Position numbers and translations under genes: made by a program. Of a stretch of DNA of 64,000 nt, positions 1 to 64,000 are shown one piece after another. How positions within the stretch are numbered: position 1 is the first letter of the stretch; each line of letters starts with the position of its first letter. This stretch comes from Paramecium tetraurelia (lineage: Eukaryota > Ciliophora > Oligohymenophorea > Peniculida > Parameciidae): NCBI RefSeq assembly GCF_000165425.1, contig NW_001798972.1:187368-251367 (forward strand), given 5' to 3'. Under the pieces are notes generated by a model, which was not told the origin of the DNA, did not search any database, and worked only from the letters and a program-made list of their open reading frames with translations.

Positions 1-958
1 GGACTTCTAATGACATATGCCTCCAATATAGACATAAACATTCTTCAAACAGTTGAATCTTTAAGCCTATTAGAAAATGGCATTATTTCCTTTGAACGAT
101 GTTTAGCATACACAAAGTAACATTAATATCTTATCATTAAGTGTAAAATCAGAGAAAAGAAATGAAAATAATGTCAGAGTGTAAAATTGGCCAAGACTTG
201 GTGAAATCCAATTTGCTAACTTCTCTGTCTAATATCGTTCGAACCTCCCTCCTGCATTAACCAATTTAAATTTCAAAATTGATACCAAGGAAAAAATTGG
301 AGTTGTTGGTAGAACTGGAGCTGGCAAATCATCCATCACCTTGAGTCTTTTAAGGATCTTAGAATCCTTAGAAGGACAAATACTAATTGATGGTGTTGAT
401 ATTTCAACTTTATCCCTTAAGCAATTAAGGGAATCAATCACAATCATCTTACAAGATGCTGTAATATTCAATGCTACCATAAAAGAAAATCTAGATCCTT
501 TAAGTCAAAGATCAAATGAAGAAATTTTAACCGCCATTAATTAATGTTGTTTGAATAGGTTAATCAGTAATAGGGATGGGCTAATGACTAAAATTTCAGA
601 AGGTGGAGACAATCTAAGTGCTGGTGAAAAATAATTAATTTGTATCGCTAGAGCTATATTAAAAAAAACAAAAATTGTGATTATCGATGAAGCCACTGCA
701 AACATTGATGTAGACACAGAACATAAGATTTAATAAGTTATTTAATCCGCATTTCAAAATTGCACTGTACTAACTATTGCTCATCGTATAAATACAATAT
801 TACATTGTGATAAGTATTAAATTTACTATTAATCTAGAATTATAGTTATTGATAAAGGGTAGTTGAAAGAATATGGATTCACCCAAGAATTATTAAACGA
901 TAAGAATTCTACATTCTATTCGATATATTAAGAAGCACTATAAAATGAAGCTCACTGA
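1..958 (+). CDS. ABC transporter of the ABCC/MRP type, C-terminal part (partial)
   Basis: The frame enters from the left edge, so the 5' part is missing. A 25-nt intron (117-141) joins the last membrane helices and linker to the second nucleotide-binding domain. That domain shows Walker A (GRTGAGKSS), the Q-loop (LQDAVIFNATIKENL), the signature LSAGEKQ, Walker B (IVIIDEATANID) and the H-loop (TIAHR). The linker motif NWPRLGEIQF before the domain is typical of ABCC/MRP exporters, which move conjugates or drugs out of the cytosol using ATP. All catalytic elements look intact. Several in-frame TAA/TAG codons stand where homologues have Gln, which helps fix the ciliate code. The gene ends at TGA 956-958. 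The substrate cannot be told from this half. Confidence 0.93.
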
Positions 959-1051
959 TCATTGATTCAAAAAAATTAATGAAGATTATTATTCCTTTAT
1001 TGTTTATATTCAAAATAAAACCAATATTTAAATTTCAAAATACTAAAATTA

Positions 1052-4000
1052 TCATTAAAAATTTATCATCTTTTTCTAATCCAAATTTTTTAGATTTTTC
1101 ACTGGAAATTTTTCAAAATATTCGGATACCTATTTTAAGGATGAAAATAGCTCCTATGAAAATTAAGTGTTATCTGTATTTGTTTATATAAAAAGAAAAA
1201 TTTCTTAAAAGTAGACCACAGTGTCATAACAAGTAATTTGTTATTGATTTTTTTTTTTTAATAAGTATTAATTTAAAAAGCATAAGCTTGATCGTAAAAC
1301 TGGAGATTTTATCTGGTTATATATTTCGGATAATACACATTAAGATTCTATCTTCTTAATTTCTTCATTCAAATAATCAATACTAACTTCCATTAATACA
1401 TCTTTTTCACTTATTTTCATTATTTATCCATTTAAGTATAGGTATTATTTTGCTTTTAATATTTTTAGGTCCTCTAAACAAGATATTTCACAAATTCTCA
1501 AAAAATATTCTGATATAATTTTCTCGTTAGAGTGACTTGCTTATTGTAGTTTTTATAAAGCGTGCTAGATTGTAGCAAGAAAACAAGACACATACAATAT
1601 CACATCCATTTAGCCTTCAAATTATCTTATCATTTTTAAAACCTTAGGACAATCGTTATCTCTAGGAGAATTCATTGAACTAGGAGGTAATTCCATATAC
1701 TGAAAATTGGGTTGGCCAATATACTACTGATTTTAATTATTTTATTAATATTATTGTTATGATTATTATTATTATTACTAATATTGTTTTTGTTATAAAT
1801 ATTATTACTATTACTATTATTACTATTATTGCTATTATTATTACTATTATTGCTATTAGTATTATTGTTATTGTTATTGTTATTGTTATTGTTATTGTTA
1901 TTGTTATTGTTATTGTTATTGTTACTAGTGTTATTATGACTGTTATTAAAAATATTATTGTTATTAGTTTTATGAGTATTATTATTAGTTTTACTAAATT
2001 TAGTATTAGTTTAATTATTAGTTCTATTACTATTATTATTGTTATTAGTATTAGTGTTGTTGCTAGTATTATTATTAGTTTTATTACTATTATTAGTATT
2101 AAATATGGTTTTGATTTTCCTAAGGAAATTTTTCAGAATTCTACTTAGAATTTTCTTGAATCTACTCAACATTTAAGAAAAGGACATTTTATTTATTTTA
2201 AATTTTATCATTATCTTTATCTTTATTTCCAAAATGATTTTTTTAGTTTTATTCCTCAAAACTTTAAACATTAGTGGGTTCGATCGCTTATCCCTATATT
2301 GGGGCTATTTGTTTAATCTTTCCCGATCCATTAGATTTATTCTGCTATTATTGGTTTACATTAGCATTATGATCTTACTCTTATTAGTTTTAAATCATTT
2401 ATAAATCATAAATATTTTAGCCACTTTTTTAGGAATCCTTAACAGTGTTCAATTCTTTTTATAGTTATTCCCAAGTTATTCGACTTTATGGTTCATAAAG
2501 AGTCATGTTCTCAATATAATATTTTAATTTATCTCGAAGAACACTATTTTCAATTCCTCTATTTAGAGGACATTTAAGAGGATTAAATTATAAATTTTAT
2601 TATTTTTTAATTAAATCGTCTAAAGATTAAACATTTAAATAGTAGTTTTCATAAATTAAATAATACAAAATGGTTCCGAGCTAAAATAAATTAAATTAAT
2701 ACTGAAAAGATGTCGCATTAGTAATCATATTGTTTTCCATCAATAACTTCTGGAGCAGAAAATATTGGTGTTCCTGCCACAGTGACTGCTAAATTTTAAT
2801 CAGCTATGATTTTCCCTACCCCAAAATCTATGATCTAACGTAATACAATATCAGAAGTACTTTATAGATTGGAATTTCTTTCTCATGTTTGACAAGAATA
2901 TTCTAAGGCTTCAAATCTCTGTGTATTATATCTAAATCTTTCAAATAACAATAACCATTGACAATTTGCTTAAGCATATCCATAATTTCTTCATCTCTAA
3001 GTTTTCTATTTTTTTTTTTGAAATATTCTTCAATATTGGATTCACATATCTCCATAATTAAAAATGTTGATTGTTCATCTTATGACAGAATGATATCCAA
3101 AATCTCTATAACATTTTTATTCTTTTTGTGTTATTTTATTAATTTCTCATAGATCTCTTATTCTCTTTAACCTTCTACTTGAGTGATGTCAATTATTTTA
3201 GCACACAAGTTCTGGTTAGTCTCCAAATTTTCAACAAAGTATGTCACTCCCTAAGAACCTCTACCAAGAGATTAATTAAGATTTATATAGTATTTATTCT
3301 TTAATAAATGGAAGTTTGGATGCAATTAATTGAGCATAGATAATTGTTTCCAAGTGATTCGATCATTCTAATAATATTCTAACATCTTTCCTATTAGATT
3401 CTTTAAAAATTAATCTACTCCGTCTTAGTTTTCTAGGCGATCCATAAATCTATTTCTAATTAAATCCTCTTAAAATTTCTTAAGATCTTATACATTGTTA
3501 ATTCCTTCTGTAGGTTTAACCTTGTAGCATAATTAAAATAATATAATTCCAAGCTAAAGGATATTGATTATCTTACTAAAAATATATCGGTTTATAAGTT
3601 AATGTCTAAAGAATTATTTAATTCTTCTGGAGCCTTGTAATGCGAAAAATTATATGCTGACTTCTATTCGCTGTTGAAGAAATTAATAAATATCTTGATT
3701 AAGATTTTTTGGTTTTTTAATTTCCTAATTAAAATGTTTGAAGGGGATAGTTCCAAAGACTGATTTGTATATTTTGCTATATGAATATATGCGTTAATTA
3801 TCTAACTCAAAATATCATATATTTCTTCTGAAGAAAATGGATGCGATTTTCTATTGAGCATATATTAATATAAAGTGAAATCGCATTGTTCTATTTAAAT
3901 TAAAATGTCCTCATTCCTTTAAATCTTGTTTGTTATTGAAATTATGTTAAAGCATTCATTCTTTTTTATCACATCAAATAAGTTTTAGTTAAAATGAATA

Positions 4001-4137
4001 TTTTAATTGATTTTCCCTTGCACTATATAAAATTTTTATTTTGTTTCAGTATTTGTAAACGCGATCAATTAACAGACTGTTCCTCGCATAATAGAGGTTT
4101 GATCATAATTTTCTAAATGCTCTGGGTCAAAATTCAT
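1052..4137 (-). CDS. Tandem pseudokinase-kinase protein with poly-Gln linker and helical C-terminus
   Basis: One gene of 1,004 codons with three introns (3554-3576, 2835-2860, 2681-2702); intron-corrected length is a multiple of three. Residues about 1-270 resemble a kinase fold but lack the HRD loop and DFG, so this half is probably a pseudokinase. The second half has a glycine loop (LGRGSQGVTYFV), the lysine in CAKII, HRDLKPQN, DFG (IIDFGVGK) and APE (GTPIFSAPEV), so it should be an active Ser/Thr kinase. A Gln/Tyr/Asn-rich stretch follows, with a long poly-Gln run encoded by 1740-2105, then about 200 residues of helical sequence of unknown function. The order regulatory fold, then kinase, then disordered tail recalls multidomain signalling kinases. 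An alternative Asn-rich frame through the repeat fails the length test. Start ATG 4135-4137; stop TGA 1617-1619 is in another frame and is not used. Confidence 0.85.
1740..2105. repeat. Trinucleotide/hexanucleotide repeat encoding poly-Gln
   Basis: About 365 bp built from ATT, GTT and ACT triplets, with a near-perfect (GTTATT)n core of about ten units around 1865-1924. On the coding minus strand it reads as alternating TAA and CAA, both Gln in the ciliate code, broken by TAC (Tyr), TAG (Gln) and a few Asn/His codons. It lies inside the tandem kinase gene and is expected to be polymorphic in length. Confidence 0.85.
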
Positions 4138-4305
4138 TTATAGAATAATAATTAAGAGTTTTTATATTTATTTTCTAATAATTATTCATAAATCATGAAG
4201 GATTTTTTTTTGATTTTATTTATATGATGCGATTTACAAAGAATGGATAATTTTTTTTAATAGTTCTAAGTATTAACAAAAATTAAAGTATGTGTTAAAT
4301 AATTA

Positions 4306-4974
4306 ATGATTTATGATTTTGATTAAGAAGCTATTTCATAAAGAAAAACAAAACTCTAGTTATTGTTAAATAGGAATAATAATAAGTAGAGATTTTTTTG
4401 TTATCGTCAACATTAAATAGTTAAACAAGTATCCGAACCTCCAAAAAGAGTTTTTTCATATTCTCGCTCTATAAGACATTTCTAGGAGATAATGTCTAAA
4501 ACGGGATCTATAAGTTTGAATAAAAAGGCTATTACTTTATTTCTAAAAAGAGATGATCACACAGAGAAGCGGTCTTACGACGAGATAATGAAAGTTACAA
4601 ACTCAAAGATGATATAGACTGATAATATAAATCAAGATGACTATGGTTTTAGGACAGAAAGAAATTATTTGTAAAAACAACAATCACCATATATCAAATA
4701 AAGGAAATTCAGTTAGCATCTAAACATTAAAGATAAAGTTCCGAATAAACCCTACATTTAACAGACAATAGAGAGGTCTGTAGTTTCAACTTATAAAACC
4801 ATCAGAAGTTCAAAAAAACATACTTTTCAAAATGAAGTTTTGCAATAAAAAATGGATTATATGTTAACTCAAAAAATCACAGAATAAGAACAACAATACA
4901 ACAAGAACAAACAGAAATAAATTGATCTTTATTCGAATGATAATATATTTACAACAATAACTCACAGATATTGA
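4306..4974 (+). CDS. Unknown basic, Gln/Lys-rich protein
   Basis: Intronless frame of 222 residues by ciliate code; a shorter model from the ATG at 4492 (160 residues) cannot be excluded. Composition is rich in Lys, Gln, Asn, Ser and Arg with no hydrophobic segment and no fold I recognise; the last third (around KMDYMLTQKITEQEQQ) could be a short coiled coil. It is convergent with the PSAT1 gene, and the two stop codons touch: TGA at 4972-4974 is followed directly by the TCA complement of the PSAT1 stop at 4975-4977. Function unknown; probably soluble or cytoskeletal by composition only. Confidence 0.55.
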
Positions 4975-6156
4975 TCAAATCATAAACTCTTCCATAATTC
5001 CACATAATTTATCAATTGCTATTTATGGAATAGGCAAATATAAGCATATTCTACATCCACCTAAAGCTCTATGTCCTTTCACTTCAATAATGCCATTATT
5101 TTTGCATACCTCAATAAATTTATTTGTTTCAAACTCATCCTTTAAAGTAAATGTAATATTAATTCTTGATCTTTATTCTTTCTTCACTTGATTTATAAAC
5201 ACTCCATGACTATTATCTATAACTGTATATAACTATTGGGATCTTTTTTTACAGTATTGATCCCAGAAATCTAAAGATCCTTACTTTCTAATCCAATCAA
5301 AAACCAATGTATTAACATAGATTGGGAAAATTGGAAGATTACTGATTAGTGATTGTTTTTTAAGCATTTCCTTGAAATCCCACATATATGGAATATTCTG
5401 ATTATTTTGGACAAGTTCAGGTTTTATAATCATCAACGTTGACCCTGCAATACCAATGTTTTTTTGTGCATGTGCATAAACTAAGTCCAATTTATTCCAA
5501 TCCAAAGGTCTTATTAGTTGATTTAATATACTTAGTCAAGAAATTGGAACTCATGTCTGTTACAGTTGGAACACTTCCTAATTTGGGAATAAACTGATAT
5601 TCTAACCCTTCAACAGTTTCATTATCACAGTAATGAAGATAGGAGTCTTCTTTATTTATATTCCATTATTCAAATTCAGGAACAAATCTTTTGCCAAATT
5701 TATCTTACTTCAATTAAATATAATCGTACGGCAGTGTTCGTAGCAACATTTACATTTTAACAGAATTTTTAAGATTCCTCTAGAGCTTTTGATGACCAAT
5801 ATCCTGTATTTGTATAAGATGCAGAACTATTTTATGTTTTCAATAAATTCATAGGTATTGCTTCAAATAATAATGATGCTCCACCTTAACAAAAGATTAT
5901 TTTATATTAGTTTGGTATCTATAGTCATTATGGTATTTAAATTTACGTTTAAAAGTGATTACAAATCATTAATAGCTTAGTCTAATATTTGATGATATTC
6001 ATGATCATATTTTGAGAATTCTAAAATTGATTTACCATTCGGTTAAATAAATTCTTATTCCAATTTGTGCAATACCGATCGAGGAAGTTGAGTTGGTCCT
6101 CCAGCAAATGAAAATTTACCCCAAAATGTTGGATTATTTTCATATTAATCAATCAT
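4975..6156 (-). CDS. PSAT1: Phosphoserine aminotransferase
   Basis: PLP-dependent transfer of an amino group from glutamate to 3-phosphohydroxypyruvate, the second step of serine synthesis from glycolysis. Three introns (28, 22 and 22 nt) give 369 residues, normal for the family. Visible family blocks are FSFAGGPTQLP near the N-terminus, IIFCQGGASLLFEAIPMNLL, CDNETVEGLEY, TDMSSNFL, then AHAQKNIGIAGSTLMII, where the Lys binds PLP, and the C-terminal GHRALGGCR. Everything needed for catalysis is present. The only in-frame start, ATG 6154-6156, overlaps the TGA of the upstream gene by the sequence ATGA on the coding strand, which is odd for a eukaryote. No targeting peptide is obvious, so a cytosolic enzyme is likely. 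Confidence 0.93.
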
Positions 6157-8214
6157 TTATTTATATATTTCATATTTCCAGTCAATTACTTTTATATCAA
6201 AGAGAATTCTATTGTGTCAATGCATTCTTAATTGGTTTCATATTCTACTCTATCTCCTTTGAATCCAGGGTTCTTGAATCCTGTGATTTTCAAGCCTTCA
6301 GGAATTTTGATAGATTTTATATCAAATTCTATTTATCCCTAAATTTGAATTATTTATGTACATCTTTAAGTGATTCAAGATTGTCACAAATCCTAGATGA
6401 TTATCCTTTGTAGTTACATTCACTAAAGACTTCAATGCACTCCTTTAATGGTGAATATAAGAGTAGAAACTCTCTGAATCCCCATGAAGCTTCGTCTGCA
6501 GTCTTTGATAATGTGCTTTTGAAATCCACAGTCAATTCTGATTAAGAATGAGGAATGATTTTATCAATTTTCATTATTCTTTCTTTCCAATTTCCATTCT
6601 AATTACCGCAAATATCACTTTAACCAGGATCATTCCAACCCAAAAATTAACTCCAAAATTCTTAGTTATCAACAAACATTGTCAATTCTTCTCCATCCCA
6701 TTAATCAATTTTATATACAGTTGCTTTAATTCTAACAAAATCATGTTTTGGTAATTGAAACACTTTTTAAACTGATGCTTTCTAAAATTATAAATAGTAT
6801 TATAAATAATTACTTTTCCAAAAGCTTTGTATCCTCCTACTAATCCTAAATCTCCACATTGTGAAGTTGGTGGATTTGGAGCAGCAGCATCAAGATCCTA
6901 AAATGTCCATCCATCAACTTTATTAAATTACTCAGGAGTAAAGAACTCTTTAGATAAGATATACCATTCATTTTTGTTAATACATTTTCCATCTTACAAT
7001 AAATGTGTTGGTTAACATTTGGTACATTCATTTTCAGCTGTTCCAACACATTCTTCACAAAACTTTGTGCATTATGCTGCAAACAAAAAGAAATCCCTAA
7101 CTCCCCATGACTATTCATCAGGGTCATTTTTCAATGAAGTAGTAAAGGATATAGTTAAAGTTGGACTTGAATGTTTTTAAATAATCTCAATTGATACAAT
7201 TTTCTCTCCATAACCAGGATCTGTTGATTTACTAATATATAGGGAATGTCTTACGCTCCACACAAGTCAATTCCATCTGTTTTTTAGAATGCCAATTTCT
7301 AGACTTATTTGTCGTCAATTTTCACATAGAATTCTTCATTATCCCATAAATCAATCTAAATAAATGTATAATTTTACCTTCCAAAAAGTAAATTTCACCA
7401 TAATTTTACTATGAGGGACTAAGTTTGTAATTGTATTTGACAATAAAGCTTTAGCACCAACATTTTCATATCCTCCAAATATTACAATTCCAGAACATTC
7501 ATATCCTTTTGGTTTACCATTCTCTAATTTCCATCCTTCCAATTTGGTATCTACATGGAACCAACTCAATGCCTCTTGATTCCAATGTTTGCACTCTTAC
7601 ACTTTGTCATTATGACATATGCCACACTCTGATGGACATGGAATAAGAGATATTTTCATTTGTCTAAATCCCCAAGCTTAAACGTCTGCTTTTCCTTAAG
7701 AAGTGGTAGCCAAAACAGTTGTAACTGTGGGTGAATTATGAAGTATTTCAAACTCAACATCGAAAACCTTATCACTATTTTTTGATTCGGATCCTCCACA
7801 TAGACGTATTCCTCCTTCAGTAAATCCCCACTTCATTTCCCAAGGAACTCCATCCACATAAACAGAAAATACATCATTTTCCCATTCTCCAATTCTAAAA
7901 ATATATGACTATATAATCTCAATACTTCCATAGTTGCAGATTGAACTTTAACTTGTAATGAGGTGGTATTTTCATCAATTTAGTTGCTGTACTTTTTGTA
8001 CCGAAACTCTTGAATCCCCCCACAATATTCTTACCACTACATTTTGTAATTATATCTGTAGTTGCTTCAAATTAATTTTATATCACCCAACCTTTATATT
8101 ATTTTTCATTTTACCATCCAAAGAATCAAATTCTTCCTTCTAGAATGCCTCATATGTTGTGATCCACTATGTATTACCTAACACTAATAGTGCAATAATA
8201 AATAATAATTTCAT
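6153..8214 (-). CDS. Secreted triple-repeat cysteine-rich protein with beta/gamma-crystallin-like tail
   Basis: Six introns (23, 31, 22, 23, 32 and 23 nt) give 635 residues. The N-terminus (MKLLFIIALLVLGNTQW) is a signal peptide. Three homologous repeats of about 180 residues follow, each starting with a GW (DGWVIQN, EGWKLEN, DGWTFQD) and sharing a CG or CSG, a GGY/GGF..G block, a WK or YKID..WD strand pattern and a late SWG or AWGFR motif. A Cys cluster (CPSECGICHND, later CEECVGTAENECTKC) separates repeats, as in growth-factor-receptor-like regions. The tail (CIEVFSECNYKGQS, then ITGFKNPGFKGDRVEY) matches the paired motif of beta/gamma-crystallin domains. Likely a surface or extracellular matrix protein; no membrane anchor at the C-terminus. 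Confidence 0.75.
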
Positions 8215-8238
8215 TATAATAAAAAAACGAATCTATTT

Positions 8239-10222
8239 TCATATTTATGAGTTATTTAGTATTCTTGTTACGCTCAATCGATTATTATTGAACACATTAG
8301 ACTTATCAACATTTTAATATTGTTGTGGACTGTATAAATGTTTACTGTAATTTTATTGGTCCTCAATCTAACTTGTGGATATGTACTTGCTGTGATGTTA
8401 ATTGTTTTCTTGCGATGAATTTAATGACGACTAAATATATTGAAGTATCAATTACTTATTTCATCATGTCACTGTATCCTTATTAAGTGTATCTTTTTCT
8501 TTCCAAAAAATCATTTTAAAAGAATGTCTTTAATTCTTCGTTTGGATTGAACATTGAGAAAGTGCTACTCACAGAACTTCGATTAAAATCTTCAGATCTT
8601 TTTAATTCGCTCTCCTACTACTTCCCAACACTTGAAGGTCGATACTGATAATTTATTTTTGGCGAATACTGATCCAAAACCTATTATTTATACTTGCTGA
8701 AAATAAGGATATTATCCTATGCTTAGGGATTACCCAAAATGTTATTCCCTCTATTTGAATTCGGCCTAGAAATAGAGCCTTGAAATTAATTATAATAAGC
8801 CTATCCCATAATCTTTGGTTCATCTAATTAGGGCGACATTGGTTATTACTACTATTTGTACAAACTATTATTAGAAAATGCTCTTTTATGAAGAGATTCA
8901 TTCATTTCCTGAGTAATTATCTTATTCATCTTTGAATGATTGCTATCAGAAAGATGTTCATCATGCATCTTTTTTAGTTTATCTGATGAATTAGTAAAAG
9001 AATTTCTTTCACTTGCTATTTCTAGTAGATGTTGTTTATGCAGTTTTTTATCTTAATCAAGTAAAGCCTTGATTTTAGATACTGCCTAAGTGTTTTACTA
9101 TGTTTTTGTTTATCGATTTGATGCTCTGCCTTTAGAAGAAGCAGAGTGACTACTTTGTTGATTTGCATGTAAATATGAATTTTCTTCTAAAACTGGTTCT
9201 AAATTCTTTTTTGATTATTACTTTTATGAATATTTAAATTTAGGAGATCTATTTGGTGATTTTTATTGCCCATGAGATGATTTGGATGTTTATAATAGTT
9301 ATTTTTAACTAGATTATGGTTAAGCAAATGTTTAATTTGTATTATGTGTATTATGGGTATTCTGTGTATTTTAATCACTTTATTTAGTATTTGATTATGA
9401 AGATATTTATGATTATTATAACTATTACTATTATTATTATTATTATTATTAACTATGTTAATGTTATGAATATTGTATATATTAAGGAATATAATTATCT
9501 CTTACTGGGTATCTATCTGTATCTTCAAATACAGGCAGCTCTTCAGTATCTGGGTGCTAGTAATCAACATAGTGACTCTTTTTGAAATGATTATTATTAT
9601 CCTAAATAGTTTTAATAGGTTTTGGAGGTTTATCTTTTATTAAATTGTCTCGCATAACAGATTTAATCTCTGTGTCATCCAAATGATGTTTAGAGATCGT
9701 TATATGTATTTAATTAATTGTTTGAGGTTCTATTTGAGTTATCTTTGGAGTTATCTCCTTAGACTTTTTATGGACTAATTATTATTATTGCTATTTGAAT
9801 CCAAGCGAAGCAGATCTCTTTCGATCATCATATATTGGGGATGCATTTTGCATTAATCTCTCATGACTTCTTTGTGTCTGCCGTTGCCTTAGCTTTAGAA
9901 CATATTCATTACATTATTGAATTATTATATTGGATCTATTGGGTTAATTTACTTATTTCATCTTTCAATTGATCTAATTCATGTCTAATATCACAAGGTT
10001 CCTGAACTTACAACAATCTGCCATACTATTGTAGTTTGCCTAAATTCAAACTAATGATTTACTTGCATAATCGATTATTTCATGTATATTTGGTTTCCCA
10101 TTTGTTACATAACCCTTTTTAATAAGCTTATCAAATCCTATGACAAACACACATTTGATCATCATCTCCTAATGTTAAAAAGGGAACAAATTGATTAATG
10201 ATTGTACTAGTTTCCCATTCAT
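8239..10222 (-). CDS. Unknown Gln-rich low-complexity protein
   Basis: Start ATG 10220-10222 gives an open frame into the conserved-looking N-terminus (MNGKLVQSLINLFPFQHQEM, then VIGFDKLIKKGYVTNGKP). Introns of 26, 25 and 25 nt make 635 residues. After about residue 60 there is a short coiled coil (HELDQLKDEISKL), followed by long disordered sequence rich in Gln, Ser, Asn and Lys, with a run of about ten Gln near the middle. No catalytic motif is visible. The stop lies 24 bp before the start of the secreted-protein gene on the same strand. A scaffold or cytoskeletal role would fit the composition, but that is only inference. Confidence 0.6.
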
Positions 10223-10964
10223 TTCCTAATTTTGAATTTTCGTTATATTAAATTTTATTGATAAATTGATAAGAACATCAATTTTTTGATTTTTTATTTA
10301 TTGAATTTTGAGCCTTTATTTTTTCGAGAAATGATTATCAATATACTTAAAATATTCTATTTCTTGATATTTTAGATTGTAATTGTTAATAGCTGAATGA
10401 TAAATAATTCGAGATGTTTAAAAATGCATTTTCCTAAATTACCAGAGAATAACATAGTTTTATAAAGAATAGAAACAGTAATTCGCAATTAAATGTAAAT
10501 TAAATTAAATTTTTGGTATGAAATTATGCTAATCAAGGTGTAAGTTCCTAATATCAAATTTCAAATTAAGAATTTTACCTTATAAAGATCGAATTACTGA
10601 TTTAATTTATAATAGTGATATCATTTAGTTTTTATGATATGAAAATTTGTAAATTGATTCAATATGCAATCTTGAAAACGATAAGATGGATTAGTAGATA
10701 AACTATAAACTATAAACTTTTGTTGAATGTTATATCTAATTGTGACAGAGGATTGCACTCTTTTTTAAAATAAAGTTATTATACTATTCATTAATTAACT
10801 ATCTTTTAATTATTTATTTGATTAAATAAATGAACTTGTGGATTAAATGCTAGTTCGTGATGAAAAAACTAGGATTATAGATAAAATATTAATATCATTG
10901 GTATTCATCAAATCTGATTACGATGATGAAAAACTAGAACATCTATGTATTAATTTTTTGTAAT
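10223..10964. other. Intergenic, AT-rich
   Basis: About 740 bp between the starts/ends of two minus-strand genes. The only notable open frame is a plus-strand 62-codon ORF (10847-11035) that runs into the 3' end of the next gene; chance is enough to explain it. It presumably holds promoter and 3'-end signals that I cannot recognise. Confidence 0.5.
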
Positions 10965-11973
10965 TCAATTTTAATGATTTTATGAAAATGTTAACAATTC
11001 AAAGGCTATAGACTTCACTCTTTCTGTGTTTTTGAGTGTCCAAGGAAGTCGTTTAATATCAAAGGTCGTCTATAAAGTAATCGAATATATAATTACTATT
11101 TTGTTATTCCTTAAACTCAACCAAATTTTGTCCTATAATTTATCAATCTTCTTCTTTCTGTCTGCCTATATTGTATCGTCTAGGTGTTCTATATTTAGAA
11201 CAGAATATACCTAAAAACTCTTTATAAAAGCTTTGAAAAATTTGAGATGAAAATACTTCTTTTAAAAAATCATTGTTCATTGTTTTGTTTTTACTGTTTT
11301 TTCTAAATGGAAGAACAAGTGGAATCTTCTTTTCCTACTCCATAATAGTTAGAAATTCTTATCGAGCTGTTTTTAATTTAGTTTCTAATAGATTGTTTAC
11401 AATAGTACTTGTAATGTTGTCTCGTTCAGATATTTTCTTAAATATGAACCTGAATGCTTTTCTTAGACAAAACTTGATTAATTCTTCTCGACTCTTGATT
11501 TGCTATGACTATTTGGTAGCTAAAATTTCCAAGATTTTGGCTAATTGAGCCTGATTGATATTTCTAAGGTTTTATGCAATATCATTGATCTGATGATGGT
11601 CGTCAATGATTAACAAGATGTAATCACGTAGCTTTTATTTGTTGAAAAGATGTTGTTGTAAGGGATCCATAATTTGATTAGTTGTTTGAGAATCTGCAAT
11701 AGCCAAACTCATTTTTTAAGAGGTTGTGGAGATCTCAGTGTGCATTACAGGATAAGTAAGAGGATTACCATAATCAGGATATCCATTAAATGGTAATTAT
11801 AACTATATATACTGCTCACTCTAGTGGTTATGAATTGGGGCAAAATTGCATGGTACTTAAAATTATGAATAATAAGTTTATAGAGGATTTTAAAAGTGAA
11901 AATGTTATGTAAATGGCTAAGGTTAATGGATTAAATTGGAAAAGATTAGTGGATTGGTAAAAAGTTGGCTCAT
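10965..11973 (-). CDS. Unknown protein with Pro/Gln-rich N-terminus and helical body
   Basis: Two introns (22 and 27 nt) give 319 residues with a consistent frame. The start at 11971-11973 is preferred over an internal ATG at 11710-11712, because the intervening frame (MSQLFTNPLIF, LPFNGYPDYGNPLTYP) is open and protein-like. Residues 1-90 are rich in Pro, Gln, Asn and aromatic residues and look disordered. The rest is helical and charged (NQAQLAKILEILATK, FCLRKAFRFIFKKI, then DDTIQADRKKKIDKLQDKIW). I do not recognise a family. No signal peptide or membrane segment. Confidence 0.6.
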
Positions 11974-12283
11974 ATATGATGTATAATATTTATATTAAAT
12001 CCAAATTAAAAGTATCTTTAATATAAGCATGAAATTTATATTTAATAATATTCTGATAAATTTAGTGGAAGTTATCAAAATAGGTATATTCTAAAGTTTA
12101 AATAAAGTGTAGATAAGATCAAAAATAAGAATGGAAGTTAATTATTTAAACCAACAATTCTGATTTTGTTGTTAATTTGATTTGGTTGTTCAAAATTATA
12201 TTAACAATTGTAATTAGAAGGCAATAAAAATAAATAAAAATTATTTATATGAACACAATTTTATTAATATTTATTATAGACTA
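11974..12283. other. Intergenic, AT-rich
   Basis: About 310 bp between the 5' end of the unknown gene on the minus strand and the 3' end of glutamate dehydrogenase. I see no frame, repeat or structured RNA in it. Confidence 0.5.
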
Positions 12284-13987
<1,704 letters not shown>

Positions 13988-14288
13988 TTTATTTTTAATT
14001 ATGATGCTTTATCAAGATGAATCATCTTTGAATAATACGTACTATACGTCATTCAAATTATAGATTTAGGAATTATGATTTAATTTATTTTTTTTATTTT
14101 ATTTCATGATGTATTATGCCATCATTTCTGAATGTTACAAATACGAATTATTGCTCATTTTATTATTATTCCTCTTCAATTATTCACTTAATACTAACCC
14201 TTCTCAAATAAATTTAATTTTATTACACTTCCTTTTATATTATAATATAATAATTATATATATATATTCTTACACACAACTTATCCAA
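13988..14288. other. Divergent promoter region
   Basis: About 300 bp of AT-rich sequence between the divergent starts of glutamate dehydrogenase (minus) and the next gene (plus). It presumably contains both promoters. No specific element is recognisable. Confidence 0.5.
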
Positions 14289-16420
14289 ATGTCTCATTCT
14301 GCCAAAGAATACCTCCCCATCGTCTTCGCTGATCTCCAAATCTCTACTAAAAACGACTATTACATCGAAGAGAAGTAATAAACTAATCTAATCAAGACTC
14401 CCCATCCTCAAATCACACCACCATACAACATCTCAACCCAAATTGTCCAAAGTCACTACACCATCCAAATCCCAATAGGAAATAATTAATCATCAGAATG
14501 CCATTAAAAAAATAGTGTTCCCCAATATACTCCAAAGAACGAAACAAGATATCAAAAAATATCGAAAACATCAACTCTCTTTGATAAGTGATGAAATCTC
14601 AAACTCACAACCCATTATCGAATTAGAACATAAAAAAATAAGCAAAACCAATAGCTAATCTCCACTTAAATTGCATTCTTAATAACCAAGTTATATTAGC
14701 AATTACCCAATAAGAACAGATCTTTCATCTTTAATATTCGATAATAATTTAGAATCTTAATCAAATGATTCCATTGTCAAGTTTCGTAAACTAAGGTAAC
14801 TTATAACTGATAAACTAGTCCAACTTTCAATGAAACATCATGGTAAAAAGTAGACAAAGTCAACAGAATCAATTTAGCTCATGAAGTCTAAAAAGAAATA
14901 CATCATTTGGAAAGATTCAATGCATATTGGAAACCAGATATGATTAATTAATATCTGCAGCTAAAAATCGTGCATTAAGGAGTGAACTAGAAAAGAGGAA
15001 ACAAGAGAATATTTATATTAATGTACCTTCCTCATCAAACTCTTGTTTTAAAAAGTTCACAAGTTGAAGTAAAAAATAGGTTTTATTTTATACACAATTT
15101 AATAGTCCTTTATCATTATAACTAAATACTTTGACATACTTTGTTCCGCTTTACGAGAAGATTAGTAATTAGAGTGAACTAACAGAAAATTACAATATTT
15201 GGTCAAAGCACTTTTTAGATTTACTACATTATAAATAACACATCAACACAGTAAAATTTTACTTTTTAGATGGCAAAGAACTTTAAACATTAAATTAAAT
15301 ACCTTCTTATGAAAAGTTTATATATTGCAACTTACATGTAATTGAATGAGCAATCAATATAATAGGGAGAATTTGATCTTTGGAATAGAGTTGGATAAAC
15401 TTTAAATTTAGGAGGACAATTTTAATTAGATAAGTATGTCAAATTGGCCACAAAAATGGTAGATCTAAGATCGAAGGATGATATTCTTAAATTTTTTGGT
15501 AAAAGAGATAATTTTCTACCTTTTTATTCGATGGCTTATAATTAAGAAGATGAATGTGCAAAATCTCCTATTTTACAATAAATAGAAATGATTCAGCAAG
15601 ATGCAGATGATGAATAATTGAATGATGAAGTGATTGATTAATCCATCTTTCAAATGAATAAGAATCAATAGAAAGCATACTTAAAAACAATAAAGTAATT
15701 TATTCAATAAAATAAAACTAAATACTCATAAACACTGGCTAATTAAGAAGCTGGCATGAGGCAAAGAAAACAGAATATTAAAGAAATTAGAAGAAAATCA
15801 ATAGAAATTAAATTAAAAGGAGTATTCTATTATTTATAACATTTAATTAGTAAAAGTAAATGTTGGATCTTAATGAGGAAACTCACATAGAAATGAAATT
15901 ACTACATGAGGACACTTAGTCAATTGATGAAATTAAGGAAGATGCAGTGGATAAAGTAGATGTGTTTAAGAATGCAATATATAAAAAGTTACCAAAAAAA
16001 ATAGAATTAACTAATGATCCATTTTCAAGCTTCTCTTCGAAAGACAATAAAAAATTTAAAGAAATTATGAAGTTGATTAATATTGAACAAATAGTATTGG
16101 AGAAAAAGTTGAATAGATAGGATGTTATGCATTACCTATCTTTATTCAAGGCTCTAATGGATTCAGATAATCTAAATTATTTTACTACCAGCCAATTAGA
16201 TTATCCTTCCTTATATATTTCCAGGGAACAACTAAAGAAAAGCTTGCCCTACATAATATTGTATAAAAATCAGTTGAATACTGGAAAATTGAATGAAATA
16301 TATGAGAGATAATATAACTATGTTGAATTCTTGGATTTCTTGGATATCTTTACTACTGAATACATAGTCTCAGAGAAGGAATTGGAAAGATTAAAAAATT
16401 AGAAATAAGATGCATATTGA
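14289..16420 (+). CDS. Unknown large helical protein (splicing of the 5' third only partly resolved)
   Basis: Start ATG 14289 (MSHSAKEYLPIVFADLQI) and TGA 16418-16420. A 34-nt intron near 14430, a 28-nt intron near 15345 and a 29-nt intron near 15825 join clearly coding segments; one or more introns between about 14,930 and 15,130 could not be placed, so that stretch of the protein is uncertain. Recognisable pieces are a basic N-terminal part, a segment around TYFVPLYEKISNQSELTENY, a basic patch (MRQRKQNIKEIRRKSIEIKL) and a helical end (YVEFLDFLDIFTTEYIVSEK). I recognise no family. Length about 660-690 residues. No signal peptide. Confidence 0.6.
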
Positions 16421-16478
16421 CTATTCTATATATATATAATTTCGATATCTTAATTTTGATAAAGTAAAATAGATTATT

Positions 16479-17459
16479 TCATTGTTCTTATTCTTCAGAT
16501 GTTTAAAGTATCTATTGGTATCTATTGCTCATTTCATGAACAATAAGTGAATCATCAACTCCACACTTGAGTATCCAAGGATGTGCCTCAATTTCGGAGA
16601 TCTAATTAAATAGTTATATATATAGATCGTTACTGATAATCGTTAGTTAGGATTAAATGCCATTAGCTTTGTTATGAGATCCTTCAATTCAGGACTAAAA
16701 TCAACCTATTGTACTTCCCAAAACTTGTTGTACTGTTTTCTAAAATAGTTACAAGATGTCAATACCTGTAAATTAATTAGTATACCTAATCTGTTTTGAT
16801 GTTTGCAGTTTAAAAGGGACAGAAACCAGAAGTAATCTAAAATAGTATGACTCCTAATTGAAATAAATCAGCCTCGATTCCATGGTAAGGTTATTGAAGG
16901 AATATCTCTGGAGCTGCGGTAGAGGGAGAACCGACGTAACTGAATTCATTTAAATTCAATACGTATTGATCTTAATTCGTTTGCTCTGTGCATCTAAAAA
17001 GTTAATTGCATATCCGAAGTCACAAATAAGGATGTTGAAATTATCATCCAATAATATGTTTTCCAACTTTAGATCTCTGTGAGCTACTCCTTTTTTATGA
17101 ATTTCAGAAATAACTATGATTTCAATAGATGTGTACTTTGTATCATTTATTTAAAGTAATGTCTTGAAAATTCTTCAGTGAATTTTCTGAGCTTTAAATA
17201 TTATAACAGATTTCCCTATTTTGCGTAGTCCATCATAATGCAACCATCACATTCACATTCTCTTACTCTGATGACCCCTGGGATGTTGCTTAATAACTGC
17301 ATCATTTTTATTTCATTTTCATACAATGATGACTATTGTTATTTAAAGACCTTCATAGCCATCAATTGTCCACATCTATTAACCAGCTAAACACTATGAA
17401 TTTGAAGAAATAAAATACTCCGCCGAATAGCCTTGCCCGATTTTTGTCACAACAAACAT
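16479..17459 (-). CDS. Ser/Thr protein kinase, CAMK/SnRK-like
   Basis: Five introns (25, 23, 23, 20, 32 nt) give a compact 285-residue kinase that is nearly all catalytic domain. All key elements are present: glycine loop ([13 protein letters not shown]), catalytic Lys in [19 protein letters not shown] (ICDFGYAI), the activation segment [12 protein letters not shown], and HPWILKCG after the domain core. The HRDLKLEN plus AHPW pattern is typical of CAMK/AMPK-related kinases. There is no regulatory domain or calcium-binding region, so it may be controlled by other subunits or by an activation-loop kinase. It ends shortly after the domain. Paramecium carries many such kinases; the substrate cannot be told. 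Confidence 0.9.
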
Positions 17460-18036
17460 TTCAGAAATATTAATATACTAATAAATATTTATTTATTTTA
17501 TAACATTCCATCATCCTGGGGTTAAATAAGAATTTATAAAAGTAGCTGGTCATCTCTAAAAATTTAATATTTGAACTTTACTTGCAAAAAGGCTCCATAA
17601 TTGACCTATTTAAAATAAAAATATTTTGATTGAAATACCACATATATTATAATTTATTATTTAAACAAACAACCTACAAAAATGAGATTACTATTGCAAT
17701 ATAATACACAAATATTAAAAGACAAAACAATCCTCAATAATATATACTAATTTTATTTGATTTATGTTTCCATACTCAAATAGGCTGACTTTTGAGTTTA
17801 ATTAATACATTTTTTAAGTCGAATTTCTAAGTACCAAAAACTATGAATTATAGAGATCCTATTGTAATGATGAATTTTTTTGGAAAACATATCAAATTTA
17901 AGTAATACTTGTTGAACTTTAAATCACCTTTTAATGAAAATTTTTACTAATTTTTTAGATCAAAAATTTATATTAATTGAATATATTAACATAATAATAT
18001 AAAAAACCCCGGCTTATTAATTTTTTAACTTTATTT
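17460..18036. other. Divergent promoter region
   Basis: About 575 bp, very AT-rich, between the divergent starts of the small kinase and SMC1. A GC run (ccccggc) sits at about 18006-18012, some 25 bp before the SMC1 ATG. I see no convincing ORF. Confidence 0.5.
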
Positions 18037-21000
18037 ATGAGTCAACTTATTGGAACTTTGTCCTTAGATACCAATGCCTACGTAGATTACAATATAAGTG
18101 AGAATATGTCTAACAACGCACTGGAAAACTCTGATTTATTGAAAGTGAGATTGGGAAAGATTAAAGGGATGAAAGTTTGCAATTTTAAGTCATTTGAAAA
18201 TGAGCATTTTGTAGGTCCGTTTACTAAATTCACCAGTATCATAGGACCAAATGGAGGAGGTATATGATGGTTTAATATGATAGGGAAGTCGAATGTTTTG
18301 GATGCAATTTAATTTGTATTAGGAATCTCAATCAGGTCAATGAGATGTCATAGAGCAGAGGAGTTAATTTATAGTTAATCGATGTACTACAAAAACTATC
18401 AGGAAGAGGACAGAACAGCTTATGTTGAAATAATTTTTGAGGCCATCAATTACATTGACACTTAAATTTCACTTAAAAGAACTGTAAATAAATAGTAGCA
18501 AACACAAGTTTATATTGGCGAATAATAAGTTACTGAGAAAGAGTTGAGTTCATTTCTCCTCTTATCTAAAATCATATTGCCTGCTAAGAATTTCATTATG
18601 TTGCAAGGTGACACTGATACATTGACAACAATTGAGCCTAAGAAATTAACAGAATTATTCGAATATGTCAGTGGAAGTGTTCAATATAAAAACACATGTC
18701 AATAGATCTAAAGTGAGTTAAACAAAGTGGTTATTAGGATGAGGGAATTGTAATTTTAAAGAGGAGCCATGAGAACAGAATAAAAAAAAGTGAAAGAATT
18801 AAAAAACACTTCGGACAAATACAAAAAAATTAATGATGAGATCAATCAATTGAAATTAAAATAGAAACTATTTGAGCTTAAATAGATAGACAATGAATTA
18901 GAAGATATCTCAAAGTAATTAACATAGAACAAAAATGATGAATCTGATTAAAATAGTGAAAATAAGAGATTGATTGAAGATATTCAATAATGTGATTTGG
19001 AGATTGAAAAGTTGAAGTAGGAACTCAATTAGATTGAGGAAAATGAGAAAAAGATTAAGAAGGATGAGAAATCTAAAGCATATGATACAACCTCAATTGA
19101 TTTAGAAATAGAATTACTAAAAAAGTAAGTGTCAACATACGAAGGGTTATTGGGTAAATTGAAGAAGGATATCAATTATCAATAGGAGATGATAGAAGAG
19201 GTGTAAACAGATCTTGATGGTAAAACATAGCATTTGTAAAAAATAAAATCTTAAAGCAATTTAAAATTATCAAAAAAGTTAATGGAAGAATTTTAAGAGT
19301 TGTAAATGAAATTTAAAATATAGAATTAACAAATACAATCTGAGTTAGAAAAATTACAAGAAAAACAGGGAGTAGCATAGAAGATCTATGATTAAATTGA
19401 TGATGAGATCAAACAGTATACGGATGATCGCAAAGAATTAGTGTAAGCAATTGAAGAATAGAATACTTAGTTGAAGTATGTTAAAGATGAATTTGATGTA
19501 TTAAAGGATAGACATCAAAATACTTAAAAGAGAATTGATGAATTGTATAGATAAAATTAAATTGAGGAAAATGAATTGAAATCACTTTAACAGCATAAAA
19601 TAGAATAGGAGAGATAATTAAGATTGATTGAGGTCTAAGAGACTGAAAATATTGATGAAAAATAAACATAGTTGCTGATTTAATAGCTAAAGTCTATGTT
19701 CAAAGATTTCAGAGGAGAGTTGTCTAGTTTGTGTAATCCTGATTAATAATAATTTGCCATCCCATTGAAAGTGGCTCTTGGCTAAAGATTACTTTGCGCA
19801 TTAGTAGTTGATTCAGAGAAGACAGCAAAGGAAATTAATATGCATCTAAGATCTCTTGATATTGTTAAAGAACTCATCATATTGAATAGAGTTAAAAGTA
19901 ATAAGGATGAATCTGAATTGAGGGAGAATGTTGAATAGTTTGTACAATAATATAGAAGACAGACAAGAGCAGGTAAAGCATATTTAGCAATTGATATAAT
20001 TAAATATGATCAAAGTTTAGATAAAGTTTTAAAGTCTTTATTGAGTGGAATAGTGGTGTGTGATTCATATTAATTGGCAGTTTAATTGTAAAAAGAGAAG
20101 ATTCAAGATATTAAATAGATTATTACATTGGATGGAATCACTTTGGCAACATCAGGTATGATTGTGTTTAACGGATCATAATAAAGATTGTCGGAAATGA
20201 GAAATTTTAGATCAAATAATTAAAGAATTTAATAAAAGGGACCAAAGGAATCAAAAGAGTAGTTAATTAAGTCTATTGATGAATTGTAAAATAAAATCAA
20301 GACTCTCAAAAACATAAGTGTTTAGGATGATCTTAAATATTAATCTGCATTAAAAATGAAATTAGAAGAATAACAAGCTCAATTATCAAATAAATAGATT
20401 TCATTATAAAAATCAATACAAATGTATAATGACAAATTAAAATAAGTTGATAAACTATTGGATGAACTTTACATTGAAATAAACAAGCGAAAAGTTTAAT
20501 TGAAAGAATTCGATGAATAAAATGAAAAACTTGTTAATTAAATCTAGAACCAATAAAAGGTGGCATATTAAGATTTTGCTAAAAGAAATTCAATAAGTCT
20601 GCAGGAATTAAACTAACTAGACTTTCAATAAAATTTAGGTAAATAATTGGAAATTAAATAATAATAATTGAATAAACTTTAAGTTTAGAAATAGAGTATG
20701 GAATAATATTTGGAAGAATTGAAAAAGAAACAAGAAGACTTTTAGAACAATATAAAAACTAAGAATGAAGCTATTAACAATTATGAACAAAAGAAAATTG
20801 ATCTACAACAGAATCATGATAAAAAGAATAAAGATTTAGTTTAGTATACCCAAAAGCAACAAGATATTAATCAAAAACTAAAAGCTTAATAAAAAAAATT
20901 GCTTAATCTCACTGATTTGAGAAATCAATAGGTTAGAAAAGGAGTAGATAAAAAACAATAAATCAATTTAATCAATAGAAAATTAGAGTAGTTAAGATTC

Positions 21001-21891
21001 TAAAGAGGAAGATTAATAGAATTATGTGAAATTGAATCTATTCCTGTCAGATTTAAGAGATCTCAAGGAACCTTCCAACCTTCTTTAAATTTTGATGATG
21101 ACTAACAAATGGATATGGAAGCCATAGATTATGGTGCCATAAAAAATGATTTGAAACATTCTAATTGGAATAAATTAATGGAAGAAATTAATGTAGAATT
21201 AGAAATAAAGGAACAAGAAATTACTAAGTATTTATCAGAAAATTTACAGGTTGGATTGATTGGAGCCAAAACAGATGAAAAGTTTGTCTAATTGGAAACC
21301 AATATTGAATCATTAGGAAGATCGATTAAGGAATTATAAAATCGAGAAGCAGAATTGAGTGATTAATTAGTATAGACATAATAATTAAGAAAGGATAGAT
21401 TTGATAAATTATTTGATAGAGTAGAAAAGGAAATTAAAATATTATATTAAAAATTAACTGAGAATCAAAATAGAGTTGGTGGAACTGTTCTTCTCTATAT
21501 GGAAAATAAAGAAGAACCCTTTGAAGGAGGATTGATATATACTCCAAATCCTCCAAACAAAAAATATATTTTTGATAATTCTGAATAGCTTTCTGGAGGA
21601 GAAAAGGCAATAGCTTCAATTGCTCTGTTGTTAGCATTAAATGCAGCTATTGATGCTCCTTTCATTTTGCTTGATGAAGTAGATGCTCATTTAGACTAAG
21701 ACAATGCGGATAAGTAAGAATTTATTTTAAATAATAATAGATTACAAAAGATTGTGAAATTGTTGTCGAATTAGATCTAGTTTGTGCTTGTAAGTCATAA
21801 TCCGGATGTGTTTGCTCATTCAGATTCACTAGTAGGGGTAACAATCCAGCATTCTAAAACTACCAGTGAAGCTTTTTCATTATTACTTTGA
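18037..21891 (+). CDS. SMC1: Structural maintenance of chromosomes protein 1 (cohesin subunit)
   Basis: Cohesin ATPase that entraps sister chromatids with SMC3 and the kleisin. A 24-nt intron splits the Walker A motif (GPNGGGKSNV after splicing) and a 27-nt intron sits near the 3' end; the product is about 1,267 residues, close to the usual SMC1 length. Order: N-terminal ATPase half starting VCNFKSFENEHFVGPF, long coiled coil, hinge around LSSLCNPDQQQFAIPLKVAL to about residue 730, second coiled coil, then the C-terminal half with the ABC signature (LSGGEKAIASIALLLAL) and Walker B (PFILLDEVDAHLD). The FENEHFVGPF start and the LQGDTDTL block after the first ATPase half fit SMC1 better than SMC3. 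Very rich in TAA/TAG Gln codons. Confidence 0.92.
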
Positions 21892-22053
21892 TTTTTGCAA
21901 GTTTTGATATTATTTATATTGTATTTAACTGTTGAAGAAACGAAAAGAGTTATAATAAAAAACAATTATGTAACAATTAATAATGATACATAATAATAAA
22001 GTTAAAAATAATCTGATGATATTCAATTTATATATTTATATTTGCGTAATAAA

Positions 22054-25000
22054 ATGGATAGACAGGGGATAGACACAATTTATAAAACCGATTCTTCAAG
22101 ATTGATGACATTGCGAAATAATACAGAAACCTTAAGTAGGATAACATTATTAATCTAAGTTATCAACACATAAGGATTTGATAGTCGGCCTGGATTAGGG
22201 TTACAATTCAATGAACAATAAATTCCAGAGAGTTGTGTTAATGACGATAATGAATTGTATGCTTCAGAAAATTCCTCTGTTTCAAATTAAAGTAGACATC
22301 GAAGTAGAAAAGAATCAAAAGCGGAATCCCTGAGTAAAATCATGAAGGAAACCCAGAAAATTTAATCAGACGATTTCCATTAGCCAATTGGAGGGTGGGA
22401 TAATAAAATATGGTAAAAAGGAGCATTAAGAATTATGACTTATGTTATCAGATTCGTAATGGCATTATTAATCAACTCTGAGAAGTTCAAATTTACCTTC
22501 ATGAAAAAAAGGCAATTCTAAGCAATAAATGATTAATCAGCCATTTTTGATTATTATGAGGAGAGATTTTTAATACGGGGCAAAAAGAAGCTTAGTTATT
22601 CAGTAATTATATAAAATAATTTAAGTAAATTCTAAAATTAAGAATTCAGAACAACTGCTTATATTAGTCCTGCCATATATTTTTTTAATATCTCATTAAT
22701 AAGATCATCTTCATCATAGTTCCAACTAGCACTCCTAAACTAATATGGGATGTATTCCTCTTGATAATTTTATCAATTCAGATGGTCTTTGTTCCATTAA
22801 AGATTTGCTTTTAAATTGAGATAACATAGGATCTGTTGTAGTTTTTTTTATTGACATTACCACTCTATGTCTACCTGATAGAAATATTGTTGAATTTTTT
22901 AACAGGATATTATGAGCATGGTGTATTGGTAATAGATTAGAAACAAATTGCAATGCATTATTTAAAATCTACATTTATGTATGATTTTTTAAGTGTGATG
23001 CCTTAATTTATTAGTACTATAAGCAATGAATCCCAAATTTTTGAGATTCTCTTATTGATACGTTTGAAAAGGTTGATATTGCTTGCGGATACACTAGAAG
23101 AGACCTTAAATTTGAGATAGCATTATTAGACATTCATTGATGTTGTTCGTCTGCTGATTTAATTTCTATTTTTGTCACATCTATTTGGATGTGTGTGGCA
23201 TTACATAGGAGTTCTAGAAGAATAATTTGGGTATTTTTGTTTTAGATATATTGATTTAAGATACGATCAGAATTGGATCAAGTAGAAAAATATAGATGGA
23301 GAGTCGTGGTTTGTTAGATATGTATTTTCAATATACTGGAGTTCTATTACTACATTGACAATTGGATATGGAGATGTCATACCAGTAAGTAGTGTTGAAA
23401 GGATGTTTGTGGTAATAGTAGCTGTAGTCAGCAGTGTGGTATTTGCTTATACAATTTCGAGTATTGGGAATATTTTTAGTCAATTGAATGAGAATAAGAA
23501 GAATTAGAGACATAAAATGTTTCTAATAAAGAATTTTATTGATGAAAGGAATGTAAATAAAGTATTGGCTAATAAAGTCAAAAAGTTTTTTGAATATTTT
23601 ATTTAGATTGATCATACTTCAGATAATGAATGCGTTAAATTGATTGAGAAATTAGATCCAACTTTGAAAACAGAATTGAAGATAGATATCTATAGAAAAT
23701 TTATATCAAATTCTAAGTTAATATCTGCCACGTTCTCTGATCTGATGTTGAATGAAATTTGTTAATTAGTCTAAGAAAAATAATACATGCCAGATGAATT
23801 TATTGTTATTTCAGATTAAGAAATTAATGAATTATATTTTGTGTTAGAAGGAGAAATCTCATTGATTGTAGAGTTAAATAAATGTATCACTTGTACTATT
23901 CATAATTTTAGAAAAGAATAAAGTCTCACAATTATCCCTAATTAAAAAAAATGAGGTTTTGGGAGAAAAGTATTTTCTTACTAACGCTAAACTGCCTTTC
24001 TCAGCCAAAGCCTAGAGTTTCGTAAGAGTTGCTGTCTTGGATAAATAACAATTAAATCTCCTACTCCAAAAATACCCAGAAGAATTAGAAAAATATAAAT
24101 AAGCATTGAATAAAGTTAAATTGCAGGAAAGAATCAAATTAGCAGGTTGTGAGCTCTGCTATTAAAATCATAAAGTTTTAGAATGTCCTTTTGTCTTCTA
24201 TTAACCAAACGTTCGATTTATAGTTAAACGATAGTACCTTTAGGAATAAGCAAGGCGATAGTTTGAACGAAGACAAGCTAAATCGCATGTAATATTTCAT
24301 TATTAGTTAGAATTCTAAAAGTGATCGACTGGGCATATAATATCGATTAGTCACATATGCTTTGGAGAATAATTTAATTTAAGAAGAATCTATAAATGAT
24401 TCTGTAATTAAGAAAATGGATTTGTAATGCTTGGAACATCAAAAAAATCTATTTAGATCCTGTACTGATTCTTCTATTAATACTCTGATCAAAAATAACA
24501 TTAACCCTAATTTTCAGAGCGGAGGCAAGGAAAGTCCTCATGAGAGTCAAGAGTAAATAATGAGATAAAATTCAAATAATACTCATAATCCGAGACCTAG
24601 TTTTACAGGAATTGGAAGTACAAAGTAGATGTCAACTTTGAAATTAATTAAATTAACTAACAAAAAGTAAGAAAAGTAAGAAATATTTGAAAAAATTGAA
24701 TTAAAAGTACCTGAGAAAATAGTTTTATAAGATATTTGCGAACATTCATCTGATTCTGATTTATAATCACCTGATAAGACTAAATTAACAAAATAAAATA
24801 GTTTCACTTTTTGTGCTTCATCGGATTTCAAAACTCAATTGAAAGTAGAGTACTATTAGAAATTAATCATTAATGAGTTGGATGGTCTAGATAAATATTA
24901 AGAATACTAATATTATTATCCTTAATACAATGTTGAAAGAGTGATTGAGATGATTAATGAGAAGTATAAATTAAAAAGACTCAAACAATCTAAAACATTG

Positions 25001-25099
25001 ATTAGAAGATAAAGCAGATATTTATCATCTTTTCCTACCATATCATTAAGAAAGAAAAAAAGTGGAATTATTGGGGAAGAAATTATACATGAGAATTGA
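22054..25099 (+). CDS. Voltage/cyclic-nucleotide-type potassium channel with Cys-rich tail motif
   Basis: Model of about 977 residues with introns near 22,625-22,703 (one or two), at about 23,880 (28 nt) and at about 24,285 (22 nt). After a disordered N-terminus comes the S1 region (KLIWDVFLLIILSIQMVFVP), an S4-like segment (LLLIRLKRLILLA), a pore helix with the K+ filter TIGYGDV, and S6. A C-linker and cyclic-nucleotide-binding domain follow (ELYFVLEGEISLIVELN, then NEVLGEKYFL). The domain lacks an obvious canonical phosphate cassette, so ligand binding is uncertain. Beyond it lies a Cys pattern (GCELCYQNHKVLECPFVFY) that may bind metal, then a long disordered tail. Such channels set membrane potential and ciliary beating in Paramecium. 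Confidence 0.9.
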
Positions 25100-25122
25100 T
25101 AATAAATATATTATTACTTATC

Positions 25123-27225
25123 TCACTCATTAATCTTATCGAAATTAATATTATCAAAGGCATTTATACTTTGTTTGGTTAATAAATATGTCAAGGTTTC
25201 ATCAAATCTTACAAGTTCTATTTTGAATTAATAATATATTAATACCAAAATATTACATAAACTGTCTGAATTAGTCAACATCCTGAAATGCCAACAATTA
25301 GGCTAAATACTCTAATTCTATATTTGATATATATCTAAGATTAATGAAATATTTATACGTTTTTACTATTTATTTCAAAGCTTTTACTCTAATTCTAACT
25401 AAAAAATGATTAATAATACTTCCCATTGTCTCACTTGATTCTTTATAATCCTTAAATAGTTTAACATAATTTCCACATTTGTAAGATTCTCTTATCCTAA
25501 AATCATGAATAATTTATATACCCAAGAGCAAATTTAATTCTCTAATCATCAGGATTCTAATGCAATATTTTGACTAATTAATCTTATTTATTTAACATTG
25601 TTAGATAAACAATCCTATAACTATCAAATTCAACTTTATTTCCTATGAAATTGGCATCCTTCCCTTCACTTATGCTTATCATGTCATACAAATCACACAA
25701 CATAGTCCAACAACTTTCATATCTTGGGAAATCTCCACATTCTAAACAAATTCTAGCATTTTCTTCATACACTTATACTGTAAATCTATTCTCTATATGT
25801 TAAACCAACAAATCCTATCTTATTGATCTGAATTGCTCTATTGTGAAATTATAATCTGCCTAATAGTTCTTCCACTTCTCCAGAATATGATTTAAAGCCT
25901 TTTTTAAAATGTGTTCAGGTCTTATGGTATTAGGATCAGGCAAACCAGTAAGTCTATAATATGGTTTTTCTAAATCTTCACAAGTTCCCTTAAAAATAAA
26001 TTTAATTCCAATATACTGTAATTTTCATATTAGTTTAAATAAATTGGTCTTCTTCCTCTATTTTTTTTTTAATCTATTTTTATTGTTATTTAATCTATAT
26101 TGATGCATTGGGCTGTAATTTCCCGAATTATAGCATTGCCAAATCGATGCTATAGTCAATTTTCTTATTTTTCATATGATGTTGATTTAAAGTATCAACT
26201 TATTACTATTTCAGTTAATCGTTTAAAGACATCAAATTTTAAATACTAGTAGATGCTGTAATTTCTATTATTAAGAACCATTACTTTACGCTGGTCCAAT
26301 AGGTTGGGCTTAACTTGGAGCCCCAAATTTACTTGTTTAGCCTAATGAATTCAATGCCATAGCTGTGCTTTGTTTTATTTGGAGAGGTTAAGAAAATAAC
26401 GACTAAGTTCGTATTTAATTCTCTCTAGGAAGTGTTGGCAATGGAAATTTAGACCAATCCCTTATGCTGTATTCATTTTTGCGTTTGGCTTCTGCAATTG
26501 TAGCCTTTAAATATTGCTCCATGTGATTTCGTTCGTTGTCAGATTGACATTTATTAAATGCCCTCTCTACATACTATTTCACTGTAACAGAGGATTATTC
26601 GTTAAATATTTCTCTGGAATTACAAAATCTCGCACCTATTTTGGTAATTAAAATAATCATACTAACTAAATTAGGCATTTCAACATTTAACTTCCGATAT
26701 AAGTAGGAGTATATCTTAATCTCATTATCCCATCTTGAAGGTTGATCCAATTCTGAGACATCTACAGGAGGTAGAAATTGATTCTACTCTTTCTCAATCC
26801 TATTGTTCATCACATTTTTTTATTATTAATCTTGGACTTATTAAATATTTTATGGTTGCTATGGCTATTGTTGATTCACTTGTTAGAGTGGTTAGGATAC
26901 TTTTTATTGTGAATTCAACGCTGGATTGGATTGTTGGAGATACTATTACTAAGGTCTGTAAATGTTATTTAGATTACCCATGAGATTGTTATGTTCTAGC
27001 TTTAAATAATCATATACATTAGGTTTGTAACATTTGATAATTATATGGATGATATTGATTATATTAATATTGATTTGGCATCATTTACTAGTACCCATAT
27101 GGCATATATTAGTTATATCCATAGTAGTTTTGATACATAGATTACTAAGATGATTAGGATTGGCTAAAAGAAATCTACTCTGCTCTCATAGCATCTTCTA
27201 TTGTTTATCTTTTATTATTGCTCAT
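25123..27225 (-). CDS. SAC3/GANP-domain protein of the THP3/LENG8 type
   Basis: The N-terminal third is Gln/Tyr/Pro-rich and disordered. The conserved part starts with YVERAFNKCQS..MEQYL and DWSKFPLPTLPRE, a THP3/LENG8 hallmark. After a low-GC linker comes the SAC3/GANP helical domain: YRLTGLPDPNTIRPEHILKK, FRSIRQDLLVQHIENRFTVQ, then VYEENARICLECGDF, with further TPR-like/PCI helices to the C-terminus. Members of this family link splicing or transcription to mRNA handling and bind Csn12 and Sem1-like partners in yeast. Several tiny introns, one near the end restoring FELVRFDETLTYLL. Stop TGA is at 25123-25125, only 23 bp from the convergent K+ channel gene. About 640 residues. Confidence 0.85.
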
Positions 27226-27645
27226 TTTTAATTAAATGATTAATGTGTTTCAATATAAAACAATTTATCAATAGATAAATTATTAATTTTAATTCAAATG
27301 AGAAATAAGAACACAAAAAGAATAGAATTTCTAAATTCCACATTAAATTAGAGTTACTTGAGTTTTATATATATATCAAAAATAAAAGAGAATTTATTTA
27401 CTTAATTATGTAATTAAAACAAACAGAAAATGAAACTCTTTATAAATATCTTTTTGGTTAGATTCATGTTAGAAATCTCTCTCTACATAGTAAGTAAATC
27501 AATTCTAAAATGTGACAGTCATCAAATTGTGATGAGATCTTAATTTTTAATGCAAAAATGGTTTGAACAATAAAAATGATAAAATGGATTTATATAAATA
27601 GCTGAAATATCTTTATAATAGACTATCGTTCTTATACTTATAATG
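27226..27645. other. Intergenic, AT-rich
   Basis: About 420 bp between the start of the THP3-like gene and the end of Rpn7, both on the minus strand. No gene or repeat recognised. Confidence 0.5.
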
Positions 27646-28677
27646 TCATAAATCTGTTAATCTTGATAGTTTCTAAACTCTATTGAGTAGGTAATCACCC
27701 TATTTAATTAAATTATTATAGAGTTAGTTTCTATCATCAGCCCTAGATGATTCGATGATCCCAGCAACTTTATCAATTTTACAATTGATTCTTCTTGATG
27801 ATATTAATTCGCTCAATTCTCTAATGAATAAAATAATTTTATACCTATCAATAAATTATACACTGACTCCAAATGCTTTTGCCATATTATTCAATGTCAC
27901 TGTTTTATAGCTTTCCAAAAATTAGGAGTAGAATACTACTCTATATTCTCTAATTAAATATTTTCTATGGATACTCAAGTATTGATCCTGTGAAAGATTT
28001 TCATTGACAATTGCTAAAATATGAATGATATTCCATACCAAACTTCTAGAAGAGTGTCTTATAATCACATTGTAAAAATGATTCCAAGAAACTTTTCAGG
28101 ACTTGATTCTCTCTTAAAACTCCCACAACTTCTGGGTTTTAATGTACCTTCTTCTTTAAAGATTATCTATCCAAACATATGATACTGGTTAGAACAGTGT
28201 AACTAACTATTTCATTGTAGGATATGATTTCAGATGAATTGAATGTGGCAACAGAGTCTAAGAATAATTTGCATGCTTTTGTGATATCTCTGATCATCAA
28301 ACAATAAATTCCTTCATAAACTTTGAGTCTATTCTTTCTTTCCCAATCACCTCCTTAATCCAATAATATTTATTATTAATTCAAATGATCCTTGAATTTT
28401 TCGAGGTTTCTTTATTTTAAATATATTTGTAAAATTAAGAAATGGACATCCATTTTTTTTCCAATGCCAACAGATTTTGGCAATGTGTCAATATAAGTTT
28501 TGATTGCCTCAAATAATAATACAGATGTACATCTTCATATTTATTATATTTTTATTGCAATGAGGCTTTTTCAAGCATTGCATCTCTAACCTCAACATCT
28601 CCCAAATTCTCTTAAGAGTCTTTTATTTTATTTTCTGCTGCCTCTAACTATTCTTCGAAAGTTTTCTCCTACTCCAT
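27646..28677 (-). CDS. PSMD6: 26S proteasome lid subunit Rpn7 (PSMD6)
   Basis: Non-ATPase subunit of the regulatory lid, holding the PCI horseshoe together. Three introns (23, 25, 24 nt) give about 319 residues, somewhat shorter than the usual 390 because the N-terminal TPR part is reduced. Diagnostic stretches are NLGDVEVRDAMLEKA near the N-terminus, GGDWERKNRLKVYEGIYCLM, AFGVSVQFIDRELSELISS and INCKIDKVAGIIESSRADDR in the PCI winged helix, and the end GDYLLNRVQKLSRL. All are close to PSMD6 of animals and fungi. No signal sequence; acts in cytosol and nucleus. The missing N-terminal piece is the only oddity; I see no upstream frame that would supply it. Confidence 0.93.
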
Positions 28678-29079
28678 TTTAATTTTAAATTTAATTAATA
28701 CTAATCTCAATATAAGTATTAATTACTTCAAGTCTTAATTCTTCCAAATGTATTATACGTATGAATTATACTCAATTATTTGAGCCTTGGAAGTAATCCC
28801 AATCTGGTATTAATTCAAATAAGTATTTCAAATTAGAAAATATGGGTTCAGGAAAATATCAAAATCTTTTAGTACTTGGGGATAAATATTTATATCAAAG
28901 CGAAATCTTTGGTATCATAAAAGAATGTAACTTATTTTTAAATCACTTATGATAATTAATAAATATATTAAAAACAGAATTAGTGAAATGCACTTTATAA
29001 TAATAAATTCATTTGTTGATACTTTTTTGACCTTATTTATATTCGATATCATAAGATTATATTAATATAAATACAATTA
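28678..29079. other. Divergent promoter region
   Basis: About 400 bp between the divergent starts of Rpn7 and the CEP19-like gene. A 63-codon plus-strand ORF (28761-28952) is present but no longer than chance allows in this base composition. Confidence 0.45.
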
Positions 29080-29471
29080 ATGAATAAAATAAATTTATAA
29101 AAGAAACAAAAATAAAAATAAAAGTTTATTCCTTTAGGATTTGTCATCAAATACGATCCTCCTGTTATTGGTATCAGCTAAATATAAATATTAAAGGATT
29201 ATTATATAAGAGAAGCATACAGGAAAATAAAAAAAAAGTTTATAACATACATTTATAAAATTTAATAAGATTAGATGATGAGGTTGAGATAACTAAACAG
29301 TTATTTGAGGAACACCCTGAATTTTTGGATCCTGATATCATAGAGCCTGAATAAGTTTTAGGTTTAGTATAGAAGTTGATCGAATTTAGATAGATAATGG
29401 AGCAAGATGATGAAAATGAATATTTAGAAGAGGAGACTGATAGTCACATAATTGAGGAGATGTTTGATTGA
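29080..29471 (+). CDS. CEP19-like centriole/cilium protein
   Basis: One 26-nt intron gives 121 residues. The core resembles CEP19, a small protein that works with FOP/CEP350 and RABL2 in starting intraflagellar transport: FVIKYDPPVIGLLYK near the N-terminus parallels the PP..IL.Y strand, and the following helices (VEITKQLFEEHPEFLDPDII, then QVLGLVQKLIEF) match the conserved middle. The acidic end (NEYLEEETDSHIIEEMFD) parallels the acidic C-terminus of CEP19. A basal-body role would suit a ciliate, but I rely on motif similarity only. The stop lies 27 bp from the convergent phospholipase C stop. Confidence 0.6.
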
Positions 29472-29498
29472 TAATTTTTATCTTGATATATATTTTGA

Positions 29499-31644
29499 TC
29501 AATATTCAATTTTGATTTGCACTAAAACGTAGGAATTAGCTAAAGTTTTAAACTGAGAATTTAATAAAGGAATTATTCTATAGCCTGTCCTTAGGTTAAG
29601 TGGTGATAAACAATACTAGCCCAACAAGGAATCTCCCAATATGGAATAACTGTAGGCTTATACATAGATAACATCTTGTTAAGCATGTTTTAGTTGGATA
29701 ACACATTAGTAATTAAAGATTGGATGATATCCGTTATCCTAAACAACTTCTGTTCTCCACTTATCCGATTTGTTGACGTCATCTTTATTTCCAGCAACTC
29801 TAATTTTAATGTATGGATCAACAATTTCTTCTTATCTACGTTTCGCTTCCTCCCAAACCAGATTAGTTGCACTGATGATGCGAACATAAATGTTCATTCG
29901 TACATCTTGATTAGATTTCAAAACATAGGAACTGTTAAGGAACATTCCGTAATTCTACAACATAAATAAATCTTTGGTCTGAATATTCAAAGCAACCAAC
30001 TGAGCTCCTGCAGTCCAAGATGGGAATGGATCATAATTGCTTGAATCAAATCTCAATCCTAAAGGATAGACTCTGACAAAATAATTATCAACATATTCTT
30101 AGAATTTGCCATGACTCTTCTTTATTACATCCTATATTTTATCTTCTGAAACACTAGATACAATCCAAACTAATTCTGGCTTTTTGTCTAATTTTAGTGA
30201 TACTGCATATAATGAAGTAATTTCTAATAACTCTCTACATATTTTCTTGTGATGTTCATCAAGTGTTTGACTAAATTGTTTAACATTAGCTTAGATATCC
30301 TAATTATCATCGTCATCAAATGTAATCAACATATCGTCATGTGATTGTGTATAGAATAATGTGGAAGATTGAGTCTGCAATTTCTCCTATAAAAATTGAT
30401 CATCTCCCTTATATTTAACTAGAACTCTCCGTTACAATTATTGTAATGTAGAAAACTTCTCTTATTTGAAATCTTTAACCACAAACAGCATTTCTCCAAG
30501 AATGCTTTATAAGAGATCTGCTATTCTCTTTTATTATTTCAAACAACAATGCATTTCAAGTGATAAAATGGCAGGATTATTATCCTTATAGAAGGCAAAG
30601 TCCCTTACTGTAGAGATGACATCTTTGAATTTGATGTCATTAACCAAGGTATGTCCATGAGTAACCTTGGGTTCTCCATCTTCACCATCCCAACAATCCA
30701 ATTCAACACATTTAAATCCCATTTTGAAGGCATCTTAATAAGCAAAACAGCTTGATTCGCCTGTCAATTAATTTGTTTCCAAATAAGTATTATGTGAGGA
30801 ATTAATTAAGTATTTGGTGATTGGCTAAGATAGATCTACAGCCGTCGGTTGAAATAGTGAGTTCTCCTCACTAAAGATGAGATTTTGGAAATCATAAAAG
30901 TTGTATTATTTTCTTTTGGGTTAATAATCATTTTAAGCTTGTTCGACTTTGAAAAACTGTTGTAAGTCTTTATCTGTCATTAACATGGCTTAGAGTGGAT
31001 CTTCAAACATTCCTTCTTGTTTACTACTGTATTTTTGGTATAATTCTGTTAGTTCATGTCTGCGTGTTATGTCCATTAATAATTTATATAAGGTTGCTTC
31101 GTCTAATTGATTATTCTTTTGATTTTTCTCGAAGATCTAAATTAGTTTTCTTTCTGGAATTTCAATTTGCAATTCTCCTATTAGGAATTGAAATTCCTTG
31201 AAGTTGAGTTTGTTGTCCATGTCAATGTCTGCTTTGGTGATCAATTTGAGAGCACTGCTCCAGATTTGATTATAACTATCAAGTTGTTTTTAGATCCTGT
31301 TGCCTTCCTTAATCAAATAATCCAATCCCTCTTTGATTGTGATCAATTGGAAAGGATTTTCGAAATACAGTTTTATGTATTCTCCTTAAATGTTGATGAT
31401 TTTTAGTTTGGATTATTCCTTTTATTAGATGTCTGAGATCTGAGTGAGATCGAAATAGGTACTAAAAGTGCCTTGGGGATCAAGCTAAGATACAGATATG
31501 ATAGATGATTACCATTTAGATCATTCGAACCTCATTTGGACTTAACAATAAAATAATTTAAGTACGTTTCATCTTGTGCAATTTTACGTTGAGTAGCACA
31601 CCATAAACTAATGAATTAACACCTTAATGGTTGATTTTATTCAT
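29499..31644 (-). CDS. Phosphoinositide-specific phospholipase C
   Basis: Cleaves PIP2 to IP3 and diacylglycerol. From the N-terminus: a short PH-like region, EF-hand-like helices ([19 protein letters not shown], with the Asp-rich loop), the X domain ([11 protein letters not shown] and the [19 protein letters not shown] block with catalytic His and Glu/Asp residues), a linker, the Y domain, and a C2 domain ([15 protein letters not shown], then the terminal [18 protein letters not shown]). This is the delta-type layout. The first exon is uncertain: ATG 31642-31644 reads open to a 28-nt intron (about 31483-31510), but other splices through a PH-like reading are possible. Stop TGA 29499-29501. 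About 690 residues. Confidence 0.87.
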
Positions 31645-31691
31645 AGAAGTGGATTGTAATTAAAATAATCAAAGATAATGATATTATTAAT

Positions 31692-34337
31692 TCATTTATT
31701 ATCAGATAATAGTAATTGTTTGAGTAGAAAATCGGCTCCATTAATTGGTGGGTCAGCAGATTCAAATTTCTCAATAATTGGAACAATCGTCTACACTTCC
31801 CATTGCTCCCGAAAACTCTGACGTTTGTCAATCATCAAACACATCAACTTGACAATGCTTTGTTGCAATTCATTCTCGATAGGCACTTATAATAATTGTA
31901 TAATATAAGGCATCAACCCAGACTGCACTTTCTCCAAATATTTTTCATCCTCAACATTTAGATGACAAATCTTGAATATGGTATTGATGGCTTCGGCTTT
32001 CAAAAAGTCAACATCCTTTATTTCAACGAAATACACATCACTGATAAGCACGACAACCTGGAAGAACAGATCCAGTTTATCTCTGAGATCCATATCTCTA
32101 CTGATGCATTTAGTGTAGATCTTAAAACACATTGCCAGGACTTGAGCCGAGTATAGAGCAAATCCTTTATGCTTTTAGATGATTCCAATCAAAGTATTCA
32201 TGATATCTAACTAGAGGAAGGCTTCAATGTTCTGAACGATAGTCATTAATGAAAATATCAATTTCAAAGTATACAATAAGACATTCTGATTATTGGTAAT
32301 CAATTTACTGTTGATCAGAGCTATCCCATTTTCTTTCATGATCTAATACTTAAATTCCTTTGAATTCGCACACATATTATATAGAGCAACACAAGCATAA
32401 GTGCTTAACATAGGGTGATCAGATTAATATACAATTAGCAATGGTGATATCAATCCTTTTTGAAGATTTATGATTTGCTCTGTAATTTGCTCCTTATCTT
32501 TTGAATGATAAGTGATAATGTGCTTGCAAGTAGCTAATTTAGTAGTTTTCCCATGGATCAACAAATGCATTAGCAAATCAATATATAATTATTGTTAATC
32601 CTTCTTCAAAAGTTCCTCCTTAAATAAATCTGTATCTAAAAAGGAAATCATAACTCTTTCATTAAAGATGTATTTTTGATATGCTATTTTTGGGAACTTC
32701 TTAGACACTTCCTCAATAATGAAATCATTACTAACACCAGACTATTCTGACACAGAATATAAACAGAAATCAAACACCTTAAGAACATCATCCTTATAAT
32801 AATTATGTGCCTTCATTATTGTCTTAAATCTGAAACTGGAATCATAGCCTCCATCCAATTAAGAGGCTAAGTATCTTGACACCTTGTAGATATATATCCT
32901 TGTTTTTTCCTATTTTTATTTGTCACTAAGTTTAAGTTCTGAGAATTGAGTTGCTGAAATCTTTTTGAATCCATCCAATATGACAGCAGGTCTCTTGTTC
33001 TAATCTAATTCTTTTTCATTGTCAGATTTATTAAATAAAATTTTGAATCCCTGAATAATAGGAATAACCAAGGTTTCCCTGATTTTAGGAGTGATCAAAT
33101 GTTTCTATTGGACATAGAACATCCAATCCTCATCAAAAACGAGACTGTCAGCCATCAATTGCAAGAATCCTTTGTATATAGGATCCATGGGTTTCAAATC
33201 TGAGGCATAAATAGAATCGGCAGCATCTCTCATAATATTCAACCAATAGAAATCTGAATACAATTGTTTATATGCAGCAATATAAGCTTCTCCTGCATTC
33301 TTTTTTTCCTCTTCTCCATCTTCCTCATTTTCAGATTCTTATAATTACTCTTCTAATTCTTATTAATCTTGGTCTGCCTCAGGGTTGTTATCTTCAACTT
33401 TGCATTTTGGATCATAAAGAAAGGTAAGCACAATGTCAACGAAATTCTCTAAATATGGTGGATGGTATTTCCTTCTCATCATAATCACAGCATATTCCAT
33501 TTCAATAGCCTACTTAGTAGTTCGTTTCTTCTTAGTGCCTTGTTGAGGTTCATCTTGATGTTTCATGACAACCTTGGCTCTTGTTTGCCAACACTTCCAT
33601 TCTGCTAAATCATTGTACAGATTCTTTCTTTTAAAATACGGGGCTGAATGAGTTATCCAATACTTTTCTTCTTCTGACAGAGCATTATGCACATAATATT
33701 CAGCATAATACTGTATATCTTGATGATTGTGCATGTGTTCCAAAACTTCGAGCTCATTTGTTTCTGAAACTTGCAAAGTGAATTGAGATTTGTTTTATCC
33801 ATTTCGATATAACCCTTTCTTTGTATTCTAATAGGAATTCAGGAAAAAGATGTTGTATCCATTGAGCACATGCATATTAAACTTATACATTTCTTGATTC
33901 TCCATCAATTCTACTTATGGCTTCTTCAACATTGTTACTTGATAGTTGTAATCCCTAAACTTACCCTTATAAGTTGGCAATTCACGCACTTCCAGAAACT
34001 TATACATGTAATCTGTCTTCCAACCCTACTGAATAAACTTGATCAAATCTCTTCGTTCTAAAGTGTGAATGTTCATTTTGAGTGGCACATTCTTGGGTCT
34101 CTTCCCATTGAAATGAATCTAAAACAAATATATATCCTGAGATGACACAATCAAACGATCAATGCATTAAAAACTCACTTTAGCTTCCAATATGTCAAAT
34201 CCTTCTTTCAAAAAGAATATTGAAGTGTTTCCCAATACTATAAAATACCGATTATCGTTATGTTGAACCAGAGTCATGTATTCTACACCCATTTCAAATA
34301 GAGATGACAAGGCAGTCTTAGTTGTCACACTAATCAT
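31692..34337 (-). CDS. Intronless large helical (ARM-like) protein of unknown function
   Basis: A single open frame of 882 codons without introns, unusual for a gene this long here. The N-terminal 250 residues contain beta-rich, PH- or GYF-like stretches (NDNRYFIVLGNTSIFFLKEG). A charged middle (AIEMEYAVIMMRRKYHPPYL, then an acidic Glu/Gln-rich loop) leads to an all-helical C-terminal half with ARM/HEAT-like repeats (HPMLSTYACVALYNMC, LINSKLITNNQNVLLYTLKL, IIQLLQVPIENELQQSIVKL). The layout loosely recalls RME-8/DNAJC13 but I find no J domain, so I do not assign it. It shares a 56-bp divergent promoter with the MUL1-like gene and ends 47 bp before the phospholipase C start. Confidence 0.75.
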
Positions 34338-34393
34338 TAGATTTATTTAATTTATATCATCCTTACAACATGTGACATAAATATATTTATATA

Positions 34394-35417
34394 ATGGATA
34401 GTCCAGTCACAATATTTTCATTTGTTGGAAGTAGTGCCACTGGTTTCGCCCTTTACCAACTCGTACCCTTGCTTTCGCAGTTGAAGAAGAAATACATCCA
34501 ATACCAGCAAATCAATGAATTTACGCCCACCTCTCTGCTGAATTACTTCAATCAAACTCAGCAAACCACAGTTGAAGCCTTCATTGCAGGAGAATTGATA
34601 TCTGATAGTCCAATCATCTCAAAGGTCCCTCTCATTATAAGTGAAAAGAAAATCTATTACGTTTATGAAAATGGCATGTATATTCTTAACATTATTTCAT
34701 AGAAAAAAGCTAATCAAAATCATCCAACATGGTGCATCTTAATTAAGTGTTGCTGACTATTACAATAGAATTGAAATATGGAAAAACTCAACTCTTAATT
34801 ACCAATTTTCCATGAGTCATATCTGGGATCGCTTTCTACCAAAACAACTAAGTTTCTTTTAAAGATTTGCAAATTTCATCCTCAAAACATTGAATTAAAT
34901 CAAAACAAGAAGACTATTTCTCAAAGGCTTTTATACTGGATAACTGGAAAGGGAATACGGTATCATAGCAAGGGAATTCTATGTATTATATGGTGAAGTT
35001 ATACTAGATAAAAAGCTAAATAAGATGTTCCTCTAAAATCCAAAATTCATTCTCAAAAGCAAGAAACAATTGTTATAGATAATATAATAATAGATTAAAT
35101 ATAAGAGATTAACAATAGCAATTCTAGTTGTTATATTTACTATTTGGACATATATTTTTGGTTGTAATGTTAAAAATTTGATTTTTAAAATTCTTAAAGA
35201 GAGAGAGAAAGCAAGATTAGATAAGTTAAGAGGCTAAAAATACTTAGAAATTGATAATTATGAGTGCCAGATTTGTTATGAAAGACCACGAAACATCATT
35301 ATTAAACCTTGCAAACATCTGACCTTGTGTCATGAATGTATATAAAGACTTAAGTAATAAAAATGTCCCATTTGTAAATAATAGATTGAGGATTAAATTG
35401 AAATCTTTTTTACTTGA
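34394..35417 (+). CDS. MUL1/MAPL-like membrane RING E3 ubiquitin ligase
   Basis: One 25-nt intron (about 34678-34702) gives 332 residues. The N-terminus has a hydrophobic segment (FSFVGSSATGFALYQLVPLL), then a BAM/GIDE-like domain (VEAFIAGELISDSPIIS, LIISEKKIYYVYENG), a second membrane helix (TIAILVVIFTIWTYIFGC) and a C-terminal RING (CQICYERPRNIIIKPCKHLT, then CHECIQRLKQQKCPICK) of the C3HC4 type. This order is that of MUL1/MAPL, which sits in the outer mitochondrial membrane. A peroxisomal location is also possible in ciliates. Divergent from the ARM-like gene with a 56-bp gap. Confidence 0.85.
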
Positions 35418-35446
35418 AAATTATATAAATGTAATTGATTATTATA

Positions 35447-36444
35447 TCAACATTCATCAATATCAGAATATACAGATTCGTCAACTTCAGCCAAATTATC
35501 TAGAATTTCTATTATTCTCGCTTGCTTTAATTTTTCGCATTCCTACTCATTCTTAGCCAACAAAGACCCTGTAAAACATACTGCATTAAATGATACTCCA
35601 TTATAAGTTGCTTTCTTTCGAACTACTATCATCATAAACTCCTAAGTCATTATTAAGTTGTGTTTGAAATCCTTAATATCCTCTACTTTACACTTATTTA
35701 ATAGCTTTTCATAAGTTTCGTAAATTAAATTCTATTACTATAACTCATCACAATTCTTGCTTTATAATAAATCCTGATTAAAAAATAATATAAAATGCTT
35801 GATCTTTTTTAAGTACCTCAACCTTGTAAATTTGTTTGGCTATTTCACACTCCTCTCAAACCACCATTCTCTTACGTGATTTAATATATTTGCGCTTTGA
35901 AATGCTAATTTAGACACAATTTAAACATGTTTGTGATCTAAAGAAGCCCCCGCCTCACTATGAGAATTAAAAAATGCAAATCCCTCTACTGCGCATAACA
36001 CATCATAGGCTAAACTTAAGTAATCTTTGCTGAACTTCTCACTTTAATGAATAAATTATTTTGGCACCAACAATGTATGGTATGGATTTACAGGATATTT
36101 ATTCAATAGCAGATTATAATTCTCAAGCTTCATAACTAACTGTCCAGGTTGGAAAGGTTCAATTAAAGGATCAATCTATATGTATATTTATACTCCTGCT
36201 TACATTTTCTTAATGACACACTGGTTTCTTGGCTAGAGATTTCACTAATTTTATGTGAAATTCTATTCCTTGTTCGTTTTTAGAAAAAGTTTGTAATACA
36301 TCAAATGGTTCTACAAACCCCCCATCAGCATTCGCATTATAACATTGCATTATTTGCTTTTTTATATTCTCACGAAACTCTGCTTTCGTAAACTAAATAT
36401 ACCAAATACTCACTCTACCCCTCTAAATATTCGATAAATTCCAT
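35447..36444 (-). CDS. ATP adenylyltransferase (Apa1/Apa2-type diadenosine tetraphosphate phosphorylase)
   Basis: Phosphorolysis of Ap4A to ADP and ATP, a HIT-superfamily reaction using a catalytic His. Two introns (31 and 28 nt) give 312 residues, typical for the family. Motifs: an N-terminal FVEPFDVLQTFSKN, the core NLLLNKYPVNPYHTLLVPKQ, the middle FFNSHSEAGASLDHKHVQIV, where HKHVQ is the HxHxQ active site with the His nucleophile, and the C-terminal Apa2 part (VSFNAVCFTGSLLAK). The first intron position was chosen because it links the frame at TEFRENIKKQIMQ. Stop 35447-35449 lies 29 bp from the convergent MUL1-like gene. Cytosolic by lack of signals. Confidence 0.9.
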
Positions 36445-36631
36445 AACTAAACCCTATAGCAACAACCCCAAATAACCCTTTTGAGAATATTTATGATTTC
36501 ATAAGTAAATTATTTTAATAAACTATATAATACTGTGTAACAATGATATCTAAATTTAGACAAAACAATTATTTTAAGGATTGTCATTAGAATAAAATGT
36601 TGCATTGATTTAGAAATATAGATTATTATTA

Positions 36632-36970
36632 ATGTTTCATTTATGTAATGTATAATTATTGGTTAGATTTAGATTATCATTTTCTTTTTTTTTTGATTCT
36701 AATCTTCTTTGTGTACTTTTTCTAACAATATTTTCATCTTTATATATATAAATAAATGGAATTTACAAATTCTTGATTTGATTATCATAAATTCAATGCA
36801 AAATCCAAAAATGAATGCATTTCTAAAATGTTTAAAATACATTGATCTTGCTTTTTATTATACTGTTTATAATTTCTCTGCTGTCACCTCAAATGTATAA
36901 AACTTTCCTAATTTCTACTAATCTTTTGATTATTTAGACATTTTATTATTTCTATATTATTTATATATAT
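36632..36970. repeat. Left arm of a 339-bp perfect inverted repeat
   Basis: Read base by base, this arm equals the reverse complement of 40190-40528 with no mismatch found, including a 10-T run. It ends about 5 bp past the stop codon and 29 bp before the start codon of the small gene it contains. Flanking sequence on both sides is unrelated between arms. Confidence 0.9.
36637..36941 (-). CDS. Small single-pass membrane protein, copy 1 (inside inverted repeat)
   Basis: Start TTA-strand ATG 36939-36941, a 29-nt intron and TGA 36637-36639 give 91 residues (276 coding nt, in frame). The first 35 residues are polar (MSKQSKDQQKLGKFYTFEVT), then comes one hydrophobic stretch (FRNAFIFGFCIEFMII), then a basic helix (YENIVRKSTQRRLESKKK) and a polar end. 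The layout of a short leader, one membrane helix and a positive tail is common in tiny mitochondrial assembly factors, but I recognise no family. The gene is identical to copy 2 at 40219-40523, including intron and about 29 bp upstream, implying very recent duplication or gene conversion. Confidence 0.65.
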
Positions 36971-37276
36971 ATATTTAATATATTCTTAATTGTGTTGATT
37001 ATTAATTTCAAGTTAAATCCTATCTTTTATATTAGAAAGTTTTCCCAAATTTAATTATTTAATTTCAGATATAATATACGCTCTTGTGTCTTGATTAGTA
37101 AAATATTTTAGTTGCAGAACTAGATTAATTAGTTTAAACGAATATTTAATCAATCTTTAACATTTACCTTATCTTAATGTGAGAGTAAGAAATTCAATCT
37201 TATTTGAAGGGTTATTATAATAAATTAAATATTCTATAAATCAATAAATAACTATATTATAATTAAATCATTTGTC
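36971..37276. other. Divergent promoter region
   Basis: About 306 bp of AT-rich sequence between the divergent starts of the small membrane protein copy 1 and the cyclin gene. No ORF or repeat seen. Confidence 0.45.
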
Positions 37277-38117
37277 ATGTTCGACTAAGCATAGTTAACA
37301 GAATTGTCAAAGAGAGATAAAGTATTAGTCTCTTCTAGTTTTAGGATAAAAAGTTGAACTCCTAATTACCTCTCTATATTGGGAATTCTCAGGGTGTTTG
37401 TAGAAGAGATATCCTCGTTTAGTGGGTTATTTAGGTAATTACAAAATATTATTTCAGTAATCTTAAAAATTTGAGCACAGCCTCAAAACCTTGGAATTAG
37501 CAGTGATATACATAGATACTTATCTGAATATTTTTAATATTGAACCTGAATTTTTAGAGCTCTTGGGCATTTCAGCATATTCAATGGCTTCTAAAGTAAT
37601 TTATTTTTGTAGATTGAAAGTTTAATGAAACAGAAGCAATAGGCCAAATTAAGTTAAAGGATGATTTTGGCAAAGTGTTATACGAAGATCAAGTATACAA
37701 CGAAATGGAAGTTCAATTGTTGTAATCCTTAGATTTCCAATTAAATCACGTAACTCCATCCGATTATCTGATTGAAATGGGTATTTCAATAAACGAAAGC
37801 ATTTCCAGTCTCATTATGTTTGTTTTAATGGGTAAATTATTTGTTATATCATTTAATTAGATTTCGAAATTTATAAACATTCTTAGATTGTTCTAGCATT
37901 TGCTATTTTCAACTTTTAATAAGAACAGTCTCACATGTTTACAGATAGAGTTAAATCAGTGACTAAATTGATAAACAATAAGTTAAATAAAGCAAAAGAG
38001 CAATTTAATTTGGATAAAACTGAAAATGATGAAACAAGAGGGCTTGAATCAAATTTAGGCACTTAAAAAAAAATATACAAAAAAAGATAGTCAAAAAAGT
38101 TAAAACAATTAGCATGA
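37277..38117 (+). CDS. Cyclin
   Basis: Four introns (23, 23, 25 and 29 nt) give 246 residues with a consistent frame. The cyclin box is visible: RRDILVQWVIQ near the N-terminus, then HSLKTLELAVIYIDTYLNIF, LELLGISAYSMASK and LQSLDFQLNHVTPSDYLI, which follow the helix pattern and spacing of B-type or cyclin-Y-like boxes. The C-terminal box is weaker and the end is basic (KKIYKKRQSKKLKQLA). It would activate a cyclin-dependent kinase; which one cannot be told. The gene lies inside the loop between the inverted repeats. Confidence 0.8.
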
Positions 38118-38741
38118 ATGACTTATCTTGATTGGTTTCAATGAATTTGATCTAAGGGGAGATCATATAAAATAATAATATATCATTTCATTTCATTTTC
38201 TATTTTCCATTCAAAGGATTAAAAAATGTAAATCAGAATCCAAATTAACATTCATAAATTTTACTTAATATGCAAATGCTCCTTTTAAAACTACGATACT
38301 GCTTTAAATTTATTAAACCATTTAATTCAAGCAAAGAACAGTCCTGATCCAAAATATAATAGAAAATTTTTCAAATAATGTATTACTTAGTTTAATTTAC
38401 CTTTTTTCTTTGAAACACAATATAAATTTATATAAATTCATATTTCCTCATTTAGATTTAAATTGTAAAAATTATCGTGAATTAATTAAGGTTCTCTCTA
38501 ATGTTCACAATTATGATGCGATACGAAATAATACAATTGATTTTTATATCGTTATCTATTTTTGGACATTAGTTGACCAACAATTTATTATTAATTAATT
38601 TTTTATTGAAATTTTAATATCATTCTAAATAAGTGAAACATAAAGTAAAAGCTATATTCGAAATGACTGAGCAATTTTATTAAAATAAAAATATTATGTA
38701 ATGTTTATTTAAAAAAGAATAGAGAACAATAAAAATAAGAA
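38118..38741. other. Convergent intergenic, AT-rich
   Basis: About 620 bp between the cyclin stop and the stop of the HTH gene. The plus strand has about 180 codons free of TGA (38122-38670) but no ATG and poor composition, so I treat it as noncoding. Confidence 0.45.
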
Positions 38742-39585
38742 TCATACAATAAATGGAACTAATGGACTTTATGTTTTCATAATTATTTATTACATCTAAA
38801 TATATTATTTTTATACCATATTCTACAATTACGAATACTATGAACATAGAGTCTAATACTTTGAGGATAAAACAACATTCTCTTGATATAAATTTGACAC
38901 TTAAACTTAATATAACAAATTCTAAAATAACTCTTTAAATTTACCTGATTTGTCAGTTATTGGATGAGCATAAGTTATTATTTGTTTTAGTCTTCCATGA
39001 CTTAGATAGGTTGCTGCGTTATTTCCTTTGCAATTTCATCTGTCTATTTCTTTAATTCATTTTCCTCTCCAATACCTAGAATAGGATAAATCTATTATTT
39101 TACTTTAGTCTTTTGTTACTACATTGAGTCTTTTGTACATTTAACTTTGTCTTTTTTTGTTCTTACGAATGACTTTTTTACAAGATCTTCCTTCCTTCTT
39201 GAAAATCTACATGATCGCCTTTGCTGTTGAGAAGTTGATACCAAGTTATTATGCTGCACTCTTTATTGTACATCCAGTTTATGTGACTTATTTGATCAAA
39301 CCCTCTCTCTAATCGTTGGTTATTTTTGCATACTTGAGGCCGTGCTTACCTGATTTAAAACTTAAATAATATTGTACCTCTTCTTCTTTTTGTCATCTCT
39401 TGTTCATTTGATGATTAAATCAATAATTTCTTACATTCCTGCTCCTGCTCTGCTAAACTGAAAGACGAGTCAGAGTCATTATTACTGTGGGAGCCTTGTA
39501 CAGAGCAAATTTCTTAATCATCCATGTTAGAGGAATTGACTGGATTAAGTATTTGGCACTGCTAGATTTATTCTTTTGGATCCAT
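38742..39585 (-). CDS. Transposase-like helix-turn-helix DNA-binding protein with coiled-coil tail
   Basis: Three introns (28, 28 and 23 nt) give 254 residues in a consistent frame. After a disordered acidic N-terminus comes a basic patch (TKRRRGKHGLKYAK) and a helix-turn-helix: REGLIKQVTQTGCTIKSAAQ, then LGINFSTAKAIMQIFKKEGR. This pattern (sIK.AA..LgI..sTak.I...fkkEGR) is that of homeodomain-like HTH domains found in Tc1/mariner, Pogo and pipsqueak-type transposases and derived regulators. A basic tail (KKVIRKNKKRQ) and a Gln-rich coiled coil (DQNKQQLMLIQQLTNQ, later SQYSQLQNMVQKQYIQMQ) follow. No DDE catalytic domain is present, so it is either a domesticated DNA-binding regulator or a decapitated transposase. 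It sits within the inverted-repeat loop. Confidence 0.72.
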
Positions 39586-39821
39586 ATTTTACATACAAAT
39601 CAATTTTAAATTAAATCAAACTAAATTATGAGATATATTAAGTGATGAATTAAATTGAGAAGACGTCATTGTAATAATTATGTCTCTATTAAGAATATAT
39701 TAATTTTTATTACACAAACAACTGTTTTTTATTACATTAACATCATTTCTATGAATATTTTCTGTAATTATATTAACAAACTTATGTATTTTCAAATTAG
39801 TGATAGCCATTTTTATAAAAT

Positions 39822-40007
39822 TCAATTTGTCAATATTTTTATAATAATTAATTGAGATTAACAAACACTCTTTGGAACCTTAAAAACAACATAAAGGATG
39901 AAATATGGCATTCTGCTTTTTTGAACAGATGCAAATATTAATTATTCATAATAAATTACATTTTTAAGTCTAATTTCCTATTAAATATAATTTGGTGCTC
40001 TACTCAT
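39822..40007 (-). CDS. Possible tiny protein
   Basis: Intronless 61-residue frame starting MSRAPNYIQQEIRLKN with a hydrophobic middle (PYFILYVVF). The N-terminal composition looks like real coding sequence, but the length is close to what chance gives with only TGA as stop. An intron in the middle is also possible. Lies between the HTH gene and the right inverted-repeat arm. Confidence 0.35.
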
Positions 40008-40189
40008 TTTTAAATTTATGATAATTCTAACCTAAATGAATAAAGTACTATCAAAGTCTTAAACAAATTGAAGTTATGAAAATTAACAAATAATAAAATT
40101 GAAATCACTCATTATTAATTATTTAATGTATGATTATTAATAATTAAATAACAAAAAATTGTTAAGAATATTAATAGATATTTATATTA

Positions 40190-40528
40190 ATATATATAAA
40201 TAATATAGAAATAATAAAATGTCTAAATAATCAAAAGATTAGTAGAAATTAGGAAAGTTTTATACATTTGAGGTGACAGCAGAGAAATTATAAACAGTAT
40301 AATAAAAAGCAAGATCAATGTATTTTAAACATTTTAGAAATGCATTCATTTTTGGATTTTGCATTGAATTTATGATAATCAAATCAAGAATTTGTAAATT
40401 CCATTTATTTATATATATAAAGATGAAAATATTGTTAGAAAAAGTACACAAAGAAGATTAGAATCAAAAAAAAAAGAAAATGATAATCTAAATCTAACCA
40501 ATAATTATACATTACATAAATGAAACAT
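40190..40528. repeat. Right arm of a 339-bp perfect inverted repeat
   Basis: Reverse complement of 36632-36970, identical over all bases I compared. The two arms are separated by 3,219 bp. The repeat limits coincide with the limits of one small gene plus about 29 bp upstream and 5 bp downstream. Confidence 0.9.
40219..40523 (+). CDS. Small single-pass membrane protein, copy 2 (inside inverted repeat)
   Basis: Identical in sequence to copy 1 at 36637-36941 but on the other strand; ATG 40219-40221, 29-nt intron at 40394-40422, TGA 40521-40523, 91 residues. The two copies point away from each other, with the cyclin and HTH genes between their 5' ends. See copy 1 for the protein. Because upstream identity ends only 29 bp before the ATG, the two copies probably have different promoters and may be expressed differently. 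Confidence 0.65.
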
Positions 40529-40570
40529 AGTTAAGCTTTAATAAATTAACATTTCTTTTAAATTACTTGA

Positions 40571-41150
40571 TCATTATCTTGATATAATATTATCATTTAT
40601 CGAAATTAAAAAGAAATAGAATTGTGATTATGGATAATCTTCAGCAAATTTTAGTCCATCAAATCTTAAAACCACTCCATAATTTAACAAATTTAAATCA
40701 ATTCTTATAAAAGACTAATAATTAATTATATCTCTGTTTTTTATAATTTTCTTTCAATTCATTTTTAATATTGCATATAAATTATTTTAGCTTACCTTAA
40801 GAGTCATATGTTTAAAATATCATTCTTAAAATATATATTCTTTTCAAAATTATAATTCTGGATATTCTAACGATATATATTTGAAGTAAAATGACTAATA
40901 TAATAAAAAGGTTGCTTTGATCAAATTCTATCTTCAAAGTCATAAATAATCAATCTGCTGCAGATATAAATAATGATAAATACAAAACATAATTAAAAAT
41001 ATTGAATATAAGAGAATATCTAAAAATTAATAATTAGACTACAAATTTCTTTTAAACGACATAATTATTTTTTGTGTTATAGCATTGATTTCAAATCTTC
41101 TCTTTAGATCCTTCGACACTCTATAAGATGGTCTTATTCAATACTATTCA
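40571..41150 (-). pseudogene. Possible decayed gene
   Basis: Several short minus-strand stretches look coding but sit in different frames: ECRRIQREDLKSMLQHKKQL near 41,090, SNLFYYISHFTSNIYRQN near 40,900, and YGVVLRFDGLKFAEDYPQSQ near 40,640. I could not join them with introns of normal size, except with a 45-nt one. Either an intron-rich gene I cannot resolve or a decayed copy. The region 41,150-41,454 shows nothing. Confidence 0.3.
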
Positions 41151-41454
41151 AACCTTAAAGTGCTAAAGATAATAATAATAATTTATAAGAGTTAAATCTA
41201 TTTTAAGGATATCAAGTAACAAAGGATTTGATATCAGAACACTGAATTATTTATTACAGTTAACAATAGAAATATATATAATAGTTATGAGAAACATTCT
41301 CATAAAATGGGAAGATTCTTATGTTTTTTGAATTAGAGAATGTTAATAAATTTTTAATGAATGAACTTGTATTAAATACTGAAATTTATTCAAGAAATTA
41401 AGATGAGAATAATATAAAAAATGATAATAAATGCGTTAATAAATTAAATACAAA

Positions 41455-41965
41455 TCATAAAATTAACTGTTCGCTGAGCAGAAAGGCTGGCACTCTTTAT
41501 TTTTTTTAAACAAGATCTCTAAATTATTATGATAATTTACTCTAAGAATAATTTTAACACTCCACTAGACTTATTCATTTCTAAAAATATTTTGGTCTTG
41601 TCATATTTTTATTATTTTTAGATTTGATTTTTATCTGGTCTAGAAAACGGGTCTTAATGAATTGATAGAGGTCTATTTAAATTATGATAGAGAAATAAAG
41701 GATCTTCCTTCATTTAAGCATAATTTGATCTTATTTCATCATGAAAGTTTTTCTATTCCTTTTATTCCATGAATCGTTTCTCATATGGTATATACCAATG
41801 GTTATAAAATTTTGGTTTTGGGGAAGGCGATACATGTTCCGAATATCTGGAAGTCTTATTATTTTCAATTAATTTTGGTAAGGATTTAAAATTATTTGTT
41901 CTCGAACTCTGTGCTTCTTTCATGTGAATACTCTTTGCTCTTGGTTATAATTTCTGTTATATCAT
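41455..41965 (-). CDS. Unknown small basic protein
   Basis: One 22-nt intron gives 162 residues in frame. Polar and basic, with a Pro/aromatic-rich middle (SEHVSPSPKPKFYNHWYIPY) and a short helical end (GVLKLFLEDLVQKKQRV). No signal peptide, membrane helix or known motif. It follows the single-TM protein gene on the same strand, 72 bp downstream of its stop. The composition resembles small axoneme-associated proteins of ciliates, but this is only an impression. Confidence 0.5.
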
Positions 41966-42037
41966 TAATAACAAAGTTTAGAAAGTTAATATAATAATTA
42001 AATGAATTAATTTAACTTTTCAAGTAAATTAACTTAG

Positions 42038-42954
42038 TCAAACAATTTTAGTTCCTCTTGCTGTCTATTATTATAGTGTCTATAACTATTCTTCAGCTTG
42101 TTTCAAATTCATCTTTAGTGTTTCATTTTCTTTTAATAAATTTTCAAACTATAATTAAGCAGTCACCGTGGCTTTGGTAGCAAAATAAGTTGAAATTGAT
42201 TTCGGAATAGAATAAGCGATTCCAAGGACAAATAATCCCATAAGGATATATTTAAAAGACACTTACCCTATAATTTTGGCTTTTTATAAAACATTTTTAT
42301 AAATGAATGCAAAACTCGCTTTCTAAGCATCTTTAAATTTGGAGAACTTTTGTTTCTATTCATCGAAATTTTATGAATATTAATTATTCAGATCAGATGC
42401 ATCTTATTAAAACTTATTGGTGTATTTATTCCAAAATTGATAAGTCCATCTATCTTATTTGGATTGGGTTTAGTTTTATTGCTATTATTTATATTAATTA
42501 GTATAATTGGTTGATGAATAGTTAGTTTATTATTTTTTATATGATGACTAGTTTTCAGATGATGTTTTCCAAAAAGCATTGTTTTTTAGTTTATTTAAAG
42601 AACTCTGTAGTTTAAGATTATATTGTTGCAATGTTTCCTTGGGGAAGGTTTTTTACAATTGATTAATATATAATTCTAGGAATCAATTTAAGAATTTACC
42701 TTTTTCCTTTTTAGCAAATCCTTTGAGTTTTTTGAAAGGATCACTTACGTAGACATCCTTTAGAACTAAGGTTTAGATTGATTATTACTATTCGAATATT
42801 CTTTGAAATTAGACAAATGATCAAAAGTAGGTTTGGTTGGATCTTTAGCATTATTCATTTGATTGATGTGCATCTTTTCACTTTTTAATTATTGCGTCAC
42901 TTTATTTGCAGAGACTTTAGCTTGATTAACAATTTATAAAATTTTTTAGAGCAT
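42038..42954 (-). CDS. Unknown single-membrane-helix protein with coiled-coil ends
   Basis: Two introns (23 and 24 nt) give 289 residues with a consistent frame. N-terminal helical part (MLQKILQIVNQAKVSANKVT, then ILKDVYVSDPFKKLKGFAKK), a Gln/Tyr/Asn-rich stretch, an amphipathic region (NFDEQKQKFSKFKDAQKAS), one membrane helix (YILMGLFVLGIAYSI) near residue 225, and a C-terminal coiled coil (LQFENLLKENETLKMNLKQ). Could be a mitochondrial or ER membrane tether; no family recognised. TAG/TAA Gln codons are frequent. Lies 50 bp downstream of the kelch gene. Confidence 0.6.
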
Positions 42955-43004
42955 TTAATTTTATTAATGGATTTTAATTTATCTATCATTTATCATCATT
43001 TTTT

Positions 43005-44847
43005 TCATTTTTCTTGTTTGCCTTCAACTATCAGAGTCATATTACGATGAGGTCTTCTTGTACCATCTTTGGGTGAATTTTTATTTGAGTTGGATCCTGA
43101 ACCTTCAGTATTTGCTTTGGGTTCTTATCCAAACCTCATAGCATTTATGAGCATTGTGACTCGTCTAGGCATAGGTAAGAAAGAATGAGAATTTTTAAAG
43201 TTTAATTTTTCAATTTCTTTTTTCCTTTCGTTGGTTTTATCAATAGTTTTTCTTTTTTCTGGAATTTAATGAAAAGACACTCTAATTTTTGAGTTTCTTG
43301 GTTTTTCTTCATTAACTTTATCAGATTAGATTAATTAATGTGAAACATTCGAGTCTAATTCAACTACTAAGATATCACTTTTGACAAACCCATTATAATT
43401 ATATCCGCCAAAAATGAAAATTTTAGTATCGATACAGGAAGAGGAATGGCCACATCTTCCAGGCATTTAAGCTCCTTTTAATTCTAGTTGAATCCAAGAG
43501 GAGTTCTTCACATCGAACAAGTACAAATCATTTAAGAATCCTTCAAAAGTATTGTCGTCATTTTTTCCACCATATACAACGATAGAACTCAAAGCTTCAT
43601 TATAATTCATGGAATGCTGACATCTAGCAACTTTAAATTAATAACAATTTTTTACTAGGACTGATTCCTTTGCACTCAACTTGCTCAATACGAATAGGTT
43701 TTTAATACACATCAATACGAATAAAGGTATCTAAATAATCTCCAAATTTATCTTGACCTCCGAATACATAAATTCCTTAATTTGAAAACTTAAGATCAGG
43801 GTCTTGTCTATAAATATCACAAAATTTATTCTGTGTGACTAAGCAAGATTTATGAAAAGCAATTCCATTGGCATACAAATCAAATGGGTCTACATTCAAT
43901 TGGACCCATTTAGATTGTGGAATGTCATAACAAAGTAAATCTTTCATATAATTACCTCTATTATCTATTCCTCCAAAAATTATTAAATATCTTCCAACTA
44001 TTTCACCAATATGACATTTTCTTGCAGGAATAGTTCCAGGTTATTTGATCAATTTGATATCAAAGGATGCTTTATAAATTGAAATATTGTTTACTCAATG
44101 AGATTGTCTTGACATCACTGGTGCATTCACTAACTAATTTGTGATTAGATTGTTCAACATGAATTTCTCCTCCAAACAGAATCATAAAGTTCTTATAGAT
44201 TCCAGCAGTATGATGAACTCTGTATCCATGAATAGATTTTTCATCTAATTTTTGAGGACCCCACTTATAAAACTCTATTTAAGATAGGACACATTATTAC
44301 ATTTATCAACTATGGCCACACACAAATCTTCCTATTATACTGAACTAGAACCTCCGTACAAATAGAGTTTTCTATCATAAGTGACCATCGAACTTCCATC
44401 TCTTGAACAAGGACCCCAGAAGTTGTAGTCGAAATTATAAGCATAAGCAAATTGCTTTTTAATTTAACTTAATGCCACTTATGACTCGAGTATTCTTTTT
44501 TATAATTGTTAAGCATCAGCATTTCTTTCTTATAATTATTAAGCCCCGCCCAATCTTACTTATTTTCTAAGCAGTTCCAACTTTTGTTAATCTTAATATG
44601 CTAAGGATGGATAGACCTTAATTCCATTAGTTTATGAGTGAATCTTTTTTAATGCTTATTTAACTTGGTTCATTTAGTCTTCCTCATATTGTTTGTATTG
44701 TTTCCTCATTTTATGGAAAGTCTCTCTATTATGAAGCAATTGCAATTTTCGAGATGTATAAGATTTTTATTGATCGACACTTTCCATTTCTACTTCATCC
44801 AAGGATGCCTCTCCAAACAGATATTTACTGTAATTATTCCAAACCAT
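43005..44847 (-). CDS. Kelch-repeat protein
   Basis: An N-terminal coiled coil of about 150 residues (FHKMRKQYKQYEEDQMNQVK and following) leads to six or so kelch blades: SSMVTYDRKLYLYGGSS, HHTAGIYKNFMILFGGE and similar units read down to about 43,380, each with the GG doublet and spaced Tyr/Trp. A basic, Ser/Asn-rich tail follows to the stop at 43005-43007, ending in LIVEGKQEK. A 26-nt intron near 44,300 and several others. Kelch propellers bind proteins; with a coiled coil they often act in cytoskeletal or signalling scaffolds. The start lies 59 bp from the divergent gene at 44907. About 570-590 residues. Confidence 0.82.
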
Positions 44848-44906
44848 TTTTGATTATTACAATGATCGTTTTAATTCTGAAACCGCCCCTTAATTTAGTT
44901 CTCTAA

Positions 44907-46857
44907 ATGAAACAAAGTTTTGAACATCACTATCTGGTTACATTTGAAGCAAGTCGCAATTCTCATTTATTGCCATGGGATAAAACTGATTCAAAGGAAG
45001 TGGACTTAATTTATTGTGAGTCTTTTTATATTTTTCGAATAGAGTTGTTATGTCCATTCTTGTGTTCGTGTGATAAGAAAGAGAATCTACTTTGGGACTG
45101 TAGCTGTCCATTTTTTATTATTATTTATTATGTAAAAATCCTGGGAAACCTTGTGTAAGAATCTCAGAAGTCCCTACCTCCAACATTTCTTAGATATCTA
45201 AAGCCCTTATTGACGAGCTTGGCCAATAAATAGATCAACCTCAAGTGTCTCACGAAATCGCAATTCAAATTTAAGAAATGGTATCCCAAATCGTTTAGAT
45301 GTACATTCAACTAATAAGTTTAGTATAGATATTGAACACCAACATTTGCTTGATGGATTTGAACAGAGTGTCTTGTTATTTGCATAGATTGATTCAGAGG
45401 ATCGAGTCAAGTAGTTTGAAACATTAAATCTCATACAAGAGTTGTATAACAAACTTGCTCTATCGTACTTCTACAATGACGATCTCTTGGATGAAAAGAA
45501 GGTCCAGATCCCTATAAATGATGGCACCTCCACTTGTTCAGATTTCTCTGATGACAATTTTGAAGTTGAAGACTTTGAAGCTCAAGTTGCCCAAGAGCTC
45601 TTTTAATAAATTAAAGGGCAATTGCAGGATCCTGAAATCGAATAGAAATGTTATCAATTCCACTTTACCATCTTTTAGGAGGAATTAAACATTATGGACT
45701 TTTTTAACGATTCCCTCGAATTGCAACTTAAAGAGTATGATGTGATTGTGTTCTTAAATTATTCAGGACTACTTCAAAAGTTGATGAATTATAAATTAGA
45801 TAACCAATTGGAATTCTTTGTAGGCCAATTATATATAATATTAAGCAGAATTAAGAATGATGAAATAGATTAATTGATTGAAACTAACTGTTTTGAACTC
45901 AAATATAGTAGACTCTCACAAAGGAAATTCTTGAGATGCAAGATCCTCTCCAACTTATACACTAAATTAGTCTATGAGAAATTGGATAGATGGAGAAGCA
46001 ATTAAAATATTCAAGAAATACAAGGAGAAAATCTAAAAGATTTGAGAAGTTTCATCGTCTAACACAAGGCTCCGTTGAGTAGATGGGAAGTCAGCATTCT
46101 ATCCATTCAGGATGTTCAACTTAATAATGAGAATATTCTAGACAAATTTCAAAAATTAGTCATTGCTCTTTCACTCCCTTATGATTTATTACTAGAGAAT
46201 TTTACCATATTGGATAAATTGTATGTCAATTTACAATAATTCTAAAAATGGTTTAAATTGAGTTCAATTCCATTCACAGTCTCTGAAATATCTTAGCTAT
46301 TTAAGGAGGTTAGTTAGACTTATGGCTATTACACTAATCAAGGCATCAAAGTGACTCAAAGAGTTGACTTCTATTGGTTTTTAGAAACTGTTTATGCTCT
46401 CAATCAAAACGAATAGCCTATCAAAGAGAAAATAGAAGGTAAAAATGTAAAGTATAATGATGAAATTACTATACGATAATATAATCGACATTTGTAACTT
46501 AAAGTGAACGATTTACAACAACAACTTAACCAAAAAGAAGCACTTATAGATTAATTAAAAAAAGCTTAGCAAGACTAGTAATAGACATCAAGAATGAAAA
46601 CTAAGTCTAATAATGAAATTAAAGAAAAGGATGAGTGTGAATTTAAATTAGAATTATTGCATTAGGCAGAAATAAACTCACTTAAAAATGAAACTTAAAA
46701 TCAGCTTAAAGTAGTTGAACTTAAATGGAAAAATAAAACCAAAGACTTGCTATTTGAATTAGAGAATAAGGATAGATAAATTGATCAATACAGATAACAA
46801 TTGGAAGCTTTAATGAAAGAACTTGAATGGGTTAAAACAGAGAGAAGGACCAAATGA
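44907..46857 (+). CDS. Unknown helical protein with C-terminal coiled coil
   Basis: From ATG 44907 (MKQSFEHHYLVTFEASRNSH) through introns, including one of 31 nt near 45,243, to TGA 46855-46857; length is divisible by three, about 630 residues. The 5' part between 45,020 and 45,180 may hold two more introns. Body is all helical (FEQSVLLFAQIDSEDRVKQF, LQELFQQIKGQ-type segments, ILDKFQKLVIALSLPYDLLL), followed from about residue 490 by a strong coiled coil (LKVNDLQQQLNQKEALIDQL, then ELENKDRQIDQYRQQLEALM). The GC content is higher than in neighbours. The helical array plus coiled coil is formin- or tether-like, but no diagnostic motif is present, so I leave it unnamed. Confidence 0.6.
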
Positions 46858-47000
46858 ATTTTATATTTCACTTCAATATTTATAATCAAAAATATTTAAA
46901 TTAAAAAATCAAATTATTTTCAATTTTTAAGAAATTAGAAATAATAGAGAACTTTACTTTTTTAGTTTTTTTAGAATGATCAGATATTATATTAAAATTG

Positions 47001-50000
47001 TCATAATCTTTGCTTAATAAATTGTTTTAATAATGGTACAGCAACTTTTGGCTCGTTTAATTTCAAATTACCAGATAACTTAGTAGCTAATTGCAATAAA
47101 GTGGGAGGAGCAGATTCTAAAATATATAATGTTAAATTACCTTCATTATAAGTCATACAGAAGCATACAGTCTTAGTACTTTGTCCAGCAGCTGGAGTAT
47201 GGCCTTAGGCAAACTCACCTAAATAATGTGAGAGTTCACATAAAATATCAGCTGCATTGTCTTTATTAACTTCAATTGTTGGTGGACATCTACAAAAATT
47301 AATATTTTAGATACTTGGGTTACGGTAATGGGGCAGGAGGTTCTATAACTTCTTCTTCTGAAGATGGTTAAGATTCTTCCTCTGAAAGTGGTTCAGAATA
47401 TTCTTCTTCAGATTATGATTCTGATTCAACAGGTGGTTCGACTGATTCCTCTTCTTCTTCTTCGTAGAATTCCTCTTCATAATAATATTCTTCTTCTTCA
47501 CTTGCGGGAACAGTTTCTTCTACAGGATCAGGTACTGGTTCATCAATCACTTCCGGTGTTTCCTCTTCAGATACTGAAGGCTCTACTGGGGTAGTTTCCT
47601 CGCTAGGAGGTTCAGATGGAATAACTGGAGACTCTTCTTCAGGTTCAATAGGTACATCCTCTTCAGATGGTTCAGATGGAATAGCAGGTAGAGGTGGTTC
47701 TTTATATTCTTCTTCGGAGGGTTCTTCTGGAACTTGAGGAGGTGGAGGTGGTACTGGATCAGTTGGTTTAGGAGTATATCCCCAATGTTCATCATATTTC
47801 AATTCTCTGTATGAACCATCACAAAGATTGTAGTGGAGATTAAAGATTTTACCGTTGTATGATGGATAATATTAATCTTGTCCAACATATAAGTATTTGT
47901 GTGGAGAAACAAAATGCTTAACATTTTCGAAATGGACTTCGCCTTTTCTAGTAAGGAATTCAACATAACCATAAGCTTTGGAGATGTGTCTGTTGAACCC
48001 AAAGTAAATGAAGTGCCAATGAATCAAGTCCTTTTCATAAGGTACTGCCTACCAATATGTAGGATTTCCGTTTCCATATAAATCTTCGTAGGTATATGTT
48101 GTGAAGGCCAAAACTGAATCTTTTTTTTCATTACCAACAAACAAGGCTAGATCCCTGTCTCCTAAGAATTTAGCATTTTAATTAACTGCAGGGTTATTCA
48201 TAGTCAATCTGAATGCAGAGAACCAAGAATTTGTGGTGGCTTCTTAAACGGTTTGCCATTTGAACCAACCAGAAATGGAATATTCTTGAGCAAAGATTGG
48301 TTCGCTATTTTCAATGACTTTTTTAGAATCGAATTAGGTAGTTTGAGTGTCGAATTCGAATTCATGAAGATTGGAGATTTATCTTTCACATTTTTCTTCT
48401 GGTATAGAGTTACATGCAAATACAAAATCATTAGCTTCTGCTGGTGTTTCAATGAATACGTTTTGTCCAGCATTAGATTAAACTAATGTAAATTAACCTT
48501 AGAAAGATTTAACATCACCTGATAGACCAGCCAATGTGAAATACAATTAAGATGGTTTTTTATGATTTACATTGATCTCATTAACAGATGTTTATCCATT
48601 TTCATTAACAACAGCGACTGCCTTGCCATTACAATATGAGAAATAAACATAAATCCACTGACCTTCAATATCACCTACATTAATAACAGTTGAAGTTGTG
48701 CCGTCATTATCATATGACTAAAATTCAAATCCTGATCTTGTTAAAAATACACTCAATGAATCATCTGTAACTGAACCACTTAACTTCTCAGATTCAGAAA
48801 TTCTAGCAACAAAATACTTCTCATCTTATCTACCATTTGCTAAATAAGTTGGATATGCCTATAACCATCTAGTATAAAATCCAAATCCATAGCAACTCAA
48901 GTCATCCCCTTCCAATTATTTACTAATTAATGGGATTTATTCATCAACTGAAGCTGTATAAACGTTCTCGTTCACTGAATTCAAACATCTTTTTTCAACC
49001 TACTCAACAGGTGGTTCAACAGGAGGTGCTACAATAGGTGGTTCTTCAAATTCCTCAAACTCCTCCTCTTCAACTTCTTCAAAGTATTCTTCAAATTCTT
49101 CTGCTGACTCTTCACGATTTGGATTGACAGGAGGTTCATCAGGAATTTCTGGACTACCTTCTTCTTCTGGATTAAGTTCTTCCTGAGGTGGACTTTATTC
49201 TTCAGGACTTTCTTCATCTGGAGTTCCTGGTTACTCCTCTTCTTCTCCAGGAGGAGGAACAGGTACTTCTTACTCTTCTTCAGGAGGTACTGATTCTTCT
49301 TCAGGGCCCTTTTCATCTGGAACTTCAGGTTTCACTTCTTCTTCTCCAGGGGGAGGTGATGGGACTTCTTATTCTTCTTCAGGAGGAATTGTCTTTTCTT
49401 CTGGACCTTTTTCATCTGGAATTTCTGGTTTCTCCTCATCAGGTGTTGGTGGGGAAGGTGGAACTTGTTATTCTTCAGGAGGAACAGATTCTTCTTCAGG
49501 ACCCTTTTCATCTGGAATTTGGGGTTTTTCCTCTTCTGATGGAGGTGAAACAGGTGGATGGTCTTCTTCAGGAGGAGGAAGTGGTTTCTCTTCGGGCTCA
49601 GAAGGAGGTGCTTATTCTTCTGGAGTCGGTTCATCTGGGACTCCAGGCTCATCTTCGCATGGTGCTGGCTAACCACACCCTTGTTATACAACTTATAAAT
49701 CCTTGATTTTTCCTTTAATTTTAATGACAGTGACTGGATTTGATTAGCATTATTATCTGCAACTATTAAACTATTTGAGAAGGTAAATGCACAATTTCAA
49801 CAAAGTTGCTTCGCATTCATCTGCAGTTTCAGGATTACTCAATCCTTTTAATTTCTATTTGAATTCTGCCAAAATTGGTTCTCCAATCTTACTCTCTGTT
49901 TTTGGTAATTCCAGTTTGTCTATTTATTTCTCAATAGCCTTAAACTTTCTCTTTTCTATTAACTGCTTAATGCTTTCCAATCTATATATATCTCTGTGTA

Positions 50001-50239
50001 ATGAATCTCTATGTTGCACTATATCAGCCCATGCTGCCATTTAAGCAGACACTCTCTCAAACTCATTCTAAGGTGTTGCACAACTCATTGATGTGGTATC
50101 TAACAGTGCTATATCTGATAGCTCCATTGAGAGCAGAGATGTGCTCAAATCTAATTCAACAGAAAGGGCTAAAAATTTATGTTTGATTTATACCACTCCC
50201 CAACACTAATATACATATGACTAATGTCGAACTTCTCAT
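47001..50239 (-). CDS. Secreted protein with LamG-like domain between two Pro/Glu-rich repeat regions
   Basis: Introns of 25 nt at each end give 1,062 residues. The first intron completes a signal peptide (MRSSTLVICILVLGSALSVE). Then: a helical Cys-containing region (about 25-170), a Pro/Glu-rich repeat region with units of 32-33 residues built around PDEKGPEEESVPPEE (about 180-400), and a middle of about 450 residues with the strand pattern of two concanavalin A/LamG-like folds (GQWIYVYFSYCNGKAVAVV, ISGWFKWQTVQEATTNSWFS, DLIHWHFIYFGFNRH, KYLYVGQDQYYPSYNGKIFN). A second Pro/Glu-rich region follows, then a compact C-terminal domain (ADILCELSHYLGEFAQGHTP). Probably extracellular or granule matrix. 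GC-richer than the surroundings. Confidence 0.75.
49190..49620. repeat. Tandem repeat of 96-99 bp encoding Pro/Glu units
   Basis: About four units, each starting on the coding strand with the codons for PDEKGPEE and ending near GEEE..PE, the copies differing at many third positions and by small indels. The pattern lies in the first Pro/Glu-rich region of the secreted protein. Confidence 0.8.
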
Positions 50240-50520
50240 TTTAATTAAAATAATAAAAAAACGGATTTCATTATATACATTCATTTCTCATTCCAGTTCT
50301 TAAATAATTACTAATTTGTTTTGCATTTTAACTTTAATACTTTCATTACTCACAGAGCAATTACACTATTTTTTTGATTTTATAAATTCTCCAACAGAAA
50401 ATGACATTTATCAAGTTGATACAATATCACAATATCTCAAATGTAAATTTTACTATACATTTACCATAAATTTATTCATTGAATGAGATAATATATTTTT
50501 ATTTACATTTTAAATAATAA

Positions 50521-51045
50521 TCAATTTTTTATTTCTCTCATGATATATTTTTTTATTTTTTCTAAATTTTCTTCGTTATCCATTTCTAGTCTTACAATAT
50601 TATTAGAAAATAATAAATATACCAAGTCATATTAAGTTTTAATGTATTAAAAATAAAGTTTGCTCTGAATTATCATTTAGATTTTCTAATTCTGTCTTTG
50701 ACCTTCTGATATATACATCTAATTATACAATCATAAAAGCAATTCTATAATAATTATTGTTATTCAACTTGGTGCACTGATTGTTAAGACTATTTTGCTT
50801 AATCCTTTCTCTATATGTATAATTCAAGGCAATAAGTGAGTTGTTATAAATAATTAATCCTTGAACTGGTAAAAGTGTGTTAATTTAAAAAATTATCGTT
50901 TCATTTAAATATTTAGAAGATTTGTTTTAATTTGATAAATATTTAGATTATTGTTTAACCTCTATTAAATTCTATGGTAATATTCTTTTTCTAAACAAAA
51001 GGTATCGGAATGAAATTATAGCCAAGAAGGGATTTCACCCTTAAA
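50521..51045 (-). pseudogene. Longin-like gene fragment without a start codon
   Basis: A clearly protein-like minus-strand frame reads GEIPSWLQFHSDTFCLEK, LLPVQGLIIYNNSLIALNYT and, after a 25-nt intron (about 50683-50707), FQYIKTQYDLVYLLFSNNIV and DNEENLEKIKKYIMREIKN to TGA 50521-50523. The NN-S-x-x-YRE strand start and closing helices resemble longin/profilin-like trafficking domains (TRAPP, SNARE or adaptor families), but I do not assign one. There is no ATG on the coding strand for some 250 bp upstream, in any frame, and the divergent gene starts at 51146, so the 5' end seems to be missing. A spliced or non-ATG start is the alternative. Confidence 0.45.
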
Positions 51046-51145
51046 GGAAAATTATCAAAATTGTTTTGTATTTTGATTATGATTGATTAAAATATATTGA
51101 GAGCAAATTTAGAAAATAAAGAGTTTTATAATAAAAATAAATTTA

Positions 51146-53203
51146 ATGATGAACTCGTAATCTCAAAGTGTTATGAATACTTTAGGAGGGTCAAAACGAT
51201 ATGTGTCCCCGTATGAGAAACCTCAGAATTAGGATAATGATCTAGTAAGAATATTAGATTTAAGTTAAATTAGAGAAAAATACAATAATCAATTGGACAT
51301 TAAGCTAAATCCAGAATGATTAATCCAGATCAGTCTGAATAGGTTAGTGTGATAGGTGACAACAACAATGTTAGCAAACTATCTAATTTGTCCTAATTTG
51401 CTCAATTCATGTATATTCCGTGTTCGACTCATCCAGAATTTTTTATAACAACTTTATGTTAAGAATAAGTATAACTTATAACAATTAGAATTGTGTAGAG
51501 CCTCTATGTGCAGAATGCATTAAAAATCATATGGAACAGCATCAGAAGAGAGGGAGATAGCCTAAATTTGAGAACATATTGAGAGTCAGGAAAGATCAGA
51601 TTTACAGGGTAGAAGACTTATTAAAATAATTGCATGAAAAGTTGAAGGAAGCAAAGTCATATTTCAATGAAACACCATAGATTGTCTATAATAATGCATT
51701 GGAGTAGGTCAAATTTATACATGGTTAAATATCAGATATGATAAATGATTACTTTTAAGGTCTATACAGAGAATTAAATGAGTACAATTAAGATTAGCAG
51801 TTGAAATAGTTGAATTAACTTGAGGAGGATATAGTGCAATAATAGAATGAATTATTGAAATTATAATAGGACTTACAAAATGATAATTATGTAAAGGCCA
51901 TTACATCAATTTTTGTAAATAAAGAGTAGATATTCAGTGAAATAAATATATTTAGATTAGAAAAAATGGTAAAGGATTACAATCAAAGTAAGGTAGAAGT
52001 AGTGTTAGAAAAGAGTAATTTAGAACTATTTTAGACGTATTGTAAGAAATTGTGCTATTTATTAAAAAATAAAAAGCCAGTTCCCGTCTCTCAATTAAAG
52101 CAATCATAATTACCCACTTTATAATAGGTGTAATCATCAAAGATTTAATAAACTTAGGAAGTAGATTAAAAACTGTATTAATCATCATTGGTTTTCTCAA
52201 AATTAGTGTCTGCAGACCTACCACCAATAGTAAATCCAACTTCTTTGATTTCAGAGAATTTAACAAATGAAACAGCAAAAAGCAGATTCAATTATTAAAA
52301 TCACTTTGAGGATGAAAAGGATCAAGTTATTGTAAGATTGGAAGAAGGAGGATTTGCTGCTTATATTTATGATATCTAATCTTAAAAATACAGAATAGAA
52401 ACTATAAATAGCGCTCTTAAAATACCACTATGTCATAAATTATATACTACTTCATTTGGAAAACATTTAGTAATAGGCGGAGTTGATAGGGATAAGTCAA
52501 GATTCAAAGCAATAGCACATGTATACGAATTCAATCATGATACTCTCTAATTGACTTTGCATTCTGAGATGGTTTTGCCTAGGTCATTGACATCAGCTTG
52601 TTAAGTGGACAATTTCTTATATGTTGTAGGAGGATCTTCAACAAATGATGAAAATACTTCATTGGCAAAAGCAGAGAAATTAGACTTGACAACAAGGAAA
52701 TGGTATACTATAGAGGATCCATTCTATAAGACAACTGGCTGTGCTTTAGTGGCGACTGATTACAATACGTTAATAAAAATTGGAGGCAAAAGTGATATTT
52801 TTACACCTTGTAATTCAGTGGAATCTTATGATATTCAAAAGAACTTATGGGTATTTTATTTTATTTATTTAATATAAAGACTACAATAGATTTCAAGTTT
52901 TTGTCATCAGGATATTTGAGATTACCATTCTAGAGTTGTGCAGTTACTATTTCTCAGGATCAAATACTGATTATCGGTGGATCAATTCATGATGTAAGAA
53001 CTGATGAAACTCAAGTAAGAAGTAAAAGTTAATAATAGATTTTTAATGTAAAACAAAAAACCATTTAGAGATCTTCCCAATTGCCAGGTTCAATTGAGTT
53101 TCCCACTCAAACAGCAATACTCTAATAGAATAGTGTATTTATTCTTACTGAAAATGAATAACCTTTGCTTTATGGCAATTCAGATGGATTTAGATATTAA
53201 TGA
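51146..53203 (+). CDS. B-box-like zinc finger, coiled-coil and kelch protein
   Basis: Introns of 20, 20 and 29 nt give 662 residues in frame. After a disordered N-terminus comes a zinc-binding B-box-like region (PCSTHPEFFITTLCQEQ, then CVEPLCAECIKNHMEQHQ, with the C..H, C..C, C..C and H..H pairs), a coiled coil of about 180 residues (DLLKQLHEKLKEAKSYFNE and following), a linker, and a kelch-like beta-propeller (FLYVVGGSSTNDENTSLAKA, TLIKIGGKSDIFTPCNSVES, QILIIGGSIHD). This is the TRIM layout without a RING, so ubiquitin-ligase activity is unlikely. Ciliates have many such B-box/kelch proteins of unknown role. Confidence 0.82.
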
Positions 53204-53263
53204 TAAAATTATAAATAATTTAATGAAGATTACATTGATCCACAATAAAATAGAAAATAAATG

Positions 53264-53713
53264 TCACAAAAATTCAAGATCTAATTTATGATGTTTTAAA
53301 TTTAACGGTGGTTTTTTTTTTGTAAACTTTTAACAATAACAATTAACTAATTCTTAATATCTGACTTCTTTATTTTAATTGTTTTTAGATAATTTGATTT
53401 ATAATTTATTTGTATATTGTTATTTTTCTTTATCTTTGTACTAGAATTAATCTTCGAAAGCATAAACAATGTCTTTGTCTGTCTCAAGTTTTTATTTGAC
53501 TTGAATTGGTTCAACTTTTTAAGGCAATTTTATTTAATTACAAAATGACAGTGATTTAGTTCTTTACGCTTTTGTTGTTTTGTTGAAAATGGTTTGCAAA
53601 TATAATTTAGGATCAATATTGGTATTAAGATCATAGTCATTATTAAAGATACTTGGTAAAAAGATTTTGTTGTTTGTGTTGTCTACACTAAAGTTTCTCG
53701 CCTTTGTTGACAT
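53264..53713 (-). CDS. Unknown basic Gln/Lys-rich protein
   Basis: Intronless frame of 149 residues from ATG 53711-53713, starting MSTKARNFSVDNTNN. Polar, Lys/Gln-rich, no membrane or signal segment, a possible short helix at QRTKSLSFCNQIKLPQ. The last 50 residues overlap AT-rich sequence and might be 3' UTR if an unseen intron ends the frame earlier, but the length test supports the full model. It is convergent with the B-box/kelch gene, 61 bp away, and its start is 28 bp from the APC5 stop on the same strand. Confidence 0.55.
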
Positions 53714-53741
53714 TATATTTATTAATTATTATATATATATA

Positions 53742-55773
53742 TCACATATTACAACTAAATTAGGATTGTATATTATTTAGAAAGCGATACAAGTACTCCA
53801 CGATTCCAATTTCATTTATCTTAAAGAAGATCAAATTCGTATTCTAATTACATTAACTAATGAGTGCATCAGCTTTGTTAAATTGCTCAGCACAATGATC
53901 TCTCTGATCGAATTAATCTATTCAACAATAACTCAAACAATTACCTAATTGATCATAAATGAAAGCCATATCATAATAATTCTATTGTATCATTGTAATC
54001 CAACCAACTTATATGGCAAAGTTGATAGAGGTGGCATAATACTTAATATTTTTATAAGTACGAGCCATTAGATTCCAAAACTTAGCTTAAATAACACAAT
54101 TTGATTATGATAATTCATACAAATTTATATTATTTAATTTATCTTAAGCTTCCTATATCTAATCTTATTTAATGTTTCTTTCAATTATGTTCAGTTTGTA
54201 TTCCAGATATTATTAATTCAGATGAAATTACTTGCATAATTTAATAATCTCCAAATCATTCTCGCCATCCTTTAATAGTTACTTGACTCTAAGCTTAGGA
54301 TCTCATCATATGAATATCTTACTTTTAATTGGTGCAATTTGCAATGATTCAGAAATGTATGGATCAGGATTCATTTACAACAATTGCATCATGATCTACT
54401 TAATGTACTTAACTGAGATTGGTTCATTGATAATTTCAAAGTATTCCAAACATATATTTAAAATGACTAAGATTGATTATTCACTCAAATTATAGGTGGT
54501 ATCAAAGCATTATTAGAATTGTGACAATGTGTACATTGGTTGATGCAAGGATATTTGACTCAAAGCTTCTAATTGAAGAGAAAGAGTCTAATCATTTTAA
54601 TCGAATTGTTGCAATTAATCAAGTGCATTTTGAATCATAGTTGAATTGCCATAATTATTTGCACATACTAATTAGTATGCAGTGATGGACTATTCAATAT
54701 CTGGACTATGAGACTGTAAAATCTATTTCAAACTCTAATGTATTATGTCTTTCCAATTAATATGCTTCTTCTTCAACAATGAATAATTGATTTATTTGTA
54801 TCTTACTTGTGACCCATATATCAAAGCACTCTACAATCTATGTTATGGACTTAACTATTAAGCATGATTCACAGCATATTCTAATAATAGAGTAGCCTAT
54901 AAAAATGAGCAATCAGTTTACTTATTTTTGATAATTGTTGCGATAGGCTATTTCAAAGAGATTGAGCAAACACAAGTTAATACTTTGTTCATCCGATACA
55001 GTCTATGACAATCTCAAACCTTCGGATAAACTATTCAAAGCTTCATCATAGAAATTCATCTTCATGTTGAGGTAAATGGAGTTCATTATGCAATGATTCA
55101 CCTTTTTTGGAACAAGACTATTCAATGTCATGTCATAGTATTTGCGAGAGAACTTTATAGCTCGAAAGGGATATCGTAACAAAGCATATAGGAGGGCTTT
55201 CAGAAAATTGACTTTGCAATTCTCATTCAAATTTGGTTATTCGATTATATGTTTTAGCTCTTCTAAATTTACATAGCTTGAACTTGCTAACAATTAGATT
55301 GCATAAGATACTTTGTAATTTAGTAAGCAAGTACTCTATGTATGAATCAGTTAAGAAGGGATTGTTTTGCAAATGATTATCTTGACCTTCTCTGAAATCA
55401 TTCCAAGATTTTAACATTTGATTGAAATCCATTTGATTGAATAGCAATAGCATATTCCTAAAGAACAAATCAACAACACTGCCTCCTGGAGTTTTCTATT
55501 ATTATTTTTCACGAAGTGCTGCTATTACAATTCAATCATTACTTTCTCCAATTATCTTATGGAATTTATTCATTGAAGTAATCTGCAACAATTCAGGTTC
55601 GATGTGACTGAGGATTGTATTTTACAATGTTGGATTATTAACAATTTCCATGACATCATGTATCTTTTGTAATTTAATTTGAGAGTTACTTTTAAATACT
55701 CAGTCAAGAGATCATAAACTTATTGACTAGGTTTCCTTAATAGGAGGATCAATAAAATGAGGTTGTTGTTCAT
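53742..55773 (-). CDS. APC5: Anaphase-promoting complex subunit 5
   Basis: TPR-rich scaffold subunit of the APC/C ubiquitin ligase. Several introns, including 26 nt near 55,690 and 21 nt near 55,530. Diagnostic: GGSVVDLFFRNMLLLFNQMD, matching the conserved APC5 block that precedes the TPRs, then HCIMNSIYLNMKMNFYDEAL with SLSEGLRLSQTVSDEQSINL, which follows the APC5 TPR consensus (LN.A.LH..FG...eAl.al.EairlaqE), and several further TPRs to the C-terminus. The end (FFKINEIGIVEYLYRFLNN) is helical as in homologues. About 620 residues, near the usual length. Works at metaphase exit with the cyclin and proteasome genes also present in this window, though not as a cluster. Confidence 0.8.
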
Positions 55774-55903
55774 TAATTTTTCAAATTTAAAATATTTTAT
55801 CTAATTAATATTATACACTCTCTATATTATTATAATAGTTGTATTTTATAAATATAAGGTTGAGTAGTTTTGGGAGATTAAAAATAAGAGAATTTTTGAC
55901 AAA

Positions 55904-56157
55904 ATGTAATAGTCAAATGATAGTCAAAATTAAAGTTAGAATAACTAATCAATAATGTTGATGAATAAATAGTTGGATATGAGAGTTATTGTTATGTTAA
56001 ATATTTATATAAAAATCTCTGTGAGTATGGAAGTTGTAAAATGAATTGTGGGTTCATTTGATACAATTTTGTATTAAGTAACCAAAATTCATATTGGATT
56101 GGGAAGAGTCAGATGTTCAGTTATGGTAAGTTGATTAGAAGAATAGATAAAATATGA
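55904..56157 (+). CDS. Possible small Cys-rich protein
   Basis: A model with introns of 38 and 27 nt gives 62 residues starting MQQSNDSQNQIGYESYCYVK, with a CCCH-like spacing (LCEYGSCKMNC). The 38-nt intron is long for this genome and the assignment of the N-terminus is uncertain; the Cys segment itself looks real. The stop is 19 bp from the next gene's start, the usual spacing here. Confidence 0.35.
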
Positions 56158-56176
56158 TATAAATTAAATATATATA

Positions 56177-57572
56177 ATGAATGCTCCATTCCCAGAAAAG
56201 ATGATAGAGAAATTTGTACAGTTTATTATGTTAGCTCTTTATAGAATAAGCAAATGGAAGTATTTGTGAAACATGAAGAATTACTTATGAAACAGAGACA
56301 AGCATACGAGTAAAAACTTAATAATGTGTTTGATCGAAATTTGCAACTGGAAGAGAAGGATAGGAGTATGCATGAACAAGTACGTATTGATTCAAATAGA
56401 TCTTATCATCAAGATATCAGAATGAATAGTTGAAAGTATAGCAAGAGAAGTTGAAGCAATTACAGGAATTATAGAAACAAAAGAAAGATAAAAAACAAGC
56501 AGCAAATGAGTTATGGTAATTAGAACAGAAATAACATGAGAAAGAAATCCAATAAAAGTTGTTTGAAATTCAATAAAAGATCAAGTACGAGGAATTCAAA
56601 AGGAAAACCGATGAATTGATGAATCAACTGGACGATAATTTAAGGAATCTAAATCTGCGTTATTTAGAGAAACAAGAGAGGAAGGAGAAATACTTAAATG
56701 ATTTCTTAACTTAAAAGTAATAGACTTTGAATACATCCATGCAGATTACTGAATCTCATCATTAAAATGTTTATTCTAATTACTAATAATAAATGAAAAG
56801 AATATAAGAAGTAATTAAATTAAATAAATTAAGATTTGTTAATTGAAATTGAAAAAATATGAAAATAAAATCAAGTTAATCAATCAATAGAAGTTATCCC
56901 AAATTGACTAACTCACCTAGAAGGCTCAACAAAGTTTTGAACATCAGGAGGGCATCAAATATCGATCACATCAGATATTCCAAAACAAATTGTCGAAGGT
57001 ACAAAACAAGATGAATTACTTCTAAGACAAGATCAACTAAATTGAAAAGAAGAGATTACAACAGTTATAAATGAATTATCTATAGGAGTAGGAGTTGAAT
57101 CAAAAGAGAAATGATGTTAGAGCCAAATCCGAAAATATTTATAGGAATAAATCTCTTAACATTCTGAACAAATATTTGGAGAAGGAGAAATCCTTTCAAT
57201 AGGTGCAATCGTAGAATCAGATTGAATTACAATAGAAATTGCAGAGATTAAATGAAAAATGGTAAACACATTAGAATTAAGTTCAAAAGGCTGATCAATT
57301 GAAACAATCCTATTTTTCATCATTGGAACAAAAGATGACCTAGAGAGATCAGAGATTGCAAGATTAAATGTACTAGAATTACCATAAACTATAGATAAAA
57401 TAAATTGGATGTTCAAAAGAGAAGATTAAAAGTCATTGAAGATATGGAGAGACAAAAACGAGATCTATTACTTAAATTGGAACAAGACAAAGTTCCATTT
57501 ACAAATACTTCTGAAATGAAATATTTGTATAGCACTCCCAAATAATAGCAATCTAAATTGTTTATTACATGA
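56177..57572 (+). CDS. Coiled-coil protein
   Basis: Four introns (29, 20, 23 and 25 nt) give 432 residues, nearly all alpha-helical with long coiled-coil heptads: KHEELLMKQRQAYEQKLNNV, LQELQKQKKDKKQAANELWQ, then repeated Glu/Lys/Gln blocks to the end. No globular domain, signal peptide or membrane segment. Probably a structural protein of the basal body, axoneme or cortex, but that rests on composition alone. Sits 22 bp upstream of NFS1. Confidence 0.7.
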
Positions 57573-57593
57573 TTATAACATATTTTTAAATAT

Positions 57594-58880
57594 ATGAGAA
57601 AACTTATCTACAAATTTTCAAGACCAACATATCTTGATTTCTAAGCCACGACTCCTACAGATTACAGAGTTTTGGATGCTATGTTACCCTATCTAACCAA
57701 TCAATACGGCAATCCTCATAGCAAAACACATTCATTCGGATGGGAAACTGAAAAGGCAGTGGAAAAAGCAAGAGCCTCAGTTATTTATTAAACTAATTAT
57801 ATAGATAGCTAACTTGATCAACACACAACCTTAAAGCATCATTTTTACATCCGGAGCCACAGAAAGTAATAATGCTGCATTAAAGGGTTTATATGGATTT
57901 TATGGTAAATAAAAGAATCATATCATTACAACCCAAACTGAACATAAATGTGTCTTAGACACCTGCAGATACCTAGAGGAAAAAGGAGTTGAAGTTACGT
58001 ACTTGCCAGTCGATTCTAATGGCTTGATCTCATTACAACAATTATAAGAATCTATTAAATCCAACACATTATGTGTCAGTGTTATGCTTGTGAATAATGA
58101 AATTGGAGTCATTTAAAACTTAAAAGAGATAAGCAGAATCTGTCATCAACGCGGAGTATATGTTCACTCTGATATGGCATAAGCTATTGCTAAAATTCCA
58201 GTTGATGTTTAAGACCTCGATATAGATTTAGGTAGTATCTCTGCTCATAAACTGTATGGACCAAAGGGAATTGGAGCCTTATATGTGAGAAGAAAACCAA
58301 GAGTTAGATTACAATAAATTATTCATGGTGGAGGGTAAGAGAGAGGTTTAAGAAGTGGTACTCTTGCACCTCATTTGTGTGTTGGATTCGGTAAGGCTGC
58401 TGAGATAGCATAGACTGAATTGCCATATGATATTTAACATGTAGATAAATTATACATCAAACTTCTAAATGGAATAAACCAAAGGATTCCTTAAATTCAA
58501 ATAAATGGATCATTAGAATAACGTTACAAAGGAAATTTGAATGTTTCATTTGCATTTGTGGAAGGTGAATCTTTACTTATGGCCATAAAATAAGTTGCTG
58601 TGTCATCAGGGTCTGCTTGTACTTCTGCTTCTCTGGAACCTTCATATGTACTTAGAGCTCTAGGAGTCAAGGAAGATATGGCTCATACAAGTCTAAGAAT
58701 TGGAATTGGGTATTTTAACATCATTATCTATTTAGACGATTTACTACAGAAAGGGAAATAGATTTCTTAATTGATTAATTGAGTTAAGCTGTCAGTAAAC
58801 TGAGAGAGATGTCTCCATTATGGGAAATGCATTAGGAAGGAATTGATATTAATAAGATTGAATGGACTCAACCACATTGA
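57594..58880 (+). CDS. NFS1: Mitochondrial cysteine desulfurase
   Basis: Removes sulfur from cysteine for Fe-S cluster assembly with ISD11 and ISCU, using PLP. Two introns (25 and 26 nt) give 411 residues. N-terminus [20 protein letters not shown] is basic and could target mitochondria; PLP/core motifs [28 protein letters not shown] and the PLP Lys in [15 protein letters not shown] are present, as is the catalytic loop [20 protein letters not shown] with its active Cys. The C-terminus ([20 protein letters not shown]) is the conserved eukaryotic NFS1 tail that contacts the scaffold. Nothing missing. The gene is tightly followed by the importin-alpha-like gene, 18 bp after the stop. Confidence 0.95.
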
Positions 58881-58898
58881 ATATTTAATTTAATATAA

Positions 58899-60291
58899 AT
58901 GTTTAAAGATGCTGCTATCTTGTGTTTACATGACAAAAGATATAAATTTCAAGTGGAAATTCGTCGCCAGAGAACTGAAAGTGTGTTTCAATAAAAGAGA
59001 GCTATAATAGTGCATAACAAGGTTAAGAAGTTGGAGTAATATCAAGGACCTTGAATTGCTTGCTTAATTTTCATTAGAGTGTTTCAACCGCAGAGAATAC
59101 CAGGAAAGCAAAGATTACTTAAAGAAGTTAATTCATTATGCGGATTCAGAAACAAGTGAAAACTTAAAGTCATTGAATACAATCAATCATCTAAAAGATA
59201 TTGCGTAGACTTGTGATTCAGAATAGTTTTGTATGATTTTGGATATATTTCTTAAAATTTGTCTACCTCAATGTTTAAGTCCTTAGTTGTTGAACTAGGT
59301 ACAGGAATTATAAAGTATTGAAATTGTTAATCAATTTATTACATTATTATAAAGAATAGTTTATATGAATGAAATAGATTAATTAATTGAACAGCATAAT
59401 ATAATTTAATACTTGTTGGATATAACAATAGAATTGGATGATTTCAAAGAATGGTTTTAAATTATTGAATAGTTATGCAATTATCATTCAAAACCTTCTC
59501 TTTACGTAAATTAAAATTCATTTTCAAATAGTTTAAGAACCTTATTATTCCTTGTTTAAAATTATTACAATACGATTCAAATCAAGTCACTCTACAAGTG
59601 ATTGAAAGTATGTGCAATTGCAAAACAGATAGAAGAGGAGCGATCAATTATTTGCTTATCATTCCAGGATTCATTGATTTGTTGATAAGTAACCTCTCTA
59701 AATCCTTCAATATCATCAGCCATATCATTGAATAATCTGATGATGGTACAAGTAAATTAATTTCGATGGACTTGTTTATGAAATTGCATAAATTATTAGA
59801 AGCAGATTAATCCTTAAAAACTACATTCATTTATCTCATTCTCTTAATATGTTTTTACAGAACGGACACCATCATACATATACTTATTGAGTCATAACTG
59901 TTTTATAGTATTCTTGCATTAGATGAATAAACTTTACAATATGATGATTTAATATTGATAAGCCGAATGCTTCTTTATTTAATTAGGAAATATTCTAATG
60001 AATCCTTCTATCTGTATTTAATTTAGAAGACCTTATTTATTAACATGTTAGGATAGTTGCTGAATAAATTTGAACTACAAGAAGTTTATAATAATACGAT
60101 ACATTCAATCATTCATATGGCATTTTCATAATCGATGGAATTTTCCAAAATATTTAGACAAGTAATGATTTGATCCAATTAATTAGAGTATTTTAATGAA
60201 ACCTGTTGAGGAATAATTATAAAAGAATAAATCAAAAGATGCAAACATTGATGATAAAATATACGAATTTTTAAATATTACATATAAATGA
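58899..60291 (+). CDS. Importin-alpha-like ARM protein
   Basis: N-terminus KYKFQVEIRRQRTESVFQQK resembles a short importin-beta-binding domain with its basic cluster. Several introns (the last, 25 nt near 60,164, restores SILMKPVEEQLQ) lead to a helical array of ARM-like repeats: LTSLECFNRREYQESK-type helices, LLQRIVYMNEIDQLIEQ, GAINYLLIIPGFIDLLISNL, DLFMKLHKLLEADQSLKTTF. The NLS-binding Trp/Asn ladder of classical importin-alpha is mostly absent, so it is a divergent member. Role would be nuclear import of some cargo set; inference only. Starts 18 bp after NFS1. About 430 residues. Confidence 0.6.
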
Positions 60292-60321
60292 GATGCATTG
60301 CTATTCAATTATAAATTATAT

Positions 60322-60538
60322 ATGACTCATAGTGAGTATATGCTTAAAAGAAGAGGGAAGAAAAGGAACTCCTCTTATTCTTTTAATCTTTGATCATTGT
60401 TCTCTATCTCTTGAACCATTTAAGAATCCTATTTGTACATCTAAGGGTCATATATTTGATATAGCCAATATGGTACAATTTATTAGATAAGACCAAAGAA
60501 ATCCAATCTATGGATACTTTCTTAAAAATAATGATTGA
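60322..60538 (+). pseudogene. U-box fragment resembling the PPIL2 (CYC4) N-terminus
   Basis: After a 19-nt intron the frame reads MTHKEGRKGTPLILLIFDHC, SLSLEPFKNPICTSKGHIFD, then MVQFIRQDQRNPIYGYFLKN before TGA 60536-60538. This matches the U-box start of the PPIL2-type cyclophilin (FDHCSLSLqPF..P.cT..G.iFDl.NivpfikkygrNP), but the U-box is cut off and no cyclophilin domain follows. Short coding-looking pieces downstream (EVTIKINQESLSEIKLQLNY, 60,620-60,690) are out of frame. Probably a truncated relic, perhaps from a genome duplication. Confidence 0.5.
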
Positions 60539-60885
60539 ATCATAAACTAATAAATGGCAATTTCACTATGCAATAAATATATATATGTTTAAAGGATATC
60601 AAACATTTTATCAAATAAATTACCAACAAAGGTGCTGAAGTGACAATTAAAATTAATTAAGAATCCCTTTCAGAGATAAAATTACAATTAAATTATAAGA
60701 AAAGGAGCTAAAATTATAGGTTAGTAAAAGTAAGGAATGAATGCTGAATATAACCAACAATAGCAACTTAAATAAAAGGTTTTGGACTGATATTTAATTT
60801 AATTTAGTAGTATATATTATTGTAAAATTAATATTAGTCTTTTGATAGTTGGTTATGATAATTAAAGTATTGATATATATTTAGA
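60539..60885. other. Convergent intergenic, AT-rich
   Basis: About 350 bp. Apart from the frame fragments mentioned with the U-box relic, nothing recognisable. Confidence 0.4.
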
Positions 60886-63800
60886 TCATGTCATTTTGCA
60901 TAAGACATTACCCATATGATGTATATTATTGCTAGTTAATTTTTGGGTTGTACTCAATAGGTTAAATAAATTATTATTATAGAATTTAATGACTGCTTAG
61001 TGTTATTTCAATTCTTTTAACTGAAGCATTTTAAAGTCATTGGATCTAATCACATCATCTCTTTAGAAACTAGAGTAATGTTGATTAAATTATATAGAAT
61101 TTTTGGAGACAACTTATCTTGATAAAATCTTTAGGTTATTAAATGATTACCTTTTTATAAATCTGTAATTCGGCCTTGTGATTTTTTAATTCTTGTAATT
61201 TGGTTTATCTATTTTGGATTTCTAATTGTAACTCTTAATTTTTCAGGACTTTATCACAGAATTCAATCCACTTTGGATTTTGATAAGGATTGTCGATTCC
61301 TAAATCTGTTAATTGGTTTAGCAGATCTTAGGTGTGTGAATCACAATTCAATTATTTTAAAATGTTGTCTTCGACTTTTTCAGATTTCAAGCGAACAAAC
61401 TTAATCTTGATCTCGTTTCCACTGTTGCTGACTTCAGTATTAGAATGAACGGCATTAATTTACTACAAATTTAAATGTTTCTTATTTGTATCTAAAAAAT
61501 AAGAATTTTCTATATTTGAAATCATACCTGGAGATGGGGGTATATTTTAGAAATAGGTTAATCTCCTCGATGCTTCTAATTAATGTTAAAGCTATTTTTT
61601 TTCTTATTAAACTTTTTTTGTTTCTATTTTGGATTTTTATTTAATTGATTAAACTTTCTCACCCAATTCCCTAATTATAGTAATTTATTCAGTAATCAAT
61701 TTATCCAAATTCTTTGAATGCTTAACTAATTATTAGGCCCTATCTTCATTATAGTCCTGATTCTATTAACACAATTTCCAAACGATATTCATTCTTTTCA
61801 TTTCCAATTACACCACCGATAGATTCTCTTATTGCTTCTTCAATTCTTCTGATAGAAATTTGTTGATCTCCAAAGTTTTCTGAGTTTCCCCATTTAATTC
61901 TTCAGGATACATATTCTATTTGATGGTGGTATAATCTTTCAATCTATTTTTTAACACCTAACTAATGTTATCAATCAAACAATTACTTCTAATAAATAAT
62001 CTAATCTAATTTCTTTTGGAATTGAACTTTCTATAAACTTGGCAAAGAAATCTTCTTGCTCAGACTCCTCTCTGTTTTATTGTGTTCAGAATCTGCCCTT
62101 GTTTTTAAAATATTAGTGTTCCTAGTTGTATCCAAAGGACTAAACTATCTCAATCGAATACTCGAATTAATAGAAGGTAATTTGGTTGCTAAATAAAATA
62201 AATAACAATAGAAATTACAATTGTGATCCTTCATCTATTTGGTCTACTTGGCAATCAGAGCCAACTTTATAGCTTTCTAACTAATTTGCAATTCTTCTGA
62301 CATAGGTATATTATTTGTATTGTAATAGTCCATTAATTTTGAATAGTTATTCTTTTGAGTCAATGCCAACCAAGGAAATTGAACCCATATCCACCTCTTG
62401 TAATAGTAATTCTATTGATTCCTTGTATTCGTTATGATTTTGTCTAAGATATACTCTTATTTTGTATTAATATATTCCTACACTAGATTTTAATCGAATT
62501 GACTGATGTAATAATTAATAAAGAAATCTCGATTGGCTTTGATATCCATATTCAAAGTTTCGATGTTACCTTGTTATTAAGGGAAATAATCTTCATTCAT
62601 CTATTTAGTCTTCTTTTTTGCAATCATCTTCAACTATTTCAACTCATTATACAAACCAATCTCATCAAACTCAATAGATTGTCCTCTTAATTCAGGATGT
62701 TTGTAAGGGGGAGTGTGATCGCTAAATATGATATTATATGAAATACTTCTCAAAATTACTAAATTCTCTTAAGAATCTACATATTTGTAACATTATGTAA
62801 AATAGGCCTTCATTGGTTGGTTTATAAAGTGCTTAGAAATTTTCGATTGCTTTATTGTATTCCATCACTAGATCATATCCGTTTTGTTCTAGGGTTTCCC
62901 ATAAATGACATAATTCAAATTTGTGATTTGGACTACACAACATTAAGAAGTTCTCTACATTAATCAGAACTTCTTTAAGTTTGAAATATCTCTTTGTCCT
63001 AGTATATTGATAGATTAGTTCTTCCAATTTTCTAATTGAGTTTTATGAGTGTTCCATTGTAGTAATGAATTGGTGATATAATTGTTTATTAGAAGGTAAG
63101 CATTGAATTAATGCATTTTTAAAGGAGATACTGAAAATACAATAAATCTATTGTTTTTCCATTAGAAATACTCTAAAGAACTCATAAACAAAAGTAATAT
63201 GTTCTTTCTCACAACTACATATTTAAACAATCTCATCCAATGAAACTCCCTTAAAAACAAAAGTAAGTACTGTTAAAATAGAAATATAATGTGTTTCTGA
63301 AAAGTATTTCAAAAATGATTTTATCAAAATGCTAAAAAAATCACCTTCACTTTTGATATCTTATAATCAAAATATAAATCTTACTTTCCATTTAAGATAT
63401 AGATTCTTTTATAACATCCTGAAAATCTTCATTATTATTAGTGAGAGTGAGTTCAAAAGACTTGCAAAAATATGCTTAGTCAGCCAGATGCGAAGGTATT
63501 TTTGCATACAATTTCTATTTGATATATATTCGTAATATACATAGAGACGATCCTGGCTAAAAAGTCTTTCTAGAAATTCATCTTTGTTTTGGTCACTATA
63601 CAATGTGAGTGAAAGATATTTACATTTAAATGATGGTTCCGCCTTAATTACAGTATTATTCATATGCTTTGGACTCAGTCTTCCCAGTTACTATTAACTT
63701 GAAAATTTGAATTAATAATTACTTTAACATTTTCAGGCAAAACTCTAGGTAACCAGTAGGATGCTCGTACTTCACCATTCTAATCACGAAATCTGTCGAT

Positions 63801-64000
63801 TCCTTAGAATATCAAAATCAACTAATATAATATAGAGACATATTATACTCTTTTATAAACGCATTTTGAATCACTAAATACTTGATTCTATATTTCTCGA
63901 CTGTAAAATTCAAGCCAATATTGAAAAAACTATTTCAATTTTTCTCCTTCGATTTCCACTTTTTAAGAGATGTTAAAAATTGTCTTCAATATGATTTTTA
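60886..64000 (-). CDS. NACHT-type P-loop ATPase with long coiled coil (partial, 5' end outside window)
   Basis: The gene enters from the right edge on the minus strand, so the Walker A part is missing. The first exon in the window carries a Walker B-like strand (QLILIFQGIDRFRDQNGEVR) and WLPRVLPENVKVIINSN, the sequence that follows Walker B in NACHT/NPHP3-type ATPases. A 32-nt intron (63664-63695) leads into HMNNTVIKAEPSFKCKYLSL, winged-helix-like and helical segments (ICSCEKEHITFVYEFFRVFL), then from about 61,950 a long Gln/Lys/Glu coiled coil to the end. Many tiny introns. NPHP3-like NACHT proteins act at the ciliary base; the coiled coil would fit, but domain assignment is by short motifs. 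Confidence 0.7.

What the first reader, a model, noticed from the sequence alone, without database searches (positions are those of the whole stretch)
36632..40528. Perfect 339-bp inverted repeat carrying two identical small genes and enclosing a cyclin and a transposase-like HTH gene
Each arm holds a complete 91-residue membrane-protein gene with its intron; arms are identical over all 339 bases and end within 5 bp of the stop and 29 bp of the start. The 3.2-kb loop contains a cyclin gene and a homeodomain-like HTH protein gene of transposase type, the classic content of a TIR-bounded mobile unit, yet no DDE domain is present. Perfect identity down to the intron means very recent inverted duplication or ongoing gene conversion, or an arrangement still processed during nuclear differentiation.
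Basis: partly seen in the sequence, partly recalled or inferred. Interest (0 to 1): 0.7.

Follow-up and report, generated by a model that had tools for sequence, protein, structure and literature searches.

The report
Recent inverted copy of small segment
A 339-base stretch of a ciliate (Paramecium-type) chromosome, which may carry one tiny gene, occurs twice in opposite directions 3.2 kb apart, most likely because it was copied recently; it does not look like the ends of a jumping gene, and apart from being a rare kind of event in these genomes it is ordinary.

Summary
The inverted repeat is real in the assembly: 36632-36970 equals the reverse complement of 40190-40528 over exactly 339 bases. 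It is the only inverted pair of 60 nt or more found in the window, and a search of the 69-Mb assembly gives these two places only. The mobile-unit reading fails: the loop's cyclin lies in the same order beside the same Ap4A phosphorylase gene on contig C28, the likely whole-genome-duplication partner; the HTH gene belongs to a dispersed family (35 places); none of the 44 loop-overlapping ORFs of 60 codons or more shows a DDE or recombinase domain; there is no target-site duplication. The 'small gene' is unproven: no convincing relative, ambiguous coding score, AAG intron acceptor, low hydropathy. Detectable homology stops at both arm edges, favouring one recent DNA-level inverted duplication over gene conversion inside an older repeat. 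Which copy is the parent cannot be told. Recent single-gene duplications are reported as rare in the P. aurelia group (median 28 per genome, PMC10195154). Assembly error is not excluded.

The parts
36632..36970 (-). left arm of the inverted repeat; small ORF would read outward on the minus strand
   Evidence: exact 339-bp reverse complement of 40190-40528; two places in the assembly
40190..40528 (+). right arm; candidate 91-aa ORF 40219-40523 with a possible 29-nt intron 40394-40422 (GTA...AAG)
   Evidence: coding status unproven
37277..38117 (+). cyclin gene in the loop (start codon and introns chosen by me); 5' part colinear with a decayed copy on C28
   Evidence: ATG position; Cyclin_N E 2.2e-15; colinear with C28:199184-199590
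38742..39594 (-). HTH-domain gene (extent approximate; domain at about 39123-39350)
   Evidence: 35 places with this domain in the genome at E<=0.01, the gene itself included; HTH_28 in 12 of 12 aligned members
35447..36190 (-). left neighbour, Ap4A phosphorylase, with a 78% identical copy on C28
   Evidence: Pfam ATP_transf and Ap4A_phos_N; C28:197570-198298

Best explanation
A 339-bp stretch of chromosome was copied once, recently, in inverted orientation to a site 3.2 kb away (or the other way round). It spans at most one small gene plus 29 bp upstream and 5 bp downstream. The copy was made at the DNA level, for example by template switching or by a captured fragment during break repair in the AT-rich intergenic DNA. 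The cyclin and HTH genes between the copies are bystanders. Shown: exact identity, no detectable homology beyond the edges, no other copies found, ancestral position of the cyclin. Inferred: recent age, the germline event, the copying mechanism. Unknown: which copy is the parent, and whether either is expressed.
For: 339 of 339 identical. Beyond the edges the arms' flanks are not clearly more alike than shuffles (inner, anchored: 126 of 300 shuffles reach the score; outer, anchored: 285 of 300; inner, free local: 35 of 300; outer, free local: 216 of 300; inner 300 against 550 bases: 122 of 200). Zero differences bounds divergence at 0.026 per silent site, or 0.009 over all sites, against dS 0.83-1.18 in 5 of 6 partner gene pairs. 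No other copy found in the assembly. The cyclin sits in the same order and orientation on C28. A retrocopy is unlikely by inspection: no A-tract follows the right arm's stop end and the possible intron is kept. Published: recent single-gene duplications occur, rarely, and favour genes without a whole-genome-duplication partner (PMC10195154, section 12).
Against: The small gene itself is unproven, so 'gene duplication' may be only 'segment duplication'. No relative's genome was available to show the one-copy state. The partner region C28 shows neither a significant remnant of the arm (276 of 1000 shuffles reach the score; 51 of 300) nor a clean empty site (84 of 300). An assembly error cannot be excluded without reads.
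Confidence: 0.7

Rival explanations
1. An older inverted duplication whose arms are kept identical by gene conversion.
For: Gene conversion between whole-genome-duplication copies is described as common in Paramecium (PMC10195154 and PMC11334263, passages). Inverted neighbours are good conversion partners (general knowledge).
Against: No diverged homology halo is detectable on either side of the perfect tract (the weakest case, inner free local, 35 of 300). Conversion would have had to cover the whole repeat exactly.
Confidence: 0.13
2. Assembly artefact: one of the arms is not in the genome.
For: An arm of 339 bp exceeds the 150-nt reads used for some published P. aurelia assemblies (PMC10195154, passages); this assembly's species and method are unknown to me. 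No reads were available.
Against: An artefact that inserts an inverted copy between unique flanks, 3.2 kb away with a unique loop, is an unusual error (general knowledge). With a complexity filter, no other exact inverted pair of at least 30 bp was found in the window, and in 120 kb elsewhere the only separated pair is two tRNA-Phe genes.
Confidence: 0.12
3. A TIR-bounded mobile unit carrying the cyclin and HTH genes as cargo.
For: Arm length is of the order of the 425-bp and ~700-bp TIRs of Paramecium Sardine and Thon elements (PMC3464196, section 8). The HTH family has weak similarity to transposase HTH models (LZ_Tnp_IS481 in 6, HTH_Tnp_1 in 5, HTH_SB in 4 of 12 members).
Against: Cyclin in ancestral order; no target-site duplication for k = 2 to 12; no DDE or tyrosine recombinase domain in 44 of 44 loop-overlapping ORFs of 60 codons or more; two arm places in the assembly; arms lack long internal palindromes; no DDE_3 place on C19 among the 5 found.
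Confidence: 0.02
4. A functional inverted repeat: inversion of the loop during macronuclear development, or a source of double-stranded RNA.
For: Two identical inverted arms permit recombination; the developing nucleus makes many breaks (general knowledge). One arm strand folds modestly better than shuffles (z -2.18, 2 of 100 shuffles).
Against: The assembly shows the loop in the same orientation as C28. No read evidence. The ORFs point outward, so no single short transcript would hold both arms.
Confidence: 0.03

Closest known systems
Recent single-gene duplications in the Paramecium aurelia complex (PMC10195154)
   Same: two nearly or fully identical copies inside a block of conserved synteny, and no whole-genome-duplication partner detected
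   Different: here inverted, 3.2 kb apart, ended sharply close to one short ORF, and coding status is unproven
Paramecium Tc1/mariner elements Sardine, Thon, Anchois (PMC3464196)
   Same: inverted arms around a few kilobases (long in Sardine and Thon)
   Different: no transposase, no tyrosine recombinase, no TA duplication, no copies found elsewhere, arms without long palindromes, loop made of ancestral chromosome
Gene-converted duplicates of Paramecium (McGrath et al. 2014, known here only through citations in PMC10195154)
   Same: identity higher than expected for old paralogs
   Different: no diverged homology detected outside the identical tract

Membership tests
recent single-gene duplication | two copies with near-zero silent divergence | tested here: met
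   0 of 339 differences; bound 0.026 per silent site
recent single-gene duplication | unit contains a real gene | tested here: inconclusive
   coding score within both classes: 19.8% of 303 coding tiles (33.3% of 36 low-G+C tiles) score at or below exon 1, 24.0% of 804 noncoding open frames (20.3% of 408 G+C-matched) at or above; no convincing homologue
recent single-gene duplication | outgroup with one copy | not testable with these tools
   the assembly 'has no relatives here'; partner region C28 inconclusive
Tc1/mariner-type TIR transposon | DDE transposase inside | tested here: not met
   none in 44 of 44 loop-overlapping ORFs of 60 codons or more; no DDE_3 place on C19 among 5 in the genome
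Tc1/mariner-type TIR transposon | TA (or other) target-site duplication at the outer ends | tested here: not met
   TA versus AG; no full match for k = 2 to 12
Tc1/mariner-type TIR transposon | loop absent from the ancestral site | tested here: not met
   5' part of the cyclin colinear on C28
Tc1/mariner-type TIR transposon | more than one copy in the genome | tested here: not met
   this assembly only: 2 arm places, 1 full-length loop place; germline not available
internal eliminated sequence | TA-bounded segments present in germline, absent in soma | not testable with these tools
   no germline sequence; TAYAGYNR-like octamers score 7 of 8 at both inner edges, in AT repeats, and 4 to 6 of 8 at the outer edges (consensus recalled)
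gene-converted older inverted repeat | diverged homology flanking the identical tract | tested here: not met
   inner and outer flanks not clearly better than shuffles

The most novel reading that the evidence does not exclude
The arms are a maintained inverted repeat at which the cyclin/HTH segment is inverted, or silenced through arm-derived small RNA, in a fraction of macronuclear copies, giving cells alternative cyclin expression states.
Probability: 0.03. Interest if true: 0.75.

Novelty: new member of a known kind. Interest (0 to 1): 0.2.

Why it matters
Recent single-gene duplications are reported to be extremely scarce in the P. aurelia complex (median 28 per genome, PMC10195154). A fresh one with both edges sharp and both copies in view would be a useful case for how such copies arise in a genome shaped by whole-genome duplication. 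Otherwise it removes a candidate mobile element from consideration.

Tried and rejected
Tried without result: homologues of the small reading in the own genome, Pfam, PDB and NCBIfam. I recalled a resemblance of its FGxxxExxMIKxR stretch to the small mitochondrial protein SMIM4/UQCC5; the Pfam model PF15114 did not find the arms (its single match, 18.1 bits on C51, is below cut-off, and I read the frames there without identifying them), so the lead is dropped. Rfam (36400-40800) and tRNA (whole window) searches found nothing. Five loci around other cyclin relatives show no convincing small-gene neighbour. One weak tblastn match of the unspliced reading, on L042 (C21:135360-135476), has E 0.012 with a stop inside; 6 of 200 shuffled queries do as well on the same loci, and it is one of several queries tried, so I do not count it. 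Inverted repeats around HTH relatives and other loci: 1 of 19 loci had an exact pair of 26 bp or more, a self-overlapping palindrome.

Rejected after testing: my first reading that the partner contig keeps a remnant of the left arm (a 34-bp match); shuffles show it is not significant (276 of 1000; 51 of 300). In the direct comparison the left-arm orientation aligns better than its reverse complement (298.5 against 266.3), which leans to the left arm as the older copy but is one comparison without a null. My suspicion that an AAG intron acceptor disproves the small gene was withdrawn: 69% of P. tetraurelia introns are GTA...TAG, and by its Table 1 70.5-76.5% end in TAG (PMC9612004, passages); the share of AAG was not in what I saw. 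Two favourable-looking shuffle results for the stretch between left arm and cyclin against C28 (6 of 500; 15 of 300) are among about a dozen tests; the joined 'empty site' alignment did not support an insertion (84 of 300).

Dropped rows: one of six gene pairs (31692-34406) aligned over only 117 codons (dS 1.59, dN 0.92) and was left out of the dS range, because that gene has no colinear match on C28. Noncoding and inverted-pair counts are after the composition and complexity filters in those scripts. The fold search with the HTH model gave 465 matches at E<=10 and 0 at E<=0.001, mostly bacterial HTH regulators among the top 50, with IstA transposase at ranks 14 and 31; it does not decide the type of HTH.
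Full report
What is there. The window is G000:C19:187368-251367 of a 69.07-Mb, 231-contig assembly that reads with the ciliate code (TAA and TAG as Q). Code, tiny introns and the duplicated contigs fit a Paramecium macronuclear genome; the species was not identified. The two arms, 36632-36970 and 40190-40528, are exact reverse complements over 339 bases, with no further matching base at either end. The 385-bp, 95% figure of the repeat finder is an ungapped extension into AT-rich DNA: the flanks are not clearly more alike than shuffles (anchored inner, 126 of 300 shuffles reach the score; anchored outer, 285 of 300; free local inner, 35 of 300; free local outer, 216 of 300). The arms are 19% G+C against 28% for the window. 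A search of the whole assembly gives these two places and no other; the loop is found at full length once.

How unusual. With a complexity filter it is the only exact inverted pair of at least 30 bp in the window. In 120 kb sampled elsewhere (C177:300001-400000 and C28:190001-210000) there is one separated pair, 101 bp long and 16 kb apart, and one self-overlapping palindrome; the pair is two tRNA-Phe genes. So a 339-bp pair without RNA genes is not common, but the sample is small.

The loop is not cargo. The neighbouring Ap4A phosphorylase gene has a 78% identical copy on C28. C28:190001-210000 is colinear with the window from 25439 to 36543, with gaps (the largest 31645-34382), and again from 42911, with dS 0.83-1.18 for 5 of 6 gene pairs examined, as I would expect of a whole-genome-duplication partner. 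Between these blocks C28 keeps the 5' part of the cyclin (76% identical, C28:199184-199590) in the same order and orientation. The cyclin was therefore next to the Ap4A gene before the duplication, and the loop is in its ancestral orientation. On C28 no HTH match was found in the 3.6 kb examined (best E 1.0); a frame of over 400 codons there carries a GGTGSG motif that I recognise, from recall, as tubulin-like (not tested against a family library).

The HTH gene. Its domain occurs at 35 places at E<=0.01, itself included, on many contigs, with near-identical pairs of members among the 12 looked at (for example L029/L030 and L027/L028). All 12 of 12 aligned members match HTH_28 at E<=0.01; transposase HTH models match fewer (6, 5, 4 and 2 of 12), and the window copy is below every curated cut-off. 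A single-sequence structure model is helical (mean pLDDT 76.7) and its best structural matches are weak and mixed, mostly bacterial regulators, with IstA transposase at ranks 14 and 31. All 44 loop-overlapping ORFs of 60 codons or more were scanned against Pfam (10 at E<=0.1, 34 at E<=0.01; count): apart from cyclin and HTH only weak hits below cut-off, none to a DDE or recombinase domain. The 5 DDE_3 places in the genome are on other contigs. It is better read as a dispersed host gene family than as a transposase.

The arms' small ORF. A 91-codon reading exists if a 29-nt GTA...AAG stretch is spliced. No convincing relative was found (one weak match discussed under Tried and rejected). With a three-periodic model trained on 48 ORFs, exon 1 scores 0.016: 19.8% of 303 coding tiles (33.3% of 36 low-G+C ones) score at or below this, and 24.0% of 804 noncoding ATG-open frames (20.3% of 408 G+C-matched) at or above. 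A cruder codon test placed it above all 17 local intergenic frames but just below the 5th percentile of 154 coding tiles. Its highest 19-residue hydropathy is 1.16, below the 1.6 usually asked for a membrane span (recalled). So 'two identical membrane-protein genes' is a possibility, not a result. If it is a gene, the unit carries 29 bp upstream, longer than the median 19-nt 5' UTR of P. tetraurelia, but only 5 bp after the stop, shorter than the 44-nt median 3' UTR (PMC5485702, passages).

Age and mechanism. No differences in 339 bases gives an upper 95% bound of 0.009 substitutions per site over all sites, or 0.026 over about 116 silent sites. That is at most about 3% of the partner divergence, but because the Paramecium mutation rate is so low (1.94-2.44e-11 per site per division, PMC11334263, passages) it still allows some 2 to 6 x 10^8 cell divisions. 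Edges without a detectable diverged halo fit one recent duplication better than conversion inside an older repeat. By inspection there is no A-tract, so a retrocopy is unlikely. Which arm is the parent cannot be decided: the arm does not align to the partner's Ap4A-cyclin interval significantly better than shuffles, although the left-arm orientation aligns better than its reverse complement.

Comparison with the literature. Single-gene duplications are reported as extremely scarce in P. aurelia genomes, median 28 recent ones per genome, with a bias to genes that lost their whole-genome-duplication partner (PMC10195154, section 12 read, other passages). This locus fits that class if the ORF is a gene. 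Paramecium Tc1/mariner elements Sardine and Thon have 425-bp and ~700-bp palindromic TIRs and encode a DD35E transposase and a tyrosine recombinase (PMC3464196, section 8 read); none of these features except long inverted arms is met here. Three searches of the paper library for inverted repeats, palindromes or inversion in the Paramecium macronucleus listed 5, 6 and 0 papers; from the listings, and the passages of PMC3464196 that I saw, I found no description of such a case. I did not open the others for this question.

Verdict. A real, exact, locally unique inverted repeat in the assembly; most likely a recent inverted duplication of a short segment; ordinary in kind though of a rare sort in this group; assembly error remains possible.

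Noticed in passing
window 37596-37620: An intron of the cyclin ends in AAG, with an in-intron TAG 8 nt upstream; in 5 of 5 cyclin relatives inspected the corresponding intron ends in TAG right before the conserved exon start. The window copy may be weakening; the C28 copy is already truncated.
   Followed up: partly
C28:199601-201100 (L035/L036): An open frame of over 400 codons with a GGTGSG motif, tubulin-like by recall, lies where the window has the HTH gene and right arm; it has no DNA match in the window.
   Followed up: partly
window 31692-34406: A 904-codon ORF without a colinear copy on C28: the partner's match runs out at 31645 and resumes at 34382, so one copy was probably lost after the duplication.
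   Followed up: no
window 37597-42911: Long AT-rich, seemingly gene-poor stretch without a DNA match on the duplication partner.
   Followed up: no
C177:358182-358282 and 374232-374332 (L051, L053): 101-bp exact inverted pair holding two tRNA-Phe genes, with partly similar flanks just upstream of the exact tract.
   Followed up: yes
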